The translations under genes were made by a program, and so were the position numbers. The notes below the pieces were generated by a model that saw nothing but the letters and a program-made list of their open reading frames with translations, ran no database searches and was not told the DNA's origin. Shown here piece by piece: positions 1 to 64,000 of a stretch of 64,000 nucleotides of DNA. How positions within the stretch are numbered: the first letter of the stretch is position 1; every line of letters starts with the position of its first letter. Source of the DNA: Agromyces rhizosphaerae (lineage in GTDB: Bacteria; Actinomycetota; Actinomycetes; Actinomycetales; Microbacteriaceae); NCBI RefSeq assembly GCF_027925245.1, contig NZ_BSDP01000001.1, forward strand, positions 1,922,001 through 1,986,000. The letters run 5' to 3'.

Positions 1-778
1 CCGGGGTCGCGCCGGTCGCGTACGCCTCGGCGTCCCAGTACCGGCTCGAGTCGCTGGTCAGCACCTCGTCGGCGAGCGTCACGATGCCCGTGTCGCGATC
101 GGCGCCGAACTCGAACTTGGTGTCGGCGAGGATCACCCCGCGGGCCTCTGCGATGGCGGATGCCCGTGCGAACACGTCGAGCGAGATCGCACGCAGCTGC
201 TCGGCGACCACGTCGCCCACGAGCTCGACGGTGCGCTCGTACGAGATGTTCTCGTCGTGCTCGCCCAGCGGGGCCTTCCACGCCGGCGTGTAGATCGGCT
301 CGGGCAGGCGGTCGCCGTTCTGCAGGCCCTCGGGCAGCGGGATGCCGCAGACGGTGCCCTCCGCCCGGTACTCCTTCCAGCCCGACCCGGTGAGGTAGCC
401 GCGCACGACGCACTCGACCGGGAACATGCGCAGCGGCCGCACGAGCATGGCGCGCGCGGCGACCGCGGCCGGGACCGCCGGCACGTCGAGCCGGTCGTCC
501 TCGGCGTAGGCGAGGTGGTTCGGCACGTCGGCGAGCTGGGTGAACCACCAGTTCGACAGCGTGGTGAGCAGCGCGCCCTTCTCGGGGATGCCGGGCTCCA
601 GCACGTGGTCGAACGCGCTCACGCGGTCGGTCGCCACGACGAGCGCGACCGGGGCGATCGACATGGGGTCGCCCGTCCACGTGTCGTCGTCGGTCATCGA
701 CGCGGTCGGCACGTAGAGGTCGCGCACCTTGCCCGAGTAGACGTGGGTCCAGCCGGCATCGGCGAGGTCGTTGCTCAC
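1..778 (-). CDS. purC: Phosphoribosylaminoimidazole-succinocarboxamide synthase, 3' end outside window
   Basis: SAICAR synthetase joins aspartate to CAIR using ATP in de novo IMP synthesis in the cytoplasm. The frame opens with GTG at 776-778 and runs off the left edge, so about 259 N-terminal residues are visible; the family is usually near 290. Visible family motifs are GKVRDLY (residues 16-22), SAFD, RGYLTGSGWKEY, GEHDENIS and ADTKFEFG, all in the expected order. It lies 52 bp downstream of purD on the same strand, so the two are probably co-transcribed. Identification is firm; only the C-terminus is unseen. Confidence 0.95.
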   Translation of the reverse strand, partial: MSNDLADAGWTHVYSGKVRDLYVPTASMTDDDTWTGDPMSIAPVALVVATDRVSAFDHVLEPGIPEKGALLTTLSNWWFTQLADVPNHLAYAEDDRLDVPAVPAAVAARAMLVRPLRMFPVECVVRGYLTGSGWKEYRAEGTVCGIPLPEGLQNGDRLPEPIYTPAWKAPLGEHDENISYERTVELVGDVVAEQLRAISLDVFARASAIAEARGVILADTKFEFGADRDTGIVTLADEVLTSDSSRYWDAEAYATGATP

Positions 779-830
779 GCGCCCAGTCTAGGTCGGCGGA
801 TGCTGCGGGCCCATGCCCGCCCGTGACGGA

Positions 831-2144
831 TCAGTCGGCGACGCGGGCGGCGATGTCGGTGCGGAACTGGCCGCCGTCGAGGTGGATGCGGCCCATCGCC
901 TCGTAGGCGCGGGCACGCGCGGTCGAGAAGTCCTCGCCGGTCGCGACCACGTTGAGCACGCGGCCGCCCGTCGCGACGAGGGCGTCGTCGGAGTCCGCGT
1001 CGCCGGGCACCGCGGTCGCGGCGTGCGCCAGGTGCACCCCGGGCACGGATGCCGCGTCGGCGAGCCCGTGCAGCAGGCGGCCGGTGAGCGGCTGCTCCGG
1101 GTACCCCTCGCTCGCGAGCACGACGGTGACCGCCGCATCCGCCCGGAACTCGGGGCGCTCGAGCGAGCCCAGCCCGCCGGTCGCGGCCGCCATGAGCAGG
1201 CCCGACAGGGGGGTCGCGAGCCGCGGCAGCACGACCTGCGTCTCGGGGTCGCCGAAGCGCGCGTTGAACTCGATGACGCGGATGCCGCGCTCGGTGAGGA
1301 TGAGCCCGCAGTAGAGCAGCCCGATGAACGGGGTGCCGTCGGCGTCGAGCTGCCGCACGGTCGGCAGCGCGATCGTCTCGATCACCTCGTCGACGAAGGC
1401 CTGCTCGCTGCCGAACCGCTCGTCGAGCCACGGGAGCGGCGAGTAGGCGCCCATGCCGCCCGTGTTCGGGCCCTCGTCGCCGTCGCCGAGGCGCTTGTAG
1501 TCCTGCGCCGGCGAGAGCGGCAGCACGTTCGTGCCGTCGGAGAGGAGGAACAGCGACACCTCCTGCCCGTCGAGGAACTCCTCGACGAGCACGCCGCCGT
1601 GCTGCAGCCAGAAGGTCGCGTGCGCGAGCGCCGCCGCGCGGTCGTTCGTGACGAGCACGCCCTTGCCCGCGGCGAGGCCGTCGGCCTTCACCACGTACGG
1701 CGCGCCGAACTCGTCGAGCACCCGCTCCGCGTCATCCGTCGTCTGCAGTCGCTCCGCGCGACCGGTGGGCACGCCCGCGGCGTCCATGACGCGCTTCGCG
1801 AACGCCTTCGACCCCTCGAGCTCGGCGGCCGCCCTGCCCGGCCCGAACACGGCGATCCCGCGCGTGCGCAGTGCGTCGGCGACGCCCGCGACGAGCGGCG
1901 CCTCGGGGCCGATGACCACGAGCTCGACGTCGTTGTCGAACGCGAAGTCGGCGACCACGACGGGGTCGTTGGCGTCGAGCGCGATGGTCGTGACCGTGCC
2001 GGCCGCGGCGTCGCCGCCGGATGCCGCGATGCCGGCGTTGCCGGGAGCGGCGATGATCTCGTGACCGGCCCGCTCGGCCAGCAGTGCGGTGATGATGGCG
2101 TGCTCCCGCGCGCCCGAGCCGAGGACCAGGATTCTCACCGTCAC
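831..2144 (-). CDS. purD: Phosphoribosylamine-glycine ligase (GARS)
   Basis: PurD makes glycinamide ribonucleotide from phosphoribosylamine, glycine and ATP. The 437-residue length is normal for the family. The N-terminus has the nucleotide-binding GSGAREHA motif, followed by the ATP-grasp motifs KADGLAAGKGV, GPNTGGMGAYSP and ARFGDPETQ. The start is GTG at 2142-2144, which puts ILVLGSGAREHA in the usual position. It precedes purC on the minus strand. The divergent neighbour at 2243 leaves only about 100 bp for both promoters. Confidence 0.96.
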   Translation of the reverse strand: MTVRILVLGSGAREHAIITALLAERAGHEIIAAPGNAGIAASGGDAAAGTVTTIALDANDPVVVADFAFDNDVELVVIGPEAPLVAGVADALRTRGIAVFGPGRAAAELEGSKAFAKRVMDAAGVPTGRAERLQTTDDAERVLDEFGAPYVVKADGLAAGKGVLVTNDRAAALAHATFWLQHGGVLVEEFLDGQEVSLFLLSDGTNVLPLSPAQDYKRLGDGDEGPNTGGMGAYSPLPWLDERFGSEQAFVDEVIETIALPTVRQLDADGTPFIGLLYCGLILTERGIRVIEFNARFGDPETQVVLPRLATPLSGLLMAAATGGLGSLERPEFRADAAVTVVLASEGYPEQPLTGRLLHGLADAASVPGVHLAHAATAVPGDADSDDALVATGGRVLNVVATGEDFSTARARAYEAMGRIHLDGGQFRTDIAARVAD

Positions 2145-2242
2145 AGGCTACCCGACCGGCCGGGCGCGGCTCGGGTCGCGCAGGGCCGGCATCGGTCGGC
2201 GGGGCGGGGGCCGCGGGCCGCACGCGGTGGCAGGATGGGCGC

Positions 2243-2671
2243 ATGGCACGCGCGCGCATCAACGACGAGGACGGCTGGGCGGCCCTGCGGGCGGCGATCG
2301 GCGCCGAGGACGCGGCCGAGACCGCCGGCAACCCCGACGCGGCCGTGGTCAACCCCGACGCGGGCGCCGCCTCCGTGGCATCCGTCGATCGCCCCACCCT
2401 GTCGCTCGCCGTGCACTTCAGCCTGCAGCTGCTCGCCGAGAAGGCGCCCGGCAACACGCTCGAGGTGCGGGTGCCGCCGTTCGCGGTGGTGCAGTGCGTC
2501 GAGGGCCCGCGGCACACGCGCGGCACGCCGCCGAACGTCGTCGAGACGGATGCCGCGACCTGGCTCGCCCTCGCGAGCGGCTCGATCGGGTGGGACGACG
2601 CCGTCGCGTCCGGCGCGGTGCAGGCGTCGGGCACCCGCGCCGACCTGCGCGACCAGCTTCCGCTGGTCTGA
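2243..2671 (+). CDS. Sterol-carrier-like (SCP2-related) small protein
   Basis: A 142-residue soluble protein with no signal peptide or membrane segment. Its middle and C-terminal parts (LSLAVHFSLQLLAEKAPGN, VRVPPFAVVQCVEG, DAATWLALASGSIGWDDAV) resemble the bacterial SCP2-like fold annotated as sterol carrier family protein in many actinobacteria. From memory, such proteins often sit beside purD/purF; the biochemical role is unknown. The WLALASG...WDDAV segment is the typical SCP tail. An Ala/Asp-rich linker occupies residues 20-48. It is followed after 61 bp by a small membrane protein on the same strand. Confidence 0.7.
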   Translation: MARARINDEDGWAALRAAIGAEDAAETAGNPDAAVVNPDAGAASVASVDRPTLSLAVHFSLQLLAEKAPGNTLEVRVPPFAVVQCVEGPRHTRGTPPNVVETDAATWLALASGSIGWDDAVASGAVQASGTRADLRDQLPLV

Positions 2672-2732
2672 GCCCGAGGGCGCTCAGGCCGCTGGCGACG
2701 CCGTTCACAGCAACGCCTGCGACAATGAGCGC

Positions 2733-3158
2733 GTGAACGACACCCCCGCACCCGAAGAGCACGCCGAGGTCACCCGCGACGAGGTGACGGTGCGCCGATC
2801 GCCGCGGTATCCGCGGTTCCTCGTGCTGGGCGGCGCCGTCGGGGCGCTGCTCGCGCTCATCCTCACCTTCGCGTTCCCGGCGGTCGAGCAGTTCGACAAG
2901 GGCCAGATCTTCGGCTTCCTGCTGCTCGTGCTGGGTGCCATGGGCGTCGCGCTCGGTGCGGTGCTCGCGCTCGTCATCGACCGGGTGATGGCCGGTCACG
3001 TGCGCACCGTCGTCGCCGAGCACGAGCAGGTGCACCCCGAGACCGACACCATCGAGCGGTACGTCGCAGAGACGCAGGTCGAGCAGGCTCAGGCGGGCGA
3101 GGCCGACTCGAGCAGCGACGCGAAGCGCTCGACCGAGCCGCCCGCCGTCTCGAGCTGA
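2733..3158 (+). CDS. Small membrane protein, two transmembrane segments
   Basis: The 141-residue frame begins with GTG at 2733; no ATG gives a sensible start. Two hydrophobic helices (about residues 28-50 and 57-80) are separated by a short loop containing FDKGQIFGF, with a conserved-looking RRSPRYPRF stretch just before the first helix. The C-terminal 60 residues are acidic and probably disordered and cytoplasmic. Similar short proteins in related bacteria have been labelled potassium transporter Trk, but nothing here shows transport. The last 70 bp overlap the 3' end of the opposite-strand gene at 3089-3451. Confidence 0.6.
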   Translation: MNDTPAPEEHAEVTRDEVTVRRSPRYPRFLVLGGAVGALLALILTFAFPAVEQFDKGQIFGFLLLVLGAMGVALGAVLALVIDRVMAGHVRTVVAEHEQVHPETDTIERYVAETQVEQAQAGEADSSSDAKRSTEPPAVSS

Positions 3159-3451
3159 TCGGCGTCGAGGGCGACGCGCAGCGCGCCGTCGACGCGGGCG
3201 AACACGACCGGTGACCCGGCGTGCGCCACGGCCCGCTCGAGCTCGTCGTCGAGCTCGTTGAGGTGCAGCAGGCGGAACGGCACGCCGAGCCGCGCGACCA
3301 TCGCGTCCCACTCGGGGCGTCGCCGCCAGGTGTGCGTGACGTCGCAGAGCGAGCAGTGCGCCGTGCCGAGGAACTTGCCCACGATGTAGCGCACCTCGCC
3401 CGCGGGGCCGCCGTCGGCGTTGTAGACGCCGATGTACTCGGTCGCGTTCAC
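3089..3451 (-). CDS. Conserved hypothetical protein with HCSLC motif
   Basis: A 120-residue protein starting with GTG at 3449-3451, which overlaps the purF stop as GTGA, so its translation is probably coupled to purF. It opens EYIGVYNADGG and carries HCSLCDVTHTW, a CxxC-containing signature of a widespread uncharacterised family that usually reads ACSLCxLTHG. The two cysteines could bind a metal or be redox-active, which is inference. Its last 23 codons overlap the convergent gene ending at 3158. No function is known to me. Confidence 0.65.
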   Translation of the reverse strand: MNATEYIGVYNADGGPAGEVRYIVGKFLGTAHCSLCDVTHTWRRRPEWDAMVARLGVPFRLLHLNELDDELERAVAHAGSPVVFARVDGALRVALDADQLETAGGSVERFASLLESASPA

Positions 3452-4908
3452 GAGAGCTGCGTGCGCTCCACCCAGTCGAGGTACTCCTCGGTGACCGTGC
3501 CGGTGACGTACTCGCCGGTGAAGCACGACAGGTCGAGCTGCTCGATCGAGGTGCCTTCGGTGATTGCGGCCTGCAGGTCCTCGACCTCCTGGTAGATCAT
3601 GTGGTCGGCGCCCAGCTCGGCGGCGATCTCGGGGATCTTGCGGCCGTGGGCGATCAGCTCGGCGCGGGTCGGCATGTTGATGCCGTACACGTGCGGGAAA
3701 CGCACGGGCGGCGCGGCCGAGGTGAAGGTGACCTTGTTGGCGCCGGCGGCGCGGGCCATCTCGACGATCTCCTTCGACGTCGTGCCGCGCACGATCGAGT
3801 CGTCGACGATGAGGATGTTCTTGCCCTTGAACTCCGAGCCCATGGCGTTGAGCTTCTGGCGCACGCTCTTCTTGCGCTGCGCCTGCCCGGGCATGATGAA
3901 GGTGCGGCCGACGTAGCGGTTCTTGTAGAAGCCCTCGCGGTACTCGACGCCGAGCTTGCGGGCGACCTGCATGGCGGCGGGGCGCGAGGAGTCGGGGATC
4001 GGCATGACCACGTCGATGTCGCCCAGCGGCGCGTAGCGCGCGACGGTGTCGGCGAGGCGGTCGCCCATGCGCAGGCGCGCCTCGTACACCGAGATGCCGT
4101 TCATGATCGAGTCGGGGCGCGCGAGGTACACGTACTCGAACGAGCACGGCACGAGGCGCGGGTTCGCGGCGCACTGGCGCGAGTACATCTCGCCCTGCAT
4201 GGTGACGAACACGGCCTCGCCCGGGGCGATCTCGCGCACGATCTCGTAGTCGCCGTTCTCGAGCACGAGGGACTCGGATGCCACGATCCACTCGTCGCCC
4301 ACGAGCCCGGCGGTGCGGCGGCCGAGCACGAGCGGGCGGATGCCGTACGGGTCGCGGAACGCGAGCAGGCCGTGCCCGGCGATCATGGCGATCGCGGCAT
4401 ACGACCCCTCGACGCGCTCGTGCACGTTGCGCACGGCGTTGAAGACCTGGTCGGGGTCGAGGTCGAGCGACCCCGAGACCTCGCCCTGCAGCTCGGTGGC
4501 GAGCACGTTCAGCAGCATCTCGGTGTCGCTGGCCGAGTTCATGTGCCGGCGGTCCTTGTGGAACAGGTCGTCGGCGAGCTCGCGGGTGTTCGTGAGGTTC
4601 CCGTTGTGGATCAGGATGATGCCGTACGGCGCGTTCACGTAGAACGGCTGCGCCTCGCGCTCGTTGGCCGCGTCGCCCTTGGTCGCGTAGCGCACGTGCC
4701 CCAGGCCCATGGTGCCGAGCAGCGCGCGCATGTCACGCGTGCGGAACGCCTCGCGCACCTGGCCGCGGCCCTTGTGGATGTGGAACTGCGCGCCGTCCGC
4801 GGTCGCGATGCCGGTCGAGTCCTGGCCGCGGTGCTGGAGCAGCAGGAGGCTGTCGTAGATCTGCTGGTTGACCGGTTCGGTAGAGACGATTCCGACGATG
4901 CCGCACAT
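3448..4908 (-). CDS. purF: Amidophosphoribosyltransferase
   Basis: PurF commits PRPP to purine synthesis by transferring glutamine-derived ammonia. The N-terminal Ntn glutaminase domain starts directly MCGIVGI, so Cys2 becomes the nucleophile after Met removal and there is no propeptide. HRGQDSTGIAT, GHVRYATKG and HNGNLTN follow; the C-terminal half has the PRPP-loop IVDDSIVRGTTS. At the positions where the iron-sulfur type (Bacillus) has cysteines, I see HVYGIN instead of HPCFYGI and a single Cys in LSCFTGEY instead of CxxC. A 4Fe-4S cluster is therefore unlikely. The length of 486 is normal. The downstream HCSLC gene overlaps its stop. Confidence 0.96.
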   Translation of the reverse strand: MCGIVGIVSTEPVNQQIYDSLLLLQHRGQDSTGIATADGAQFHIHKGRGQVREAFRTRDMRALLGTMGLGHVRYATKGDAANEREAQPFYVNAPYGIILIHNGNLTNTRELADDLFHKDRRHMNSASDTEMLLNVLATELQGEVSGSLDLDPDQVFNAVRNVHERVEGSYAAIAMIAGHGLLAFRDPYGIRPLVLGRRTAGLVGDEWIVASESLVLENGDYEIVREIAPGEAVFVTMQGEMYSRQCAANPRLVPCSFEYVYLARPDSIMNGISVYEARLRMGDRLADTVARYAPLGDIDVVMPIPDSSRPAAMQVARKLGVEYREGFYKNRYVGRTFIMPGQAQRKKSVRQKLNAMGSEFKGKNILIVDDSIVRGTTSKEIVEMARAAGANKVTFTSAAPPVRFPHVYGINMPTRAELIAHGRKIPEIAAELGADHMIYQEVEDLQAAITEGTSIEQLDLSCFTGEYVTGTVTEEYLDWVERTQLS

Positions 4909-5064
4909 GCGTGGCGTGGCTCCAGGGGTGAGGGAGGTGCGAGTGCCCGGACCGGGCAGGGCAATCCTCCCACACCGTCGTTGGGTGAAGGCTGGGTGGC
5001 TCCGGGGCGAACGGCGGGCGGATGCCCCGTGCTCGCGTCCAGGTCACGAATGTGTCACGGGTAC

Positions 5065-5098
5065 TTGCTTCTCGACTTTCTTTAGTCCTAAAGTAAAG
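5065..5098 (+). promoter_or_regulatory. Promoter and ROK-type operator of the sugar operon
   Basis: A perfect palindrome CTTTAG-tc-CTAAAG spans 5080-5093, with an extra CTTT (5076-5079) and AAAG (5095-5098) flanking it. This matches the A/T-rich TTTAG...CTAAA operators known for ROK regulators such as NagC and XylR. It overlaps a candidate promoter, TTGCTT (5065-5070) and TAAAGT (5089-5094) with an 18-bp spacer, about 45 bp before the ROK start codon. Autoregulation and sugar-relieved repression are inferred. Confidence 0.75.
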
Positions 5099-5138
5099 CC
5101 GTTCCCGCACCGCGAACCCCAACAGCAACGAGGAATCG

Positions 5139-6344
5139 ATGGCGATCCACTCATCCACGCGCACCGACGTCAACCGCTCGGCGATCCTGGCCCGGCTCGG
5201 TGCAGGCGGCCCCGCCTCGCGTGCCGAACTCGCCCGGGTGCTCTCCCTCTCGCCCGCCCTCATCACGCAGCTGGTGAAGGACCTCATCGCGGACGGGCTC
5301 ATCGTGGAACTGGAGCAGGCGCCGTCGAGCGGCGGCAGGCCGGCGCGGATGCTCGGGCTCGCGGCGTCCGCCGGTCGGGCGATCGGCATCAAGGTGGTCG
5401 CCGACCACGTCGCCCTCGTGGAGGTCGGCATCGACGGCCAGGTCGTGCGCTCCTCGAACACGCCCTTCGACGCCACGTCGAGCACGTTCGTCTCCGAACT
5501 CGTCGAGCGCATCCGCGACTTCATCGGCGCGGGCGCAGACGTCAACCTCCTCGGCCTCGGCGTCGGCGTCCCCGGCAGCGTCGACAGCCCCGGCAGCGGC
5601 GTCGTGGATTCCGCGCAGCTCGGTTGGAGCGGCGTCGAGCTCGGCGACGCGCTGCGTCGCGCGATCGGCCTCCCCGTGATCGTGGAGAACAACGTGAACG
5701 CGCTGGCCGTCGCGGAACGCCTGTACGGCCTCGGCCGGTCGCACGACGACTTCCTCGTCGTCACGATCGGCACCGGCGTCGGCGCCGGCATCGTCGTCGA
5801 CGGCAGCGTGCTCCGCGCCGCATCGGGCGGCGCGGGCGAGATCGGCCATATCCCGGTCACCGACGACGGGCCGCGCTGCACCTGCGGCAACGACGGCTGC
5901 CTGGAGGCGCACATCAGCGAGGCGGCGCTCGTCACGCAGGCCCGGGACGCCGGGGTCATCCCGCAGGCCGCCGGCATCGACGCGCTGCTCGCCGCAGCGG
6001 ACGCGGGCGATCAGGGCGCGCTCGACATCTTCCGCGAGGCGGGCCGCCTGCTCGGGCGCACCCTCGCCGGCATCGTGCACACGATCGATCCCGCGCTCGT
6101 CGTCGTACTCGGCGAGGGCACGAGCGCGTGGCGCCACTGGTCGCCGGGCTTCGAGCCGGCATTCCGCTCGCGCCTGCTCCGGCACCGCCGCAGCATCCCG
6201 GTCGAGGTGGAGGGCTGGCAGGACCAGAGTTGGGCGCAGGGCGCGGCGGCCCTGGTGCTCGCAACGCCGTTCGACGCGGCCGGAGCCGGCGACCAGGGCC
6301 GTCTCATCCGCCTGCGGCTCGTCGGGCAGGCGGCGACACCGTGA
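5139..6344 (+). CDS. ROK-family transcriptional regulator
   Basis: A 401-residue repressor-type ROK protein. Residues 10-60 form a winged helix-turn-helix (SRAELARVLSLSPALITQLVKDL), followed by a wing with SSGGRPAR. The sugar-kinase-like domain has IGTGVGAGI and the ROK zinc signature CTCGNDGCLEA after GEIGHIP. The start has a good ribosome site (GAGGA, about 5 nt before ATG). It overlaps the next gene by GTGA and heads an operon of sugar importer and alpha-glucosidases. It is therefore probably the local sensor for isomaltose, glucose or a derivative; the ligand is not visible. The operator in front contains a perfect ROK-like palindrome. Confidence 0.9.
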   Translation: MAIHSSTRTDVNRSAILARLGAGGPASRAELARVLSLSPALITQLVKDLIADGLIVELEQAPSSGGRPARMLGLAASAGRAIGIKVVADHVALVEVGIDGQVVRSSNTPFDATSSTFVSELVERIRDFIGAGADVNLLGLGVGVPGSVDSPGSGVVDSAQLGWSGVELGDALRRAIGLPVIVENNVNALAVAERLYGLGRSHDDFLVVTIGTGVGAGIVVDGSVLRAASGGAGEIGHIPVTDDGPRCTCGNDGCLEAHISEAALVTQARDAGVIPQAAGIDALLAAADAGDQGALDIFREAGRLLGRTLAGIVHTIDPALVVVLGEGTSAWRHWSPGFEPAFRSRLLRHRRSIPVEVEGWQDQSWAQGAAALVLATPFDAAGAGDQGRLIRLRLVGQAATP

Positions 6345-7303
6345 CCACGCTCCTCGGCGAGGCCACCGGCCAGGCGCTTCGAGACGGCGCCGCCGGACCC
6401 GAACGGCCGTCGCGTCCACGCAACCGGCGCTCACGCCGCATCCGCTACGCCCTCACCGTCGCCGCCTTCCTCCTGCCGAGTGCGGTGCCGCTCGCGATGT
6501 TCACCCTCGGGCCGATGATCGGTGCCGCGTGGATCAGCCTCACCGAGTGGAACCTCATCTCCCCGGCCACGTGGGTCGGATTCGAGAACTACGCCACGCT
6601 GCTCACCGACCCCGAGACCGGCGAGGTCTTCCTGCACACGCTGTACTACATCGCGGGCTACCTCCCGATGGTCTACGTGGGCGGCCTCGCGATCGCGCTC
6701 GCGCTGAACACCGCGCTCCGAGGGCGGACGCTGCTGCGCGGGATCTACTTCCTCCCCGTCGTGACGAGCTGGATCGTCGTCGCGCTCGTCTGGCGCTGGC
6801 TGCTGAATCCGGCGAACGGCGTGGTCAACACCGTGCTCGCGTTCTTCGGCATCGACGGGCCGGGCTGGTGGACCGACCCGGTCTGGGCGATGCCGTCGAT
6901 CATCCTCGCCTCGGCGTGGAAGGACCTCGGGTTCGTCATGGTGATCCTGCTCGCCGGGCTCCAGGCCATCGACCCCGAACTCCTCGACGCCGCTCGGGTC
7001 GATGGTGCGGGCTGGTGGCGACGCTTGTTCTCGGTGATCCTCCCGCTGCTGTCGCCGGCCACGTTCTTCGTGATCGTGATCTCCCTGATCAACGGCTTCC
7101 AGGTCTTCGACCAGGTGTACGCGATGACCGGGGGCGGCCCCGGCGGGGCGACGCAGGTGGTGGTGCAGCAGATCTACGACCTGACCTTCCGGTACGGGCA
7201 GGCGGGCGAGGCGTCCGCGCTCTCGTGGATGCTCTTCGCAGTGATCCTCGCCGTGACCCTGATCCAGATCCGCGGACAGCGCAGGTGGGTGAACTATGGC
7301 TGA
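6341..7303 (+). CDS. Carbohydrate ABC transporter permease (MalF type)
   Basis: This is the first inner-membrane subunit of a family-1 carbohydrate importer. GTG at 6341 overlaps the ROK stop. The 320-residue chain has a basic N-terminal tail (PRNRRSRR), then six predicted helices beginning YALTVAAFLLPSAVP. The EAA loop reads DAARVDGAGWWRRLFSVILP (about residues 219-238), the contact site for the ATPase. The 3' end overlaps the second permease by 8 bp. No ATP-binding gene is present nearby, so a shared MsiK-like ATPase elsewhere must energise it; this is inferred from known actinobacterial sugar importers. Confidence 0.92.
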   Translation: MTTLLGEATGQALRDGAAGPERPSRPRNRRSRRIRYALTVAAFLLPSAVPLAMFTLGPMIGAAWISLTEWNLISPATWVGFENYATLLTDPETGEVFLHTLYYIAGYLPMVYVGGLAIALALNTALRGRTLLRGIYFLPVVTSWIVVALVWRWLLNPANGVVNTVLAFFGIDGPGWWTDPVWAMPSIILASAWKDLGFVMVILLAGLQAIDPELLDAARVDGAGWWRRLFSVILPLLSPATFFVIVISLINGFQVFDQVYAMTGGGPGGATQVVVQQIYDLTFRYGQAGEASALSWMLFAVILAVTLIQIRGQRRWVNYG

Positions 7304-8195
7304 GACGACCCTGACCGCACCCGCGCCGGCACCGGAGCCCGCGCCGGCACGTGGCCTCCGCCGCCGCAGCGCCGCCGCCCGCGCCGCACTCGCGCGCAGC
7401 GTGCTCCTGCACGTCGTGATCGTCATCGGCGCCCTGGCCATGTTCTTCCCGTTCTACTGGACGATCGTGACCTCGCTCACGCCGGGCACCGGGCTCAGCT
7501 CCACGCCGTCGCTGGTGCCCTCCGACCCCGGCTTCGACGCGTACCGGCAGCTCTTCGCCGACCTGCCGTTCGCGCGGATCGTCGGCAATAGCCTCCTGCT
7601 CGCGACGATCACGACCCTCGCACAGCTCGTCACGAGCGCCACGGCCGCCTACGCGTTCAGCCGGCTGCCGTTCCGCGGGCGCACGGTCGTGTTCGGCATC
7701 TACCTCGCGACGATGATGATCCCGCTTCAGGTGCTCGTCGTCCCGCTGTTCGCCGAACTGCGCGCGTGGGGCCTGGTCGACACCTACCTCGGAGCGCTCC
7801 TGCCGACCCTCGCCGCGGCGTTCGGGGTGTTCCTGCTCCGGCAGGCGATGAACCAGGTGCCCTTCGAGCTCGACGAGGCCGCCGCGATCGACGGCGCCGG
7901 CCACTTCCGGATCTTCTGGACGGTCGTGCTGCCGAACATCCGGCCCGCGCTCGCGACCCTCGCCGTCTTCGCGTTCATGGGCAGCTGGAACAACTTCCTC
8001 TGGCCGCTCGTCGTGCTGCGCTCGCCCGAGCTGCAGACGCTGCCGGTGGCGCTCGCCGGGCTCCAGGGCCAGTACACGACCCAATGGGACGTGGTCATGG
8101 CCGGCTCGGTCGTGAGCATCCTGCCGATGCTCGCCATCTACCTGTTCGCCCAGAAGTACGTCATCCAGGGAGTCGCGAACACCGGCCTCAAGTGA
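7296..8195 (+). CDS. Carbohydrate ABC transporter permease (MalG type)
   Basis: The second permease of the same importer, 299 residues, starting with ATG at 7296 inside the end of the previous gene. An Ala/Pro-rich cytoplasmic tail (residues 1-30) precedes the first helix LLHVVIVIGALAMFFPFYW. The EAA loop is DEAAAIDGAGHFRIFWTVVL, and the C-terminus ends QKYVIQGVANTGLK, typical of MalG-like subunits (GLTAGAVKG or similar). The partner binding protein follows after 75 bp. Confidence 0.93.
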   Translation: MAETTLTAPAPAPEPAPARGLRRRSAAARAALARSVLLHVVIVIGALAMFFPFYWTIVTSLTPGTGLSSTPSLVPSDPGFDAYRQLFADLPFARIVGNSLLLATITTLAQLVTSATAAYAFSRLPFRGRTVVFGIYLATMMIPLQVLVVPLFAELRAWGLVDTYLGALLPTLAAAFGVFLLRQAMNQVPFELDEAAAIDGAGHFRIFWTVVLPNIRPALATLAVFAFMGSWNNFLWPLVVLRSPELQTLPVALAGLQGQYTTQWDVVMAGSVVSILPMLAIYLFAQKYVIQGVANTGLK

Positions 8196-8270
8196 GGCGG
8201 CCGGTCATCCGCCGCGAGTTTCCGCATCCGTTCCACCCGCACCTCACACCTATCGAAGGAGATACGCACC

Positions 8271-9524
8271 ATGAGGACCACCGCACTGGCCGGCGTCGGA
8301 TTCGTCGCCGCGACCGCACTCGCACTGACCGGCTGCGCCGCAGGCGACCAGGCCGGCGACGAGGCCGACGGCCCCGTCACGATCACGTACAGCAACTTCA
8401 TCTCGAACGGCGGCAACGAGGAGAACCTCCAGGCCATCGTCGACGCCTTCGAGGAGGAGCACCCGGACATCACCGTCGAGGTCACGACGCTGCCGTACGC
8501 CGACTACGGCACGGCGCTGCAGACCGACCTCGCGGCGGGAACGGTCTCGGACGTGTTCGACATCGAGTACGCCAACTTCGCGCAGTACCAGGCGAACGGC
8601 GTGCTGGCCGAGCTCTCGCCGGAGGACTCCGGCGCCTACCGGGCGAGCGTGCTGGAGGCCTACCAGGCCGACGGCACGCAGTACGCGCTGCCCAGCTCGT
8701 TCTCGACGGTCGTGCTGTTCTACAACAGCGATCTCTTCGAGGCCGCGGGGCTGGACGTGCCGGCCGGCGACTGGACCTGGTCCGACGAACTCGCCGCGGC
8801 GGAGGAGCTCACGGATGAGGGTGGCGGGGTCTGGGGCGACCACCAGCCGGTGAGCTTCTACGAGTACTACAAGGTGCTCGCGCAGAACGGCGGCGAGTTC
8901 CTGAACGCCGACGGCACGGCCGTCGCCTTCAACACGCCCGAGGGTGTCGAGGCGGCCGAGTGGCTGGTCGAGAAGAGCGGCACCGTGATGCCGTCCATCG
9001 AGGACGGCCAGGGCACGCCCGACTTCGACACGAACCTGTTCCTCGACGGCAAGCTCGCGATGCTGCACACCGGCATCTGGATGTTCGGCGCCTTCGCCGA
9101 CGTCCCGTTCGGGTGGGACATCGCCGTGGAGCCGGGCAACACCCAGCAGGCGAGCGCCCTCTTCTCCAACGCGGTCGGGGTCTCGGCCGGCTCGGAGCAC
9201 CAGGAGGCGGCCTCGATGTTCGCGGAGTTCCTCACCTCGAGCGACGTGATGGTGCAGACCCGCCTCGACGCGGGCTGGGAGCTGCCGGCGATCTCCGACG
9301 AGGCGGCGCTCGACAGCTACCTCACGCTGGGTGACCCGGCGAACCGGCAGGCCGTGTTCGACTCGCTCGAGCAGGTCGCCCTGCCGCCCGTCGTCGCCCA
9401 GGGTCAGCAGGAGATGCAGGACATCATGACCGAGGAGCTGGTCGAGGCGCAGGCCGGCCGCAAGAGCGTCCAGGAGGCGCTCGACTCGGCCGAGGAGCGC
9501 ATCAACGCCGCCATCGGCGGCTGA
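8271..9524 (+). CDS. Sugar-binding lipoprotein of ABC importer
   Basis: A 417-residue family-1 extracellular solute-binding protein. The signal peptide ends in a lipobox (ALALTGC), so Cys is lipidated and the protein is tethered outside the membrane. The mature part has the usual layout (NGGNEENLQAIVDAFEEEHPDITVEV near the N-terminus, FYNSDLFEAAGL, aromatic-rich GDWTWSDE). A strong ribosome site (AAGGAG) precedes ATG. It belongs to the operon with a GH15 and a GH31 alpha-glucosidase, so isomaltose-type oligosaccharides are the likely ligands; this is inference. A strong hairpin follows the gene. Confidence 0.92.
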   Translation: MRTTALAGVGFVAATALALTGCAAGDQAGDEADGPVTITYSNFISNGGNEENLQAIVDAFEEEHPDITVEVTTLPYADYGTALQTDLAAGTVSDVFDIEYANFAQYQANGVLAELSPEDSGAYRASVLEAYQADGTQYALPSSFSTVVLFYNSDLFEAAGLDVPAGDWTWSDELAAAEELTDEGGGVWGDHQPVSFYEYYKVLAQNGGEFLNADGTAVAFNTPEGVEAAEWLVEKSGTVMPSIEDGQGTPDFDTNLFLDGKLAMLHTGIWMFGAFADVPFGWDIAVEPGNTQQASALFSNAVGVSAGSEHQEAASMFAEFLTSSDVMVQTRLDAGWELPAISDEAALDSYLTLGDPANRQAVFDSLEQVALPPVVAQGQQEMQDIMTEELVEAQAGRKSVQEALDSAEERINAAIGG

Positions 9525-9538
9525 ACCGCGCACCGCAC

Positions 9539-9563
9539 GGGGCCGGGCGATTCGCCCGGCCCC
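9539..9563 (+). terminator. Intra-operon hairpin after the binding-protein gene
   Basis: GGGGCCGGGC (9539-9548) and GCCCGGCCCC (9554-9563) form a perfect 10-bp stem with a 5-nt loop, 15 bp after the binding-protein stop and 27 bp before the GH15 start. There is no T-run. It probably attenuates read-through or protects the upstream mRNA, giving excess binding protein over the enzymes; that role is inferred by analogy with malE-type operons. Confidence 0.7.
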
Positions 9564-9589
9564 ACCCATCACATCGAGAAGGCAGCAGC

Positions 9590-10756
9590 ATGACCCTCCG
9601 AACCCCCGCACCGGCCGACATCGCGGCGCTCGTCGCGTCGAGTGCCGAGCTGATCTCCGAGCTCCAGGACCCCGGCGGGGCCTATCCCGCGAGCCCGACC
9701 TTCTCGGCCTACCGCGGCTACAGCTGGTTCCGCGACGGTGCGTTCATCGCCGACGGCATGTCGAGCGCGGGCCGCGCGGACTCGGCCGAGCGCTTCTTCG
9801 ACTGGTGCGCGCGCGTCGTGGAGGCGCACGAGGACGACATCGCCGCGATCGTCTCCGCGGCACGGCGCGGCAGCCCGGTGCCCGACGAGCAGATGCTCGC
9901 CACCCGCTTCACGTTCGCAGGCGTGACAGGTGAGGACGACTGGTGGGACTTCCAGCTCGACGGGTACGGGACCTGGGTCTGGGCGGTCGCCGAGCACGTG
10001 CGCCGCCACGGGGTCGACGCGGGTCGATGGGCGAACGCGATCGGGCTGACGGTCGACTACCTCGCGAGCTCGTGGGAGCGCCCCTGCTACGACTGGTGGG
10101 AGGAGCACGCCGAGCACGTGCACGGCTCCACCCTCGGGTGCATCGCCGCGGGCCTGACGTCGGCAGTCGAGCTCGGAGTACTCGACGACGCCCGCACCGA
10201 GCTCGCCACCGCGGAGGCCGCGGCGGTCGAGCAGGCCCTGCGCACGCGGACCGTCGCGGGCGGGCACCTCGCCAAGTGGGTCGGCTCGTCCGCCGTCGAC
10301 GGCAGCCTCGCCGCGATCGTCGGCGTGATGGAGGTCGTCCCGGCTGCGTCCGATCTCGGCCTCGCCACCATCGCGGCCATCGAGCGCGACCTGACCGTGG
10401 ACGGCGGCGTGCACCGCTTCCTCGACGACACCTTCTTCGGCGGGGGCCAGTGGCCCTTGCTCACGTGCTTCCTCGGCATCGCGCTCGCCCGCGCCGGCGA
10501 CCCTGCCCGTGCGCGGGAGCTGCTCGGCTGGGCGTACTCGACCACGGCGCCCGATGGCTCCATGCCGGAGCAGGTCGGCCGCCACCTCCTCGACCCCACC
10601 ATGGTCGACGAGTGGGTCGAGCGCTGGGGCCCGGTCGCGCAGCCCCTGCTCTGGACCCACGCCATGTTCATCCGCCTCGCGGTCGAGCTCGACGCGCACC
10701 TGCGCGCGACGGCGACCACCGTGGCCGGCACCGACTCCCTGGAGACCACCGCATGA
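9590..10756 (+). CDS. GH15 family glucohydrolase (isomaltose-glucohydrolase-like)
   Basis: A 388-residue cytoplasmic protein without a signal peptide. YPASPTFSAYRGYSWFRDGAF near residues 25-45 is the GH15 subsite -1 motif. CYDWWEEHAEHVHGST (about residue 165-180) fits the general-acid region and SMPEQV (about 325) the general-base region of inverting GH15 glucoamylases. Length and motifs best match the short intracellular isomaltose glucohydrolases rather than secreted glucoamylases, which is from family memory. The predicted reaction is release of beta-glucose from isomaltose or panose-type alpha-1,6 links. Its stop overlaps the GH31 start (ATGA). Confidence 0.8.
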   Translation: MTLRTPAPADIAALVASSAELISELQDPGGAYPASPTFSAYRGYSWFRDGAFIADGMSSAGRADSAERFFDWCARVVEAHEDDIAAIVSAARRGSPVPDEQMLATRFTFAGVTGEDDWWDFQLDGYGTWVWAVAEHVRRHGVDAGRWANAIGLTVDYLASSWERPCYDWWEEHAEHVHGSTLGCIAAGLTSAVELGVLDDARTELATAEAAAVEQALRTRTVAGGHLAKWVGSSAVDGSLAAIVGVMEVVPAASDLGLATIAAIERDLTVDGGVHRFLDDTFFGGGQWPLLTCFLGIALARAGDPARARELLGWAYSTTAPDGSMPEQVGRHLLDPTMVDEWVERWGPVAQPLLWTHAMFIRLAVELDAHLRATATTVAGTDSLETTA

Positions 10757-12996
10757 TCCGCCACCGGCCGTTCGGCTCCGGCCATCCCTACTCCGTCGAC
10801 ACCGAGCAGCGCTGGCCCGTCGACCCGGTCGCGGGCGAGCCCCTGCGGCTCGGCGTGCGCGCGAGCGCGGAGATCGAGTCCGTCCGCGTCGACATCGAGG
10901 TGACGGGACCATCGGGCGATCGCGAGTCGCAGCGCCTCGCGCTCTCCCGGGTCGCGAGCACCTCCCGCGGCCAGACCATCGATGGCGGCCACCTCGCGTC
11001 GGCGCAGGCACGGCTGGCGCGCGCGGTGGGCGGGTGGGCGGTCGAGCTCCCGGCACCCGCGCCCGGCAGCGTCATCCGCTATCGCTTCACCGGTAGCGAT
11101 GCCGGCGGCATGGCCCAGCGCACCCGCGAGTTCGACGCGGTGGTCTCGGGCTGGACCGACGCGCCCGACGAGACGGTTCGCGTGGTGGGCACCGACCGCG
11201 TGCTGCCGGGCAGCGTCTCCGTGCTCACCGACGGCGACCGCGTGCGTCGCGTGCGGTTCGCGCTCCCCCTCGCGGGCGGCGAGCACGTGACCGGCTTCGG
11301 TGAGCGATACGACCGGCTCGACCACCGCGGCACCGACCTCGACGCCGTCGTGTTCGAGCAGTACAAGCGCCAGGGCGCCGAGCGCAAGACCTACCTGCCG
11401 ATGCCCTTCGCGCACGTGGTCGGCAGCGAAGGATGGGGCTTCCACGTGCGCACGTCACGGCGCAGCTGGTTCGAGATCGGGACGACCGCTGCCGATCGCA
11501 TCGTCGTCGAGGTCGAGGCGGATGCCCCGGTCGGCGCGCCCGCCGTCGAGCTGGCCTGCTACGACGGATCGCCCGCCGAGGTGCTCGATGCGTTCCTCGC
11601 CGAGGTCGGCCGACCCGAGCAGCTGCCCGACTGGGTCTTCCGGCTCTGGGCGAGCGGCAACGAGTGGAACACGCAGGCCGAGGTGATGCGCCAGATGGAC
11701 CTGCACCGCGAGCACGACGTGCCGGTCGGGTCGGTCGTCATCGAGGCGTGGAGCGACGAGCGCACGTTCACCGCGTTCCGCGACGCCCGGTACGAGGTCG
11801 CCGAGGACGGCGCACCGCACCGTCTGGACGACTTCGAGTTCCCCGCCGACGGGGCCTGGCCCGACCCGGTCGGCATGGTCGACGAGCTGCACGCCCGTGA
11901 CGTGCGCGTCCACCTCTGGCAGATCCCGCTGCTCAAGGCGCGCCCGCACCCCGTCGGGCAGGCCCGGGCGATCGCACGTGCGGCCGTGCGCGACGAGGTG
12001 CTGATCCGCGAGCCCGACGGGCGCGGCGGGCTGCGCCCGTACCGCAACCGCGGCTGGTGGTTCCCGCTGTCGACCATGCCCGACCTGACCGACGAACGCG
12101 CCGCGCGCTGGTGGACGGAGCAGCGCCGCTACCTCGTCGAGGAGGTGGGCATCGACGGGTTCAAGACCGACGGCGGCGAGCACGCCTGGGGGCGTGAGCT
12201 CGAGTATCTCGACGGCACCAGCGGTGCGGAGGGGAACAACCGCTACCCGGTCGCGTACGCGAAGGCGTACGGCGACCTCCTGCGTTCCGCTGGGAAGGCC
12301 CCGGTGACGTTCAGCCGGGCGGGGTTCACCGGTTCCCAGGCCCACGGCGCGTTCTGGGCGGGCGACGAGAACTCGACCTGGGAGGCGTTCCGCTGGTCGA
12401 TGTTCGCCGGGCTCTCCGCCGCCGCGAGCGGTGTCCTCTACTGGGGATGGGACATCGCCGGCTTCTCCGGCCCCGTTCCCGCGCCGGAGCTGTACCTGCG
12501 CGCGACCGCGGCATCCGTGTTCGTGCCGATCATGCAGTACCACTCCGAGTTCAACCATCACCGCACCCCGTCGCGCGACCGCACGCCGTGGAACATCGCG
12601 GAGCTCTCGGGCGACGAGCGCGTGGTCCCCGCCTTCCGATCCCTGGCGCACCTGCGCGAGCGACTGGTGCCGTACCTGGCCGCCTCGGCGGCGGAGAGCA
12701 TCCGCACGTCGTCCCCGTTGATGCGGCCGGTGTACTTCGACCACCCGACGCTCCCGACCGCCTGGTCGCACCCGCTGCAGTGGTTCCTCGGCGAGGACCT
12801 CTTCGTCTCGCCAGTCGTCGCCCGGGGGGAGACTCGTCACGAGGTCGCGCTGCCGCCCGGCGACTGGGTGGATGCGTGGTCGGGGGAGGCGCTCGCCGGA
12901 GGCGCGACCATGACGGTCGACGTGCCCATCGACCGCATCCCCGTGTACGTGCGCGCGGAGGCGTGGCCGAGCCTCCGCGAGGTCTTCGCCAGCTGA
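10753..12996 (+). CDS. GH31 family alpha-glucosidase
   Basis: A 747-residue retaining alpha-glucosidase starting at the ATG that overlaps the GH15 stop. The N-terminal beta-sandwich (residues 1-250) precedes the catalytic barrel. The nucleophile is predicted as Asp473 in GFKTDGGE and the general acid as Asp538 in WAGDENSTWE; GVLYWGWDIAGFSG follows as in the family. There is no signal peptide, so it acts on imported oligosaccharides together with the GH15 enzyme. It probably covers longer or mixed alpha-linkages to yield glucose. It is the last gene of the ROK operon and converges with the gene ending at 13009. Confidence 0.88.
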   Translation: MIRHRPFGSGHPYSVDTEQRWPVDPVAGEPLRLGVRASAEIESVRVDIEVTGPSGDRESQRLALSRVASTSRGQTIDGGHLASAQARLARAVGGWAVELPAPAPGSVIRYRFTGSDAGGMAQRTREFDAVVSGWTDAPDETVRVVGTDRVLPGSVSVLTDGDRVRRVRFALPLAGGEHVTGFGERYDRLDHRGTDLDAVVFEQYKRQGAERKTYLPMPFAHVVGSEGWGFHVRTSRRSWFEIGTTAADRIVVEVEADAPVGAPAVELACYDGSPAEVLDAFLAEVGRPEQLPDWVFRLWASGNEWNTQAEVMRQMDLHREHDVPVGSVVIEAWSDERTFTAFRDARYEVAEDGAPHRLDDFEFPADGAWPDPVGMVDELHARDVRVHLWQIPLLKARPHPVGQARAIARAAVRDEVLIREPDGRGGLRPYRNRGWWFPLSTMPDLTDERAARWWTEQRRYLVEEVGIDGFKTDGGEHAWGRELEYLDGTSGAEGNNRYPVAYAKAYGDLLRSAGKAPVTFSRAGFTGSQAHGAFWAGDENSTWEAFRWSMFAGLSAAASGVLYWGWDIAGFSGPVPAPELYLRATAASVFVPIMQYHSEFNHHRTPSRDRTPWNIAELSGDERVVPAFRSLAHLRERLVPYLAASAAESIRTSSPLMRPVYFDHPTLPTAWSHPLQWFLGEDLFVSPVVARGETRHEVALPPGDWVDAWSGEALAGGATMTVDVPIDRIPVYVRAEAWPSLREVFAS

Positions 12997-13008
12997 GGGC
13001 GGGCGCCG

Positions 13009-13740
13009 CTACCGCGCGTAGCGCTCGACGAACGTGCGCAGCATGCGCTGCGGCTCGGACACGGGCGCGCGCCGCACCGAGGCGAGCGTGTCCTCGAGCT
13101 CGTGGTCCGCGAAGTAGCCGTAGCCGCCGTACGAGTGGATGCGCACCTCGATGCCGGGGAGGTCGAGCTCGGGGTGGAACTGCGTGGCGTACACGTTGGC
13201 GCCGACCCGGAAGGCCTGCACCGGGCACGCGGGCGACGACGCGAGCAGCGTGGCCGACGCGGGCAGCTCGCGCGCGGCCTCCTTGTGCCCGACGAAGGCG
13301 TTGAAGGTCGCCGGCATGCCGGCGAAGAGCGGGTCGGATGCCCCGGCGTCGGTGAGTGACACCGGCACGACGCCGATCTTCTCGGAGTACGCGCGATCGA
13401 TCACCGCGCCCTGGTGCGCGCCGAGCGTGCCGACGCCGTAGCAGGCGCCGAGGAACGGGAAGTCGCGGGCGACGACCTCGTCGAGGAGCGTCGCGAACTC
13501 CGCCTCGACCCGGTGCTGCACCGCCGACTTCTGCTCGGGCGGGTCGGAGGCGTTGAACGGGCCGCCGCCGACGATGATGCCCGAGATCGCGTCGAGGTCG
13601 ATGGGCGGCATGGGCTCCGCCTCGAGGCGCACGCGCACGAGGTCGCCCTCGTCGAGCCCGGCGCCGCGGAGGAAGAGCTCGTACTCCCCGTCGGCGGGCA
13701 CGTCCTCGGCGCGCGTGGCGAGGAGGACGAACGGCTTCAC
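13009..13740 (-). CDS. Class I glutamine amidotransferase-like protein
   Basis: A stand-alone 243-residue GATase1 domain related to the GMP-synthase glutaminase. The nucleophile elbow is FLGACYGVGTLG (Cys near residue 99) and the catalytic His lies in ATQFHPELD, so the hydrolase triad looks complete. No synthetase domain is fused or adjacent; such proteins may act on gamma-glutamyl amides or be regulatory. An earlier GGGPFNASD loop is typical of the fold. Substrate unknown. It converges with the GH31 gene only 12 bp away. Confidence 0.8.
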   Translation of the reverse strand: MKPFVLLATRAEDVPADGEYELFLRGAGLDEGDLVRVRLEAEPMPPIDLDAISGIIVGGGPFNASDPPEQKSAVQHRVEAEFATLLDEVVARDFPFLGACYGVGTLGAHQGAVIDRAYSEKIGVVPVSLTDAGASDPLFAGMPATFNAFVGHKEAARELPASATLLASSPACPVQAFRVGANVYATQFHPELDLPGIEVRIHSYGGYGYFADHELEDTLASVRRAPVSEPQRMLRTFVERYAR

Positions 13741-13774
13741 GGCAACACGATAGCCGGACGCACGGCCCGTCGCG

Positions 13775-14215
13775 TCAGTATTGCGACGGTCCGTCGAGCA
13801 CCGCCATGGTGCACCGCGAGACGCAGACCAGGCGGCCCCGCTCGTCGGTGATGCGGATGTCCCAGACCTGGGTCGTGCGGCCGCGGGTGATCGGCCGCGC
13901 CTCGCCGTGCACCCATCCGTCGGGAGCGGGGCGGGTGTGGTTCGCGTTGATCTCCATGCCGACGCAGTAGTGCCGCTCCGGGTCGACCGTGAACGACGCG
14001 CCCCAGCTCGCGAGGGTCTCGGCGAGCAGCACGGATGCCCCGCCGTGCAGCACGCCGCCGGGCTGGCGGGTGCGGCCGTCCACCGGCATCCGCCCCCTGA
14101 TGGAGTCGTCGGTGAACCCGGTGATCTCGATGCCGAGGGAACGGATCGCGGTGTCGTCGCAGCGCGCGTCGACCCAGTCGGCGGAGGGGTGTTCGCCGGT
14201 GAACCAGATGCTCAT
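13775..14215 (-). CDS. Hotdog-fold acyl-CoA thioesterase (PaaI/MenI type)
   Basis: A 146-residue protein starting MSIWFTGEHPSADW at ATG 14213-14215. The hotdog signature is GVLHGGASVLLAETLASWGA (residues about 54-73), with the active-site HGG and acidic helix residue typical of PaaI and of 1,4-dihydroxy-2-naphthoyl-CoA hydrolases. Later NANHTRPAPDGWVHGEARPI fits the second strand pair. The substrate could be a menaquinone precursor or an aromatic acyl-CoA; nothing nearby decides. It lies 34 bp upstream of the amidotransferase-like gene and may share its transcript. Confidence 0.85.
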   Translation of the reverse strand: MSIWFTGEHPSADWVDARCDDTAIRSLGIEITGFTDDSIRGRMPVDGRTRQPGGVLHGGASVLLAETLASWGASFTVDPERHYCVGMEINANHTRPAPDGWVHGEARPITRGRTTQVWDIRITDERGRLVCVSRCTMAVLDGPSQY

Positions 14216-14277
14216 GCGGTCGAGTCTGCCACGGCGCGGCAGGCGGCCCTGACGTGCGGATGCCCCGGGCCGACGCC

Positions 14278-14892
14278 TCAGGCCAGCTCGGCGATGATCG
14301 GGTGCAGCGCCTCGTCGAACGCCGCCGGGTCGGTGCGCAGCGTGTCGGTCACGGCGACCGTGAGCGAGCCGATCCACCAGATGCCGCGCGCCGCGAGCGG
14401 GAGCACCTCGACGTTGAGCTCGAACGAGTGGGCCCGCCGGCCGACCTCGCGCTCGTGCTCGGCGATCGTGCCGGCGTAGGCGCGGTACGCGTCGCCGCGG
14501 TGGGTCGAGGAGGTGGAGCGGTAGGCCTCGTGGCCCCACTCGGCCCAGGAGAGCGCGGCGTCCGCGTGCGGCACGATCGCCGCGGCCAGCGTCTCGGCGC
14601 CGGTCGTGGGCAGCGCCACCTCGGTGCCGAACGCCTCGATCAGCTCGAGCGGCACGGACGACGGATGCGCCTCCGGCTCGACCGTCATCATCCACCACGC
14701 CCGCCACTGGCGTTCGAGCTCGTCCTGCACGTCGACCGGGCGGTCGGCCGGCGTGACGGGCCCCAGGTCGCGCAGCCTCGGCAGCTCGGTGGGCGAGGCG
14801 ATGCCGAGCACCTCGCGCAGGTAGAGGGCGAGCAGGACCGAGCGAGACGCGTTCTCGCGAATCACCCACGACGGCGTGCCCCCGCTCGGCAT
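14278..14892 (-). CDS. Hypothetical protein
   Basis: A 204-residue soluble protein rich in Ala, Glu and Trp (QWRAWWMM, WAEWGHEAYR, GIWWIGSLTVAVTD), with no signal peptide, no membrane helix and no catalytic motif that I recognise. Homologues in actinobacteria are carried under an unreliable zinc-binding alcohol dehydrogenase label, which the sequence does not support since no Rossmann GxGxxG is present. It sits between the thioesterase and the DUF4062 ATPase on the same strand. Confidence 0.6.
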   Translation of the reverse strand: MPSGGTPSWVIRENASRSVLLALYLREVLGIASPTELPRLRDLGPVTPADRPVDVQDELERQWRAWWMMTVEPEAHPSSVPLELIEAFGTEVALPTTGAETLAAAIVPHADAALSWAEWGHEAYRSTSSTHRGDAYRAYAGTIAEHEREVGRRAHSFELNVEVLPLAARGIWWIGSLTVAVTDTLRTDPAAFDEALHPIIAELA

Positions 14893-14976
14893 GCTCCAAG
14901 TGTAGAGCGCAGGATGTCCACGCGGCCTGCGTTTCCGGGGCTGGGGACGAACGGACGCGCCGCCCGGCGGTACGGG

Positions 14977-17595
14977 TCACCAGTGCGCGAGCGTGCTCTC
15001 CTCCTCCTCGACGTCCTCGTCGGGGAGCGCGTACGTCACGGCCTCCGGCACGGTCATCTCGCGGCCGCGGCGCTCGCCCGCTGCGACGGCGGCCGGGTCG
15101 GTCGTGCGGACCGCATCGAGCGAGACGGTGTGCACGGTGAACGCCTCCACGTCGAAGATGCCGATGCGCGACCGGATCGCCGCGGCGGCCGCGGCCAGGA
15201 CCCCAGCCCGCTCGGCCTCGCCGCGCAGCGCGGCGACCCCGCACAGCCCCTCGAGGCCGTACGCGACGCCCTCCTCGAAGTGGAGCCGCACCGACACGTG
15301 CAGCGTGCGGAGGAACGCATCCTCCGCGGCATCCGCATCGCCCCGCGCCAGCAGCAGGCGACCGCGGTGGTTGCCGCTGACCGAGAGCGTGAAGAGGTCG
15401 GCCCCGGCCTCGGCGAGCCCGGTCGCGCGGTCGAAGTGCCGCACGGCCTCGTCGATCTCGCCGCGCAGCCACGCGAGCCGTCCGCTCGAGACCTCGGTGA
15501 TCGCCTCGGCCCAGCCGTTGCCGTGCTCGTGCATGCGGGTCGCCGCGTCGCGCAGTTCGCGCTCGGCGGCGGCGATGTCGGGGTTCGGGAGCTGCAGGCG
15601 CGCGGTGGCGCGCGCCGCGAGCGACATGGCCGCCGCGTCGTCGTCACCACTCACCGTGAACTCCTCCACGCACTCGCCCAGCCCGTCGACGACCTCCTCC
15701 GACGGGTGCTGCCACATCGCGCACCAGAGCACGAAGAAGCGGGCCACGGCATGCGTGTGCGCCGACATCGGGCGGTCCTTGCCGAGCAGCTCGGTCATCC
15801 ACACCCGCACCTCGTCGAAGAACCCCGCGATCCACCAGTAGATGAGCAGGCTCCACGCGAAGTCGCCGGCGTCGTCGAGCCGGTCGGTGTAGATGAGGTG
15901 GCGCACCGCCGCGCGCAGGTTCGACAGCTCGAGCCCGAGCAGCGCGACCGCGTCGGCCTGGCCGGCCCCACGGAGGCCGGGGGCGATGCGCGCCACGAGT
16001 TCGCGGTAGTAGTCGGCGTGCGCGGCGCGCATCAGCCGCGTCCCGCCCTGCTCCCGGAGCCGCTCGATGGCGAACTCGCGCACGATGGCGAGCAGCGAGT
16101 ACGCGGACCTGCCCCCGACGTCGACCTCCTTCACCAGGGTGCCGTCGACGAGCGCGGCCATCGCATCGAGCGCGTCGGCCTCCCAGGCGCGGCCCGCGCC
16201 GATCGCCTCGACGGCGTCGAATGTGAACCGGGTCGCGAAGACCCCGAGGTCGTAGAGCAGCGCGCGCTGTTCGTCGGGCAGCAGCCCGACGCTCCAGTCG
16301 ATCGTTCCGCGCATCGTGCGGTGGCGTTCCGGCAGGTCGCGCATGGTCGCCGACAGCAGCGGGAGCGCCTGCTCGAGACGCTGGGCGATGCCGTGGGCAC
16401 CGAGCATGCGCACCCTCGCGGCGGCGAGCTCGATCGCCAGCGGGAGCCCCTCGAGCCGCCGGCAGATGTCTGCGAGGTCGGCCGCGTTCTCGGCGGTCAC
16501 CTCGAAGTCGGGCTTCGCCGCGCGGGCGCGGTCGACGAAGAGCGCGACCGCCGGGGAACGGGTGGCCCGGTCGAGCGACGCGGGCGCTCCCTCGGGCGGT
16601 GCGCGCAGCGCGGGCACGTCGAAGACGCGCTCGCCCCGCACGCGCAGCACGACTCGGCTGGTGACGAGGAACGCGACCGTCGGTGCGGCGCTCGACAGGC
16701 GCACGAGCATCGGCGCGGCCTCGACGATCTGCTCGAAGTTGTCGAGCACGACGAGCGCGCGACGGCCGCGCAGCGCGTGCTCGACGCGCTCCTCGAGCGC
16801 CGCCTCGCCGTTGTCGCGGATGCCGAGGGCGTACGAGATGGTCGGCACGAGCAGTCCCGGCTCGAGCACGCCCTCGAGCGGCACGAACGTCACGCCGTCG
16901 GGGAACAGGTCATCGCACGCGTGCGCGACCTCGATCGAGAGGCGGCTCTTGCCCACCCCGCCGGGCCCGATGAGGCTCACGATGCGGCCGTCCCGGTCGG
17001 CGAGCATCTCGCGGAGCGCGGAGATCTCGTGCTCGCGACCGATGGTCGTCGTGTACGGCACCGGCAGTCCGGGCACGGGAGGGATCGAGGCATCCGCCGG
17101 CTCGTCCTCGGACTCGCGGGACTGCACGAAACGCTCGGCCAGCAGCGCCGCCAGGTCGGAGGCCACCTGCTCCTCGAGCTGCTCGGCGGAGTCGAACGAC
17201 AGGTAGGCGGCGGAGTCGTCGTGCTTGATGCGGGCGATCAGCTCTGTCAGGCGGTCCTCCCGCGCGGCGCTCCGCCGGATGTAGATCAGCTTCGGCATGT
17301 GGGCCGGCGCGAGCCGGTACTCGTCCTCGAGGCCGGAGATCTCCTCGCCGGGCGCGACCCAGCCGTAGCTGTCACCGTAGATGCCGAGGAACACGTCGCT
17401 CTGCGCCAGGTAGGAGCGGTAGACCTCGCGGGGCGGGTACGGCCGGGCGCCCTGCTCGAACATCACCGGAGCGAGCCGGAGGCGCTCGATCGCGGCGCGC
17501 ACGGCACGGCGCTCGGGCTGCAGTTCGCGCAGCGTCGAGCTCACGAAGACGCGGATCCGCTGATCCGGCGTCCGGATCACCGGCAGCGAGGCCAT
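14977..17595 (-). CDS. DUF4062-STAND ATPase with TPR-like C-terminus
   Basis: An 872-residue multidomain protein. Residues 10-100 are a DUF4062-like domain (RVFVSSTLRELQPER, then SDVFLGIYGDSYGW). After an acidic linker comes an NB-ARC/STAND-type ATPase with Walker A GPGGVGKS (210-217), Walker B ALVVLDN (about 283-289) and the [14 protein letters not shown] motif, then winged-helix and helical-repeat regions to the C-terminus. There is no LuxR or SARP DNA-binding domain. DUF4062 sensors fused to STAND NTPases occur in signalling and in antiphage proteins. A defence or ligand-triggered role is plausible here but not shown. The start ATG 17593-17595 puts the DUF4062 motif right at the N-terminus. 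Confidence 0.8.
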   Translation of the reverse strand: MASLPVIRTPDQRIRVFVSSTLRELQPERRAVRAAIERLRLAPVMFEQGARPYPPREVYRSYLAQSDVFLGIYGDSYGWVAPGEEISGLEDEYRLAPAHMPKLIYIRRSAAREDRLTELIARIKHDDSAAYLSFDSAEQLEEQVASDLAALLAERFVQSRESEDEPADASIPPVPGLPVPYTTTIGREHEISALREMLADRDGRIVSLIGPGGVGKSRLSIEVAHACDDLFPDGVTFVPLEGVLEPGLLVPTISYALGIRDNGEAALEERVEHALRGRRALVVLDNFEQIVEAAPMLVRLSSAAPTVAFLVTSRVVLRVRGERVFDVPALRAPPEGAPASLDRATRSPAVALFVDRARAAKPDFEVTAENAADLADICRRLEGLPLAIELAAARVRMLGAHGIAQRLEQALPLLSATMRDLPERHRTMRGTIDWSVGLLPDEQRALLYDLGVFATRFTFDAVEAIGAGRAWEADALDAMAALVDGTLVKEVDVGGRSAYSLLAIVREFAIERLREQGGTRLMRAAHADYYRELVARIAPGLRGAGQADAVALLGLELSNLRAAVRHLIYTDRLDDAGDFAWSLLIYWWIAGFFDEVRVWMTELLGKDRPMSAHTHAVARFFVLWCAMWQHPSEEVVDGLGECVEEFTVSGDDDAAAMSLAARATARLQLPNPDIAAAERELRDAATRMHEHGNGWAEAITEVSSGRLAWLRGEIDEAVRHFDRATGLAEAGADLFTLSVSGNHRGRLLLARGDADAAEDAFLRTLHVSVRLHFEEGVAYGLEGLCGVAALRGEAERAGVLAAAAAAIRSRIGIFDVEAFTVHTVSLDAVRTTDPAAVAAGERRGREMTVPEAVTYALPDEDVEEEESTLAHW

Positions 17596-17668
17596 GTGCT
17601 CATCATGGCCCTCACGGACCCCCGCGGCATACCCTCGAACAGGGGGTGGGCGCCGCATCCGATCGTTG

Positions 17669-17732
17669 CCGGCCAGTCCGCGGCGCAGCGGCCAGTCGTG
17701 CACGGCTGGCCCGCGCGACGCAGACTGGCCGG
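17669..17732. repeat. Nested palindromic repeat, GGCCAGTC family, copy 1
   Basis: In the divergent gap between the STAND gene and purM, CCGGCCAGTCCGCG (17669-17682) pairs with CGCAGACTGGCCGG (17719-17732) with one mismatch. Enclosed is a second palindrome, GGCCAG (17690-17695) and CTGGCC (17706-17711) around CGTGCACG. Copies with the same two-tier plan occur at 42742-42805 and 61050-61110. Their conservation between unrelated gaps argues for a repeat family rather than a local terminator. Confidence 0.85.
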
Positions 17733-17803
17733 CGCGGACGATTCGACGGGCGGCGAGGGTGAGCGGATGCCCCGCTGCGCGCACCGCCGGTACGCTGGAA
17801 GCC

Positions 17804-18910
17804 GTGACCAGCAACGCCTCCTACGCCGCCGCCGGTGTCGACACCGCGGCCGGCGACCTCGCCGTCGAACTGATGAAGGAGTCGGTCGCACGCACGCACG
17901 GGCCGAACGTGCTCGGCGGCGTCGGCGGATTCGCCGGGATGTTCGACCTGTCGTTCGCCAAGGAGTACGACCGGCCCCTGCTCGCGACCTCGACCGACGG
18001 CGTCGGCACGAAGATCGCGATCGCCCAGGCGCTCGACCGGCACGACACCATCGGCCAGGACCTCGTCGCCATGGTCGTCGACGACATCGTCGTGGTGGGT
18101 GCGAAGCCGCTGTTCATGACCGACTACATCGCGTGCGGCCGGGTCGTGCCCGAGCGCATCGCCGCGATCGTCACGGGCATCGCCAACGCGTGCGCCGAGA
18201 CCGGCACCGCGCTCGTCGGCGGCGAGACCGCCGAGCACCCGGGGCTCATGGGCCCCGACGACTACGACGTCGCGGGCGCGGCGGTCGGCGTGGTCGAGGC
18301 CGACCGCATGCTCGGCGCCGAGCGGGTGGCCGACGGCGACGCGGTCGTCGCCATCGCGTCGAGCGGCGTGCACTCCAACGGCTTCTCGCTCGTGCGGCAC
18401 ATCCTCGACCGGCGCGGCATCGGGTACCAGGACGCCTCGGCCGAGCTCGGCACCACCTGGGGCGAGGCGCTGCTCGAGCCGACGCGGCTCTACACCGGCC
18501 CGCTGGTCGCACTGCTCGACGACGAGCGCGTCGGTGGCGCGGTGCACGCGTTCTCGCACGTGACCGGCGGCGGCATCGCGGCGAACCTCGCGCGGGTGCT
18601 GCCGCGCGGGGCGTGGGTCGAGCTCGAGCGCTCCACCTGGTCGCCGCAGCCCGTGTTCCGCGTGCTCAGCGACCTCGCGGGCGACCCGCTCGAGGCGTCC
18701 GAGGGCACGTGGAACCTCGGCATCGGCTTCTTCGCGGTCGTGGCGGCGGATGCGGCTGCCGACGTGGTCGCCGAGCTCGGTCGCCTCGGGCTGCCGTCGT
18801 GGCAGGCGGGCACCGTGTCGACGGCCGCGCGCGACCTCGCCGGGTTCGAGCAGGGCGCGAAGGGCGTCGACGGCGGCGCCGTGCGACTGGTCGGCGCCTA
18901 CGCGTCCTGA
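17804..18910 (+). CDS. purM: Phosphoribosylformylglycinamidine cyclo-ligase (AIR synthase)
   Basis: PurM closes the imidazole ring (FGAM to AIR, with ATP) in purine synthesis. The 368-residue frame starts with GTG at 17804, giving VTSNASYAAAGVDTAAGDLAVELMK in the usual position. Motifs are GPNVLGGVGGFAGMFDL, STDGVGTKI, DDIVVVGAKPLFMTDYIA, GGETAEHPGLM and HVTGGGIAANLARVLP. It is separated from purF by about 13 kb of unrelated genes and is on the opposite strand, whereas the two are often adjacent in actinobacteria. A short convergent DUF3073 gene follows. Confidence 0.96.
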   Translation: MTSNASYAAAGVDTAAGDLAVELMKESVARTHGPNVLGGVGGFAGMFDLSFAKEYDRPLLATSTDGVGTKIAIAQALDRHDTIGQDLVAMVVDDIVVVGAKPLFMTDYIACGRVVPERIAAIVTGIANACAETGTALVGGETAEHPGLMGPDDYDVAGAAVGVVEADRMLGAERVADGDAVVAIASSGVHSNGFSLVRHILDRRGIGYQDASAELGTTWGEALLEPTRLYTGPLVALLDDERVGGAVHAFSHVTGGGIAANLARVLPRGAWVELERSTWSPQPVFRVLSDLAGDPLEASEGTWNLGIGFFAVVAADAAADVVAELGRLGLPSWQAGTVSTAARDLAGFEQGAKGVDGGAVRLVGAYAS

Positions 18911-19021
18911 CGTTCGTCGGGGCGCGCCGCGCGCGAGGGTCCGCCCGGGGCATCCGTCATCCGGGCATGCCGAGGCGGTCCGGCGGTCGGGTCGCGCCGG
19001 CTGCGAGGTGGGTGGCCCGGG

Positions 19022-19216
19022 TCAGGCCCGCTTCTGCTCGTCCGACGCGTAGTCGTCGTCGGCGTACTCCGACCACTTCGACGCCTCTTCGGCGTAGTGG
19101 TCGTCATGCCCGCTCGTGAGCTCGCGCTCGAGCGCATCGTAGTCGGTCTCGGGGCTGAAGTACTTCAGCTCCCGAGCGACCTTCGTGTGCTTGGCTTTCT
19201 GACGGCCGCGCCCCAT
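19022..19216 (-). CDS. DUF3073 family protein
   Basis: A 64-residue protein that starts MGRGRQKAKHTKVARELKYFSP at ATG 19214-19216, preceded by an AGGGGG ribosome site. The basic N-terminus and an acidic, Tyr-rich tail (SKWSEYADDDYASDEQKRA) are diagnostic of DUF3073, a small actinobacterial family usually found next to purM. No function is known. Longer upstream starts would add an unlikely Arg/Ser-rich leader. Confidence 0.9.
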   Translation of the reverse strand: MGRGRQKAKHTKVARELKYFSPETDYDALERELTSGHDDHYAEEASKWSEYADDDYASDEQKRA

Positions 19217-19391
19217 GCGTGACCCCCTAACGACGTCGGGCCGGTGCGAACATGAGCCTCGCCCGGCGCTCACTGATATGAACAGAATCCCGTTGGTCAG
19301 TTTAGCACCGTGATCGTGTGGCCCCGCCGCATGTAATCACAGCGTGGAATCCATTCTGCGAGCGTTCAGCGCGGCATGCTGAGATGTACGG

Positions 19392-20564
19392 GTGGAACAT
19401 GCATCGGAGGCCGTGAAGGTCGTGGTGATCGGCGCCGGCCAGGCCGGTCTGTCGGTCGCATACCACCTCCGTCGCTTCGAACTCGTGGCCGGCGAGGACT
19501 TCGTGATCCTCGACCGCACCGATCGCCCGGGCGGGGCATGGGCGCACCGGTGGGAGTCGTTGAAGCTCGGCACCGCCCACCGCGTGCACGACCTTCCCGG
19601 CATGGACCAGCTCGGCATCAGCTTCGACACGGCCGACCGCTCGCTGCCCGCACGGGACGTCGTCTCCGACTACTACGGCCGCTTCGAGCGCCACTACGAG
19701 CTCGACGTGGCGCGTCCCTTCAACGTGCAGCGCGTGGTCAACCGCGGCGTGGAACTGGAGGTGCACTTCCAGGACCTGCGTCCCCGCGAGGACGAGGCGC
19801 GCCCGTCGCGCGGGCTGTTCGGCCGGTGGAGCCGCCGCGCGGAGGACCAGGCCATCGCCCGCGAGGCCCCGACGGGCCAGGTCGTGACGCGCTTCCTCGT
19901 GAACGCGACCGGAACCTGGGGTGCGCCGTTCGTGCCCTACTACCCGGGCATGCGCGACTTCGCGGGTCGCCACCTGCACACCTCCGACTTCCGCTCGGCG
20001 GCCGATTTCCGGGGCCAGCAGGTGGTCGTGGTCGGCGGCGGCACGTCGGCGATCGGGTTCATGCTCGAACTGGAATCCGTCGCCGCGGGACTCACCTGGG
20101 TGTCGCGCCGGCCGATCGACTGGATCGAGTCGCAGGAGCTCGACCTCGAGGGGGCATCCGCCGCCGTCGCCATGCAGGACGAGGCGGCCCGTGCCGGGCG
20201 CGCCCTGCCCTCGGTCGTGAGCGGCACGGGGGTGCCGCGGAGCCGGCGCATCGCGGCCGGCATCGACCGCGGCCTGCTCGTGGCCAAGCCCATGTTCGAC
20301 CGCATCGAGCGTGCGGGCGTGCGCTGGAACGACGGCGACTTCGCGTTCGCCGACACGATCATCTGGGCGACCGGGTTCCGCCCGGAGCTCCGTCACCTGG
20401 CCCCGTTGAAGCTCCGCGAGAAGGCGGGCGGCGTCGCCGTCGGGCAGGGCGCATCGTGGGCGGACCCGCGCGTGTTCCTCGCCGGCTACGGCCCGCAGGC
20501 GTCCACGGTCGGGGCGAACCGGGCGGGGCGCATGATCGCGCGCCAGATCATGGCGATGCTCTAG
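19392..20564 (+). CDS. FAD-dependent oxidoreductase, flavin-monooxygenase-like
   Basis: A 390-residue flavoprotein with GTG start at 19392. The FAD Rossmann motif VVVIGAGQAGLSVAYHLRR sits at residues 9-27. A second dinucleotide motif VVVVGGGTSAIG (about 210) binds NAD(P)H, and the family ATGF box reads IIWATGFRPE. This order matches YlaK/CzcO-like and FMO-related oxidoreductases that hydroxylate or oxidise small molecules. The substrate is unknown. Its stop lies 2 bp from the convergent FluC gene's stop, so no separate terminator fits between them. Confidence 0.85.
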   Translation: MEHASEAVKVVVIGAGQAGLSVAYHLRRFELVAGEDFVILDRTDRPGGAWAHRWESLKLGTAHRVHDLPGMDQLGISFDTADRSLPARDVVSDYYGRFERHYELDVARPFNVQRVVNRGVELEVHFQDLRPREDEARPSRGLFGRWSRRAEDQAIAREAPTGQVVTRFLVNATGTWGAPFVPYYPGMRDFAGRHLHTSDFRSAADFRGQQVVVVGGGTSAIGFMLELESVAAGLTWVSRRPIDWIESQELDLEGASAAVAMQDEAARAGRALPSVVSGTGVPRSRRIAAGIDRGLLVAKPMFDRIERAGVRWNDGDFAFADTIIWATGFRPELRHLAPLKLREKAGGVAVGQGASWADPRVFLAGYGPQASTVGANRAGRMIARQIMAML

Positions 20565-20565
20565 T

Positions 20566-20943
20566 TCAGACGAGCATCCCGAGCCACACACCGAGCGCGG
20601 CCGCGAGCACCGAGAGCACGAGCATGCCGAGCCCGCTCGCGAGTCCGGCGGTGAGGCGCCGCTCGAGCAGCAGGCGCACGGTCTCCGCGCTCGCCGTGCT
20701 GAAGGTCGTGTAGCCGCCGAGGAACCCGGCGCCGAGCACGAGGTGCACCTCCTCGGAGACGACCCCGGAGCCGGCGAGGCCGACCACGAAGCCCAGCACG
20801 AGCGACCCGGTCACGTTCACGACCGTGGTCGCCCAAGGGTAGGCGGACACGATGCGTGCGCGCAGCAGGCCGTCGACCACGAACCGGCATGCGGCGCCGA
20901 CGCCTCCCGCGAGGGCGATGCCGAGGAACAGCAGCGGGCTCAC
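20566..20943 (-). CDS. crcB: Fluoride channel FluC/CrcB, subunit 1
   Basis: A 125-residue, four-helix fluoride-exporting channel protein. The signatures are GGVGAACRFVVDGLL in helix 1, VNVTGSLVLGF with the pore Asn in helix 2, and GGYTTFSTAS in helix 3, which supplies the fluoride-contacting Phe and Ser/Thr. It overlaps the second FluC gene by ATGA, an arrangement typical of heterodimeric Fluc pairs. The third gene upstream is a universal stress protein in the same operon. Confidence 0.93.
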   Translation of the reverse strand: MSPLLFLGIALAGGVGAACRFVVDGLLRARIVSAYPWATTVVNVTGSLVLGFVVGLAGSGVVSEEVHLVLGAGFLGGYTTFSTASAETVRLLLERRLTAGLASGLGMLVLSVLAAALGVWLGMLV

Positions 20944-21374
20944 GCGGTCGCCTCGGCGTCGCGGCGGCGCACCAGCGTGCCGGCGGCGATGATGCCCGCG
21001 AAGGTCGCCGCCGCGCCGAGCACGACCGTGCCGAGCGCGTTCAGCAGCGCGAGGCCGACGAGCCCGGCCTGGAGCAACTCGACCGTGCCGACCGCGAAGG
21101 CGCTGTAGGTCGTGAACCCGCCGAGCACCCCCGTGCCGACGGAGAGCCGGATCGCGCGGCGACGCCCGGCGTCGGGGCCGAGCCGCAGCAGCACCTCGAG
21201 CAGCATGCCGAGCGCGAATGCGCCGAGCACGTTGACGATGAGCAGGGTCAGCGGGAAGTCCCCGCGGTCGGGGAAGGCCAGCGTCGCGCCCTCGCGCAGC
21301 GCAGTGCCGACCGCACCGCCCGCCGCGACGAGGGCGACGGTCGACGGCCGCAGGTGCACCGGGCGATGGGTCAC
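20940..21374 (-). CDS. crcB: Fluoride channel FluC/CrcB, subunit 2
   Basis: A 144-residue paralogue starting with GTG at 21372-21374, which overlaps the stop of the universal stress gene. It keeps AGGAVGTALREG, VNVLGAFALGM and GVLGGFTTYSAF. Relative to subunit 1, the helix-3 motif has TTYSAF in place of TTFSTA. One of the two pore walls may therefore be specialised, as in known asymmetric heterodimers. A basic C-terminal tail (VRRRDAE) should be cytoplasmic. I looked for a fluoride riboswitch upstream of the operon and saw none. Confidence 0.92.
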   Translation of the reverse strand: MTHRPVHLRPSTVALVAAGGAVGTALREGATLAFPDRGDFPLTLLIVNVLGAFALGMLLEVLLRLGPDAGRRRAIRLSVGTGVLGGFTTYSAFAVGTVELLQAGLVGLALLNALGTVVLGAAATFAGIIAAGTLVRRRDAEATA

Positions 21375-21880
21375 GGCTCGTCCCACGGCAGCTTCTCGCC
21401 GTCGGCGACGGGCTGCAGCGGGACGACGACCACCGGCCGGCACTGGCGGTGGGACAGCTGGGCGGCGATCGAGCCGCTCAGGAACTCGGCGAGCCCCGCG
21501 AGCATGCCGCGCTCGCGGGTGCCGACGACGATGAGCTCGGCGTCGACCTCGTCGGCGAGGTGCTCCAGCTCGCGCGACGCGTTGCCGGCGAGCAGGTGCA
21601 CCCGCCAGGCGATGCCCGTGTCGGCGAGTTCGCGCTGGAGGTACTGCTCGATCGCGGCGGCGGTCTCCTCGGCCGCATCCGTCACCCCGTCGGGGTCGAT
21701 CGGCACGGCGAGGATCGAGCCGTCGATGTTGGTCGAGATGGCATAGCTCGACACGTCGACGTACGCGCACTCGAGCGGCACCCCGAAGGTCGCGGCGAGC
21801 CGGGCGGCGTAGCGGACGACCGCGGAGGGCTGGCCGGGCACGATTCCGGCGACGATCGGTCGAGCGGGGGTGTCGGGCAT
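21371..21880 (-). CDS. Universal stress protein (UspA family)
   Basis: A 169-residue cytoplasmic protein; ATG at 21878-21880 is chosen because AGGAGG stands at the right distance before it. The N-terminus (RPIVAGIVPGQPS) and the C-terminal VVGTRERGMLAGLAEFLSGSIAAQLSHRQCRPVVVVP fit the ATP-binding Usp fold, whose usual signature is GxxGxxxxxxGSVxxxxxxxxxxPVxVV. It is the first gene of an operon with the two FluC genes (GTGA overlap). It may therefore respond to halide or acid stress, which is inferred only from this linkage. Confidence 0.85.
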   Translation of the reverse strand: MPDTPARPIVAGIVPGQPSAVVRYAARLAATFGVPLECAYVDVSSYAISTNIDGSILAVPIDPDGVTDAAEETAAAIEQYLQRELADTGIAWRVHLLAGNASRELEHLADEVDAELIVVGTRERGMLAGLAEFLSGSIAAQLSHRQCRPVVVVPLQPVADGEKLPWDEP

Positions 21881-21967
21881 GGGTGCCTCCTCGCGGGCCT
21901 CGAGGCCCACACTACGCCCGTGGGCCGCGCGTTCGCGGGCGACCTGCCCCGAGCGCGCGGCGTGCCG

Positions 21968-22594
21968 TCAGTCGGCGCGCAATCGCGTCAGCACGTCGTC
22001 GCGCACGTCGGCGAGACGGGTCCGCAGCAGGTCGACTGCCTCGGCCGAGACCTGGCCGCGACGCGCGTGGGTGCGGAGGTCGGTGCGCAGCTGCTGCCGG
22101 AACGCGTTGATCACGAGATCGGCCTCGTGCACCGCCCGCCCGTCGGGGTCGGGGGCCGCGGTCGTCGCGCTGGTCGCCTCCGCCGCGGCCTCGCGCGCGG
22201 CGCGCTTGGCCTCGCGCGCGGCACTCGCCAGGTCGGCGCGCATGCTCCGCAGCGCCTCGTTGACGTTCTCGCGCACCTCGTCGGCGAGCCGGCTGACCGA
22301 GTCGGTGACCTCGGCCTCGATCGACTCGAGCTCGTGCTCGCGCTCGGCGAGCTCGGCGCGGCCCGCGTCGGTGATCTCGTAGACGGTCTTGCGCCCGTCG
22401 GCGGTCTTCACGACGAGTCCCTCCGCCTCGAGCTTGGCCAGCCGCGGGTAGATCGTGCCGGCGCTCGGGCTGTAGGTGCCGCCGAACCGGTCGGAGAGCG
22501 CCTGGATGAGCTCGTAGCCGTGGCGCGGCTGCTCGGCCAGCAGGCTCAGCAGGTACAGCCGCAGGCTGCCGTGGGAGAAGACGGGCGGGGTCAT
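21968..22594 (-). CDS. PadR-family transcriptional regulator
   Basis: A 208-residue regulator. Residues 1-85 are the PadR winged helix (LRLYLLSLLAEQPRHGYELIQALSDRFGG, then SAGTIYPRLAKLEAEGLV, and DGRKTVYEITDAGR). A long Ala/Glu/Arg-rich helical region follows for dimerisation. Its ATG overlaps the stop of the DUF4097 gene (ATGA), so both come from one transcript starting near 23.48 kb. The promoter contains two CGATATATCG-centred palindromes, which are good candidates for autoregulatory PadR sites. Confidence 0.9.
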   Translation of the reverse strand: MTPPVFSHGSLRLYLLSLLAEQPRHGYELIQALSDRFGGTYSPSAGTIYPRLAKLEAEGLVVKTADGRKTVYEITDAGRAELAEREHELESIEAEVTDSVSRLADEVRENVNEALRSMRADLASAAREAKRAAREAAAEATSATTAAPDPDGRAVHEADLVINAFRQQLRTDLRTHARRGQVSAEAVDLLRTRLADVRDDVLTRLRAD

Positions 22595-23451
22595 GCCGTG
22601 GCCGTCGCTTCGGCGTCGGTCTCGCCCGGGGCATCCGCCTGCTCGCCCGGCTGGCGGCGCATGACCGACACGTTGCCCGAGACGGAGTTGGCGCCGAAGT
22701 CGGTCCAGGTGCCCGCGAGCTCGCCCACCGTGCGTTCGAACCCCTTGCCGCGGGTGCCGCGGATCGTGGCGTCGTCGAGGAAGATCGTGCCGCTGACCGT
22801 GTTCACGCGGTAGCGGGCGCTCACGTCGGCGTCGAGCCGCACCGTGAGGTCGCCCGAGATGGTGTTCGAGTCGATGCGGCTCGGCACGCCGTCGAGGTCG
22901 AGGATCATGTCGCCCGACACGGTGTCGCCGAAGAACCGGGTGACGGTGCCGGTCGCGGCGATGTCGCCCGAGACCGAGTGCGCGCCGATGCGGCCCTCGT
23001 GCGTGCCGACCGAGATCTCGCCCGTGACGCTGTTGAGGTCGAGGTCGCCGGTGTGCCGGTCGATGGTGAGGTCGCCGTTCACCGTGCTGAGCTTCGCGTC
23101 GCCCACGAATCCGGAGATGAGCGCGTCGGCCGAGACCACCCCGAGCTTCAGCGCGATGTCGCGCGGGGCGAGGATCGAGACCTGCGCGCGCATGTTGCCG
23201 CGGAACCCCTTGAACACGTCGAGGAAGTTGTCCCAGCGCAGCTGCGGGTGGTCGACCTCGACCTTGCTGCCGTCGATCTCGACGCGCAGGTCGCGGCCGC
23301 GCACATCGGAGACCTCGATGCGCAGGCCGGGCTCGTCGTGGGCGATGACCGTGACGCTGCCGCCGACCATCCCGATCTTGAGCGAGCGTGCGAGTTCGAT
23401 GTCGATCACCCGGCTCTGCCCGGGCTCGATGATCCACTTCTCCATGGCCAT
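22591..23451 (-). CDS. DUF4097-family beta-helix protein
   Basis: A 286-residue protein, starting at ATG 23449-23451 about 10 nt after a GGAGGA ribosome site. It consists of many short beta repeats with recurring SGD/NGD turns (VNGDLTI, VSGDIAA, VSGDMIL, ISGDLTV, VSGTIFL, VSGNVSV), as in DUF4097 adhesin-like right-handed helices. There is no signal peptide, so it is probably cytoplasmic. DUF4097 proteins are commonly coupled to PadR or envelope-stress regulators; function unknown. The following PadR gene overlaps it. Confidence 0.85.
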   Translation of the reverse strand: MAMEKWIIEPGQSRVIDIELARSLKIGMVGGSVTVIAHDEPGLRIEVSDVRGRDLRVEIDGSKVEVDHPQLRWDNFLDVFKGFRGNMRAQVSILAPRDIALKLGVVSADALISGFVGDAKLSTVNGDLTIDRHTGDLDLNSVTGEISVGTHEGRIGAHSVSGDIAATGTVTRFFGDTVSGDMILDLDGVPSRIDSNTISGDLTVRLDADVSARYRVNTVSGTIFLDDATIRGTRGKGFERTVGELAGTWTDFGANSVSGNVSVMRRQPGEQADAPGETDAEATATA

Positions 23452-23501
23452 GACGTGCGTTCCTCCCGGAGGGCATCCGGCATCTGCGGGATGCGGTCGA
23501 T

Positions 23502-23544
23502 AACGCGATATATCGCGTTCTGCCAGAGTCACGATATATCGCGT
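23502..23544. promoter_or_regulatory. Two candidate PadR operators
   Basis: AACGCGATATATCGCGTT is a perfect 18-bp palindrome at 23502-23519. A second site with the same ACGATATATCGCGT core lies at 23531-23544, its centre 26 bp from the first. Both are upstream of the DUF4097-padR operon and are strikingly A/T-rich for this genome. The 26-bp centre spacing, about 2.5 helix turns, suggests two dimers. PadR binding is inferred from position and symmetry. Confidence 0.75.
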
Positions 23545-23580
23545 TTTAGCAGCGCGCAAGGCCGAATCGCGAAATCCGTA

Positions 23581-23611
23581 TTGACCTTGACGCTGCGTCA
23601 ACTTCTATCGT
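23581..23611 (+). promoter_or_regulatory. MerR-type promoter with 19-bp spacer
   Basis: TTGACC (23581-23586) and TATCGT (23606-23611) are separated by 19 bp, the over-long spacer characteristic of MerR-activated promoters. The spacer holds a perfect inverted repeat TTGACG-ctg-CGTCAA (23587-23601). The regulator gene itself starts 60 bp downstream, so it is probably autoregulated. Confidence 0.82.
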
Positions 23612-23670
23612 GGAGGCACGCCCGCATCGATGACGGGCGCGGACACGGCCGCGCACGAAGCGAGGACGAG

Positions 23671-24429
23671 ATGGACTGGTCGATCCAGGAGATCGCGCGC
23701 ATCGCCGGCACGACGAGCCGCACGCTGCGTCACTACGACGACATCGGGCTGCTGCCGCCGAGTCGCGTGGCCGCGAACGGCTACCGGCACTACGACCGCG
23801 ACGCGCTCGTGCGCCTGCAGCGCATCCTCCTGCTGCGCGAGCTCGGCCTCGGGCTGCCCGCGATCGCGGAGGTGCTCGGCAACGAGCCACGCGAGGTGCA
23901 CGCGCTGCACGGCCACCTCGAGTGGCTGCGGCGGGAACAGGAACGGCTCGCGAGGCAGGCCGCCTCGGTCGAGCGCACCATCGAGGCACTGGAGGGAGGT
24001 GAGCAGCTCATGGCAGAGCAGATGTTCGACGGCTTCGACCACACGCAGTACAAGGACGAGGTCGAGCAGCGCTGGGGCGCGGATGCGTACGCGAAGTCCG
24101 ACGCCTGGTGGCGCGGCAAGAGCGCCGCGGAGCAGGAGTCGTGGAAGGCCGAGTCGGCCGCGCTGGGCCGGGACTGGGCGGATGCCGCGGAGCGCGGCGT
24201 CGCACCCGACGGCGACGAGGCGCAGGCACTGGCCGCCCGTCACGCGGCGTGGCTGGGGTCGATCCCCGGCACCCCCGGTTCCGACCGGGGACGTCCGGTG
24301 AAGGAGTACGTGCTGGGACTCGGCGACATGTACGTCGCCGACCCGCGGTTCGCGAAGAACTACGGCGGCCAGCACGGCGCGGAGTTCGTGCGCGATGCGC
24401 TCGCGATCTACGCCGAGCGCAACCTGTAG
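23671..24429 (+). CDS. MerR-family regulator with TipAS ligand domain
   Basis: A 252-residue protein. Residues 1-70 are a MerR DNA-binding domain (WSIQEIARIAGTTSRTLRHYDDIGLLPPSRVAANGYRHY), residues about 75-110 a coiled coil, and residues 115-252 a TipAS antibiotic-binding domain (EEVEQRWG-like KDEVEQRWGADAYAKSD, later GLGDMYVADPRFAKNYGG...GAEFVRDALAIYAE). TipAS proteins sense thiopeptides and other bulky drugs. No resistance gene is in the same transcription unit, so only autoregulation is predicted here. The start has GAGGACGAG before ATG. A strong terminator hairpin follows. Confidence 0.92.
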   Translation: MDWSIQEIARIAGTTSRTLRHYDDIGLLPPSRVAANGYRHYDRDALVRLQRILLLRELGLGLPAIAEVLGNEPREVHALHGHLEWLRREQERLARQAASVERTIEALEGGEQLMAEQMFDGFDHTQYKDEVEQRWGADAYAKSDAWWRGKSAAEQESWKAESAALGRDWADAAERGVAPDGDEAQALAARHAAWLGSIPGTPGSDRGRPVKEYVLGLGDMYVADPRFAKNYGGQHGAEFVRDALAIYAERNL

Positions 24430-24434
24430 GACGA

Positions 24435-24470
24435 CGGATGCCCCGGGGCCGGTGCGCCCCGGGGCATCCG
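24435..24470 (+). terminator. Terminator hairpin after the MerR-TipAS gene
   Basis: CGGATGCCCCGGGG (24435-24448) and CCCCGGGGCATCCG (24457-24470) form a perfect 14-bp stem with an 8-nt loop, 6 bp after the stop. It lacks a T-tract, as is common in high-GC actinobacteria. It could serve both the MerR gene and the opposing small gene ending at 24488. Confidence 0.82.
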
Positions 24471-24487
24471 CTCGTGCCGGCGAGCCG

Positions 24488-24598
24488 TCAGGTGTCGCGG
24501 GTCGGGATGCGGCGGTAGCCGTCGCGGAGCCAGTCGACGAGGGTCCAGCCGATGCCGGCGACGGCGATCGCGGCGAGGGCGGTCATGAACGCGAGCAT
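24488..24598 (-). CDS. 36-residue single-span membrane protein
   Basis: A very short gene with an excellent GAGGAGGAG ribosome site ending 2 nt before ATG 24596-24598. The peptide starts MLAFMTALAAIAVAGIGWTL, a single transmembrane helix, and ends with a basic tail, WLRDGYRRIPTRDT. Similar micro-proteins with a DGYRR(V/I)PTR tail recur in related genomes in my memory. The helix-plus-basic-tail layout predicts Nout-Cin insertion. Function unknown. It lies 30 bp beyond the end of the yczE-like gene... its own start faces that gene's 3' end on the same strand. Confidence 0.65.
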   Translation of the reverse strand: MLAFMTALAAIAVAGIGWTLVDWLRDGYRRIPTRDT

Positions 24599-24628
24599 GT
24601 CTCCTCCTCTCCTCGGATGCGTGCGGGT

Positions 24629-25279
24629 TCAGGTGTGGGGCGGGGCGGGCGTCGCGAGGGCGGCGAGCGGCCCGGTGGCCGGGGCGGCGTGCGTGTCGCG
24701 CACGCGCTCCGGCACCGTGAAGAACGGGATGGTGCGCCCGCAGATCGGCCCGATCAGCAGCGCGAAGGCGAGCGTGCCGACGCCGACCTGGCCGCCGAGC
24801 AGCCAGCCCGCGGCGAGCACGGTGGCCTCGATGCCGGTGCGCACGAGCCAGATCGGTGCGCCGGTGCGCGCGTGCAGTCCGGTCATCAGGCCGTCGCGCG
24901 GTCCCGGGCCGAAGCGGGCGCCCACGTAGAGCCCGGTCGCGATGCCGAGCAGCAGGATGCCGGCGGGCAGCATCGCCGCGCGCGTCCACGGGTCGAGGTC
25001 GGCCGGCACCAGCCAGAGCCCGACGTCGGCGAACGGGCCGACCAGCAGCGCGTTCGCCACCGTGCCGATGCCGGGGCGCTGCCGGATGGGGATCCACAGC
25101 AGCAGCACGACGCCGCTCGTGAGCACGGTGACCACGCCGAAGCCGAGGCCGGTGACCCGGCTGAGGCCCTGCGTCAGCACGTCCCACGGGGCCACGCCGT
25201 AGCCCGCGCGCACGATGAGCGCGATGGCGAACCCGTACAGGAACAGGCCGACGAGCAACTGGATGAGGCGACGAGGCAT
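24629..25279 (-). CDS. YczE/YitT-like integral membrane protein
   Basis: A 216-residue protein with about five transmembrane helices. It starts MPRRLIQLLVGLFLYGFAIALIVRAGYGVAPWDVLTQGLS, the hallmark of the YczE family (GxGPWDVL). The repeat half has GARFGPGPRDGLMTGL. ATG 25277-25279 is preferred over an upstream ATG at 25289-25291 because it begins with the family's basic RR. It is divergent from a MocR-type regulator, a pairing known from other genomes (yczE-mocR), so it is the likely regulated target. Possible role: transport of a vitamin B6-related or amino compound; unproven. Confidence 0.85.
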   Translation of the reverse strand: MPRRLIQLLVGLFLYGFAIALIVRAGYGVAPWDVLTQGLSRVTGLGFGVVTVLTSGVVLLLWIPIRQRPGIGTVANALLVGPFADVGLWLVPADLDPWTRAAMLPAGILLLGIATGLYVGARFGPGPRDGLMTGLHARTGAPIWLVRTGIEATVLAAGWLLGGQVGVGTLAFALLIGPICGRTIPFFTVPERVRDTHAAPATGPLAALATPAPPHT

Positions 25280-25298
25280 GACTCCATCCAATTCCGCA

Positions 25299-25323
25299 AT
25301 TGGCCTGTTGCCAAGATGCCAAT
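25299..25323. promoter_or_regulatory. Candidate MocR operator between yczE-like and mocR genes
   Basis: ATTGGC (25299-25304) and GCCAAT (25318-25323) form an inverted repeat, and a third, related TTGCCAA (25308-25314) lies between them. The site is in the 61-bp divergent gap and is A/T-rich relative to its surroundings. MocR/PdxR proteins bind such repeated motifs; binding here is inferred. Confidence 0.6.
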
Positions 25324-25340
25324 CGCGCTAGAGTGGCTGC

Positions 25341-26783
25341 ATGAGCGATGCCACCATGGGCCCCCGAGCGCTGATCGGCCTGCTCGGCGACTGGCGCAGC
25401 GGGGGCGCGGCATACGAGGACCTGGCTGCCCGCATCCGGCTGCTGATCATCGACGGCCGCATCGCCGTCGGCACCCGGCTGCCCGCCGAGCGCGAGCTCG
25501 CCGCCCGGCTCGGCCTCAGCCGCACGACCATCGCCGCCGCGTACGCCCGGTTGCGCGAGTCGGAGCACCTCGAGTCGCTGCGCGGGTCGGGCAGCGTCAC
25601 GCGTCTGCCCGCGGCGCACATCACCCCGCTGCATCCGACCGGTGCCGACAGCATCGACTTCACGAAGGCGGCGCTGCCGGCGCTGCCGTGGCTCGGCGAG
25701 TCCGCGCGCGCCGCCGCCGAGCGGCTGCCGGCCTACCTCGGCGACCCCGGCTACGACCCGATCGGACTGCCCGAGCTGCGCGAGGCGATCGCCGCGCGCT
25801 ACGCGGCGCGCGGCCTGCCGACCGATCCCGACGAGATCCTCGTGACGATCGGCGCGCAGCACGCGATCTCGCTGCTCTCGCGCACGCTCGTCGGTCGTGG
25901 TGACCGCGCGCTCGTCGAGTCGCCCACCTATCCGCACGCGTACGAGGCGCTGCGCGGGGCCGGCGCGAGGCTCGTCGCCGTGCCGGTGGGCGGCGAGTCC
26001 GGTGCCTCCCTGCGTGCGGCGGACACCGGCGACGGCCCCGCGATCGCCGAGGCGATCCGGCACGTGAGCCCGTCGGTGGCGTACCTGCTGCCCGACTTCC
26101 ACAACCCGACCGGGCGCTCGCTGACCGACCGCGACCGCGAGCTCGTCGTCGACGCGGCGTCGGCGCAGGGCACCGTGCTGATCGCCGACGAGACGACGGC
26201 CGAGCTCGACATCGACCTGCCCTTCCGCACGCGCCCGCTCGCGGCCCACGGGCCCGCCGTGATGATCGGCTCGGTCGGGAAGACGGTGTGGGGCGGCATC
26301 CGTCTCGGCTGGATCCGCGCCGACCGCGGGCTGATCCGCCGGCTGCTCGCCCAGCGCACGCCGAACGACCTCGGCACGCCGATCCTCGAGCAGCTGCTCG
26401 TGGCCGAGCTGCTGCCGCGCATGGACGACATCCTCGAGCTGCGCCGCACGCAGCTCGGCGAGCGGCGCGCGCACCTCGAGCGCGCGCTGGCCGAGCGGTT
26501 CCCGCAGTGGCAGGTGCCGCACGTGCACGGCGGGCTCGCGCTCTGGGTGCACCTCGGCTCGCCGGTCAGTTCGCAGCTCGCGCTCGCCGCCCGCACCCAC
26601 GACCTGCTCATCACCGCCGGACCGCGGTTCGGCATCGACGGGGCCTTCGAGCGCAACCTGCGCATCCCCCTCGGCTACGGGGAGGACGTGACCGAGCGCG
26701 CCCTGGACGCGCTGGAGGCGGCGTGGGGGTCGATGGGTGCGGCGCCGCTCGTCGACGCCGACGTGCTGTCGGCGGTCGTCTGA
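25341..26783 (+). CDS. MocR-type PLP-dependent transcriptional regulator
   Basis: A 480-residue fusion of a GntR winged helix (residues 15-85; LAARIRLLIIDGRIAVGTRLPAERELAARLGLSRTTIAAAY) with a fold-type I aminotransferase domain. The Schiff-base lysine is in MIGSVGKTVWGGIRLGW; DFHNPTGRSL and ADETTAELD supply other PLP contacts. Proteins of this class sense PLP-linked ligands and do not usually transaminate. Divergent linkage to the YczE-like gene with a shared operator region suggests it controls that membrane protein. Start ATG at 25341. Confidence 0.93.
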   Translation: MSDATMGPRALIGLLGDWRSGGAAYEDLAARIRLLIIDGRIAVGTRLPAERELAARLGLSRTTIAAAYARLRESEHLESLRGSGSVTRLPAAHITPLHPTGADSIDFTKAALPALPWLGESARAAAERLPAYLGDPGYDPIGLPELREAIAARYAARGLPTDPDEILVTIGAQHAISLLSRTLVGRGDRALVESPTYPHAYEALRGAGARLVAVPVGGESGASLRAADTGDGPAIAEAIRHVSPSVAYLLPDFHNPTGRSLTDRDRELVVDAASAQGTVLIADETTAELDIDLPFRTRPLAAHGPAVMIGSVGKTVWGGIRLGWIRADRGLIRRLLAQRTPNDLGTPILEQLLVAELLPRMDDILELRRTQLGERRAHLERALAERFPQWQVPHVHGGLALWVHLGSPVSSQLALAARTHDLLITAGPRFGIDGAFERNLRIPLGYGEDVTERALDALEAAWGSMGAAPLVDADVLSAVV

Positions 26784-26796
26784 GCCGGGGGCCGGC

Positions 26797-27237
26797 TCAG
26801 GCGCTCGCGCGGATCTCCAGCACCGTGCCCGCGTCGGCCCGCGTGTCGAAGTAGCAGAACCCCGAGCCGTCGGTGCGCAGGCCGCGGGCGATCACCGCGA
26901 GCCCGAGTTCGGCCCCGCGACGCTCCCCCGCCGGAAGGTCGTCGACCTCGAACCCGAGGTGGTAGACGCCCTCGCCCTGCGCGTCGAGGAACCGCCGCTG
27001 CGGGGTGTCCTGCGGACCCGGCTCGCAGAGCTGCAGCTGCACGTTGTCGAGGTCGACGCACTTGTAGCGCATGGCCCGCGAGCCCTCGACGTCGGGCACC
27101 TCGAGCTCGACGTAGGGGCTCGACTTCGGGTAGTCGAACCACGGGCTGACGCCGAGCCGTTCGTAGTACGCCACCGTCGCATCGAGGTCTCGCACGACGA
27201 TGCAGACGTGGTGCAGGCGGCGGAACGGGCTCGGCAT
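26797..27237 (-). CDS. VOC/glyoxalase-fold metalloprotein
   Basis: A 146-residue protein, starting MPSPFRRLHHVCIVVRDLDATVAYYERLGV at ATG 27235-27237. The two beta-alpha-beta-beta-beta halves carry the usual metal ligands: His in RLHHVCIVV, His in GVYHLGFEV and Glu near the C-terminus (TVLEIRA). It resembles methylmalonyl-CoA epimerase and related lyases; the exact reaction is not evident. Its promoter region contains an operator matched at 32641-32662. It therefore belongs to the GntR regulon with the amino-acid importer and the GGCT-like gene. Confidence 0.82.
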   Translation of the reverse strand: MPSPFRRLHHVCIVVRDLDATVAYYERLGVSPWFDYPKSSPYVELEVPDVEGSRAMRYKCVDLDNVQLQLCEPGPQDTPQRRFLDAQGEGVYHLGFEVDDLPAGERRGAELGLAVIARGLRTDGSGFCYFDTRADAGTVLEIRASA

Positions 27238-27268
27238 CGGGGGACTCCTACGGACGACGACGGTGTAG

Positions 27269-27290
27269 TGTATACACGACAGCATACACA
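27269..27290. promoter_or_regulatory. GntR/FCD operator, copy 1
   Basis: The 22-bp site fits TRTRTACAC-N6-N-RTAYAC and includes the palindrome GTGTATACAC (27268-27277). It lies in the divergent gap between the VOC gene (start 27237) and the GntR gene (start 27348). The same pattern with identical spacing occurs at 32641-32662 upstream of the GGCT-ABC operon. Recognition by the GntR protein is inferred. Confidence 0.78.
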
Positions 27291-27347
27291 TCGGTGCGCT
27301 ACTGGTCCGCCCTAGACTGTCCGCACAGGAAAGGGGAGTGCTGCCGC

Positions 27348-28010
27348 ATGTCCGTCACCGACTCGTCTCGCAGTGCCGCATCGACCTCGGGCGAGTCCGT
27401 GCACGAGCGACTGCGCGACGCCATCCTCACCGCGCACTTCCGACCGGGCAGCCGCCTGGTCGAGGGCGACATCGCCGAGTGGCTCGAGGTGAGCCGCACG
27501 CCGGTGCGCGAGGCGCTCCTGGCGCTGCGCGAGGAGGGGCTCGTCATCCGCTCCAAGGGCTGGATCGTGCGCGACCACGCTCCCGCCGAGATCCTGCGCA
27601 TCGTCGAGGCGCGGGCCTCCATCGAGGGCGCCGTCGCGTACATCGCGGCCGGTCGCATCAGCGAGGAGCAGCTCGCGGCCCTCGAGGCGCTCGCCGCCCG
27701 CATGGTCGAACCGGGCATCTCGCGCCGCCTCGCCAACGAGCTGAACAACGAGTTCCACGACCTCATCACGGAGGCGGCCGACAACGCGCTGCTCGCGAAG
27801 TTCCACCGCCAGACGCGCATCAACTACTGGAACTTCAACACCCCGGTGATCTTCACCCCCGACGACGACGCGCGCGTGGCGCACGACCACGAGGAGCTCA
27901 TCGCGGCGCTCCGCGGTGGCGAGGCGGAGCGCGCCGAGCGGATCGCCCGTGCGCACGTCGGTCACACCGCGTCGATCCTCGCGCAGGCGTTCGGGCTCGA
28001 CGAGCAGTGA
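27348..28010 (+). CDS. GntR-family regulator with FCD effector domain
   Basis: A 220-residue FadR-subfamily regulator. The N-terminal winged helix reads VHERLRDAILTAHFRPGSRLVEGDIAEWLEVSRTPVREALLALREEGLV. The all-helical FCD domain has the metal/ligand residues in ELNNEFHDLI and HDHEELIAAL...HVGHT. ATG 27348 follows AGGGGAG by about 11 nt. The stop overlaps the next small gene (GTGA). It sits between two matching operators and probably represses the VOC gene and the GGCT-ABC-EamA operon until an acidic metabolite is present. Confidence 0.92.
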   Translation: MSVTDSSRSAASTSGESVHERLRDAILTAHFRPGSRLVEGDIAEWLEVSRTPVREALLALREEGLVIRSKGWIVRDHAPAEILRIVEARASIEGAVAYIAAGRISEEQLAALEALAARMVEPGISRRLANELNNEFHDLITEAADNALLAKFHRQTRINYWNFNTPVIFTPDDDARVAHDHEELIAALRGGEAERAERIARAHVGHTASILAQAFGLDEQ

Positions 28011-28366
28011 TCCGGAGCCCGGGCGGTGAGGCCGCTCCGGAACCGGACGACCGTGCGCTGGCCGCGCGGGTGGCGCACTCGCACCTCTTCAGGGGTGCGC
28101 GGGTGGCGGTCGACGGCCTGGCGGTGCCGTCCGGCGGCGGTCCGCCCACGACCCCGGCCGGCCTCGACCTGCGCTTCGGCGACGGGTCGCGAACACGCGC
28201 CGAACTCCTGGTCGACGACCGCGGACGCGCGGCGCTCGACGTCGAGCGCTACGGCACCGCGGCGGGCACCCAGCTCGGGCCGTCCCTCTGGGAGGTCTCG
28301 CGCACCGAGCCGTCCGCGAGCGGCGCGGTGCTCGTCATCGGGTCGAAGGCCGGCAGGCCGGACTGA
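28007..28366 (+). CDS. Hypothetical protein coupled to the GntR gene
   Basis: A 119-residue soluble protein whose GTG start overlaps the GntR stop. It contains short beta-rich segments (RVAVDGLAVP, LDLRFGDGSRTRAELLVDDRGRAALDVERYG, SGAVLVIGSKAG) but no motif that I recognise. The final 32 bp overlap the convergent EamA gene's 3' end. Translational coupling supports it being a real gene, perhaps a partner of the regulator. Confidence 0.5.
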   Translation: MIRSPGGEAAPEPDDRALAARVAHSHLFRGARVAVDGLAVPSGGGPPTTPAGLDLRFGDGSRTRAELLVDDRGRAALDVERYGTAAGTQLGPSLWEVSRTEPSASGAVLVIGSKAGRPD

Positions 28367-29318
28367 ACGCGGGTGGGACGCCTCCGGCTCCACGGGGGCG
28401 CCACCGACCTCCCGTGCGCCGCACCCGGAGGAGACCGCCGTCGCGGAGCGCGGCCGCGCCGAACAGCGCCACGCCCGCACCGGTGACCGCGAGGGCGAGC
28501 CAGCCGCGTGACGTGAGGGCGTCGCCGAGCACCGCGACCCCCAGCGTCACGCCCACCAGTGGGTGCAGGTACGTGTTGAGTGAGGTCGCGGTCGAGCCGA
28601 TCCGCTGCACGAACCGGAAGAACAGCAGGTAGGTGAGCGCCGAGCCCGCGATGCCCAGCTCGAGCAGCGCGAGCACGCCGACCGGCGTGACCGGGCCGAC
28701 CCGGAAGCCGTCCGCCGCGAGCGGCACAGTGAGCCAGAGCGCACCGAACGCGAGCTGGAGGAAGGCCACCACGAGCGGATGCTCCGCGGCCATGAAGCGC
28801 CGCGTCGCGACGTTGCCGGCGGCGAAGACCGCGCTCGACGCGACGACGAGCAACGGCCACGCGATGCTGCCGTCGCCCGCAGCGGGCGCCCCGTGCAGCA
28901 GCACGATGCCGCAGAACGCCAGGGCCAGACCGGCCGCGCGGAGCACGGTGATCCGCTCGGTGCGGAAGGCCAGGCCCGCGATCAGGAACACGAAGATCGG
29001 CGTCGTGCTCGACAGCACGGTCGTGACCGAGGAGTCGAGGTGCACCTGGGCGCCGATGAGCATCGAGTAGGGCAGCGCGATGTTGGTCAGCCCGAGCACC
29101 GCCGCGACCGCGTACGTGCGCGCGCCCCGGGGCATCCGCACCCCCGACACGCGCAGTGCGGCCGCCAGCACCAGTGCGGCGAGCACCATGCGCGCGAAGG
29201 CGAGCGTCGCCGGCGGGAACGACGGCAGCGCGAGCGCGGTGAAGAAGTACGCCGAGCCCCAGACGCAGGTCATGAGCGCGTACAGGCCCGCCTCGCCCAG
29301 CATGCGCGGCGCCCTCAC
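28335..29318 (-). CDS. EamA/DMT-superfamily metabolite transporter
   Basis: A 327-residue protein with ten transmembrane helices in two EamA repeats. Helix 1 is YALMTCVWGSAYFFTALAL with the typical WGS motif; helix 6 starts the second repeat (IAWPLLVVASSAVFAAGN). DMT proteins usually export amino acids or metabolites. It lies 15 bp after the ABC ATPase gene on the same strand and should be the last gene of the GGCT-ABC operon. It may serve as an overflow exporter for the imported compound. The basic, Pro-rich C-terminal tail may be an artefact of the late stop. Confidence 0.85.
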   Translation of the reverse strand: MRAPRMLGEAGLYALMTCVWGSAYFFTALALPSFPPATLAFARMVLAALVLAAALRVSGVRMPRGARTYAVAAVLGLTNIALPYSMLIGAQVHLDSSVTTVLSSTTPIFVFLIAGLAFRTERITVLRAAGLALAFCGIVLLHGAPAAGDGSIAWPLLVVASSAVFAAGNVATRRFMAAEHPLVVAFLQLAFGALWLTVPLAADGFRVGPVTPVGVLALLELGIAGSALTYLLFFRFVQRIGSTATSLNTYLHPLVGVTLGVAVLGDALTSRGWLALAVTGAGVALFGAAALRDGGLLRVRRTGGRWRPRGAGGVPPAFSPACRPSTR

Positions 29319-29333
29319 CGCCGCACCGTCGCC

Positions 29334-30107
29334 TCAGGCCGACATCTTCGAGAGGAACTGGCGGGTCCGCTCGTGCTCCGGGTCGTTCAGCACCTGCCCG
29401 GCCGGGCCCTCCTCGACGATGCGCCCCTCGACCATGAAGATCACCCAGTCGGCGATGTCGCGCACGAGCGGGATGTCGTGCGTGGCCATCAGCATGGTGC
29501 GATCGTGCTCGGCCATCGACCGGATCACCGCCGCGACCTCCTGCCGCAGCTCCGGGTCGAGCGCGCTGGTCGGCTCGTCGAGCAGGATCATCGTCGGGTC
29601 CATCGCGAGCGCACGGGCGATCGCCACCCGCTGCTGCTGGCCGCCCGAGAGCTGCGCCGGGTAGTGCCCCTCCTTGCCCTCGAGCCCCACCTTCGCGAGC
29701 AGGTCCCGCGCCGCCGCGCGGGCGTCGGCCTTCGACCGGCCGAGCACCTCGATCGGCGCGTAGGCGACGTTCGCCAGCGCGGTCATGTGCCGGAAGAGGT
29801 TGAAGTTCTGGAACACCATGCCGATGCGCGCCCGCTGCCGGGCGGCGTCGGCGTCGGGCAGCGGATGGAGCACCTCGCCCGCGCGGCGGTAGCCGATGAG
29901 CTCGCCGTCGATCTCGATGCATCCGCTGTCGATCAGCTGCAGGTTGTTGATGCACCGGAGGAAGGTCGACTTGCCCGCGCCCGACGGGCCGATGAGCGCG
30001 ACCACCTCGTTGGCGTGCACGCGCGCGGAGACGTCGTGCAGCACCGTGGTGTCGCCGAAGGACTTGTAGACGTGACTGGACTGGAGCTTGACGACGCGTT
30101 CGGTCAT
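29334..30107 (-). CDS. Polar amino-acid ABC transporter ATP-binding protein
   Basis: A 257-residue GlnQ/HisP-type ATPase. Walker A GPSGAGKST (about 40-48), Q-loop VFQNFNLF, signature LSGGQQQRVAIARAL, Walker B MILLDEPTSALDPE and the switch ATHDI are all intact. It energises the permease encoded 5 bp upstream. The FRHMTALANV motif after the Q-loop is typical of the polar-amino-acid subfamily. Confidence 0.94.
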   Translation of the reverse strand: MTERVVKLQSSHVYKSFGDTTVLHDVSARVHANEVVALIGPSGAGKSTFLRCINNLQLIDSGCIEIDGELIGYRRAGEVLHPLPDADAARQRARIGMVFQNFNLFRHMTALANVAYAPIEVLGRSKADARAAARDLLAKVGLEGKEGHYPAQLSGGQQQRVAIARALAMDPTMILLDEPTSALDPELRQEVAAVIRSMAEHDRTMLMATHDIPLVRDIADWVIFMVEGRIVEEGPAGQVLNDPEHERTRQFLSKMSA

Positions 30108-30112
30108 GGGTC

Positions 30113-30982
30113 TCACCTCGCCGGGAAGCGGTGTTCGAGGGCGTTCTGGAGGAAGGTGACGAGGGCCGTCAGCACGAGGTACCAGAACGCCGCGACGAGC
30201 AGCAGCTCGAGGTACTGGAAGTTCGACTGGTAGATGCGGCTGGCCGACAGCAGCAGCTCCATGTACCCGATCGCGTACCCCAGGGAGGTGTTCTTGATCA
30301 TCATGATGTACTGGTTGCCCAGCGCCGGCATCTGGATGCGGAACGCCTGCGCGAGCACCACCTGGAGCATCACCTTGCGCCGCGGCAGGCCGAGTGCCCG
30401 GGCCGCGTCGCGCTGGCCCTGGTCGACGCCCGAGATGCCGGCGCGGATGACCTCCGCCATGTAGCCGGTCTCGGCGAGGGTCAGGGCGAAGAGCCCCGCC
30501 AGGAACGGCGTGAAGAACTGGCTCGCGGGCACGTTGTCGATGAACACCACGTCGGTGAACGGGATGCCGATGGTCACCCGGCCGATCATGCGCGGGATCG
30601 CGAAGTACCAGATGAGCATCTGCACGAGCATCGGCGTGCCGCGGAAGAGGTAGACGTAGATCGCCGCGCCCACCGACAGCACGCGATTCGGGCTGATGCG
30701 CGCGAGCGCCACGAGCGTGCCGAGGATGATCGCGAGCGCGGTGCTGAGCGTCGCGAGGGTCAGCGTGTTCCAGAGGCCCTCGAGGATGGCCGGGCTGAAC
30801 AGGTACTCCCAGCTCGTCGAGAGGTCGAACACGCCGGAGGTCACGAACCAGGCGACGATCGCCAGGACGACGGCGATGGTCACGATCGCCTGCACGACCT
30901 GGCCGGTCGCCCTGGGCTGCTCGACCTTCAGGAAGACGGGGCGGGCCGGATCTCGGTCCTGCTGGGGGAGTGGGGCGGTCAC
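30113..30982 (-). CDS. Polar amino-acid ABC transporter permease
   Basis: A 289-residue HisM/GlnP-type permease starting with GTG at 30980-30982. An N-terminal extra helix (VVQAIVTIAVVLAIVAWFV) precedes the core. ILEGLWNTLTLATLSTALAIILG opens the domain, YLFRGTPMLVQ is the family motif, and the EAA loop is GQRDAARALGLPRRKVMLQVVLAQA. One gene supplies both halves of the pore, probably as a homodimer. A long hairpin separates it from the binding-protein gene. Confidence 0.92.
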   Translation of the reverse strand: MTAPLPQQDRDPARPVFLKVEQPRATGQVVQAIVTIAVVLAIVAWFVTSGVFDLSTSWEYLFSPAILEGLWNTLTLATLSTALAIILGTLVALARISPNRVLSVGAAIYVYLFRGTPMLVQMLIWYFAIPRMIGRVTIGIPFTDVVFIDNVPASQFFTPFLAGLFALTLAETGYMAEVIRAGISGVDQGQRDAARALGLPRRKVMLQVVLAQAFRIQMPALGNQYIMMIKNTSLGYAIGYMELLLSASRIYQSNFQYLELLLVAAFWYLVLTALVTFLQNALEHRFPAR

Positions 30983-31010
30983 ACGGGTCTCGATTCTGCG
31001 GAGGGTGCGC

Positions 31011-31057
31011 GGAGGGCCGCGGCGGGCGAACGCGGGTTCGCCGTGCCGCGGCCCTCC
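31011..31057 (-). terminator. Two-step hairpin after the amino-acid binding-protein gene
   Basis: GGAGGGCCGCGGC (31011-31023) pairs perfectly with GCCGCGGCCCTCC (31045-31057). Inside it GGCGAAC (31025-31031) pairs with GTTCGCC (31036-31042). The 20 base pairs lie between the binding-protein stop and the permease start. It probably acts as a partial terminator or 3' mRNA stabiliser that favours the binding protein. Confidence 0.8.
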
Positions 31058-31080
31058 CTGGTCGGTCGGAGCGGGCGCCG

Positions 31081-31977
31081 CTAGGGCGTCGCGCCGATCT
31101 CGCCGTTGTAGGCCGGCTCGTCGAGCGCGCCGGGAAGGGCATCGTACTTCTCGAGGATCTCGAGGTACTCGCCCGACTCCATGAGCCCGGCGACGCCGTC
31201 GAACACCGCCTGCAGCAGGGCCGGGTTCGTGTCCTTCAGGAACGTGAAGTTCGTCGTGTACGGGGTGAGGTTGTAGCCCTCGGTCCACGCGTAGAGGTCG
31301 GGGTCGGCCTCGACGATCTTCGCCGCCTGCAGCGGGTCGGGCGTGTAGGCGTCGATGCGCTCGGCGAGCAGGTCCTGCTGCCCGAGCGGCGTGGCCGTGT
31401 ACTCGACGAGCTCGATCGGGTCGTTGCCGGATGCCTCGCACTCGGCGTTCTCGCGTTCGAACGCGGCCTGCAGGGTGGTCGAGCCGGCGAGCAGCCCGAC
31501 GGGGTGGCCGCACAGGCTCTGCGCGTCGGTGTAGACGCCCTCGTCCGCGGCGCGGAGGAGGAACGTCGAGCCCGACTGGAAGTAGCCGACCATGTCGACG
31601 AGCTCGAGGCGCTCGGGGTTCGGGCTCATGCCGCCCGAGCTCATGTCGAACTGCTCGGCCTGGAGACCGGCGATGAGCGCCGAGTAGTCCGACTGGATCC
31701 ACTCGGTCTCGAGGCCGAGGTCGGCGGCGATGGTCTCGATGATCTCGAAGGCGAAGCCCTTGAGCTGGTCGTCCTCCTCGTCGATGTACTCGCCGGGGAT
31801 GTACGACTGCTGCGAGCCGATCTTCAGGATGCCGGTTTCGAGGGTCGTGAGCTCCGACGAGTCCGCAGCGGGCTCGTCGTCTGCGGCGCTTCCGGTGCTG
31901 CATCCGGCGACCAGGCCGGCGGCGGCGATGAGGGCCGTCGCGCCGAGGACGCGTCGTGCGCTCGAGGTGATCTGCAT
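31081..31977 (-). CDS. Amino-acid-binding lipoprotein of ABC importer
   Basis: A 298-residue family-3 solute-binding protein. The signal peptide ends AAGLVAGC, a lipobox. The mature chain starts its fold with LKIGSQQSYIPGEYIDEEDDQLKGFAFEIIETIAADLGLETEW, and later SALIAGLQAEQFDMSSGGMSP and a Cys pair (LCGHPVGL...AECEASG) probably forming the usual disulfide. The first-lobe Arg/Asp ligand residues are not clearly those of Glu/Gln binders, so the ligand is open. A GGCT-like gene upstream on the same strand points to gamma-glutamyl or related compounds. Confidence 0.9.
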   Translation of the reverse strand: MQITSSARRVLGATALIAAAGLVAGCSTGSAADDEPAADSSELTTLETGILKIGSQQSYIPGEYIDEEDDQLKGFAFEIIETIAADLGLETEWIQSDYSALIAGLQAEQFDMSSGGMSPNPERLELVDMVGYFQSGSTFLLRAADEGVYTDAQSLCGHPVGLLAGSTTLQAAFERENAECEASGNDPIELVEYTATPLGQQDLLAERIDAYTPDPLQAAKIVEADPDLYAWTEGYNLTPYTTNFTFLKDTNPALLQAVFDGVAGLMESGEYLEILEKYDALPGALDEPAYNGEIGATP

Positions 31978-32084
31978 TGCACTCCTGCTTTCGGGTTCTG
32001 GGACACGGTACGGGGTGGTGCTGATGGTGCTCGGGTGGTGCGGTCGGGGGATGGGGATGGATGCGGGGCCGTCCGGCCCCCGCC

Positions 32085-32585
32085 TCAACGGCTCGAGGCG
32101 TCCTTGCCGGGGGCGCCGGCGGGCATCGGGCGGTCGAAGTCGGGGCACTCGGCGGCCTCGTCGAAGGTCTGCTGGACGCGGTGGCGGTACTCGGCGGGGA
32201 AGCCCTGCTCCTCGAGGCCCGAGGGGATGCGCTCCCAGTAGAAGCGCGGCGGGCGCATCCGCTTGCCGGGCTGCGAGAGCACGTAGGTGAAGCAGTCGTA
32301 GGCGACGCCGTCCTCGCCGTGCACGGTCAGGTACACGACGTCGAAGTCGTCGAACTCGTCACGGTTGCGCCCGTCGTTCACCTCGAAGACGAGGCCCTGC
32401 GCGTCCGTGCCGAACGCGGCGCCGCGATCGGCGAGGTGGCACCAGCCGCGGTCGAGGCGCTCGCCGGCCGCGCGGAACTGGATCTGGTGGTTGCGGGCGA
32501 CGGCCTTGGTGACCTGTCGCGCCTCGGGGAGGTACTTGGCGACCTCGGACTCGAGGAGGTAGGTGCAGTAGCCGAAGTAGTACAT
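32085..32585 (-). CDS. Gamma-glutamylcyclotransferase-like (GGCT/AIG2-fold) protein
   Basis: A 166-residue protein, starting MYYFGYCTYLLESEVAKYLPEA at ATG 32583-32585. The layout follows GGCT: N-terminal YFxY, a middle DAQGLVFEVNDG strand with the position of the catalytic acid, GVAYDCFTYVLSQPGKRMRPPRFYWERIPSGLEEQGFPAEYRHRV at the C-terminus. The canonical YGSNL phosphate-loop reads YCTYL, so ligand contacts differ. Role inferred: lactamisation of a gamma-glutamyl-type substrate brought in by the linked ABC importer. It heads that operon, 56 bp from a GntR-type operator. Confidence 0.68.
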   Translation of the reverse strand: MYYFGYCTYLLESEVAKYLPEARQVTKAVARNHQIQFRAAGERLDRGWCHLADRGAAFGTDAQGLVFEVNDGRNRDEFDDFDVVYLTVHGEDGVAYDCFTYVLSQPGKRMRPPRFYWERIPSGLEEQGFPAEYRHRVQQTFDEAAECPDFDRPMPAGAPGKDASSR

Positions 32586-32640
32586 CGGGGCGATCTCTTT
32601 CGTCGAACGGACTCGCGTGGTGCGCGAAGCGGTACGCCAG

Positions 32641-32662
32641 TATGTACACAGGTCTGTATACC
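32641..32662. promoter_or_regulatory. GntR/FCD operator, copy 2
   Basis: The site TATGTACACA...TGTATACC matches TRTRTACAC-N7-RTAYAC with exactly the spacing of the site at 27269-27290. It lies 56 bp upstream of the GGCT-like start codon and about 90 bp upstream of the divergent peroxidase gene. The shared pattern 5.4 kb apart links the two ends of the cluster to one regulator. Confidence 0.75.
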
Positions 32663-32751
32663 GCACAAGACCCGCGACGGAATCGGTGAATTCCGGCTGG
32701 GAATCCGGTGACGAAACTGCTGCAGTGACTGCAAACATGTTTGACTGGAGC

Positions 32752-33258
32752 ATGGCCACCGACGACGCGAAGACCACCAGCATCGACGACATCCCGATCA
32801 CGACCATCGACGGCGCCGAGACGAGCCTCGCCGCGTACGACGGCAAGGTGAAGCTGATCGTCAACGTCGCCTCGCGCTGCGGGCTCTCCCCGCAGTACGA
32901 GCAGCTCGAGCAGCTGCAGCGGGACTACGCCGACCGCGGCTTCACGGTGCTCGGGTTCCCCAGCAACCAGTTCCTCCAGGAGCTCGGGTCGAACGAGGCG
33001 ATCTCCGAGTACTGCACCACGACCTGGGGCATCACCTTCCCGATCTTCGATCGCATCAGGGTGAACGGCAAGAAGGAGCATCCGCTCTTCACCGAGCTCA
33101 AGAAGACGCCCGACGCGCACGGCAAGGCCGGCAAGGTCGTCTGGAACTTCGAGAAGTTCCTCGTGACGCCCGACGGGCAGGTGTTCCGCTTCCGCCCGAC
33201 GACGAAGCCCGATGCGCCGGAGGTCATCCGCGCGATCGAGGAGTCGCTGCCGGCCTGA
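32752..33258 (+). CDS. Glutathione-peroxidase-family thiol peroxidase
   Basis: A 168-residue Cys-type GPx. The peroxidatic Cys is in VNVASRCGLSPQYEQL, with the tetrad partners Gln in FPSNQFLQEL and Trp-Asn in WNFEKFLV. The standard second Cys region lies in SEYCTTTWGITFPIF. ATG at 32752 is selected; ATG at 32737 (MFDWS) is the alternative, and neither has a perfect ribosome site. In actinobacteria such enzymes normally use thioredoxin. It is divergent from the GGCT-ABC operon and could be influenced by the same operator. Confidence 0.9.
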   Translation: MATDDAKTTSIDDIPITTIDGAETSLAAYDGKVKLIVNVASRCGLSPQYEQLEQLQRDYADRGFTVLGFPSNQFLQELGSNEAISEYCTTTWGITFPIFDRIRVNGKKEHPLFTELKKTPDAHGKAGKVVWNFEKFLVTPDGQVFRFRPTTKPDAPEVIRAIEESLPA

Positions 33259-33304
33259 GTCGCCGCCGGCGCCCACTGCGCTCGCCGGAGTCGAGGCACC
33301 TTCA

Positions 33305-33344
33305 GTTCACTGACCGGACACCGGCGGGTCACCGGGCACTCACG
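33305..33344 (+). promoter_or_regulatory. PHO-box-like array of four 11-bp direct repeats
   Basis: GTTCACT (33305), GGACACC (33316), GGTCACC (33327) and ACTCACG (33338) start exactly 11 bp apart and fit the G(T/G)(T/A)CAC(C/T)-N4 direct-repeat unit of actinobacterial PhoP (PHO) boxes. The array is 76 bp upstream of a secreted phytase-like esterase gene. That is the kind of gene expected to be induced by phosphate starvation. Confidence 0.72.
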
Positions 33345-33419
33345 CCCCGTTGCGCCCGCGCCGGAACGGTGGGGATCACCATGAGGCATCCGCCTCGCCC
33401 CCACTGTGAAGGAGACGCG

Positions 33420-35798
33420 ATGACGCGCGCGCGCCGATTGACCGGACTCGCACTCGCCACCACCGCCCTGCTCGCCTGCGGAGCCGCCGCCCCGGCGCTC
33501 GCGCAGCCGAACGGGCCCAAGTACGGCACGCCCGCCACGGCGTTCCACCGCACCGCCACGTACCCCGTGTACCTCAACGTCCCCGCGGGCGTCGACCCCG
33601 CCGACGAGACCGTCGCCGAGATCTCGGCGATCAGCCCCGACGGCGACACCGTGATCTACACCGACGCGGAGGGCGAGCGCATCGGCTTCCTCGACGTCAC
33701 CGACCCGTCGAACCCGGTCGGCGCGGGCACGCTCGCCCTCGACGAGATCACGGATGCCCCGGTGGCGTCGCCGACCTCGGTCGCCGCCTACGGCGAGCTC
33801 GTGCTGGTCGTCGTCGACACGACCGACTACGACGCCGACACGCTCGCGTCGAAGCCGCGCTCGGGCGAGCTCGTCGCGGTCGACGCGACCACCCACGAGG
33901 TCGTCGCGACCTTCGACCTCGCCGGCCAGCCCGACTCGATCGCGGTGAGCCCCGACGGCGCCTACGCGGCGATCGCGATGGAGAACCAGCGCAACGAGGA
34001 CTTCCCCGCCGACGGCGGCGTGGGCGACGACGGCGACCTGCCGCAGGCGCCCGCCGGCTTCGTGCAGGTCATCACGTTCGGCGGCACGCCGACCGACCCG
34101 GGCACCTGGAGCATCGACCCGGTCTCGCTGACCGACGGCGCAGCGCTGCCGATCCTCGAGGCGGCCGGCATCGACACCCCCGAGGACCCGGAGCCGGAGT
34201 ACGTCGCGATCAACGACGCCAACCAGCTCGCGGTGTCGCTGCAGGAGAACAACGCGCTCGTCACGATCGACCTCGCGACCCGCGCGGTGACCGCCGCCTT
34301 CGACCTCGGTGCGCCCGTGGTCCCGAACGTCGACACCGACGACGACGGTGCGATCGAGCTGACCGACACCATCGAGGTGCCGCGCGAGCCCGACGCCATC
34401 GCGTGGATCGGCGACGAGTACGTGGCCACCGCGAACGAGGGCGACTGGAAGGGCGGCAGCCGCGGCTGGTCGATCTTCGACGCCGCCACCGGCGAGGTCG
34501 TCTGGGACGCGGGCGACACGTTCGAGCACCTGGCGATCGCGCACGGCCTCTACAACGACGGCCGCGCCGACAACAAGGGCGCCGAGCCCGAGGGCCTCGC
34601 GGTCGCCGAGTTCGACGGCGTGCCCACCGCGTTCGTCGCGTCCGAGCGGTCGAACTTCGTCGCGGTGTACGACGTGAGCGACCCGACCGCGCCGGTGTTC
34701 CAGCAGCTCCTGTTCGCGACCAACGGCCCTGAGGGCATCCTGCCGGTGCCGAGCCGCGACCTGCTCGTGGTCTCGAGCGAGGTGGACGACTCGGAGGAGG
34801 GCGTCCGCGCCGCCGTGAACCTCTACCAGGTGCAGCAGGGCGAGCCGTCGCAGCCGAGCATCGTCTCCGCGGACGTCGACGGCCTGCCGATCGGCTGGTC
34901 GGCGCTCGGCGCGCTCTCGGCCGACCCGTTCGACAAGGGCATCGTCTACGCGGCCAGCGACAACGCGCTCACGCCGGCAACGGTGTTCACGGTCGACGTG
35001 TCCGACAAGAAGGGCCAGGCCGTCATCGTCGACTCGCTCGTCGTGACCGACGGCGGCGAGGAGGCCTCGTTCGACGTCGAGGGCCTGCAGGCGCTCGAGG
35101 ACGGCGGCTTCTGGCTCGCGGTCGAGGGCTCGAGCGGGCCGGCGAACGCGCTGGTGCGCATCGACGCCTCGGGCGAGGTCGTGGACGAGGTCACCCTGCC
35201 CGACGAGGTCGCAGCGCACGTGCGCAACTGGGGCTTCGAGGGCGTGACGATCACGGCAGAGGGCACCGGCGACGAGGCGCTCTGGGTCGCGATCCAGCGC
35301 CCGCTGTGGGTCGACCCGTCGGTCGGCGCCGGCAGCCTCGAGCTCTACGAGGGCAACGTGGCGCGCATCGGCCGCTACGACCTCGCCGACGAGAGCTGGG
35401 CGTTCTTCGGCATCGAGCTGGAGGAGACCGGCGTCGACGGCGACTGGATCGGCCTGTCGGAGATCACCGCGATCGACGACGACACCCTGGCGATCATCGA
35501 GCGCGACAAGCTCAACGGCCCGGATGCCGCGCTGAAGACCGTGATCACCGTCGAGGTGCCCGACGAGCTGCCCGGCGAGGGCGAGCTGACGATCCTCGAG
35601 AAGTCGCTCGCGATCGACGTACTGCCCGCGCTGCAGGAGCTGGACGGCTGGACCCAGGAGAAGCTCGAGGGCTTCACCATCGGGATCGACCGCCAGGTCT
35701 ACGCGGTGACCGACAACGACGGCGTCGACGACGCCACCGGCGAGACCGTGTTCCTGCGGCTCGGCGACGCGAAGAAGGTCATCCCCGCGTTCCGCTGA
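33420..35798 (+). CDS. Secreted esterase-like phytase-family protein
   Basis: A 792-residue exported protein; ATG 33420 follows GAAGGAG. The Sec signal peptide is RARRLTGLALATTALLACGAAAPALA with cleavage after ALA. The mature part is beta-propeller-like with repeated SPDG blades (SAISPDGDTVIYTD, IAVSPDGAYAAIA), and the C-terminal third matches the esterase-like activity of phytase family (EGVTI..., WIGLSEITAID, EGFTIGIDRQVYAVTDNDG). It has very many Asp residues, suggesting calcium binding. It carries no LPXTG anchor and is presumably released. The upstream PHO-box-like repeat supports a phosphate-scavenging role. Confidence 0.82.
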   Translation: MTRARRLTGLALATTALLACGAAAPALAQPNGPKYGTPATAFHRTATYPVYLNVPAGVDPADETVAEISAISPDGDTVIYTDAEGERIGFLDVTDPSNPVGAGTLALDEITDAPVASPTSVAAYGELVLVVVDTTDYDADTLASKPRSGELVAVDATTHEVVATFDLAGQPDSIAVSPDGAYAAIAMENQRNEDFPADGGVGDDGDLPQAPAGFVQVITFGGTPTDPGTWSIDPVSLTDGAALPILEAAGIDTPEDPEPEYVAINDANQLAVSLQENNALVTIDLATRAVTAAFDLGAPVVPNVDTDDDGAIELTDTIEVPREPDAIAWIGDEYVATANEGDWKGGSRGWSIFDAATGEVVWDAGDTFEHLAIAHGLYNDGRADNKGAEPEGLAVAEFDGVPTAFVASERSNFVAVYDVSDPTAPVFQQLLFATNGPEGILPVPSRDLLVVSSEVDDSEEGVRAAVNLYQVQQGEPSQPSIVSADVDGLPIGWSALGALSADPFDKGIVYAASDNALTPATVFTVDVSDKKGQAVIVDSLVVTDGGEEASFDVEGLQALEDGGFWLAVEGSSGPANALVRIDASGEVVDEVTLPDEVAAHVRNWGFEGVTITAEGTGDEALWVAIQRPLWVDPSVGAGSLELYEGNVARIGRYDLADESWAFFGIELEETGVDGDWIGLSEITAIDDDTLAIIERDKLNGPDAALKTVITVEVPDELPGEGELTILEKSLAIDVLPALQELDGWTQEKLEGFTIGIDRQVYAVTDNDGVDDATGETVFLRLGDAKKVIPAFR

Positions 35799-35818
35799 TC
35801 CCCGTGGAACTCGACCGG

Positions 35819-35855
35819 CACCGGCCGGGTGGCGTCGTTCGCCACCCGGCCGGTG
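35819..35855 (+). terminator. Strong terminator hairpin
   Basis: CACCGGCCGGGTGGCG (35819-35834) pairs perfectly over 16 bp with CGCCACCCGGCCGGTG (35840-35855) around a TCGTT loop, 20 bp after the phytase-like gene. No T-tract is present. It isolates that gene from the RND pump downstream. Confidence 0.85.
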
Positions 35856-35889
35856 CGGGCCGTTCCGGGGTCTCCCAGCTTCCCGTTAC

Positions 35890-35915
35890 TTCTTGCACTC
35901 ACTGCAATGCAAGAA
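35890..35915. promoter_or_regulatory. Inverted-repeat operator before the RND gene
   Basis: TTCTTGCA (35890-35897) and TGCAAGAA (35908-35915) are perfect 8-bp arms around a 10-bp spacer. The spacer holds a further TGCAA, so TTGCA-N5-TGCAA is also symmetric. The centre lies about 20 bp before the RND start, a position where a TetR-type repressor would block transcription. No such regulator gene is in the window, so the factor is unknown. Confidence 0.6.
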
Positions 35916-35922
35916 TCGTGGA

Positions 35923-38900
35923 ATGCATCTCCTCGCTCAGGCCAGCCTGAAGAACCGCGCCCTCATCGCGCTCGTCACGATCGTCGTCGCGATCTTCGGC
36001 GGGGTCTCGCTGACGCTGCTCAAGCAGGAGCTCATCCCCTCGATCGCGTTCCCCCAGCTGTCGGTCGTCACCACGTACCCGGGCGCTGCGCCCGAGGTCG
36101 TCGAGAACGACGTCTCGACGCCGATCGAGAACTCGCTCCGCGGCATCGCGGGCCTCGAGTCGACGAGCTCGACGAGCTCGACGAACATCTCGGTCGTCAC
36201 CGCGACGTTCGACTACGAGACCGACCTCGCGACGGCCGAGCAGAAGATGACGACCGCGATCAATCGCATCTCGTCGCAGTTGCCCGATGATGTCGATCCC
36301 GCGGTGGTCGCGTTCAGCTTCGACGACTTCCCCGTGATCGCCATCGCGGTGAGCGGCACCGACGACACCTCGGCCCTCTCCGATGCGCTGAACCGCACGA
36401 CGGTCGGCGAGATCAACGAGATCGACGGCGTGCGCGAGGCCACCGTCATCGGCGAGATCGGCCAGCGCGTCACCATCGTGCCCGACCAGGAGGAGCTCGC
36501 GGCCCTCGGCCTCACCTCGCAGGCGATCACGAGCGCGCTCCAGCAGAACGGCGTGCTCCTGCCCGCCGGCGAGATCACCGAGGACGGCATCTCCTACGCC
36601 GTGCAGTCGGGCACTCGACTCACCTCGGTCGACGACGTCGCGGACCTCCCGCTGCTGGGTGCGACCGAGCAGGTCGCGGCCCCGAGCACCGACGCGGGCC
36701 TGGGCGCCGGCACCGGAACCGACCTGGGCACCGGTGCCGACCTCGGTGCCGGAACGGGCCTCGGCACCGGTTCGACGACCGTCACGGTGCCGGTCTCGCC
36801 CGCGCCGACGATCGGCGACGTGGCATCCGTCGAGCTCGTCGACAACCCAGAGACCTCGATCTCGCGCGTGAACGGCGAGCCCGCGCTCACGCTCTCGATC
36901 ACCAAGCTGCCCGCCGCGAACACCGTCGACGTGTCGACCGCCGTGGAGGAGGCCATGGTCGACCTCGAGGCCAACATCGCCTCGCAGTTCCCCGGCGCCG
37001 AGTTCACCGTCGTGTTCGACCAGTCGCCGTTCATCGAGGAGTCGATCGAGACCCTCGCCGTCGAGGGCATGCTCGGCCTCGTCATGGCCGTGCTCGTCAT
37101 CCTCGTGTTCCTGCTGTCGGTGCGCGCGACGCTGGTCACGGCGATCTCGATCCCGACCTCCGTGCTCATCACGTTCATCGGGCTCTGGGCGACCGACTAC
37201 AGCCTCAACATCCTGACGCTCGGCGCGCTCACCATCTCGGTCGGACGTGTGGTCGACGACTCCATCGTCGTCATCGAGAACATCAAGCGGCACCTCGTCG
37301 AGGGCGTCGAGAAGGTGCCGACGATCGTGAAGGCCGTGCGCGAGGTCGCCGGCGCGATCACGGCGTCGACCGTCACGACCATCGCCGTCTTCCTGCCGGT
37401 CGCGCTGGTCGGCGGCCCGACGGGCGAGCTGTTCCGACCCTTCGCGCTGACCGTGGCGATCGCCCTCGCGGCATCCCTCTTCGTCTCGCTCACGATCGTG
37501 CCGGTGCTCGCGTACTGGTTCCTCAAGCCGGCGAAGCTGACCCGCAAGGACGGCACGGCCTCGACCGAGGCGCTCGCCGAGGAGACCGGTGAGGACGAGC
37601 TCGAGCACCCCGGTCGCCTGCAGAAGGGCTACCTGCCGATCATCGGCTGGACGCTCCGCCACGGCTGGCTGACGCTCGTCGCCGCGGTGCTCGTGCTCGT
37701 GGGCACGTTCGCGCTCTACCCGCTCATGCCGACGAACTTCATCGGCGCCACGGGCCAGAACACGTTCCAGGTCACGCAGGAACTGCCCGCGGGCACCTCC
37801 CTCGAGGAGATGGATGCGGCCTCGACCGAGGTCGAGGAGACCCTGCGTGACACCGAGGGCATCGAGATCGTGCTGACCTCCATCGGCGGCGGCACCGACA
37901 TCCAGCTCGGACTCGGCGGCGGTGCCGGCAGCACCATCACGTACTCGATCACCACCGACGAGAACGCCGACCAGGACGCCCTCCAGGCGGAGGTGCGCGA
38001 CGAGCTCGACGCACTGGGCGACGTCGGCGAGCTCGTGCTCTCGGCGCAGCAGGGCGGGTTCTCGAGCGACATCCTCATCGACGTCACCGCCGGCAACGAC
38101 GCGGACCTGCGTGAGGCGTCCGAGGCCGTGGTCGAGGCGCTCGACGGCCTGCCCGAGATCGTCGAGGTGACCTCGAACCTCTCGGAGACCCGCCCGTACA
38201 TCGGCGTCGTGGTCGACCGCGAGGCGGCGGCCGACGCCGGGTACTCGGAGGTCGCCCTGAGCTCGCTCGTGGCATCCGCCATGCAGCCCCAGGCCTCGGG
38301 CAGCGTGCAGATCGACGAGGACCTCCTCACCATCTACATCGCGAGCGATGACCCGCCCGCGACGGTCGAGGAGCTCCGCGAGCTGCCCGTGCCGACGCCC
38401 ACCGGCGTGGTCGAGCTCGACGAGCTCGCCGACGTCGACGAGACCGACGGCCCCGCGTCGATCACGACCGTGCAGGGCCTGCGCAGCGCGACCGTCACCG
38501 CGTCGCCCGACCAGGCCGACGTCGGCGCGGCATCGTTCGCCGTGACGTCCGCGCTCGAGGAGGCCGAGCTGCCCGCCGGCACCAGCGCCACGGTGGGCGG
38601 CGTCACGAGCGACCAGGATGACGCCTTCATGCAGCTCGGCCTCGCGCTGCTCGCGGCGATCCTCATCGTGTACATCGTGATGGTGGCGACGTTCCGCTCG
38701 CTGCTGCAGCCGCTGCTGCTGCTCGTCTCGGTGCCGTTCGCGGCGACCGGCGCGATCCTGCTGCAGCTCGTGGTCGGCATCCCCTTCGGCGTCTCGTCGC
38801 TCATCGGCGTGCTGATGCTCGTCGGCATCGTGGTGACGAACGCGATCGTGCTCATCGACCTCGTGAACCAGTACCGAGATCGCGGGTACGACGTTCGCGA

Positions 38901-39207
38901 TGCGCTCCTGCACGGTGCGTCGCGCCGTCTGCGGCCGATCCTCATGACCGCGCTCGCGACGATCTTCGCGCTCATCCCGATGGCCAGCGGCATCACGGGC
39001 ACCGGCGGGTTCATCTCGCAGCCGCTCGCGATCGTCGTGATCGGCGGCCTGCTGTCGTCGACCGTGCTGACGCTCATCGTGCTGCCGGTGCTGTACTTCC
39101 TGGTGGAGGGCGGCCGCGAGAAGCGTCGCGCGAAGCGCGAGGAGAAGCGGGCGCAGCGCCGGGCCGACGAGGCCGCCGCGGCGGCCGCCGCCGCGCCCGC
39201 CGAGTAG
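35923..39207 (+). CDS. RND/MMPL-superfamily efflux transporter (HAE-1-like)
   Basis: A 1094-residue protein with the twelve-helix, two-large-loop plan of AcrB-type pumps. Helix 1 is ALIALVTIVVAIFGGVSL, and the porter loop begins FPQLSVVTTYPGAAPEVVE. The helix-4 proton-relay motif VGRVVDDSIVVIENIKRHL (about residue 440) is intact, and helix 10-12 follow RPILMTALATIFALIPMA. An unusual Gly/Thr/Leu-rich insertion lies at about residues 255-288 in the first loop. There is no membrane-fusion protein or outer-membrane partner nearby, as expected of a monoderm. Substrates are unknown. The C-terminus ends in a basic then poly-Ala tail. Confidence 0.9.
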   Translation: MHLLAQASLKNRALIALVTIVVAIFGGVSLTLLKQELIPSIAFPQLSVVTTYPGAAPEVVENDVSTPIENSLRGIAGLESTSSTSSTNISVVTATFDYETDLATAEQKMTTAINRISSQLPDDVDPAVVAFSFDDFPVIAIAVSGTDDTSALSDALNRTTVGEINEIDGVREATVIGEIGQRVTIVPDQEELAALGLTSQAITSALQQNGVLLPAGEITEDGISYAVQSGTRLTSVDDVADLPLLGATEQVAAPSTDAGLGAGTGTDLGTGADLGAGTGLGTGSTTVTVPVSPAPTIGDVASVELVDNPETSISRVNGEPALTLSITKLPAANTVDVSTAVEEAMVDLEANIASQFPGAEFTVVFDQSPFIEESIETLAVEGMLGLVMAVLVILVFLLSVRATLVTAISIPTSVLITFIGLWATDYSLNILTLGALTISVGRVVDDSIVVIENIKRHLVEGVEKVPTIVKAVREVAGAITASTVTTIAVFLPVALVGGPTGELFRPFALTVAIALAASLFVSLTIVPVLAYWFLKPAKLTRKDGTASTEALAEETGEDELEHPGRLQKGYLPIIGWTLRHGWLTLVAAVLVLVGTFALYPLMPTNFIGATGQNTFQVTQELPAGTSLEEMDAASTEVEETLRDTEGIEIVLTSIGGGTDIQLGLGGGAGSTITYSITTDENADQDALQAEVRDELDALGDVGELVLSAQQGGFSSDILIDVTAGNDADLREASEAVVEALDGLPEIVEVTSNLSETRPYIGVVVDREAAADAGYSEVALSSLVASAMQPQASGSVQIDEDLLTIYIASDDPPATVEELRELPVPTPTGVVELDELADVDETDGPASITTVQGLRSATVTASPDQADVGAASFAVTSALEEAELPAGTSATVGGVTSDQDDAFMQLGLALLAAILIVYIVMVATFRSLLQPLLLLVSVPFAATGAILLQLVVGIPFGVSSLIGVLMLVGIVVTNAIVLIDLVNQYRDRGYDVRDALLHGASRRLRPILMTALATIFALIPMASGITGTGGFISQPLAIVVIGGLLSSTVLTLIVLPVLYFLVEGGREKRRAKREEKRAQRRADEAAAAAAAAPAE

Positions 39208-39214
39208 CGCTCCC

Positions 39215-39248
39215 GCCGCGGGGCCGCCGAGCGCGTCGGCCCCGCGGC
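39215..39248 (+). terminator. Terminator hairpin after the RND gene
   Basis: GCCGCGGGGCCG (39215-39226) pairs over 12 bp with CGGCCCCGCGGC (39237-39248), 8 bp after the stop codon. It precedes a separate, larger nested palindrome at 39266-39329. Confidence 0.78.
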
Positions 39249-39265
39249 ATCCGCTCGCCCTCGTA

Positions 39266-39329
39266 TCGGCCCGTCGAACTCACGCGGGCCCGCGCTGCAG
39301 CGCGGGCCGCTGCGAGTTCGACGGGCCGA
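39266..39329. repeat. 64-bp nested perfect palindrome
   Basis: The outer arms TCGGCCCGTCGAACTC (39266-39281) and GAGTTCGACGGGCCGA (39314-39329) match over all 16 bp. They enclose a perfect 22-bp palindrome (39287-39308) centred on CTGCAG. The core CCCGTCGAA of the outer arm recurs in the tandem elements at 50861-50990. A separate terminator already follows the RND gene, so this element is not needed for that role. Confidence 0.85.
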
Positions 39330-39370
39330 ACGCGTCTGGGAGAATCGTCGTGCGAGTGAAGGGGGTCGCC

Positions 39371-39802
39371 ATGGAGCGCACCGAGACGGACGTCGACGAG
39401 TTCCTCGCGTCGCTCGAGGGGGAACGCGGCGACGCGATGCGGGCGCTCGACGCGCGCATCTCGGGTGAGCTCGCGGGGCTGGAGCGCGTGCTCTGGGAGG
39501 GCGTCTTCTGGGGCGGCACCGAGCAGCGCATCATCGGGTACGGCGCGATCACGCAGCCGCGGCCGCGCGGCGCCGAGGTCGAGTGGTTCCTGGTCGGGCT
39601 CGCCGCGCAGCAGAAGCACGTGAGCGTCTACGTCAACGCGGTCGACGACGGTGCGTACCTCGTCAAGGCGTTCGCGCCGCGGCTCGGGCGCGTGAAGGTC
39701 GGCTCGGCGGCCGTGAGCATCACGCGCCTCGACGCGGTCGACCTCGACGCGTTCGACGACATGATCCGCCGCGCGCGCGAGCTGACCCCGGACGCGCGAT
39801 GA
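39371..39802 (+). CDS. DUF1801-family protein
   Basis: A 143-residue soluble protein, starting MERTETDVDEFLASLEGERGDAMRALDARISGEL at ATG 39371 after a GGGGG ribosome site. LWEGVFWGGTEQRIIGYGAI and QQKHVSVYVNAVDDGAYLVKAFAPRLGRVKVGSAAVSITRLDAVD match the DUF1801 (YdhG-like) fold. The function is unknown. Its stop overlaps the start of the next gene (ATGA), so a small lipoprotein is co-translated. Confidence 0.82.
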   Translation: MERTETDVDEFLASLEGERGDAMRALDARISGELAGLERVLWEGVFWGGTEQRIIGYGAITQPRPRGAEVEWFLVGLAAQQKHVSVYVNAVDDGAYLVKAFAPRLGRVKVGSAAVSITRLDAVDLDAFDDMIRRARELTPDAR

Positions 39803-40290
39803 ACGCGCAGCGGCACGTGCCGCGTCGGCTGGGGGGCGCCGCGCTGGCGCTGGCATCCGTCGCCCTGCTCGCCGGGTGCGCGCTCGACGACGTCGGGCTG
39901 ACGGGCGAGGGGGAGACCTGCGTGTCGTGGGTCGACTTCGGCACGCCGGAGCAGGCGGCCGGCGATGCCGACGTCGTCGTGCTCGGCACGGTCGCCGGGC
40001 GCGACGGCACCGAGCGGCTGTTCGGGCTGCGCGCGTCCGCGTGGACCGTGGACGTCGCCGAACTCGTCAAGGGTCCGGACACCGGCGACGATGCGCTGCG
40101 GGTCGTCTCGACGCCCGTCACCTGCACCGGCGGCGACGCCTACCCCGACGGCGATCCGCTCGACGTCGACGGCGAGGTGTACCTGTTCCTCACGCTCGAC
40201 GGCGGGGTGCTGCGCACCCTCACCCCGACCCAGGGCGTGGTCGCGCCCGGCCCGGGCGGGGGCATCCCGCCGCGCTGGCCGTCGGGCTGA
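39799..40290 (+). CDS. Small lipoprotein of unknown function
   Basis: A 163-residue protein beginning at the ATG that overlaps the DUF1801 stop. The signal peptide runs to the lipobox ALLAGC, followed by LDDVGLTGEGETCVSWVDFGTPEQAAGDADVVVLGTV. This pattern is typical of a small beta-rich domain with a probable Cys-Cys bond (GETC and PVTC). The protein should sit on the outer face of the membrane. I recognise no family. Confidence 0.72.
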   Translation: MNAQRHVPRRLGGAALALASVALLAGCALDDVGLTGEGETCVSWVDFGTPEQAAGDADVVVLGTVAGRDGTERLFGLRASAWTVDVAELVKGPDTGDDALRVVSTPVTCTGGDAYPDGDPLDVDGEVYLFLTLDGGVLRTLTPTQGVVAPGPGGGIPPRWPSG

Positions 40291-40314
40291 GCGCGCCGGG
40301 ACGAGACTGCTCCG

Positions 40315-42648
40315 TCAGCCCATGCGGGCGGGCTCGCGCTCCTCGCGCATCGCCTCGGGCCGGCCGCCCTCGCGGTCGAGCACGGCGCGGGTCGACGCCT
40401 CGGGGCGCAGGTCGAGGCGGCGCAGCAGCTGCGCGTTGACCGCGACCACCACGGCCGACGCCGACATGAGGATCGCCCCGACCGACATCGGCAGCACGAA
40501 CCCGATCGGCGCGAGCACGCCCGCCGCGAGCGGCACCGCCACGAGGTTGTAGCCCGCCGCCCACCAGAGGTTCTGCTGCATCTTGCGGTACGACGCGCGC
40601 GAGAGCTCGATCACCGAGAGCACCGAGCGCGGGTCGGACGAGGCGAGCACGACGCCCGCCGACGCGATCGCCACGTCGGTGCCGGCGCCGATGGCGAGGC
40701 CGACGTCGGCCTGCGCGAGCGCTGGGGCGTCGTTCACGCCGTCGCCGACCATCGCGACGCTGCGGCCCTCGTGCTGCAGCGTGGCGACGCGGTCGGCCTT
40801 GTCCTCGGGCCGCACCTGCGCGAACACGCGGTCGATGCCGAGGTCGTCGGCGACCGCCTGCGCCACCGGCTCGGCGTCGCCCGTGATCATCACGACGCCG
40901 ATGCCGAGCGCGTGCAGCGCGTCGATCGCCTCGCGCGACTCCTCGCGCACCTCGTCGGCCAGCGCGAGCGCACCGACGACCTCGCCGTCGGCGACCACGT
41001 GCAGCACGGTCGCGCCGCGCGCGGCCCAGTCGGCGGATGCCCCGAGGGGCTCGAGCCCGTGCTCGTCGAGCATCGCGGGGCCGCCGACCCGCACCGTGCG
41101 GCCGTCGACCGTGGCGCGCACGCCGACCGCCGGCGCAGACGAGAAGTCCGTCGCGCGCGGCACGTCCACGCCGTGCTCGTCGGCGTGCGCGACGATGGCG
41201 CGGGCGAGCGGATGCTCCGAGTCGGCCTCCGCCGCTGCCGCGAGTGCCAGCACGTGGTCGGTGTCGTGACCGTCCGCCGCAGCGGCATCCGTCACCGTCG
41301 GCTCGCCCTTCGTCAGGGTGCCGGTCTTGTCGAAGAGCACCGTGTCGATGGTGCGCATCTGCTCGAGCGCCATGCGGTCGGTGACGAGCACGCCGCCCTT
41401 CGCCGCCCGCTCGGTCGCGATCGAGACGACGAGCGGGATGGCGAGGCCCAGCGCGTGCGGGCACGCGATGACGAGCACCGTGATGGTGCGCACCACGGCG
41501 TCGTCGGGGCTGCCGACGAGGGTCCAGGCGATCGCCGTCAGCACCGCGGCGCCGAGCGCGAACCAGAACAGCCAGCCGGCGGCGCGGTCGGCGAGGCGCT
41601 GCGCGTGCGAGCTCGACGCCTGCGCGTCGGAGACGAGTCGCTGGATGCCCGCGAGCGCGGTGTCGTCGCCGACCGCGGTGACGCGCACGCGGATCGCGGT
41701 GTCGGTCGCGACCGTGCCCGCGACGACCGTGTCGCCCGGAGCGCGCGAGACCGTGGTGGACTCGCCCGTGATCATCGACTCGTCCATCTCGGCCGTGCCC
41801 TCGGTGACCTCGCCGTCGGCCGGCACCCGCCCGCCCGGACGCACGACCACCACGTCGCCGACCGCGAGGTCGGCGGGGGAGACCGTCTCGGTTCCGTCGT
41901 CGGTGACGCGCTCGGCCTCGTCGGGCAGCAGCGCGGCGAGCTCGTCGAGGGCCGACGACGCCTGCATGATCGAGCGCATCTCGACCCAGTGTCCGAGCAG
42001 CATGATCACGATCAGCAGGGCGAGCTCCCACCAGAACTCGAGCTGGTGGTCGAGGATGCCGAGGCTCGCGCCGAGCGATGCGAAGTAGGCGACGGTGATC
42101 GCGAGGCCGATGAGCAGCATCATGCCCGGCGACTTCGCACGGAGCTCGCCCACGGCGCCGCTGAGGAAGGGCCAGCCGCCCCAGAAGTACATGACGGTGC
42201 CGAGCGCGGGCACGATCCAGGCGATCGGTCCGGTCGTCGGCACCTCGTAGCCGAGGAGCATCGCGAACATCGGGCTCAGCGCGACCGTCGGCACGGCGAG
42301 CACGAGCATGATCCAGAAGAGGCGGCGGAACTGGCCGACGTGGTCGCCGTGCCCGCCGTGGCCGCCATGCCCGCCGTGGCCCGAGTGCCCGGCGTGCATG
42401 TCGTGGCCGCCGTGCATGTCGTGCCCGGCGTGGGCATCGGCATGCGCAGCGTGGTCGTGGCCCTCGTGGCCCTCGTGGCCCTCGTGGCCCTCGTGGCCCT
42501 CGTGGCCCTCGTGGCCCTCGTGCCCTGCGTGGTCGCCGTGCATGTCGTGGTGCTCGTGCATGTCGTGGCCCGAGTGACCGGCGTGGTGCTCGTGCCCTGC
42601 GTGGTCGTCGTGACCGGTGCCGGACCCGGGCTCGTGTGTGTGCGCCAT
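40315..42648 (-). CDS. P1B-type heavy-metal ATPase, copper class, His-rich N-terminus
   Basis: A 777-residue P1B ATPase. Residues 3-110 are extremely His-rich, with seven tandem GHE units. The core has TGES, the transmembrane CPH motif (CPHALGLAIPLV, about residue 393), phosphorylation DKTGTLTKGE (about 435) and GDGVNDAPAL. CPH rather than CPC and a His-rich tail instead of CxxC domains are features of the CopB/P1B-3 class that exports Cu or Ag. ATG 42646-42648 has a GGGAG site. A CsoR-like operator lies 25-41 bp upstream, consistent with copper control. Confidence 0.93.
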   Translation of the reverse strand: MAHTHEPGSGTGHDDHAGHEHHAGHSGHDMHEHHDMHGDHAGHEGHEGHEGHEGHEGHEGHEGHDHAAHADAHAGHDMHGGHDMHAGHSGHGGHGGHGGHGDHVGQFRRLFWIMLVLAVPTVALSPMFAMLLGYEVPTTGPIAWIVPALGTVMYFWGGWPFLSGAVGELRAKSPGMMLLIGLAITVAYFASLGASLGILDHQLEFWWELALLIVIMLLGHWVEMRSIMQASSALDELAALLPDEAERVTDDGTETVSPADLAVGDVVVVRPGGRVPADGEVTEGTAEMDESMITGESTTVSRAPGDTVVAGTVATDTAIRVRVTAVGDDTALAGIQRLVSDAQASSSHAQRLADRAAGWLFWFALGAAVLTAIAWTLVGSPDDAVVRTITVLVIACPHALGLAIPLVVSIATERAAKGGVLVTDRMALEQMRTIDTVLFDKTGTLTKGEPTVTDAAAADGHDTDHVLALAAAAEADSEHPLARAIVAHADEHGVDVPRATDFSSAPAVGVRATVDGRTVRVGGPAMLDEHGLEPLGASADWAARGATVLHVVADGEVVGALALADEVREESREAIDALHALGIGVVMITGDAEPVAQAVADDLGIDRVFAQVRPEDKADRVATLQHEGRSVAMVGDGVNDAPALAQADVGLAIGAGTDVAIASAGVVLASSDPRSVLSVIELSRASYRKMQQNLWWAAGYNLVAVPLAAGVLAPIGFVLPMSVGAILMSASAVVVAVNAQLLRRLDLRPEASTRAVLDREGGRPEAMREEREPARMG
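42460..42522. repeat. Seven 9-bp tandem repeats in the ATPase gene
   Basis: On the plus strand the unit ccctcgtgg repeats about seven times in perfect register. It encodes the GHE repeats of the ATPase N-terminus on the minus strand. Perfect nucleotide identity between units indicates recent slippage-type expansion. Copy number could vary between strains and change the number of His metal ligands. Confidence 0.85.
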
Positions 42649-42671
42649 GTTCGCTCCCCTGCTCTGCAACC

Positions 42672-42689
42672 TATACCCCTGGGGGGTAT
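42672..42689 (-). promoter_or_regulatory. CsoR-like copper operator
   Basis: ATACCCC (42673-42679) and GGGGTAT (42683-42689) form the palindrome typical of CsoR boxes (ATACCCCnnnGGGGTAT). On the minus strand TTGAAC and TATAGG flank the G-run about 15 bp apart and may be the promoter, so the repressor would cover it. No csoR gene is in this window. Confidence 0.82.
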
Positions 42690-42741
42690 TGTTCAATCCC
42701 AACGCGAACGCCTCCCCCGATGTTCCCGCTTCCGCCCGATT

Positions 42742-42805
42742 CCGGCCAGCCTTCGTCCGGTCGGCCAGTCATGCACGGCTGGCCGGCGCGACGCGGACTG
42801 GCCGG
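42742..42805. repeat. Nested palindromic repeat, GGCCAGTC family, copy 2
   Basis: The right outer arm CGCGGACTGGCCGG (42792-42805) and the inner hairpin GGCCAG (42763-42768)/CTGGCC (42779-42784) match copy 1 closely. The left outer arm (CCGGCCAGCCTTCG, 42742-42755) has decayed. It lies between the ATPase promoter and the Nudix gene. Confidence 0.82.
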
Positions 42806-42841
42806 CGCGGAAGCAACGCCCGTCTCCCCTACGCTCGGACC

Positions 42842-43318
42842 ATGCCCACCCCCGACTTCATCGTCGACCTGCGCCGCTCGATCGGCACCGCCCCGCTCTG
42901 GCTGTCGGGCGTGACCGCCGTCGTCCTCCGCGGCGACGACGTGCTGCTCGGCCGCCGCAGCGACAACGGCCGGCTCGCGCCGATCTCGGGCATCGTCGAG
43001 CCGGGCGAGGCGCCGGCCACCACGGCCGTGCGCGAGGCGCTCGAGGAGGCGAACGTGCACATCGAGGTCGAGCGCCTCGCCTGGGTGCACACGACCCCCG
43101 AGATCACGTACCCGAACGGCGACCGCACCTCGTACCTCGACCTCACGTTCCGCTGCCGCTACGTCTCGGGCGACCCGTACCCGGCCGACGGCGAGGCATC
43201 CGAGGTGTTCTGGCATCCACTCGCTCGGCTGGACGAGCTCGACGACATGCCCGACGACCAGAAGGCGCGCGTGCGTGCCGCCGCCTCCGACGAGGTGGCC
43301 GCGCGCTTCGAGGCCTGA
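42842..43318 (+). CDS. Nudix hydrolase
   Basis: A 158-residue Nudix protein with a GIVEPGE...REALEEAN box; the family consensus GX5EX7REUXEEXGU is kept except Asn for the final Gly. The N-terminal helix FIVDLRRSIGTAPLWLSGVTAVVLR and the region HTTPEITYPNGDRTSYLDLTFRCRYVSG resemble ADP-ribose or NADH-type hydrolases. The substrate is unresolved. It sits alone between two P-type ATPase genes. The start is ATG 42842 after a weak site. Confidence 0.9.
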   Translation: MPTPDFIVDLRRSIGTAPLWLSGVTAVVLRGDDVLLGRRSDNGRLAPISGIVEPGEAPATTAVREALEEANVHIEVERLAWVHTTPEITYPNGDRTSYLDLTFRCRYVSGDPYPADGEASEVFWHPLARLDELDDMPDDQKARVRAAASDEVAARFEA

Positions 43319-43408
43319 GCCCCGCGAGAGGCCGAAAGGGCGAGCGGATGCCACCGAGGCCATCCACACCCGTTGTGCGCGACGCGCCGCTCACCTGAGG
43401 ATGGAATC

Positions 43409-46270
43409 GTGGCGAGCGACGACCGGACCGACCAGCCGACCGACCCGAACGCGCCCGCAACCGGGCCGATAGACCCCACCCTCGCCCGCGCCGCCGAGGT
43501 CGCCGACGCGCTCGGCGTCGACCCGGCCGCCGGACTCACGACGACCGACGCCGCCCGCCGCCTCGAGGCGGACGGCCCGAACGAGCTGCGCGAGTCGAGG
43601 GGCACCCCGCTCTGGCGCCGCATCCTCTCCCAGTTCCAGGATCCGCTGATCTACCTGCTGCTCGGCGCGCTCGTCGTCGCGCTGTTCGCGTGGGCGCTCG
43701 AGGGTGCGGAGGGCCTGCCGATCGACGTGATCGTGATCGGCGCGATCGTGATCGTGAACGCGATCATCGGCGTGGTGCAGGAGGCGCGCGCCGACGAGGC
43801 CGTCGCGGCGCTCTCGCGCATGACCGAGGCCAACAGCCTCGTGCTGCGCGACGGAGACCGCATCACCGTGCCGAGCCGCGACCTGGTGCGCGGCGACGTG
43901 CTGCTGCTCGGCGAGGGCGACCAGGTCGGCGCCGACGCGCGACTGGTCGAGTCGAGCGGGCTGCGCGTGGGCGAGGCATCCCTCACCGGCGAGAGCCAGC
44001 CGGTCGACAAGCACCCGCGCGCGCTCGCCGAGCCGGCCGAGGTCGGCGACCGCACCAACATGGTCTTCAAGGGCACGGCCGTGAACCGGGGCACGGGCCG
44101 GGCCGTCGTCACCGCGACCGGCATGGACACGCAGATGGGCTCCATCGCGACCCTGCTCGACCAGACCGAGGAGGAGCAGACCCCGCTGCAGCGCGAGATC
44201 GGCCGGGTCGGGCGGATGCTCGGGATCGTCGTGATCGCCATCGCGATCGTCGTCGTGGCGACCATCATCGTCGTCGAGGGCGTGACGCAGCCGGCCGACC
44301 TGGTCACCGTGCTGCTGCTCGGCGTCTCGCTCGCGGTCGCCGCGGTGCCCGAGGGGCTGCCGGCGATCATGTCGGTCGTGCTGGCGCTCGGCGTGCAGCG
44401 CATGGCCAAGCGCAACGCCGTGGTGCGGCAGCTGTCGAGCGTGGAGACGCTGGGCGCGGCATCCGCCATCTGCTCCGACAAGACCGGCACGCTCACGACC
44501 AACGAGATGACCGTGCAGCGGATCCTCACCGCGTCGGGGGAGGTCGAGCTCGCGGGCGTCGGCTACGCGCCCGTCGGCGACGCGACGGCCGGCGGCGTGC
44601 CGCTCGGCGACGGACCGCTGCGCGAGGAGGCGCAGGTCGTGCTCGCGGCGGGCTCGCTCGCGAACGACGCGGGGCTGCGCGAGGACGGCGGCCGGTGGAG
44701 CGTGCAGGGCGACCCGACCGACGGGGCCTTCCTCGTCGCGGCGCGCAAGCTCGAGGGCACCGTGGAGCGGGTCGGACGGTTCGAGCGGCTCGGCTCGGTG
44801 CCGTTCGACGCCGACCGCATGATGATGTCGACCGCGAACCGCCACCTCGACGAGGGCGTGTCGGTGCTCTTCAGCAAGGGCGCGCCCGACGTGCTGCTCG
44901 AGCGCTGCACCGCGATCCGCGTGGGCGACGAGGTGGAGCCGCTCACCGACGAGCGGCGCGCGCGGGCGCTCGCCGACGTGCACGCCCTCACCCGCGAGGC
45001 GTACCGCACCCTCGGCGTCGCCTATCGCGAGCAGCCCGACGACCTTCCGACCGAGACGGATGCCCCCGAGCTCGACGACTCCGTCGAGCACGACCTGGTC
45101 TACGTGGGTGTCGTGGGCATCATCGACCCGGCGCGGCCCGAGGCGAAACCGGCGATCGCGGAGGCGCATCGGGCGGGCATCCGGGTGCTCATGATCACCG
45201 GCGACCACCCCGAGACCGCGGCACGCATCGCGACCGACCTCGGCATCGCCCCGCCCGGCGAGGAGGCCGTGGCCGGGCGCGAGCTCGGCGCGCTCGACGA
45301 CGAGACGCTGCGGCGCACGGTGCACGAGCACTCCGTGTACGCGCGCGTCGCCCCCGAGCACAAGCTGCGCATCGTCGACGCGCTGCAGGCCGACGGCCAG
45401 GTCATCGCGATGACCGGCGACGGCGTGAACGACGCGCCCGCGCTGAAGTCGGCCGACATCGGCGTCGCGATGGGCGTCACGGGCACCGAGGTGACCAAGC
45501 AGGCGGCGAAGATGATCCTCGGCGACGACGACTTCGCCACGATCGTGGCGGCGGTGCGCCAGGGTCGGGTGATCTTCGACAACATCAAGAAGTTCCTGCG
45601 CTACCTGCTGTTCTCGAACATGGGCGAGGTCATGACCGTGTTCTTCGGCGTGGTCCTCGCCGGCGCGCTGGGGCTCGCGGGAGCGAGCGACGAGGCGGTC
45701 GTGGCGCCGCTGCTCGCGACGCAGATCCTCTGGATGAACCTCATCACCGACTCCGCGCCCGCGCTCGCGATGGGCGTCGATCCCGAGATCGACGACGTGA
45801 TGGCCAGGAAGCCGCGCAGCGTCGACGACCGCGCGATCGACGGTCGCATGTGGTTCGGCATCTTCCTCACCGGCGCGGTCATGGCCGTCGCCGCGCTCGG
45901 CGTGATGGACCTGTTCCTCCCCGGCGGGCTGATCCCGGGCGGCGAGGACTCGGTCGAGGTCGCGCGAACGGCCGCGTTCACCACCCTCGTGTTCGCCAGC
46001 ATGCTCACCGGCTTCAACGCACGGTCGGAGACCCGCAGCGCGTTCTTCCGCCCGTTCAGCAACCGGTGGCTGCTCGGCGCGGTCGCGTTGAGCGTGGTGC
46101 TGCAGGTCGCCGTCGTCGAGGTGCCGTTCCTGCAGGTCGCGTTCGGCACGGCGCACCTGTCGGCCGAGCACTGGATCGCCTGCATCGCCGCCGCGACGCT
46201 CGTGCTCTGGGCGTCCGAGCTGCAGAAGCTCGTGCTGCGGGCGCGCGACCGGGCTCGGTTCGCGGGCTGA
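43409..46270 (+). CDS. P2A-type cation-transporting ATPase (calcium/manganese class)
   Basis: A 953-residue P-type ATPase with GTG start at 43409, chosen because GAGGA lies just upstream. The N-terminal cation ATPase domain has GLTTTDAARRLEADGPNEL; TGES, the helix-4 ion site AAVPEGLPA, phosphorylation CSDKTGTLTTNEM, KGAPDVLLERC, TGDGVNDAPALKSADIG and helix 6 MNLITDSAPALAMG follow. The PEGLP and NxxTD residues are those that bind calcium in SERCA/PMR1-type pumps, so Ca or Mn export is most likely. There are no His-rich or CxxC metal domains. Confidence 0.92.
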   Translation: MASDDRTDQPTDPNAPATGPIDPTLARAAEVADALGVDPAAGLTTTDAARRLEADGPNELRESRGTPLWRRILSQFQDPLIYLLLGALVVALFAWALEGAEGLPIDVIVIGAIVIVNAIIGVVQEARADEAVAALSRMTEANSLVLRDGDRITVPSRDLVRGDVLLLGEGDQVGADARLVESSGLRVGEASLTGESQPVDKHPRALAEPAEVGDRTNMVFKGTAVNRGTGRAVVTATGMDTQMGSIATLLDQTEEEQTPLQREIGRVGRMLGIVVIAIAIVVVATIIVVEGVTQPADLVTVLLLGVSLAVAAVPEGLPAIMSVVLALGVQRMAKRNAVVRQLSSVETLGAASAICSDKTGTLTTNEMTVQRILTASGEVELAGVGYAPVGDATAGGVPLGDGPLREEAQVVLAAGSLANDAGLREDGGRWSVQGDPTDGAFLVAARKLEGTVERVGRFERLGSVPFDADRMMMSTANRHLDEGVSVLFSKGAPDVLLERCTAIRVGDEVEPLTDERRARALADVHALTREAYRTLGVAYREQPDDLPTETDAPELDDSVEHDLVYVGVVGIIDPARPEAKPAIAEAHRAGIRVLMITGDHPETAARIATDLGIAPPGEEAVAGRELGALDDETLRRTVHEHSVYARVAPEHKLRIVDALQADGQVIAMTGDGVNDAPALKSADIGVAMGVTGTEVTKQAAKMILGDDDFATIVAAVRQGRVIFDNIKKFLRYLLFSNMGEVMTVFFGVVLAGALGLAGASDEAVVAPLLATQILWMNLITDSAPALAMGVDPEIDDVMARKPRSVDDRAIDGRMWFGIFLTGAVMAVAALGVMDLFLPGGLIPGGEDSVEVARTAAFTTLVFASMLTGFNARSETRSAFFRPFSNRWLLGAVALSVVLQVAVVEVPFLQVAFGTAHLSAEHWIACIAAATLVLWASELQKLVLRARDRARFAG

Positions 46271-46293
46271 GTCGCTGCGGGGGTGAGGGGCGG

Positions 46294-46355
46294 GCGGATG
46301 CCTCGGGCCGGCCGTGCGGTTCGCCCGGCGTGAACCGTGCTGGCGCGGCATCCGC
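46294..46355. terminator. Widely spaced inverted repeat of the GCGGATGCC word
   Basis: GCGGATGCC (46294-46302) and GGCATCCGC (46347-46355) are exact inverted copies separated by 44 bp in the gap after the P2A ATPase gene. They could form the base of a terminator. The word is so common here that chance pairing is possible. Confidence 0.4.
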
Positions 46356-46375
46356 TCACCTGCTCTGATGGGGGC

Positions 46376-47350
46376 ATGGAGATCCTCATCCTGGGCGGCA
46401 CCGCCTGGCTCGGGCGGACGATCGCGGCGACGGCGCTGGAGCGCGGGCACCAGGTGACCTGCCTGGCGCGCGGCGAGGCCGGCGCCGTGGCGCCCGGGGC
46501 CGCGTTGGTCGCCGCCGACCGGAGCGCGCCCGGCGCGTACGACGAGGTCGCCGGGCGCGACTGGGACGCCGTGCTCGAGGTGTCGTGGCAGCCCGGGTTC
46601 GTGCGCGACGCGGTGCGGGCGATCGGGCCGCGCGCGCGTCACTGGACCTACGTGTCGTCGGGCAGCGTGTACGCGCGCAACGATGTGGCCGGGGAGGACG
46701 AGTCGGCCGACGTGCTCGCGCCGTACGACGGCGACGCCGCCGACCGCGAGGTGTACGGCGCAGCGAAGGTCGCGTGCGAGCAGGCGACCGCCGAGGTCGT
46801 CGGCGACCGGCTGCACGTCTCGCGACCGGGCATCATCGGCGGGCCGGGCGACCACACCGGACGGTCGGGGTACTGGGTGCGGCGCGCGGCGCGCGACCCC
46901 GAGGCGCCGCTGCTCGTGCCCGACACCCCCGCCGCCGCGACCCAGGCGATCGACGTGCGCGACCTCGTCGCCTGGCTGCTCGACGCCGCCGAGCAGGGCA
47001 TCGCGGGCACGTTCAACGCCGACGGCCCGATCGTGCCGTTCGCGCACTGGGTCGAGGACTCGCGCGAGGTGGGCGGGCACACCGGCGAGGTCGCCCGCGT
47101 CTCGTCGGAGTGGCTCGTGCAGCAGGAGGTCGGCCCGCTCGAGCTGCCGTTCTGGCTGCCGGGCGACGACTACGCGGGGTTCTTCGCGCGGTCGACCGTC
47201 GCGGCCGAGGCGGCGGGGCTCAGGCTGCGGCCGCCTCGCGAACTGCTCGCGGACGTGCTCGCGTGGGAGCGAGTCAAGGGGCTGCACGCCGCTCGACCGG
47301 CGGGCATGCCCGCCGAGCGCGAGCGCGAACTGCTGGGGAGGGTCGCATGA
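46376..47350 (+). CDS. NAD-dependent epimerase/dehydratase-like protein
   Basis: A 324-residue SDR-type protein. ILILGGTAWLGRTIAATALERGHQV is an extended-SDR nucleotide motif in the GGT(x)WLG form seen in the isoflavone-reductase/reductase-like subclass. HWTYVSSGSVYA and YGAAKVACE supply the Ser and YxxxK catalytic residues. VIRPGIIGGPGDHTGR-like SRPGIIGGPGDHTGR is the typical later motif. Its stop overlaps the hutG start (ATGA), so it is co-translated with formimidoylglutamase, though a role in histidine breakdown is not known. Confidence 0.8.
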   Translation: MEILILGGTAWLGRTIAATALERGHQVTCLARGEAGAVAPGAALVAADRSAPGAYDEVAGRDWDAVLEVSWQPGFVRDAVRAIGPRARHWTYVSSGSVYARNDVAGEDESADVLAPYDGDAADREVYGAAKVACEQATAEVVGDRLHVSRPGIIGGPGDHTGRSGYWVRRAARDPEAPLLVPDTPAAATQAIDVRDLVAWLLDAAEQGIAGTFNADGPIVPFAHWVEDSREVGGHTGEVARVSSEWLVQQEVGPLELPFWLPGDDYAGFFARSTVAAEAAGLRLRPPRELLADVLAWERVKGLHAARPAGMPAERERELLGRVA

Positions 47351-48360
47351 CCGCCGCACTCTCGCACGACCCGCTCTGGCCGCGCGCGGGCGACTGGCCC
47401 GGGCCGGATGCCACGGGGCCCGACGACCGCTTCGACCTCGCGCTCCTCGGCGTGCCCGCGTTCCGCACCTCGCTGTCGCCCACGCGCGCCGACACGACGC
47501 CCGCGGCCGTGCGCGACGCGCTGCGGCGGTACAGCCCGGCGCTCGTGCCCGACCGGCGGCACGACGGATCGGCGGCTGCGGCCGAGCACCGGGCGACGCG
47601 ATCGGGCGTGCACGTGCACGGGCAGGGCGTCGCGCATCGGCCCGAGGCATCCGCCCCGCTCGACCTGGGGGCGATGCGCTGCGTCGACCTCGGCGACATC
47701 GACGAACCCGACGGCGAGGCGGGGGAGGCGGCGACGGTCGCCGCGGTCGCGTCGGCGCTGCGCCGGTCGTCGACCCTGGTGGCGCTCGGCGGCGACAACT
47801 CGGTGACGGTCGCCGCCGCGCTCGGCGCGTTCGGTGCCGACCTCGGGCGAGCCGGGCTCGTCACGATCGACGCGCACTACGACCTGCGCGACGGCGTCTC
47901 GAACGGGTCGCCGGTCAGGCGGCTCGTCGAGGCCGGGCTCGACCCGGCGCGCATCGTGCAGGTCGGCATCGCCGACTTCGCGAACTCGGTCGCGTATGCG
48001 CAGCGGGCGGCGGACCTCGGCATCACGGTGATCCACCGCGACGAACTGCACGGCCGGCGACCGGCCGACGTCATGGCCGAGGCGCTGGCGATCGCCGGGG
48101 CCGCCGGCGGCCCGGTGCACCTCGACGTCGACGTCGACGCGTGCGACCGGTCGGTGGCGCCCGCGTGCCCGGCGTCGGTGCCCGGCGGCCTGCAGGCGTG
48201 GGAACTGCGGGCGATGGTGCGGGCCGCGGCGTCCGACCCTCGCGTGCGCTCGGCCGACCTCGTCGAGATCGACGCGACGACGGATGCCCCGGACGGGCGC
48301 ACCGTGCGCCTTGCCGCGCTGTGCGTGCTGGAGTGGCTCGCGGGGGTCGCGCTGCGCTGA
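47347..48360 (+). CDS. hutG: Ureohydrolase, probable formimidoylglutamase
   Basis: A 337-residue arginase-fold protein. The metal-binding motifs are GGDNSVT, DAHYDLRD and DVDVDACD; the first has Asn where most arginases have His (GGDHS). HutG hydrolyses N-formimino-glutamate to glutamate and formamide, the last step of one histidine route. The assignment rests on the family plus the nearby hutI, hutU and hutH genes; agmatinase is the alternative. It starts at the ATG overlapping the SDR gene stop. Confidence 0.78.
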   Translation: MTAALSHDPLWPRAGDWPGPDATGPDDRFDLALLGVPAFRTSLSPTRADTTPAAVRDALRRYSPALVPDRRHDGSAAAAEHRATRSGVHVHGQGVAHRPEASAPLDLGAMRCVDLGDIDEPDGEAGEAATVAAVASALRRSSTLVALGGDNSVTVAAALGAFGADLGRAGLVTIDAHYDLRDGVSNGSPVRRLVEAGLDPARIVQVGIADFANSVAYAQRAADLGITVIHRDELHGRRPADVMAEALAIAGAAGGPVHLDVDVDACDRSVAPACPASVPGGLQAWELRAMVRAAASDPRVRSADLVEIDATTDAPDGRTVRLAALCVLEWLAGVALR

Positions 48361-48447
48361 GGCGAGGCCCTCGCGACGGGGTTCGTGAAAGGATCGGCGT
48401 AGTCCTCCGCGGCGCCCGACCGCGGACCTCGGCGAGGGGAGCACGCG

Positions 48448-48930
48448 ATGAAGACGCTCATCCTGGTGCGGCACGCGAAGTCCGACTGGAGCGGGCGGCT
48501 CGACGACCACGAGCGGCCGCTGAACGACCGCGGGCAGCGGGATGCCCCGGAGATGGGCCGGCGGCTCGCCGAGCGCGGGGTCGTGCCCGACGTGATCCGG
48601 TCGAGCACGGCGGTGCGGGCGCGCACCACGGCGGCGGCGCTCGCCGAGGCGCTCGGCCTGGGCGCGGACCGGCTCGTGCTCGAGGAGCGGCTCTACGGGG
48701 CATCCGCCGCCGTGCTCAGGCTCGTCGCCGAGGAGTTCGACGAGTCGGTCGGCACGGGCATGATCGTGGCCCACGATCCCGGTATGTCGGATCTGGCATA
48801 CGCGCTGTCGGGCTCGATCGGCCGCATGCCGACCTGCGCGGTCGCCGAGTTCGACTTCGACGTGACGCACTGGGCCGAGACGGTCGCGGCGATCCCCGTC
48901 GACGTGCGCCTCGACACCCCGAAGGGCTGA
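48448..48930 (+). CDS. SixA-like histidine phosphatase
   Basis: A 160-residue protein of the histidine-phosphatase superfamily. The catalytic RHG-type motif is LVRHAKSDWSG at residues 6-16, followed by RPLNDRGQRDAPEMG and the second catalytic His in MIVAHDPGMSDLAYAL. In E. coli SixA dephosphorylates histidine phosphotransfer proteins; actinobacterial relatives are uncharacterised. ATG follows GAGGGGAG. It lies in the hut region without obvious functional tie. Confidence 0.9.
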   Translation: MKTLILVRHAKSDWSGRLDDHERPLNDRGQRDAPEMGRRLAERGVVPDVIRSSTAVRARTTAAALAEALGLGADRLVLEERLYGASAAVLRLVAEEFDESVGTGMIVAHDPGMSDLAYALSGSIGRMPTCAVAEFDFDVTHWAETVAAIPVDVRLDTPKG

Positions 48931-48948
48931 CAACCCACTGATCGACCC

Positions 48949-48984
48949 TTGATGCGTGTAGCGATACGCGATACACTTGTTCAG
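48949..48984 (+). promoter_or_regulatory. higBA promoter and candidate HigA operator
   Basis: TTGATG (48949-48954) and TACACT (48972-48977) are spaced 17 bp, a near-ideal promoter. GTGTA (48956-48960) and TACAC (48972-48976) form an inverted repeat across the spacer, and GCGATAC is tandemly repeated at 48961-48974. Transcription would begin near 48984, which is the toxin's GTG start, so the transcript may be leaderless. Confidence 0.7.
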
Positions 48985-49262
48985 TGATCGTGAGCTTCCG
49001 CCACAAGGGGCTCGAAGCCCTGTACTGGACCGGTTCGAAGAAGGGAGTCCAGCCCGCACATGCTCCGAAGCTCCTGCGCATCCTCGGCGTGCTCGACGTC
49101 GCCCAGTCGCCGGCCGACGTTGCGATTCCGGGATTTCGGAGCCACGAACTGAAGGGCGACCTCGCCGAGCACTGGTCGATCTGGGTGAACGGCAACTGGC
49201 GGGTCACGTTCCGATTCGTCGGGGCGGATGTCGAACTCGTCGACTATCAGGACTATCACTGA
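48984..49262 (+). CDS. higB: HigB-family RelE-like toxin
   Basis: A 92-residue mRNA interferase of the HigB branch of the RelE/ParE superfamily: MIVSFRHKGLEALYWTGSKKGVQPAHAPKLLRILGVLD, then IPGFRSHELKGDLAEHWSIWVNGNWRVTFRF, with the catalytic basic and Arg residues in NWRVTFRF. It begins with GTG and is followed 14 bp later by its HigA antitoxin, the order characteristic of HigBA. The promoter suggests a leaderless start. Confidence 0.92.
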   Translation: MIVSFRHKGLEALYWTGSKKGVQPAHAPKLLRILGVLDVAQSPADVAIPGFRSHELKGDLAEHWSIWVNGNWRVTFRFVGADVELVDYQDYH

Positions 49263-49276
49263 CGAAAGGAGTGGAC

Positions 49277-49558
49277 ATGATGAAGCACCCCCCGCACCCC
49301 GGGGAGATCATCGGGGAAGACGTGCTGGGCGAGCTGGGGCTGACGGTCGCCGAGGCCGCGGCGCGCCTCGGCGTCTCGCGCGTGACGCTGAGCCGCGTGA
49401 TCCACGGGCACTCGGGAGTGAGTCCGAACCTCGCGGTGCGCCTGGAGCGCGCCGGCGTCGGCACCGCTCGCGCGTGGCTCGCGATGCAGACGAACTACGA
49501 CCTGGCCCGCGAGCTCGAGAGCCGCGACCACGAGGTGCTCCCGCTCGTCGTCGCCTGA
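49277..49558 (+). CDS. higA: HigA-family antitoxin (XRE DNA-binding)
   Basis: A 93-residue helix-turn-helix antitoxin. It opens HPPHPGEIIGEDVLGELGLTVAEAAARLGVSRVTLSRVIHGHSGVSPNLAVRLERAG, the HigA/VapI-type XRE fold, with a C-terminal AWLAMQTNYDLARELE helix that binds the toxin. ATG 49277 follows GAAAGGAG. It should neutralise HigB and repress the operon through the inverted repeat at 48956-48976. Confidence 0.93.
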   Translation: MMKHPPHPGEIIGEDVLGELGLTVAEAAARLGVSRVTLSRVIHGHSGVSPNLAVRLERAGVGTARAWLAMQTNYDLARELESRDHEVLPLVVA

Positions 49559-49582
49559 GCGTCGGGTGCCGCAGGCGTTGCC

Positions 49583-50830
49583 CTACGCCGGCGCGCCGTC
49601 CTTCCAGACGCGGCGCACGAGCGGCACGCCCGGCCGGTAGGCCAGGTGCACGTGGCTCGGCGCGGCGAGCTCGACGAGGTCGGCGCGGGCGCCCGCGCGG
49701 ATCACGCCCACGTCGTCGCGCCGCAGCGCCGCCGCCCCGCCGGCCGTCGCCGCGTGCAGCGCCTCGCCCGGGGTCATGCCCATCTCGCGCACCGCGACCG
49801 CGATGCAGAACGGCATCGAACTCGTGAAGCTCGACCCCGGGTTGCAGTCGCTCGCGAGTGCCACGCGCACGCCCGCGTCGATGAGGCGCCGCGCGTCGGG
49901 GTACGGCTGCCGGGTCGAGAACTCGACGCCGGGCAGCAGGGTGGCCACAGTGTCGGATGCAGCGAGGGCGGCCACGTCCGCATCGGACAGGTACGTGCAG
50001 TGGTCGACGGATGCCGCACCCAGCGCGACCGCGAGCCGTACCCCTTCGCCCGGGCCGAGCTGGTTGCCGTGCACGCGCACGCCGAGCCCGCGGGCCGCGC
50101 CCGCCTCGAGCACGCGCCGCGACTGGTCGGGCGTGAATGCACCGCGCTCGCAGAACGCGTCGATCCAGCGCGCGTGGGGTGCGCACGCGTCGAGCATCGG
50201 CCCGATCACGAGGTCGACGTAGTCGTCGGGGCGGTCGGCGTACTCCGCGGGCACCACGTGCGCGCCGAGGAACGTGACCTCGGGCGTGACCTCGGCCGCG
50301 AGGCGGGCGAGGCGCTCCTCGTCGGCGACGGTGAGCCCGTAGCCGGTCTTCACCTCGAACGTCGTGGTGCCCTGGGCGCGCAGCTCGGCGACGAACCCGG
50401 CGAGCCGGGCCCGCAACTCGTCGTCGCTCGCGGCGCGGGTCGCCGCCACGGTCGAGCGGATGCCCCCGGCCTCGTACGCCCGCCCGGCCATGCGGGCCGC
50501 GAACTCGTCGGCCCGGTCGCCGCCGAACACGAGGTGCGTGTGCGAGTCGACGAACCCCGGCACGAGGCATCCGCCCGCCAGGTCGACCACGTCGACGGGG
50601 TCGTCCCAGAGCTCGCGGTGCTCCTCGCCCTCCTCGCGATCGTCGCGCCCGGGGTGCCGCGAGACGCGCTCGCGCGCGTGCGTGTCGGCGCCGACCCACG
50701 CGATGCGGTCGCCCTCGACCAGCACCGCCGCGTCGCGCACGATGCCGAGCGGCCCGCCCTCGCGCCCCGGTCCCGGCTCGTTGGTGACGAGCTCCCCGAC
50801 GCCGACCAGGAGCATCCGATCGCGCCTCAT
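49583..50830 (-). CDS. hutI: Imidazolonepropionase
   Basis: HutI hydrolyses imidazolone propionate to N-formimino-glutamate. The 415-residue amidohydrolase has the metal motif [21 protein letters not shown], with [38 protein letters not shown] and [17 protein letters not shown], each specific for this family. A Gly/Asp/Glu-rich insert ([17 protein letters not shown]) interrupts the N-terminal beta domain near residues 52-75. The start ATG 50828-50830 could instead be the internal Met of MLLVG. It ends 25 bp from the HigA stop. Confidence 0.95.
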
Positions 50831-50860
50831 GCGTGCACCCTCCCCGCCCGAGCGTTGCCC

Positions 50861-50990
50861 AGACCCGTCAAAAGGGTGCCGAATGCGGGCTCGGAGCGCA
50901 GGAAACTGACGGGTCTCGGAACTGTGGGACCCCAGACCCGTCGAAAAGCTGCGGAATGCGGGCCCAGAGCGCAGGAATTCGACGGGTCTG
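50861..50990. repeat. Tandem pair of nested palindromic elements between hutI and hutU
   Basis: Element A has arms AGACCCGTCA (50861-50870) and TGACGGGTCT (50907-50916). Element B has CAGACCCGTCGAA (50933-50945) and TTCGACGGGTCTG (50978-50990). Both contain an internal GAATGCGGGC...GAGCGCAGGAA segment, and the pair repeats with a 74-bp period. The CCCGTCGAA arm core is shared with the palindrome at 39266-39329. No gene is found in this 190-bp gap. Confidence 0.85.
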
Positions 50991-51020
50991 GAAACATGGG
51001 GACGGGCGCAGGGGCGGGCA

Positions 51021-52730
<1,710 letters not shown>

Positions 52731-52783
52731 GTTCCGATCACACACCGGCGGGCGGGGGGTGAGGGGGCGGATGCCCCGGGCAT

Positions 52784-52801
52784 CGTCCGGGATACCGGAC
52801 G
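52784..52801. terminator. Hairpin between the M23 gene and hutU
   Basis: CGTCCGG (52784-52790) pairs with CCGGACG (52795-52801) around a GATA loop, with further partial pairing outside. It lies just beyond the M23 gene stop at 52809 and just before the hutU promoter region. It could separate the two transcripts. Confidence 0.5.
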
Positions 52802-52808
52802 CATCGGG

Positions 52809-54458
52809 TCAGCCCCCGAGGTTCCCGAGGAAGGCCGAGCCGAGCACGACCCCGCGCACCTGCATGAACGGCACCGCGTCGACGGCCTGGTCGTCGATGC
52901 GGACCTCGTAGTGCAGGTGGCATCCGGTCGACGCGCCCGTGCTGCCCACCGCGGCGATGGTCTGGCCCGCGACGACCTCGTCGCCGGGCGCCACCAGCGT
53001 CGAGCCGGTCGCGAGGTGCGCGTAGCCGGTCGAGATGCCGTCGCCGTGCTGGATGAGGATCCAGTTGCCGTACGTGCCGTTCGGGCCGACCTGCACGACG
53101 ATGCCGTCGGTCGCCGCGAAGACCGGGCTCGCACAGGTGCTCGCGATGTCGGTGCCGCGGTGGAAGTCCTGCACGTACGGCAGCGGCTTCACCGGGCGGT
53201 GGCCGAAGCCGTCGGTGATGTAGCCGCTCGCCGGGGCCGACCAGCCCTGCTCGCTCAGCTGGCCCGAGTCGGTCGGGAGGTTCTCGAACCGGTACGCCGT
53301 GGTCGCGCCCGCCAGCACGACCTCGTTCGCCTCCGCCTCGGCCTCCATCTCGGCGCGGGCGTCGTCGACGCCGTCCTCCGCGGCCGAGACGGCGTCCTCC
53401 GCGTCGGCGACCGCCTGGCGGAGCGCCGGGATGCCGACGGCGTCGACGGCCTCGTACGCGGCGTCGGCTCGGGCCTGGGCGCGCTCGGCGACGTCGCGCG
53501 CGGCGGCGGCCGCATCGGCGAGCACCGAGACGTCGGCCGTGAGGTCGGAGACGCGGTCGATCGAGGCGAGCCCGCCGAGCAGGTCGGACTCGGTGTCGAA
53601 GAGCAGGTCCAGCGTGCTCGTCGAGGTGTCGAGGCTGCCGCGCACGGCGTGCAGGTAGAGGCCGGCGATCTCGTCCGCGTCCGCGGCCGCGGCGTCGGCC
53701 TCGGCCTGCAGCCGGTCGGCGACCGCCTGCGCGCGTTCGACCTCGGCGAGGCCCGCCGCGAGCGCGTCGCGCGCGTCCTGCAGCGCGCTGCGGGCGTCGA
53801 CCAGGCGCTCCTGCGCGGCCAGCAGCGCGGGCGACGGGCCCGTGCTGACGGTCCGGCTGGTCGTGGAGCCGGTGAAGATCAGCGGGTTGTACGCCGAGTA
53901 CGAGAAGTACGAGAACGGCGAGGGTGACGGCACGGGGCTGGGCGTGGGTGTCGGAGCTGGGGTCGGCGAGGCGGTGCCGGTCGGCGTGGGCGTCGGCGTC
54001 CCGGGTGTCGGGGTCGGCGTGCCGGTCTCGGTCGGGGTCGGCGTGCCCGTCTCCGTGGGCGTGGGTTCCGCCGTCTCGGTCGGCGTCGGCTCGGCGGTCT
54101 CGGTGGGCGTCGGCTCGGCGGTCTCGGTCGGCGTGGGCTCGGCGGTCTCCGTCGGTGTCGGTTCCGCGGTCTCGGTGGGCGTGGGCTCGGCGGTCTCGGT
54201 CGGAGTGGGAGTCGGCGACGGCTGAGGCTCGGGCGTCGCGGTGCTCTCGTCGGCGGGAGGCGCCGTCTCGGTGGGCGTCGGCGTGGGCGTGGGCGTCGCC
54301 GTCTCCTGGGTCTGCGTCTCGGACCCGGTGGTCTCGACGGCCGCGGCGAGCGGTGCCCCCGCGAGCACGAGCGACGCGGCCGCCAACCCCGCCATGACAG
54401 GGAGCGGCCACCGGCCGTTCCTCAGCCGGCGGTGTGCGTCGCCTTCACTCGGTGCCAC
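52809..54458 (-). CDS. Secreted M23-family peptidoglycan hydrolase
   Basis: A 549-residue exported protein. A signal peptide (LPVMAGLAAASLVLAGAPLAAA) is followed by a Thr/Pro/Glu linker (about residues 45-200) with seven tandem TPTETAEP units. A long Ala-rich coiled coil (about 215-375) comes next, as in PcsB/EnvC-type hydrolases. The M23 domain has the zinc motifs HRGTD and HLHYEV with GYAHLATGS, so the metal site looks intact. It probably cleaves peptidoglycan cross-bridges, the linker spanning the wall. It is inserted among hut genes with no metabolic link that I can see. Confidence 0.92.
   Translation of the reverse strand: MAPSEGDAHRRLRNGRWPLPVMAGLAAASLVLAGAPLAAAVETTGSETQTQETATPTPTPTPTETAPPADESTATPEPQPSPTPTPTETAEPTPTETAEPTPTETAEPTPTETAEPTPTETAEPTPTETAEPTPTETGTPTPTETGTPTPTPGTPTPTPTGTASPTPAPTPTPSPVPSPSPFSYFSYSAYNPLIFTGSTTSRTVSTGPSPALLAAQERLVDARSALQDARDALAAGLAEVERAQAVADRLQAEADAAAADADEIAGLYLHAVRGSLDTSTSTLDLLFDTESDLLGGLASIDRVSDLTADVSVLADAAAAARDVAERAQARADAAYEAVDAVGIPALRQAVADAEDAVSAAEDGVDDARAEMEAEAEANEVVLAGATTAYRFENLPTDSGQLSEQGWSAPASGYITDGFGHRPVKPLPYVQDFHRGTDIASTCASPVFAATDGIVVQVGPNGTYGNWILIQHGDGISTGYAHLATGSTLVAPGDEVVAGQTIAAVGSTGASTGCHLHYEVRIDDQAVDAVPFMQVRGVVLGSAFLGNLGG
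54040..54215. repeat. 24-bp tandem repeats coding TPTETAEP
   Basis: Seven imperfect 24-bp units encode repeated TPTETAEP in the M23 linker, followed by two TPTETGTP units. Units differ at third positions (ggtctcggtc, ggtctccgtc), so the repeat is older than the 9-bp array in the copper ATPase gene. Linker length could vary between strains. Confidence 0.8.
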
Positions 54459-54612
54459 TGTGCACGTCTGCCCATCGATCGGTTCGGGGAACCATCGTGG
54501 TCAGTCTGGCACCGCCGCGATGCGGACACAATGGTCGGCCCGGTGAACGGCACCCCTCCGACGCATGCATCCTGGGCCGATCGGGTGCACGCCATCGGGA
54601 CGCAGGGCCGGG

Positions 54613-56205
54613 TCAGCGCAGCGGCCCGACCGCACCACCGGCCGCCACCACGACCGAACCGTCGCCGACGAGCCCCACGACGGCCTCGATCTCGGGTGCG
54701 AGGAACCGATCGGCACCGGGCCCCGGCACGACCCCGGAGACGAGCCCCGCGACCGCACCGGTGCCGGCCGCGGGCGCCAGCGGAGCGCGCAGCGCGAGCC
54801 CGCGCGTCGCCGTCATGACCTCGATCGCGAGCACGCGGGTGAGCCCGTCGAGCGCGCGCCGGAGCTTGCGCGCGGCCGCCCAGCCCATCGACACGTGGTC
54901 CTCCTGCATGGCCGACGACGGGATCGAGTCCGCCGACGCCGGCACCGCCAGGCGCTTCAGCTCCGACACGATGCCCGCCGCGGTGTACTGCGCGATCATC
55001 AGCCCCGAGTCGACGCCGACCTCGTGCGCGAGGAACGGCGGCAGCCCGTGGTTGCGCGCGCGGTCGAGGAACCGGTCGGTGCGCCGCTCGCTCATCGAGG
55101 CGACGTCGGCCACCGCGATCGCGAGGAAGTCGAGCACGTACGCGACCGGTGCCCCATGGAAGTTGCCGTTCGATTCGACCCGTCCGTCGGGCGTGAGCAC
55201 GGGGTTGTCGACCGCGCTCGCGAGCTCGGCCCGGGCGACGGATGCCGCGTGGGCGAGGGTGTCGCGCGCCGCGCCGTGCACCTGGGGCGCGCAGCGCAGC
55301 GAGTACGCGTCCTGCACGCGCGTGCACTCCGGACCGCGGTGGCTGTCCATGATCGGCGATCCGGCGAGCATCGCGCGCAGGTTCGCCGCCGACGCGGCCT
55401 GCCCGGGGTGCGGCCGCAGCGCCTGCAGGTCGTCGGCGAAGACGGCGTCGGTGCCGAGCAGCCCCTCGACGCTCATGGCCGCGGCGACGTCGGCCGTCGT
55501 CAGCAGCGCGCCCAGGTCGTGCAGGGCGAGCGCGAGCGTGCCGAGCATCCCGTCGGTGCCGTTGATGAGGGCGAGCCCCTCCTTCTCGCGGAGCGCGAGC
55601 GGGGCGATTCCTGCGGCGTCGAGGGCGGATGCCGCGGGCACTCGCCGGCCCAGGGCGTCGCGCACCTCGCTCTCGCCCATCGCGGCCAGCGCCACGTGGG
55701 CCAGCGGTGCGAGGTCGCCCGAGCAGCCGAGCGAGCCGAACTCGTGCACGATCGGGGTGACGCCGGCGTTCAGCATCGCGGCGTACGTCTCGCACACGAC
55801 GGAGCGCACGCCGGTGCGGCCGGTCATGAGCGTGGAGAGGCGCAGCAGTTGGAGCGCACGCACCACCTCGCGCTCGACCTCGGCGCCCGATCCCGCGGCG
55901 TGCGAGCGCACGAGGCTCGCCTGCAGCTGGGCGCGGCGGTCGCCCGGGATGAACGTGGTCGCGAGCGCCCCGAAGCCCGTCGAGATGCCGTAGTGCGGCT
56001 CGGGGTCGGCGGCGAGCCCGTCGACGATGGCGCGGCTCGCGTCGACCGCGGCGAGGGCCGCGGGGTCCAGCGCGACCCGTGCGTCGTGGCGGGCGACGGC
56101 GACGACGTCCTCGATCGAGAGCGGTCCGGTGCCGATCAGGACCTCGACGGGCAGGTCGGATGCCGCGGGGCCGGCGACGGGCGGAGTGCTGGAGGTGGTG
56201 CGCAT
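54613..56205 (-). CDS. hutH: Histidine ammonia-lyase
   Basis: HutH deaminates histidine to urocanate. The chain is 530 residues from ATG 56203-56205; an upstream TTG at 56215-56217 is the alternative. The MIO-forming tripeptide is Cys161-Ser162-Gly163 in GSLGCSGDLAPLAH, rather than the more common Ala-Ser-Gly. Further family motifs are YGISTGFGAL, SLVRSHAAG, VQDAYSLRCAPQVHG, ESNGNFHGAP and SSAMQEDHVSMG. It is separated from hutU by the M23 gene and is divergent from an IclR regulator. Confidence 0.95.
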   Translation of the reverse strand: MRTTSSTPPVAGPAASDLPVEVLIGTGPLSIEDVVAVARHDARVALDPAALAAVDASRAIVDGLAADPEPHYGISTGFGALATTFIPGDRRAQLQASLVRSHAAGSGAEVEREVVRALQLLRLSTLMTGRTGVRSVVCETYAAMLNAGVTPIVHEFGSLGCSGDLAPLAHVALAAMGESEVRDALGRRVPAASALDAAGIAPLALREKEGLALINGTDGMLGTLALALHDLGALLTTADVAAAMSVEGLLGTDAVFADDLQALRPHPGQAASAANLRAMLAGSPIMDSHRGPECTRVQDAYSLRCAPQVHGAARDTLAHAASVARAELASAVDNPVLTPDGRVESNGNFHGAPVAYVLDFLAIAVADVASMSERRTDRFLDRARNHGLPPFLAHEVGVDSGLMIAQYTAAGIVSELKRLAVPASADSIPSSAMQEDHVSMGWAAARKLRRALDGLTRVLAIEVMTATRGLALRAPLAPAAGTGAVAGLVSGVVPGPGADRFLAPEIEAVVGLVGDGSVVVAAGGAVGPLR

Positions 56206-56263
56206 GCTCCGATCCAACCTCGCCGCGAGGCATCCGGAGCCGCCGCGGGAGTAGCCTCAGTCT

Positions 56264-57088
56264 GTGATCCCGGACGGTTCGCGAGCTCCGAAGGTACCGG
56301 CGGCGGATGCCGCGCTGCGCATCCTGTCGCACCTCGCGACGCTGCGCGGCCCGGCGCCCGCCGCGTCGATCGCGTCGGCGCTCGACCTGCCGCGCTCGAC
56401 CGTCTACCACCTGCTCGCGACCCTCGTCGAGCACGGCTACGTGCTGCACCTCCCCGAGGAGCGCCGGTACGGCCTCGGCGTCGCCGCGTTCGAGCTGAGC
56501 TCGGGCTTCAGCAGGCAGCAGCCGCTCGCGCGGCTCGGCGCCCCCCTCGTCGCGGGCCTCGTCGACGCCGCCGGCGAGAGCGGCCACCTCGCGGTGCTGC
56601 ACGGGCGCGACGTGCTCTACCTCGTCGAGGAGCGCGCCCCGCGCCGCCCGTCGCTCGTCTCCGACGTCGGGGTGCGCCTGCCCGCGCACCTCACCGCGAC
56701 CGGTCGCGCCATGCTCGCCGCGCTGCCCGCGCCGCAGGTGCGCGCGCTCTACCCGGACGCGTCGGCGTTCGCGCCCGGTGCCGCCGACGGCGAGGCATCC
56801 GCCTGGCACCTGCGCCGCCTGCGCACCGTGCTTGCGGAGGTGCGCGAGCACGGGTACGCGGCCGAGGACGGCGAGGTCACCGCGGGGCTCGGCTCGGTCG
56901 GCGTCGCCGTGCTCGACCACACGGGCTGGCCGGCCGCCGCGATCGCGGTCACCTTCCCGGCCGACCGGGTCGGCGACGCGCGACGCGACGCGCTCATCGG
57001 CGAGGTCGATCGCGCGGCGACGGAGCTCTCGCGCCGCATCCGCGGCATCGGGCACCGGGCGGCACCGTCGGCCGGCACGCTCGCCTGA
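56264..57088 (+). CDS. IclR-family regulator, probably of the hut genes
   Basis: A 274-residue regulator with GTG start. The N-terminal winged helix is ADAALRILSHLATLRGPAPAASIASALDLPRSTVYHLLATLVEHGYVLHL. The GAF-like effector domain has GESGHLAVLHGRDVLYLVEE and RLPAHLTATGRAMLAALP, as in IclR proteins. The divergent 58-bp gap to hutH is a natural shared operator region, so histidine or urocanate control is likely. This rests on position only. Confidence 0.9.
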   Translation: MIPDGSRAPKVPAADAALRILSHLATLRGPAPAASIASALDLPRSTVYHLLATLVEHGYVLHLPEERRYGLGVAAFELSSGFSRQQPLARLGAPLVAGLVDAAGESGHLAVLHGRDVLYLVEERAPRRPSLVSDVGVRLPAHLTATGRAMLAALPAPQVRALYPDASAFAPGAADGEASAWHLRRLRTVLAEVREHGYAAEDGEVTAGLGSVGVAVLDHTGWPAAAIAVTFPADRVGDARRDALIGEVDRAATELSRRIRGIGHRAAPSAGTLA

Positions 57089-57134
57089 GCGGTGCGCGGC
57101 TCAGGGGCATCCGCTCAGCTGTCCACCCGCCCGG

Positions 57135-57707
57135 TCAGCGCGCGCGATGCAGCCACGGCTGGAGCAGGCGCGTGACCCAGGGCAGCACGAAGTAGGTCAT
57201 GAGCGGCGTGAGCACGAGCGTGAGCGCGAGCGAGTGCAGCCAGATCGGCAGCGCCTCCCAGCCCGGGATGCCGCCCACCAGATACGAGAACACGAGGTTC
57301 ACCGGGAAGAAGCCGAGCCAGATGGTGACCGCCTGCTTCCAGCGCGGCGGTGCCGGCGGCAGCGCGGGTTCGTCCACCGTGGGGGTCGAACCCGTCGGCT
57401 CGTCGAACCAGCCCTCGATGCCGGTGCGGCGCGTGCTGCGCTCCGAGCGGATGAGGCCCTCGCCGGTCGAGAGCCACCATGTGCGTTCGGGCGAGCCTTC
57501 CCACGCGGCCAGCGTCTGCTCGCTCGTGAACCGGTAGAGCATGTACCAGACGTGCGACTCTGCGCCGGACCGGATCCACCCGGAGCCGAGGAAGCCGGGG
57601 TACCGGTTCGCCAGGTTCACGCCTGCCTGCACCCACGCGGTCACCTCGGGGATGCGGTCGGGGTCGACCTCGCGGCGGATGGACACGGTGATCGGCGTGG
57701 AGGGCAT
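57135..57707 (-). CDS. Antibiotic-biosynthesis-monooxygenase (ABM)-domain protein with membrane tail
   Basis: A 190-residue protein. Residues 1-95 form an ABM-like ferredoxin fold (ITVSIRREVDPDRIPEVTAWVQAGVNLANRYPGFLGSGWIR, VWYMLYRFTSEQTLAAWEGSPER). A Pro-rich linker follows, and then two transmembrane helices (VTIWLGFFPVNLVFSYLV and LALTLVLTPLMTYFVLPWV). This fusion is common in actinobacteria but its reaction is unknown. It faces the IclR gene tail to tail. Confidence 0.85.
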   Translation of the reverse strand: MPSTPITVSIRREVDPDRIPEVTAWVQAGVNLANRYPGFLGSGWIRSGAESHVWYMLYRFTSEQTLAAWEGSPERTWWLSTGEGLIRSERSTRRTGIEGWFDEPTGSTPTVDEPALPPAPPRWKQAVTIWLGFFPVNLVFSYLVGGIPGWEALPIWLHSLALTLVLTPLMTYFVLPWVTRLLQPWLHRAR

Positions 57708-57758
57708 GCCCCCTATTGCAGCGCATCCCGGCTGAATGCGCGCCCGACGGCGCCGGGG

Positions 57759-58172
57759 TCAGCCCACGCCGGATGCCGCGAGCCAGAGCCCGACCGCGAA
57801 GAGGGCGAGGTTCACGAAGATGCCGAGGATCGGGAGGCGGCGGGCGGCGCGCCTGCGGAGCATCCGCACCGTCGTCCAGATCACGACGACCAGCGCGACG
57901 AGCCACGGCCCGAAGATCGCCAGGAGCGAGCCCCACCCGATGACCACGCGGTCGCAGGCGGCCTCGGTGATGCAGTCCTCGGTGAACGACGGCAGGAACA
58001 CGCCGCCGAGGCTCACGGTGCCCGTGGCGACGAGGAAGAGGGCGAGGAGCAGGAGGGTCGCGACGACGTGGCCGGCTCCCGGGCGCGATGCGGCCTGATC
58101 GGCGGGTGCGGCCTTCGCCGCGGGCTCGGACTTCGGCTGCTGCTGCGAGTCCTCGGTCGTCGTGTCTTCCAT
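57759..58172 (-). CDS. Membrane protein with three predicted helices
   Basis: A 137-residue protein; ATG 58170-58172 follows GGAGGGTGGAG at an ideal distance, so it is preferred over GTG 58176-58178. An acidic/Ala-rich N-tail (residues 1-35) precedes three hydrophobic helices: VVATLLLLALFLVATGTVSL, SLLAIFGPWLVALVVVIWTTV and LGIFVNLALFAVGLWLAASG. The loop FTEDCITEAACDRVV has two Cys that may pair outside the cell. No family is recognised. Confidence 0.72.
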   Translation of the reverse strand: MEDTTTEDSQQQPKSEPAAKAAPADQAASRPGAGHVVATLLLLALFLVATGTVSLGGVFLPSFTEDCITEAACDRVVIGWGSLLAIFGPWLVALVVVIWTTVRMLRRRAARRLPILGIFVNLALFAVGLWLAASGVG

Positions 58173-58263
58173 CTCCACCCTCCGGTCGCGGTCGGGTGCC
58201 GCGCCTGCGCAAGGCTAGTGCCCCGCGGACACCGACGGTCGGCGACGCTCCACAACGCGCCGG

Positions 58264-59463
58264 TCAGTCCTTCGGGAGCCGGGCCTTCGCCGCCTCGGCG
58301 GCCTCCTGCTCGGCGAGCTCGGCCCGCCGCCGGGCGACCTTGGCGCTCTGCGCCGCCTCGAGCCGGAGCTCGATCGCCTGCGCCACGTCGTCGCGGACCT
58401 TCTGCGCCTTCTTCTCGATGCCCGACGCGTCGCGCAGCGGCAGCTGCACCGCGACCTCGGACTCGACGCCCATCTGCAGCTCGCGCACCCGCTCGAGCTC
58501 GGTGTCGAGCTCGGCGCCGGCCAGCACGGCGAGGTTCGAGATCCACATCCACAGCAGGAACACGATCACGCCGCCGAGCACGCCGTAGGTCGCGTCGTAG
58601 TTGGCGAAGTTCGACACGTAGACGCCGAACCCGTACGACGCGAGGCCCCAGACCACGATCGCGAGGAACGCGCCGACGCTGAGGATGCGGAATCGCTGCC
58701 GCACGTTCGGGGTCGCGTAGTAGAGGATCGCGATGGCGATCACCGCGATCAGCGCGAGCGCCGGCACCTGCAGTGCGTTCCAGATCGCCACCGAGGCCGC
58801 CGAGATCCCGAAGAACGCCCCGACCGTCTCGGCGATCGGGCCCGACACGACGAGCAGCAGGCCCGCGCCCGCCGCGAGCAGCACGATCACGACCGTGACG
58901 AGCAGCAGCCACGGGCGCAGCTTCCAGATCGCCCGGCCCTCCTCGACCCCGAGGATGCGGTTCATGCTGCGCGAGAACCCGCCGACGTAGCCCGACGCCG
59001 ACCAGAGCGCGCCGATGAGGCCGACGGTGAACGTCCAGGCGGAGGCGGTGGACGCGGTCAGCCCCTGGATCGGCCCCTGCACCGCGTCGACCACGTCCTC
59101 GCCGCCGAGCTCGCCGATGAGCTCGAACGCGGCGTCGGTGGTCTCGTCCGCCTGGCCGACGAGGCCGAGCAGCGACACGATCGCGAGCAGGCCGGGGAAC
59201 AGCGCGAGCACCGAGTAGTACGTGAGCCCCGCGGCGAGGTCGGTGCACCGGTCGGCCGAGAACTTGCGGATCGTGCGGCCGAGCGCGAGCTTCCACGCGG
59301 TCCAGGTCAGGCGCCTGGGCCCGCCCCGCGAGCCGAGCACCGCGGCCGCGGCATCGGCCTGGCTGCGATCGCGCCCCCGTGCGAGCGCGTCGACCACGTC
59401 CTGGGTGGTGGCGGATGCCTCCTCAGCGGCATCCGCCCCCTTCGCCCTGCCCCGACCGAACAT
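58264..59463 (-). CDS. YihY/BrkB-family inner-membrane protein
   Basis: A 399-residue protein. ATG 59461-59463 has a GGGAGGGGAG site. The core helices match YihY: KFSADRCTDLAAGLTYYSVLALFPGLLAIVSLLG, then GALWSASGYVGGFSRSMNRILGVEE, and later GVLGGVIVFLLWMWISNLAVLAGAELDTELER. The long Ala/Glu/Lys C-terminal tail is cytoplasmic and coiled-coil-like. The family was once called ribonuclease BN by mistake; its membrane function is unknown. Confidence 0.9.
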   Translation of the reverse strand: MFGRGRAKGADAAEEASATTQDVVDALARGRDRSQADAAAAVLGSRGGPRRLTWTAWKLALGRTIRKFSADRCTDLAAGLTYYSVLALFPGLLAIVSLLGLVGQADETTDAAFELIGELGGEDVVDAVQGPIQGLTASTASAWTFTVGLIGALWSASGYVGGFSRSMNRILGVEEGRAIWKLRPWLLLVTVVIVLLAAGAGLLLVVSGPIAETVGAFFGISAASVAIWNALQVPALALIAVIAIAILYYATPNVRQRFRILSVGAFLAIVVWGLASYGFGVYVSNFANYDATYGVLGGVIVFLLWMWISNLAVLAGAELDTELERVRELQMGVESEVAVQLPLRDASGIEKKAQKVRDDVAQAIELRLEAAQSAKVARRRAELAEQEAAEAAKARLPKD

Positions 59464-59568
59464 GTCCGCTCCCCTCCCCGGGCGCCGCCCGCGCCCGCGA
59501 ACCACGTCGTTTCGAGCGTAGGCGAGCCCGTCGCGTGGCCGCAGGGGGTTGCGGTCGCGGGCGGCGCC

Positions 59569-60807
59569 TCAGTAGTCGACCGGGTCGCGCGAGATCGGGC
59601 ACGTCATGCAGTGCCCGCCGCCGCGCCCGCGGCCGAGCTCCGCGCCGACGATCTCGATCACCTCGACGCCCTGGTTGCGCAGCAGCTCGTTCGTGTACGT
59701 GTTGCGGTCGTAGGTGAAGACCACGCCCGGCTCGACCGCGACGGCGTTGTTGCCGCTGTCCCACTGCTGGCGCTCGCCGGCGTACCAGCCGCCGCCGGGC
59801 TCGACCGCGCGCAGCTTCGGCAGCCCGAGCGACGAGGCGACGACGTCGATGAACGGCGAGGTCTCCTCGGTGACCTCAAGTCCACCGGCATCCGCCGGGC
59901 GCAGTGAGAAGGTGTGGATGCCGTCGACGATGTCGGGGTAGTACGTGACGAGGTCGCGGTCGGCGAACGTGAAGACGGTGTCGAGGTGCATCGCGGCGCG
60001 GAGCTTCGGCATGCCGGCCACGACGACCCGCTCGGCCGCGCCCGCCGCGAACAGGCGCTCGGCGACCGCGGTGATGGCCTGCCGCGAGGTGCGCTCGCTC
60101 ATGCCGATGAGCACGACGCCGTTGCCGACGGGCATCACGTCGCCGCCCTCGAGGGTCGCGCGGCCCCAGTCGGTCTCGGCGTCGCCCCACCAGATCGTGT
60201 TGCCCGTGTAGCCGGGGTGGAACTGGTAGATCGCCTGCATGAGCAGCGTCTCGCCGTGGCGGGCGGGCCAGTACAGCGGGTTGAGCGTGAGGCCGCCGTA
60301 GATCCAGCACGTGGTGTCGCGCGTGTAGATCGTGTTCGGCAGCGGCGCCATGAGGTACTCGGTGAGCCCGGCCGACTCGCGCACCAGGGCGAGCTCGGGC
60401 GCGCGGTACTCGTCGGGCAGGTCGCGGGTCGAGAGGCCGCCGATGAGGTACTCGGTCAGCACCTCGTCGGCGAGCGTGTCGAGGAACGCGCGGGTGTCGT
60501 CGACGAGACCGCCGCCGACCTCGGCGGTCGTGATCTTGCGGTCGAGCAGCCAGTCGCGGGCACCGGGCACGGCGAGCGTCTCGGTCAGCAGGTCGTGCAG
60601 CTCGACGACCTCGACGCCGCGGCCCTCCAGCTTCGCGACGAAGTCGGCGTGGTCGCGCTGCGCGTTCTGCACCCACAGCACGTCGTCGAACAGCAGCGCG
60701 TCGCTGTTGCTCGGCGTCAGGCGTTCGTGCCCCAGGCCGGGCCGGCAGACGAGCACCTTGTGCAGGCGCCCCACCTCGGAGTGCACTCCGTACGACGTGT
60801 CCGACAT
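59569..60807 (-). CDS. arcA: Arginine deiminase
   Basis: ADI converts arginine to citrulline and ammonia. The 412-residue length is typical. The catalytic Cys400 is in [35 protein letters not shown] and [12 protein letters not shown] carry the Glu/Asp and His partners, and [21 protein letters not shown] is the N-terminal signature. No ornithine carbamoyltransferase or carbamate kinase is near, so citrulline probably feeds another route. ATG 60805-60807 is preferred, with GGGAGGGGAC upstream. Confidence 0.96.
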
Positions 60808-60930
60808 GTGGCGTCCCCTCCCGGAGCCGTGCGGCGTGGAGCATCCGTCGGCGCCGTCGCGAATCTCGGGCGGTCGTCTCGTGTCTAGCGCATGCGTCGT
60901 GCGCGCTTCAACCGCCCTGCCGCACCGCCC

Positions 60931-61010
60931 CGAAACATGCAACTCCGGGCGACACGCCGCGCTCGTGCATGCATTCGCGGCGGATCGCGCAGCTCTGCAT
61001 GTGCTCGGGA
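60931..61010. repeat. Nested palindromic element with TGCATGCA core
   Basis: CGCCGC (60955-60960) and GCGGCG (60977-60982) flank a perfect TGCATGCA (60966-60973). Outer ACATGCA (60935-60941) and TGCATGT (60996-61002) extend the symmetry. The arms are imperfect. It lies 40 bp from a GGCCAGTC-type copy. Confidence 0.7.
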
Positions 61011-61049
61011 GGGGCGAGGGGGGCGGATGCCGCGGGCTTGCGTCGGTTC

Positions 61050-61110
61050 GGCCAGTCTGCGGTGCTCGGGCCAGCCGTGCAGGGCTGGCCGGCACGCCGC
61101 GGACTGGCCG
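61050..61110. repeat. Nested palindromic repeat, GGCCAGTC family, copy 3
   Basis: GGCCAGTCTGCG (61050-61061) pairs with CGCGGACTGGCC (61098-61109) with one mismatch. Inside lies a 22-bp near-palindrome (61069-61090) with GGCCAG/CTGGCC arms, the same order and spacing as copy 1. Base changes in one arm are partly matched in the other (TCTGCG versus CGCGGA), which supports a paired structure. Confidence 0.85.
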
Positions 61111-61202
61111 GCGCGAGCGGGTGGATGCCGCGGGACGGCGCGCTGCCGGAGCCGACGGTGCGCGGGTCGGCGAAGGCGGGCGGATGCCGCGCCGGCGGGG
61201 CG

Positions 61203-64000
61203 TCAGGCCGACGCCGGTGAGGTGTGCGCGTCCGCGGTCGCGAGCGCGGCGCGCACGAGCTCGTACGCCGCGTCGGCGAGGTCCGACGTCGCCGTGGCCG
61301 ACGGGTCGGTGGTCGGGGGGTCGACGGCGACCGGGCCGAAGCGATCGACCTCCCACGCGTCGCGCGCGAGTTCGAGGCGGGCGCGCAGCGCGCCCGCGGC
61401 CCCGACGAGGCGGGCGGCGACGGCGGGATCGCGGTGCTCGAGGAGGAGTGCAACCGCCTCGGCGGACTCGGCGATGCTGCCGATCGTGTCGGTACTGCGG
61501 GCCTCGTCGGCGGCGCGCCCGGCCTCCGCGAGGGCGCGCGCGAGGTCGCCCCGCGCGGCGAGGAGGCGTGCCATGAGCATTCGCGCCCTGATCCGCGGCG
61601 CGAGCGGGGCCGTACCGCGATCGGCGTCGGCGAGGATGCGAGCCGCGAGCGCGACCGCGGCCTCGTCGTCGCCGGACTCGTGGGCGACGAGAGCGCGCTC
61701 GAACCGCGCGAGCGAGGCGTGGAACGTCGAGCCGACCCGTTCGAGCGCAGGGATGGCCGCGTCGAGCTCGTCGGCGGCGATCACGAGTTCGCCGCGCATG
61801 CGCGCCACGAGGCCGGCGACGAATCGTGCCCAGTGGTCGTCGGGCGGGGTCGGCACGCGAAGGGCGGGTTCGAGCGCCGCGAGCGCTGAGTCGGTGCGAC
61901 CCGCATAGGCGTGCACGACCGCCAGGTTGATTGACGCCATCGCGAACGCCGTCGGATTCGCATCCGCGAAGCCCGCCACGGCCCGGTCGAGCCGCGTTCG
62001 CGCCGCCCGGTCGTCGCCGAGCTCGGCCAGCACCGAGCCGACCAGGCTCTCCGCCGCCGCGATCGCCATTGCGTCCACCCGGCGGTCGGCCAGCTCGAGC
62101 GACTCGGCGGCGAGCGCGAGCGCGGGCGCGTGCGCCCCCTCGTGCGCCGCGAGCCAGCCCTCCTGGAGCAGGAGGGCGCCACGCCGGGCGGCGTCGAGGT
62201 CGTGCGCCGCGCGTGCCGCACGCAGCATCCGCCGCCCCTCCTCGTAGAGGCCGAACTCCTGCCAGTACCGCCCGAGCGCGAGCGCCGTGTCGGCGGCCGG
62301 GTCGCGCTCGCCGCGGCGCACGAGGCTCTCGACGGCGGCGAGCAGGTTCGGCCGATCGGCCCGGATGCGCGCGCGCCACTCGACCTGCTCGAACCGGCGG
62401 TGCCCCTGGCTCGACTGCCGCGCGAGGTCGGCGAACCAGCGATCGCGACGTCGTACCGCGTCGTCGAGGTCGCCCGCCTCGCGCAGCTTGGCGGCCGCGT
62501 ACTGGCGCACGGGTTCGAGCACCCGGTACCGGGTCGCCCTGCCGCGGACCACGAGCACCATCGACTTCTCGATGAGCCCCGCCATCGCCGGCTCGATCGT
62601 GTCGGGTCGGGCGCCGAGCGTGGCGGCCGCGGCGTCCAGCCCGAACGGGCTGCGCAGCGTACCGAGCGCGGCGAGCAGCCGCTGCTCCGCCGGGTCGAGC
62701 AGCGCGTGGCTCCAGTCGAGCGCGGCCTGCAGCGTGCGGTGGCGGGGGAGCGCGGTGCGCGAGCCGGCCCCGAGCGCGCCGAAGACGTCATCGAGTCGCT
62801 CCGCCAGTTCGGTGACCGAGAGGGTTCGGGTGCGCACGGCGGCCAGCTCGATAGCGAGCGGGATGCCGTCGAGGGCGCGGGTGATGCGCGCCACGGCCGC
62901 GGCGTTCTCGGCGGTCAGCTCGAAACCCGGGGAGGCGTTGCGCGTGCGCTCGACGAAGAGCGCCACCGCGGGGGCGTCGGCGATGCGCGCGACGGCCTGG
63001 TCGGGCGACTCGGATGCCGCGGGGCGATCGGGTACGGGCAGGGACGGCACCGTGAGCACGTGCTCGCCCGGCACGCGCAGCGCCTCCCGGCTCGTGGCCA
63101 GGATGTGCACCCCCGGGCAGGTGCGGAGGATCTCCTGCACGGCCCCGGCGACGGCGTCGATCACGTGCTCGCAGTTGTCGAGCACGAGCACGGCCGAACG
63201 GTCGCCGAGGAGGCCGTGCACCGCCGCGGCCGGGTCGTCGTGCGCCCACGGGCCGAGCCCCAGCGCGCGGACGACGACGCCGGGCACCGCGGCAGGTGCT
63301 TCCGCGCCGACGAGGTCGACGAACCACACGCGCTCGCCGAACCGCGCCAGCGCGCGCGCGCCCACCTCCGTGGCGAGGCGGGTCTTGCCGCATCCGCCCG
63401 GGCCGACCAGCGTGACCAGCCGCCTCGACCCCAGCAGGTGACCGATGCCGTCGACCTCGCGCTCGCGGCCGATGAAGCGGTCGACCGGCGCGGGCAGCGA
63501 GTGCGGCGGGTCGTGCGGCTCGTCCGGAGCGAGCTCGCGGCGCAGGCCGCCGTCGAGCGCGAGCAGCTCCGGCCCCGCGGGCAGCCCGGCCTCGGCGAGC
63601 GCAGCCCGCGCGCGACCGATCAGGCGGAGCGCGTCGGCGGCGCCCCGGTCGCGATGCACCGCCCGGGCGAGCGCGACCCACAGCCCCTCGTGCGCGGGGT
63701 CGTCGCGCAGCACCGGCTGCACGGCGGCGAGGACCTCGGCGGCGCGGCCCGCGCCGGTGGCGAGCTCGGCCCACCTGCGGAGTGCGTCGTGGTGCAGTTC
63801 GGCGAGGCGGTCGCGGGCGGCGATCGCGAACTCGGCGTACTGGAAGCCGCCGAGCGGCTCGGCGCACCGGAGGGCGAGCGCCTCCTCGAGCACCGGAAGG
63901 GCCGCGTCGGCGTCGGTCATCGCGAGGCCGCGGGACGCGAGGTCCTCGAAGCGCGTGACGTCCACCTCGTCGCGTGGGACGTCGATGGCGTACCCGCCGG
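61203..64000 (-). CDS. SARP/AfsR-type regulator, BTAD-STAND-TPR, 5' end outside window
   Basis: About 931 residues are visible; the frame enters from the right edge. The first in-window residues ([20 protein letters not shown]) are the start of a bacterial transcriptional activation (BTAD) domain, so an OmpR-like DNA-binding domain should precede it outside. [17 protein letters not shown] begins the STAND ATPase, with Walker [10 protein letters not shown] and Walker [13 protein letters not shown], then the [10 protein letters not shown] motif and winged helix. TPR-like repeats fill the last third. Such proteins activate secondary metabolism or stress genes; the target here is unknown. Confidence 0.9.

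Follow-up and report, generated by a model that had tools for sequence, protein, structure and literature searches.

Dispersed palindromes of bacteria are usually ascribed to RAYT-driven REPs or to terminators. A REPIN consists of two REPs in inverted orientation, each REP being its own hairpin. Inverted REP pairs are described in the available text of PMC3733652 and PMC6006769. According to the available part of PMC3733652, REP/BIME sequences of the GTAG and CGTC super-families are short, many-copy, intergenic palindromes in mostly convergent or downstream positions, and in these respects they are like the elements that we report here from Agromyces. The CGTC families likewise have no dedicated transposase in the text available (PMC3733652). 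However, compared with the REP/BIME sequences of the same text, the Agromyces elements keep a 6-bp word at 19 bp in each arm, with the words swapped between classes, and they have neither a GTAG foot nor a Y1 transposase. The word actinobacteria does not occur in the main text of PMC3733652 as far as it was available. REPINs with RAYT, as presented in the accessible parts of PMC3116915 and PMC8049555, share with the Agromyces elements the paired inverted units, the within-genome population and the presence or absence among relatives, whereas each Agromyces element is one nested palindrome rather than two hairpins, and Y1_Tnp was not found in 14 genomes.

The elements of this study come from a 3.6-Mb Agromyces genome, labelled G000. 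The preliminary description had likened them to REPINs and had noted that no RAYT was visible. The second point held, as Y1_Tnp (PF01797) was found at E <= 0.001 in 0/14 genomes including G000, nine of which carry GGCMMG elements and a further two have different words with identical spacing; the search was positive in 5/14 control genomes. Since no Y1 (RAYT-type) transposase was found in these genomes, the elements are not REPINs. The likeness also failed on structure, because each arm of the single palindrome has two direct copies of the word. In an alignment of 15 copies with their flanks, neither GTAG nor CGTC was seen by eye to be conserved beside the stem foot, which is CGGCCAG. The elements are REP-like in distribution (many intergenic copies with a convergent and 3' bias) but do not show what defines a REP or a REPIN. 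Neither a RAYT-driven REP nor a terminator fits well here. Among the papers listed in searches of the open PMC set, none was seen to describe elements of this kind, be it in Agromyces, Leifsonia, Microbacterium or Microbacteriaceae as a whole.

Architecture and word classes of the elements

The window is the whole stretch of DNA that was analysed, 64,000 nucleotides long (bases 1922001-1986000 of the single 3,607,789-bp contig of G000). Three dispersed copies with conserved order and spacing had been reported in it. These are real, and their word geometry is identical: GGCCAG, GGCCAG, CTGGCC and CTGGCC start at 0, 19, 35 and 54 bp in each. The element is 60 bp long and has four half-sites GGCCAG oriented > > < <, with start-to-start steps of exactly 19, 16 and 19 bp. 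When four GCCAG/CTGGC words within 75 bp were searched for, the same three places were the only ones in the window. Their spans from outermost word to outermost word are listed in Table 1; the coordinates first given were 0-2 bp wider on each side. The outer stem CCGGCCAGTCyGCG had been assigned to all three copies. The nested architecture was confirmed, but the left outer arm of the second copy is CCGGCCAGCCTTCG. A fourth window element with another word, GGCCCG, had been missed and was found with a covariance model for further copies, built from 15 class A copies of G000.

Table 1. Elements in the window, with word positions, neighbouring genes and state of the same place in relatives
Feature	Position	Strand	Word starts	Neighbouring genes	Relatives
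Class A element	17671..17730	.	GGCCAG at 17671, 17690; CTGGCC at 17706, 17725	Divergent: DUF4062/AAA protein (-) and AIR synthase-like protein (+)	Same place empty in G015 and G030
Class B element	39268..39327	.	GGCCCG at 39268, 39287; CGGGCC at 39303, 39322	AcrB-like transporter gene and gene without Pfam match, both +	Class B element also in orthologous gap of G056
Class A element	42744..42803	.	GGCCAG at 42744, 42763; CTGGCC at 42779, 42798	Divergent: P-type ATPase (-) and NUDIX (+)	G030 and G056 shorter by net 78 and 77 bp; rest of gap alignable
Class A element	61050..61109	.	GGCCAG at 61050, 61069; CTGGCC at 61085, 61104	Both on -: arginine deiminase and BTAD/AAA regulator	G030 orthologous gap not alignable

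Pfam searches with ten window proteins indicated that the genes adjoining the four copies are unrelated to one another. Among the window genes, the P-type ATPase gene (40315-42648) encodes a long histidine-rich HEGHEG tandem stretch near the N-terminus. At 48984-49558, a HigB-like toxin gene is followed by an HTH_3 gene, and the two are likely a type II toxin-antitoxin pair.

The elements are more frequent in G000 than chance would give. With up to 3 mismatches, the four-word GGCCAG pattern matched at 16 places and its reversed control at 2. Fourteen of these are exact, one has 2 mismatches and was counted as class A, and the remaining place (3 mismatches) overlaps an element of another word class. 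The wider pattern GGCMMG-N13-GGCMMG-N10-CKKGCC-N13-CKKGCC gave 28 exact copies, which is above the bound of about ten per genome that had been set, and 29 copies at up to 1 mismatch against 0 in the reversed control. Three word classes are present in G000, namely A (GGCCAG), B (GGCCCG) and C (GGCACG), together with mixed elements. Many elements are longer than four words: additional words run outward in the 19-bp register, and arrays with three words per arm occur. The outermost word is often the palindrome GGCACGTGCC, which is sometimes common to two neighbouring elements. Adjoining one class B element, from G000 2051402 onward (L183), a tandem repeat of about 33 bp was observed that is missing in the orthologous gap of G030.

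The word distances were analysed in G000 and in three relatives. In the fetched regions, gene identity of G000 was 92.5% to G030 (26 genes) and 91.9% to the uncultured Agromyces MAG G056 (21 genes), whereas G015 was about 89% identical to G000 over the same set of genes. In loci that, G015 excepted, were mostly picked for containing elements, the distance between GGCMMG words of the same orientation peaked at 19 bp, with 143 cases in G030 and G056 (second-best 56) and 69 in G000 (second-best 19). Facing words lay 16, 35 or 54 bp apart and back-to-back words 15 or 34 bp apart. The inner gap of > 19 > ... < 19 < quartets was 10, 29 or 48 bp (10 + n x 19) in 77/84 cases in G030 and G056 and in 39/40 in G000, in loci picked in the same way. 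In 195 kb of G015, both the 19-bp peak and the quartets were absent. These results demonstrate a real and unusual family of intergenic palindromes in which the spacing, not the sequence, is constant.

Word conservation and a possible protein lattice

We examined how words and spacers change between position-matched copies. The test pools 10/22 orthologous comparisons (element identity >= 0.70) and leans towards conserved words because most G030 and G056 regions were fetched for containing elements; in it, non-degenerate word positions changed in 1/176, M/K positions in 8/88 and spacer positions in 100/391 (words against spacers, p = 4e-17). The flanks of these copies differ in 399/2629 positions; one long gap with an uncalled reading frame gives half of them (66/1304 differ), and 333/1325 differ without it. 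In the 12 comparisons left out, the words differ at class switches (e.g. 13/32 at site 11) or align badly. Within G000, class A copies deviated from their consensus at 2/360 word positions against 121/540 spacer positions; these copies were found via their words, though up to 3 mismatches were allowed and only a single class A copy showed any.

Since the sequence is free to change and the spacing is fixed, the constraint points to a protein. We therefore propose, with about even confidence, that the elements may be half-site lattices for a putative oligomeric DNA-binding protein, gained as blocks at gene ends. Such a sequence-specific protein would bind with one monomer per half-site. The monomers would lie head to tail every 19 bp in each arm and would take opposite orientation at the centre, 16 bp from start to start. 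The word that is read would vary by lineage (GGCCAG, GGCCCG and GGCACG; CGCCAC, GGAGGTC and further words elsewhere) and the spacing would stay. New arrays would arise in intergenic DNA, mostly past the ends of genes, as extra blocks of about 80-180 bp (four comparisons gave net 78 to 183), and they would then be retained because their half-sites are bound. This proposal starts from direct observations: the elements share one geometry and fall into word classes, they lie between genes with a bias to 3' ends, relatives have empty sites, and words are conserved between copies matched by position. To these it adds the putative protein, a presumed oligomeric state and presumed selection on binding.

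BldC is an oligomeric regulator that binds direct repeats head to tail. The operators of the BldC type are like the elements of this study in their evenly spaced direct half-sites of variable number, but the Agromyces elements are far more numerous, have an inverted centre and lie at gene ends, not at promoters. If the polymerising-protein reading is true, it would be a class of bacterial DNA-binding lattice hitherto undescribed. If the protein is found, its paralogues and the matching words in sister species would form a natural series on the co-change of a protein and dozens of its sites. Clustering of 729 neighbour proteins gave no convincing partner gene family recurring beside the elements across genera; there was only one 5-genus and one 4-genus cluster, and their nearest members mostly lie at least hundreds of bases from an element. 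An HNH-type reading frame, which looks like the DUF222/13E12 family, was also considered as a partner gene. It lies in a stretch of 2.0-2.7 kb in the gap of G030 (L196) and G015 (L246) that is orthologous to G000 1821990, and G000 and G056 have palindromic elements there instead. This candidate was rejected, as no 19-bp arrays were seen at its ends in G030 and G015.

Distribution, gain or loss, and class switch among relatives

At up to 1 mismatch, the GGCMMG form was found 29 times in G000, 31 times in G030 and 24 times in G056. Of the other 57 Agromyces genomes, 56 had none and G015 had a single inexact one; with the reversed control, only G016 among all 60 was hit, once. The form is thus present in 3/60 Agromyces, which speaks against a protein lattice, since its role is therefore dispensable in the genus. 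Among 398 sampled Microbacteriaceae genomes, 12 had exact matches, in 7/85 genera. In five of these genomes the match is the only one, and such single matches are near background because the reversed control also gives 1-2 matches in 8/398 genomes. The clear carriers belong to four genera: G122 (29), G000 (28), G321 (8), G119 (7) and G239 (5).

A scan of genome_contigs returned 108 stretches, and 80 among the matches listed were examined as loci. The matches listed include Plantibacter, Cryobacterium, Leifsonia, Compostimonas, Naasia, a Propionibacteriaceae MAG and one Actinomycetota MAG with many copies, and among them the spacer sequences vary from genus to genus. The single matches from distant taxa are probably due to chance; several fall within genes. 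Because words and spacing were preset, the family and genome_contigs scans show breadth and not the range of geometry.

The range of geometry was read from a word-free scan, with periods of 12-29 and up to 1 mismatch, that covered the window, 195 kb from G015 and eight further Agromyces genomes at 100 kb each. Period 19 ranked first in three of these: the window, G041 with 4 loci in its 100 kb, and G042 with a single locus. The seven other genomes had none at 19, with lone matches at scattered periods or nothing. The words at period 19 in G041 are GCGCCAC, GGAGGTC and GGAAGTC. The CGCCAC pattern at 19 bp occurs at 8 places in 4/60 Agromyces genomes (reversed control 0). Five of these places have an inner gap of 5, two have 15 and one has 11; the first two values are about one helical turn apart. 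G042 (L283-L287) also has long palindromes of the type CCCGACTTTCATGAAAGTCGGG, at offsets 33108, 59717 and 65926 of the joined stretch. They have a 9-bp internal period and are another Agromyces palindrome family.

We compared the gaps between relatives. Of 19 gaps in G030 that are orthologous to exact-element gaps of G000, 11 have an element (9 exact and 2 with altered geometry), 7 have none and one is not alignable. G015 has no element in eight recovered gaps whose G000 counterparts hold elements. Empty sites in relatives, which had been anticipated, were thus seen in G015, G030 and also G056. Relative to G030, G000 has four blocks of extra DNA, at 1299930 (net 101 bp), 1964744 (78 bp), 1939671 (130 bp) and 1417516 (183 bp), which mark class A gains in G000 or losses in the relative. 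Against the 14 exact class A copies of G000, G030 and G056 have one each in which all four GCCAG words keep this spacing, and G030 has one further class A element with altered spacing. In several gaps, different species have elements of different word classes. At G000 gap 1370668, G030 has a class C element (inner gap 9) in place of the class A element, so that all four words are of another class, as a concerted word switch would leave. In the gap orthologous to window 39208-39355, G030 (L192) and G015 have an inverted-repeat family of another kind, with GGTGCGCAAA...GTGGT in both orientations. By eye it seems to have two copies, and it occupies the place of the class B element of G000 and G056.

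A bolder extension of the protein lattice, which we advance tentatively, is that a family of polymerising proteins with a 19-bp pitch may have changed its recognition word repeatedly across Microbacteriaceae, and that the genomes may have responded with the gain or conversion of entire sets of arrays at gene ends, the pitch staying fixed.

The ends of Tn5053/Tn402 contain several transposase sites in 19-bp repeats. Their likeness to the elements is one of geometry only: direct repeats of about 19 bp lie in each end and the ends are mutually inverted, but the Agromyces elements have no internal DNA, and a transposase gene was not seen. A transposon-like origin is nevertheless the main rival to the protein lattice. 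The elements would be non-autonomous mobile elements made of two transposon ends joined tail to tail, each end forming one arm and containing two direct transposase sites 19 bp apart; a non-Y1 transposase would mobilise them, and the conserved words would reflect recent activity and not use by the host. The empty sites in close relatives, the patchy distribution across the family and class A itself, common in G000 and rare in G030 and G056 as after a recent spread, are in favour of this origin. We consider it rather unlikely, however, as the words stay fixed in position-matched copies and a shortened transposon would not need a fixed inner gap. In addition, inspection by eye of the empty-site alignments, whose boundaries are blurred by 8-11% divergence, revealed no evident target-site duplication. 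No transposase was recognised by eye in the window gene list, from which ten proteins were run against Pfam, no exact element match was found in viral_contigs, and one class A copy had no BLAST match in phages and plasmids. Since spread and binding are not mutually exclusive, a transposon origin and the proposed binding could both be true. If a transposase is found instead of a binding protein, it would account for a class of small elements that has been overlooked in high-GC Actinobacteria.

Gene ends, stem pairing and chromosomal position

Genes were called with a simple purpose-written codon-usage gene caller. None of the 28 elements of G000 or the 27 of G030 (55 in all) overlapped a gene, in agreement with an intergenic, multi-copy system beside unrelated genes. 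In gaps of 100-1000 bp, 20/44 gaps with elements were convergent, compared to 9/111 without (p = 4e-7), and in tandem gaps the elements lay nearer the 3' end (p = 6e-4). Four of the 44 element-bearing gaps were divergent. Two of the four window copies also lie between divergent genes, so that the copies are not all downstream of genes as ordinary terminators.

This placement would suit RNA hairpins at gene ends, acting as terminators or as stabilisers of mRNA 3' ends, and the predicted hairpins of the four window copies are strong (-49.5 to -61.8 kcal/mol, z -4.3 to -8.8). Pairing in register was far above that with slid partners in class A and in class B or mixed copies, which is expected of any symmetric site. 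However, covariation was not above shuffles in 31 class B or mixed copies, and class A was alike; RNA covariance is thus an unlikely basis of conservation in Agromyces. The choice of the base A or C within the word is often mismatched across the stem, and in the 31 copies, which were picked by eye, the inner M position was unpaired in 17 and the outer in 7, so that half-sites appear to be chosen irrespective of pairing. A terminator needs neither 19-bp word repeats nor three-word arms, some element gaps are divergent, and the window had no Rfam match at gathering scores. RNA hairpins are for these reasons an improbable explanation, and recognition of each half-site by a protein would explain the Agromyces data better than base pairing. 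The strongest point against protein recognition comes from G122, of the same family but another genus, in which the arms of 35 copies covary strongly (74 cells against 40 +/- 4.6; 0/500 shuffles). This fits a folded strand or a symmetrising process, and sub-families with a palindromic consensus could also yield it.

parS and matS are sites that mark chromosome domains. A terminus-domain (matS-like) reading had come from the raw coordinates and was dropped when dnaA was found to lie at 1.59 Mb. Of the clusters, 17/18 in G000 (p = 1.4e-4) and 19/21 in G030 (p = 2.2e-4) fall in the chromosome half closest to dnaA, two results that are not independent because many sites are shared by descent. That the elements mark the origin half in the manner of parS or matS is very improbable, as nearly all other Agromyces lack the GGCMMG form and the 35 copies of G122 are evenly spread, the origin half having 16 of their 30 clusters (p = 0.86, calculated with a rounded genome length).
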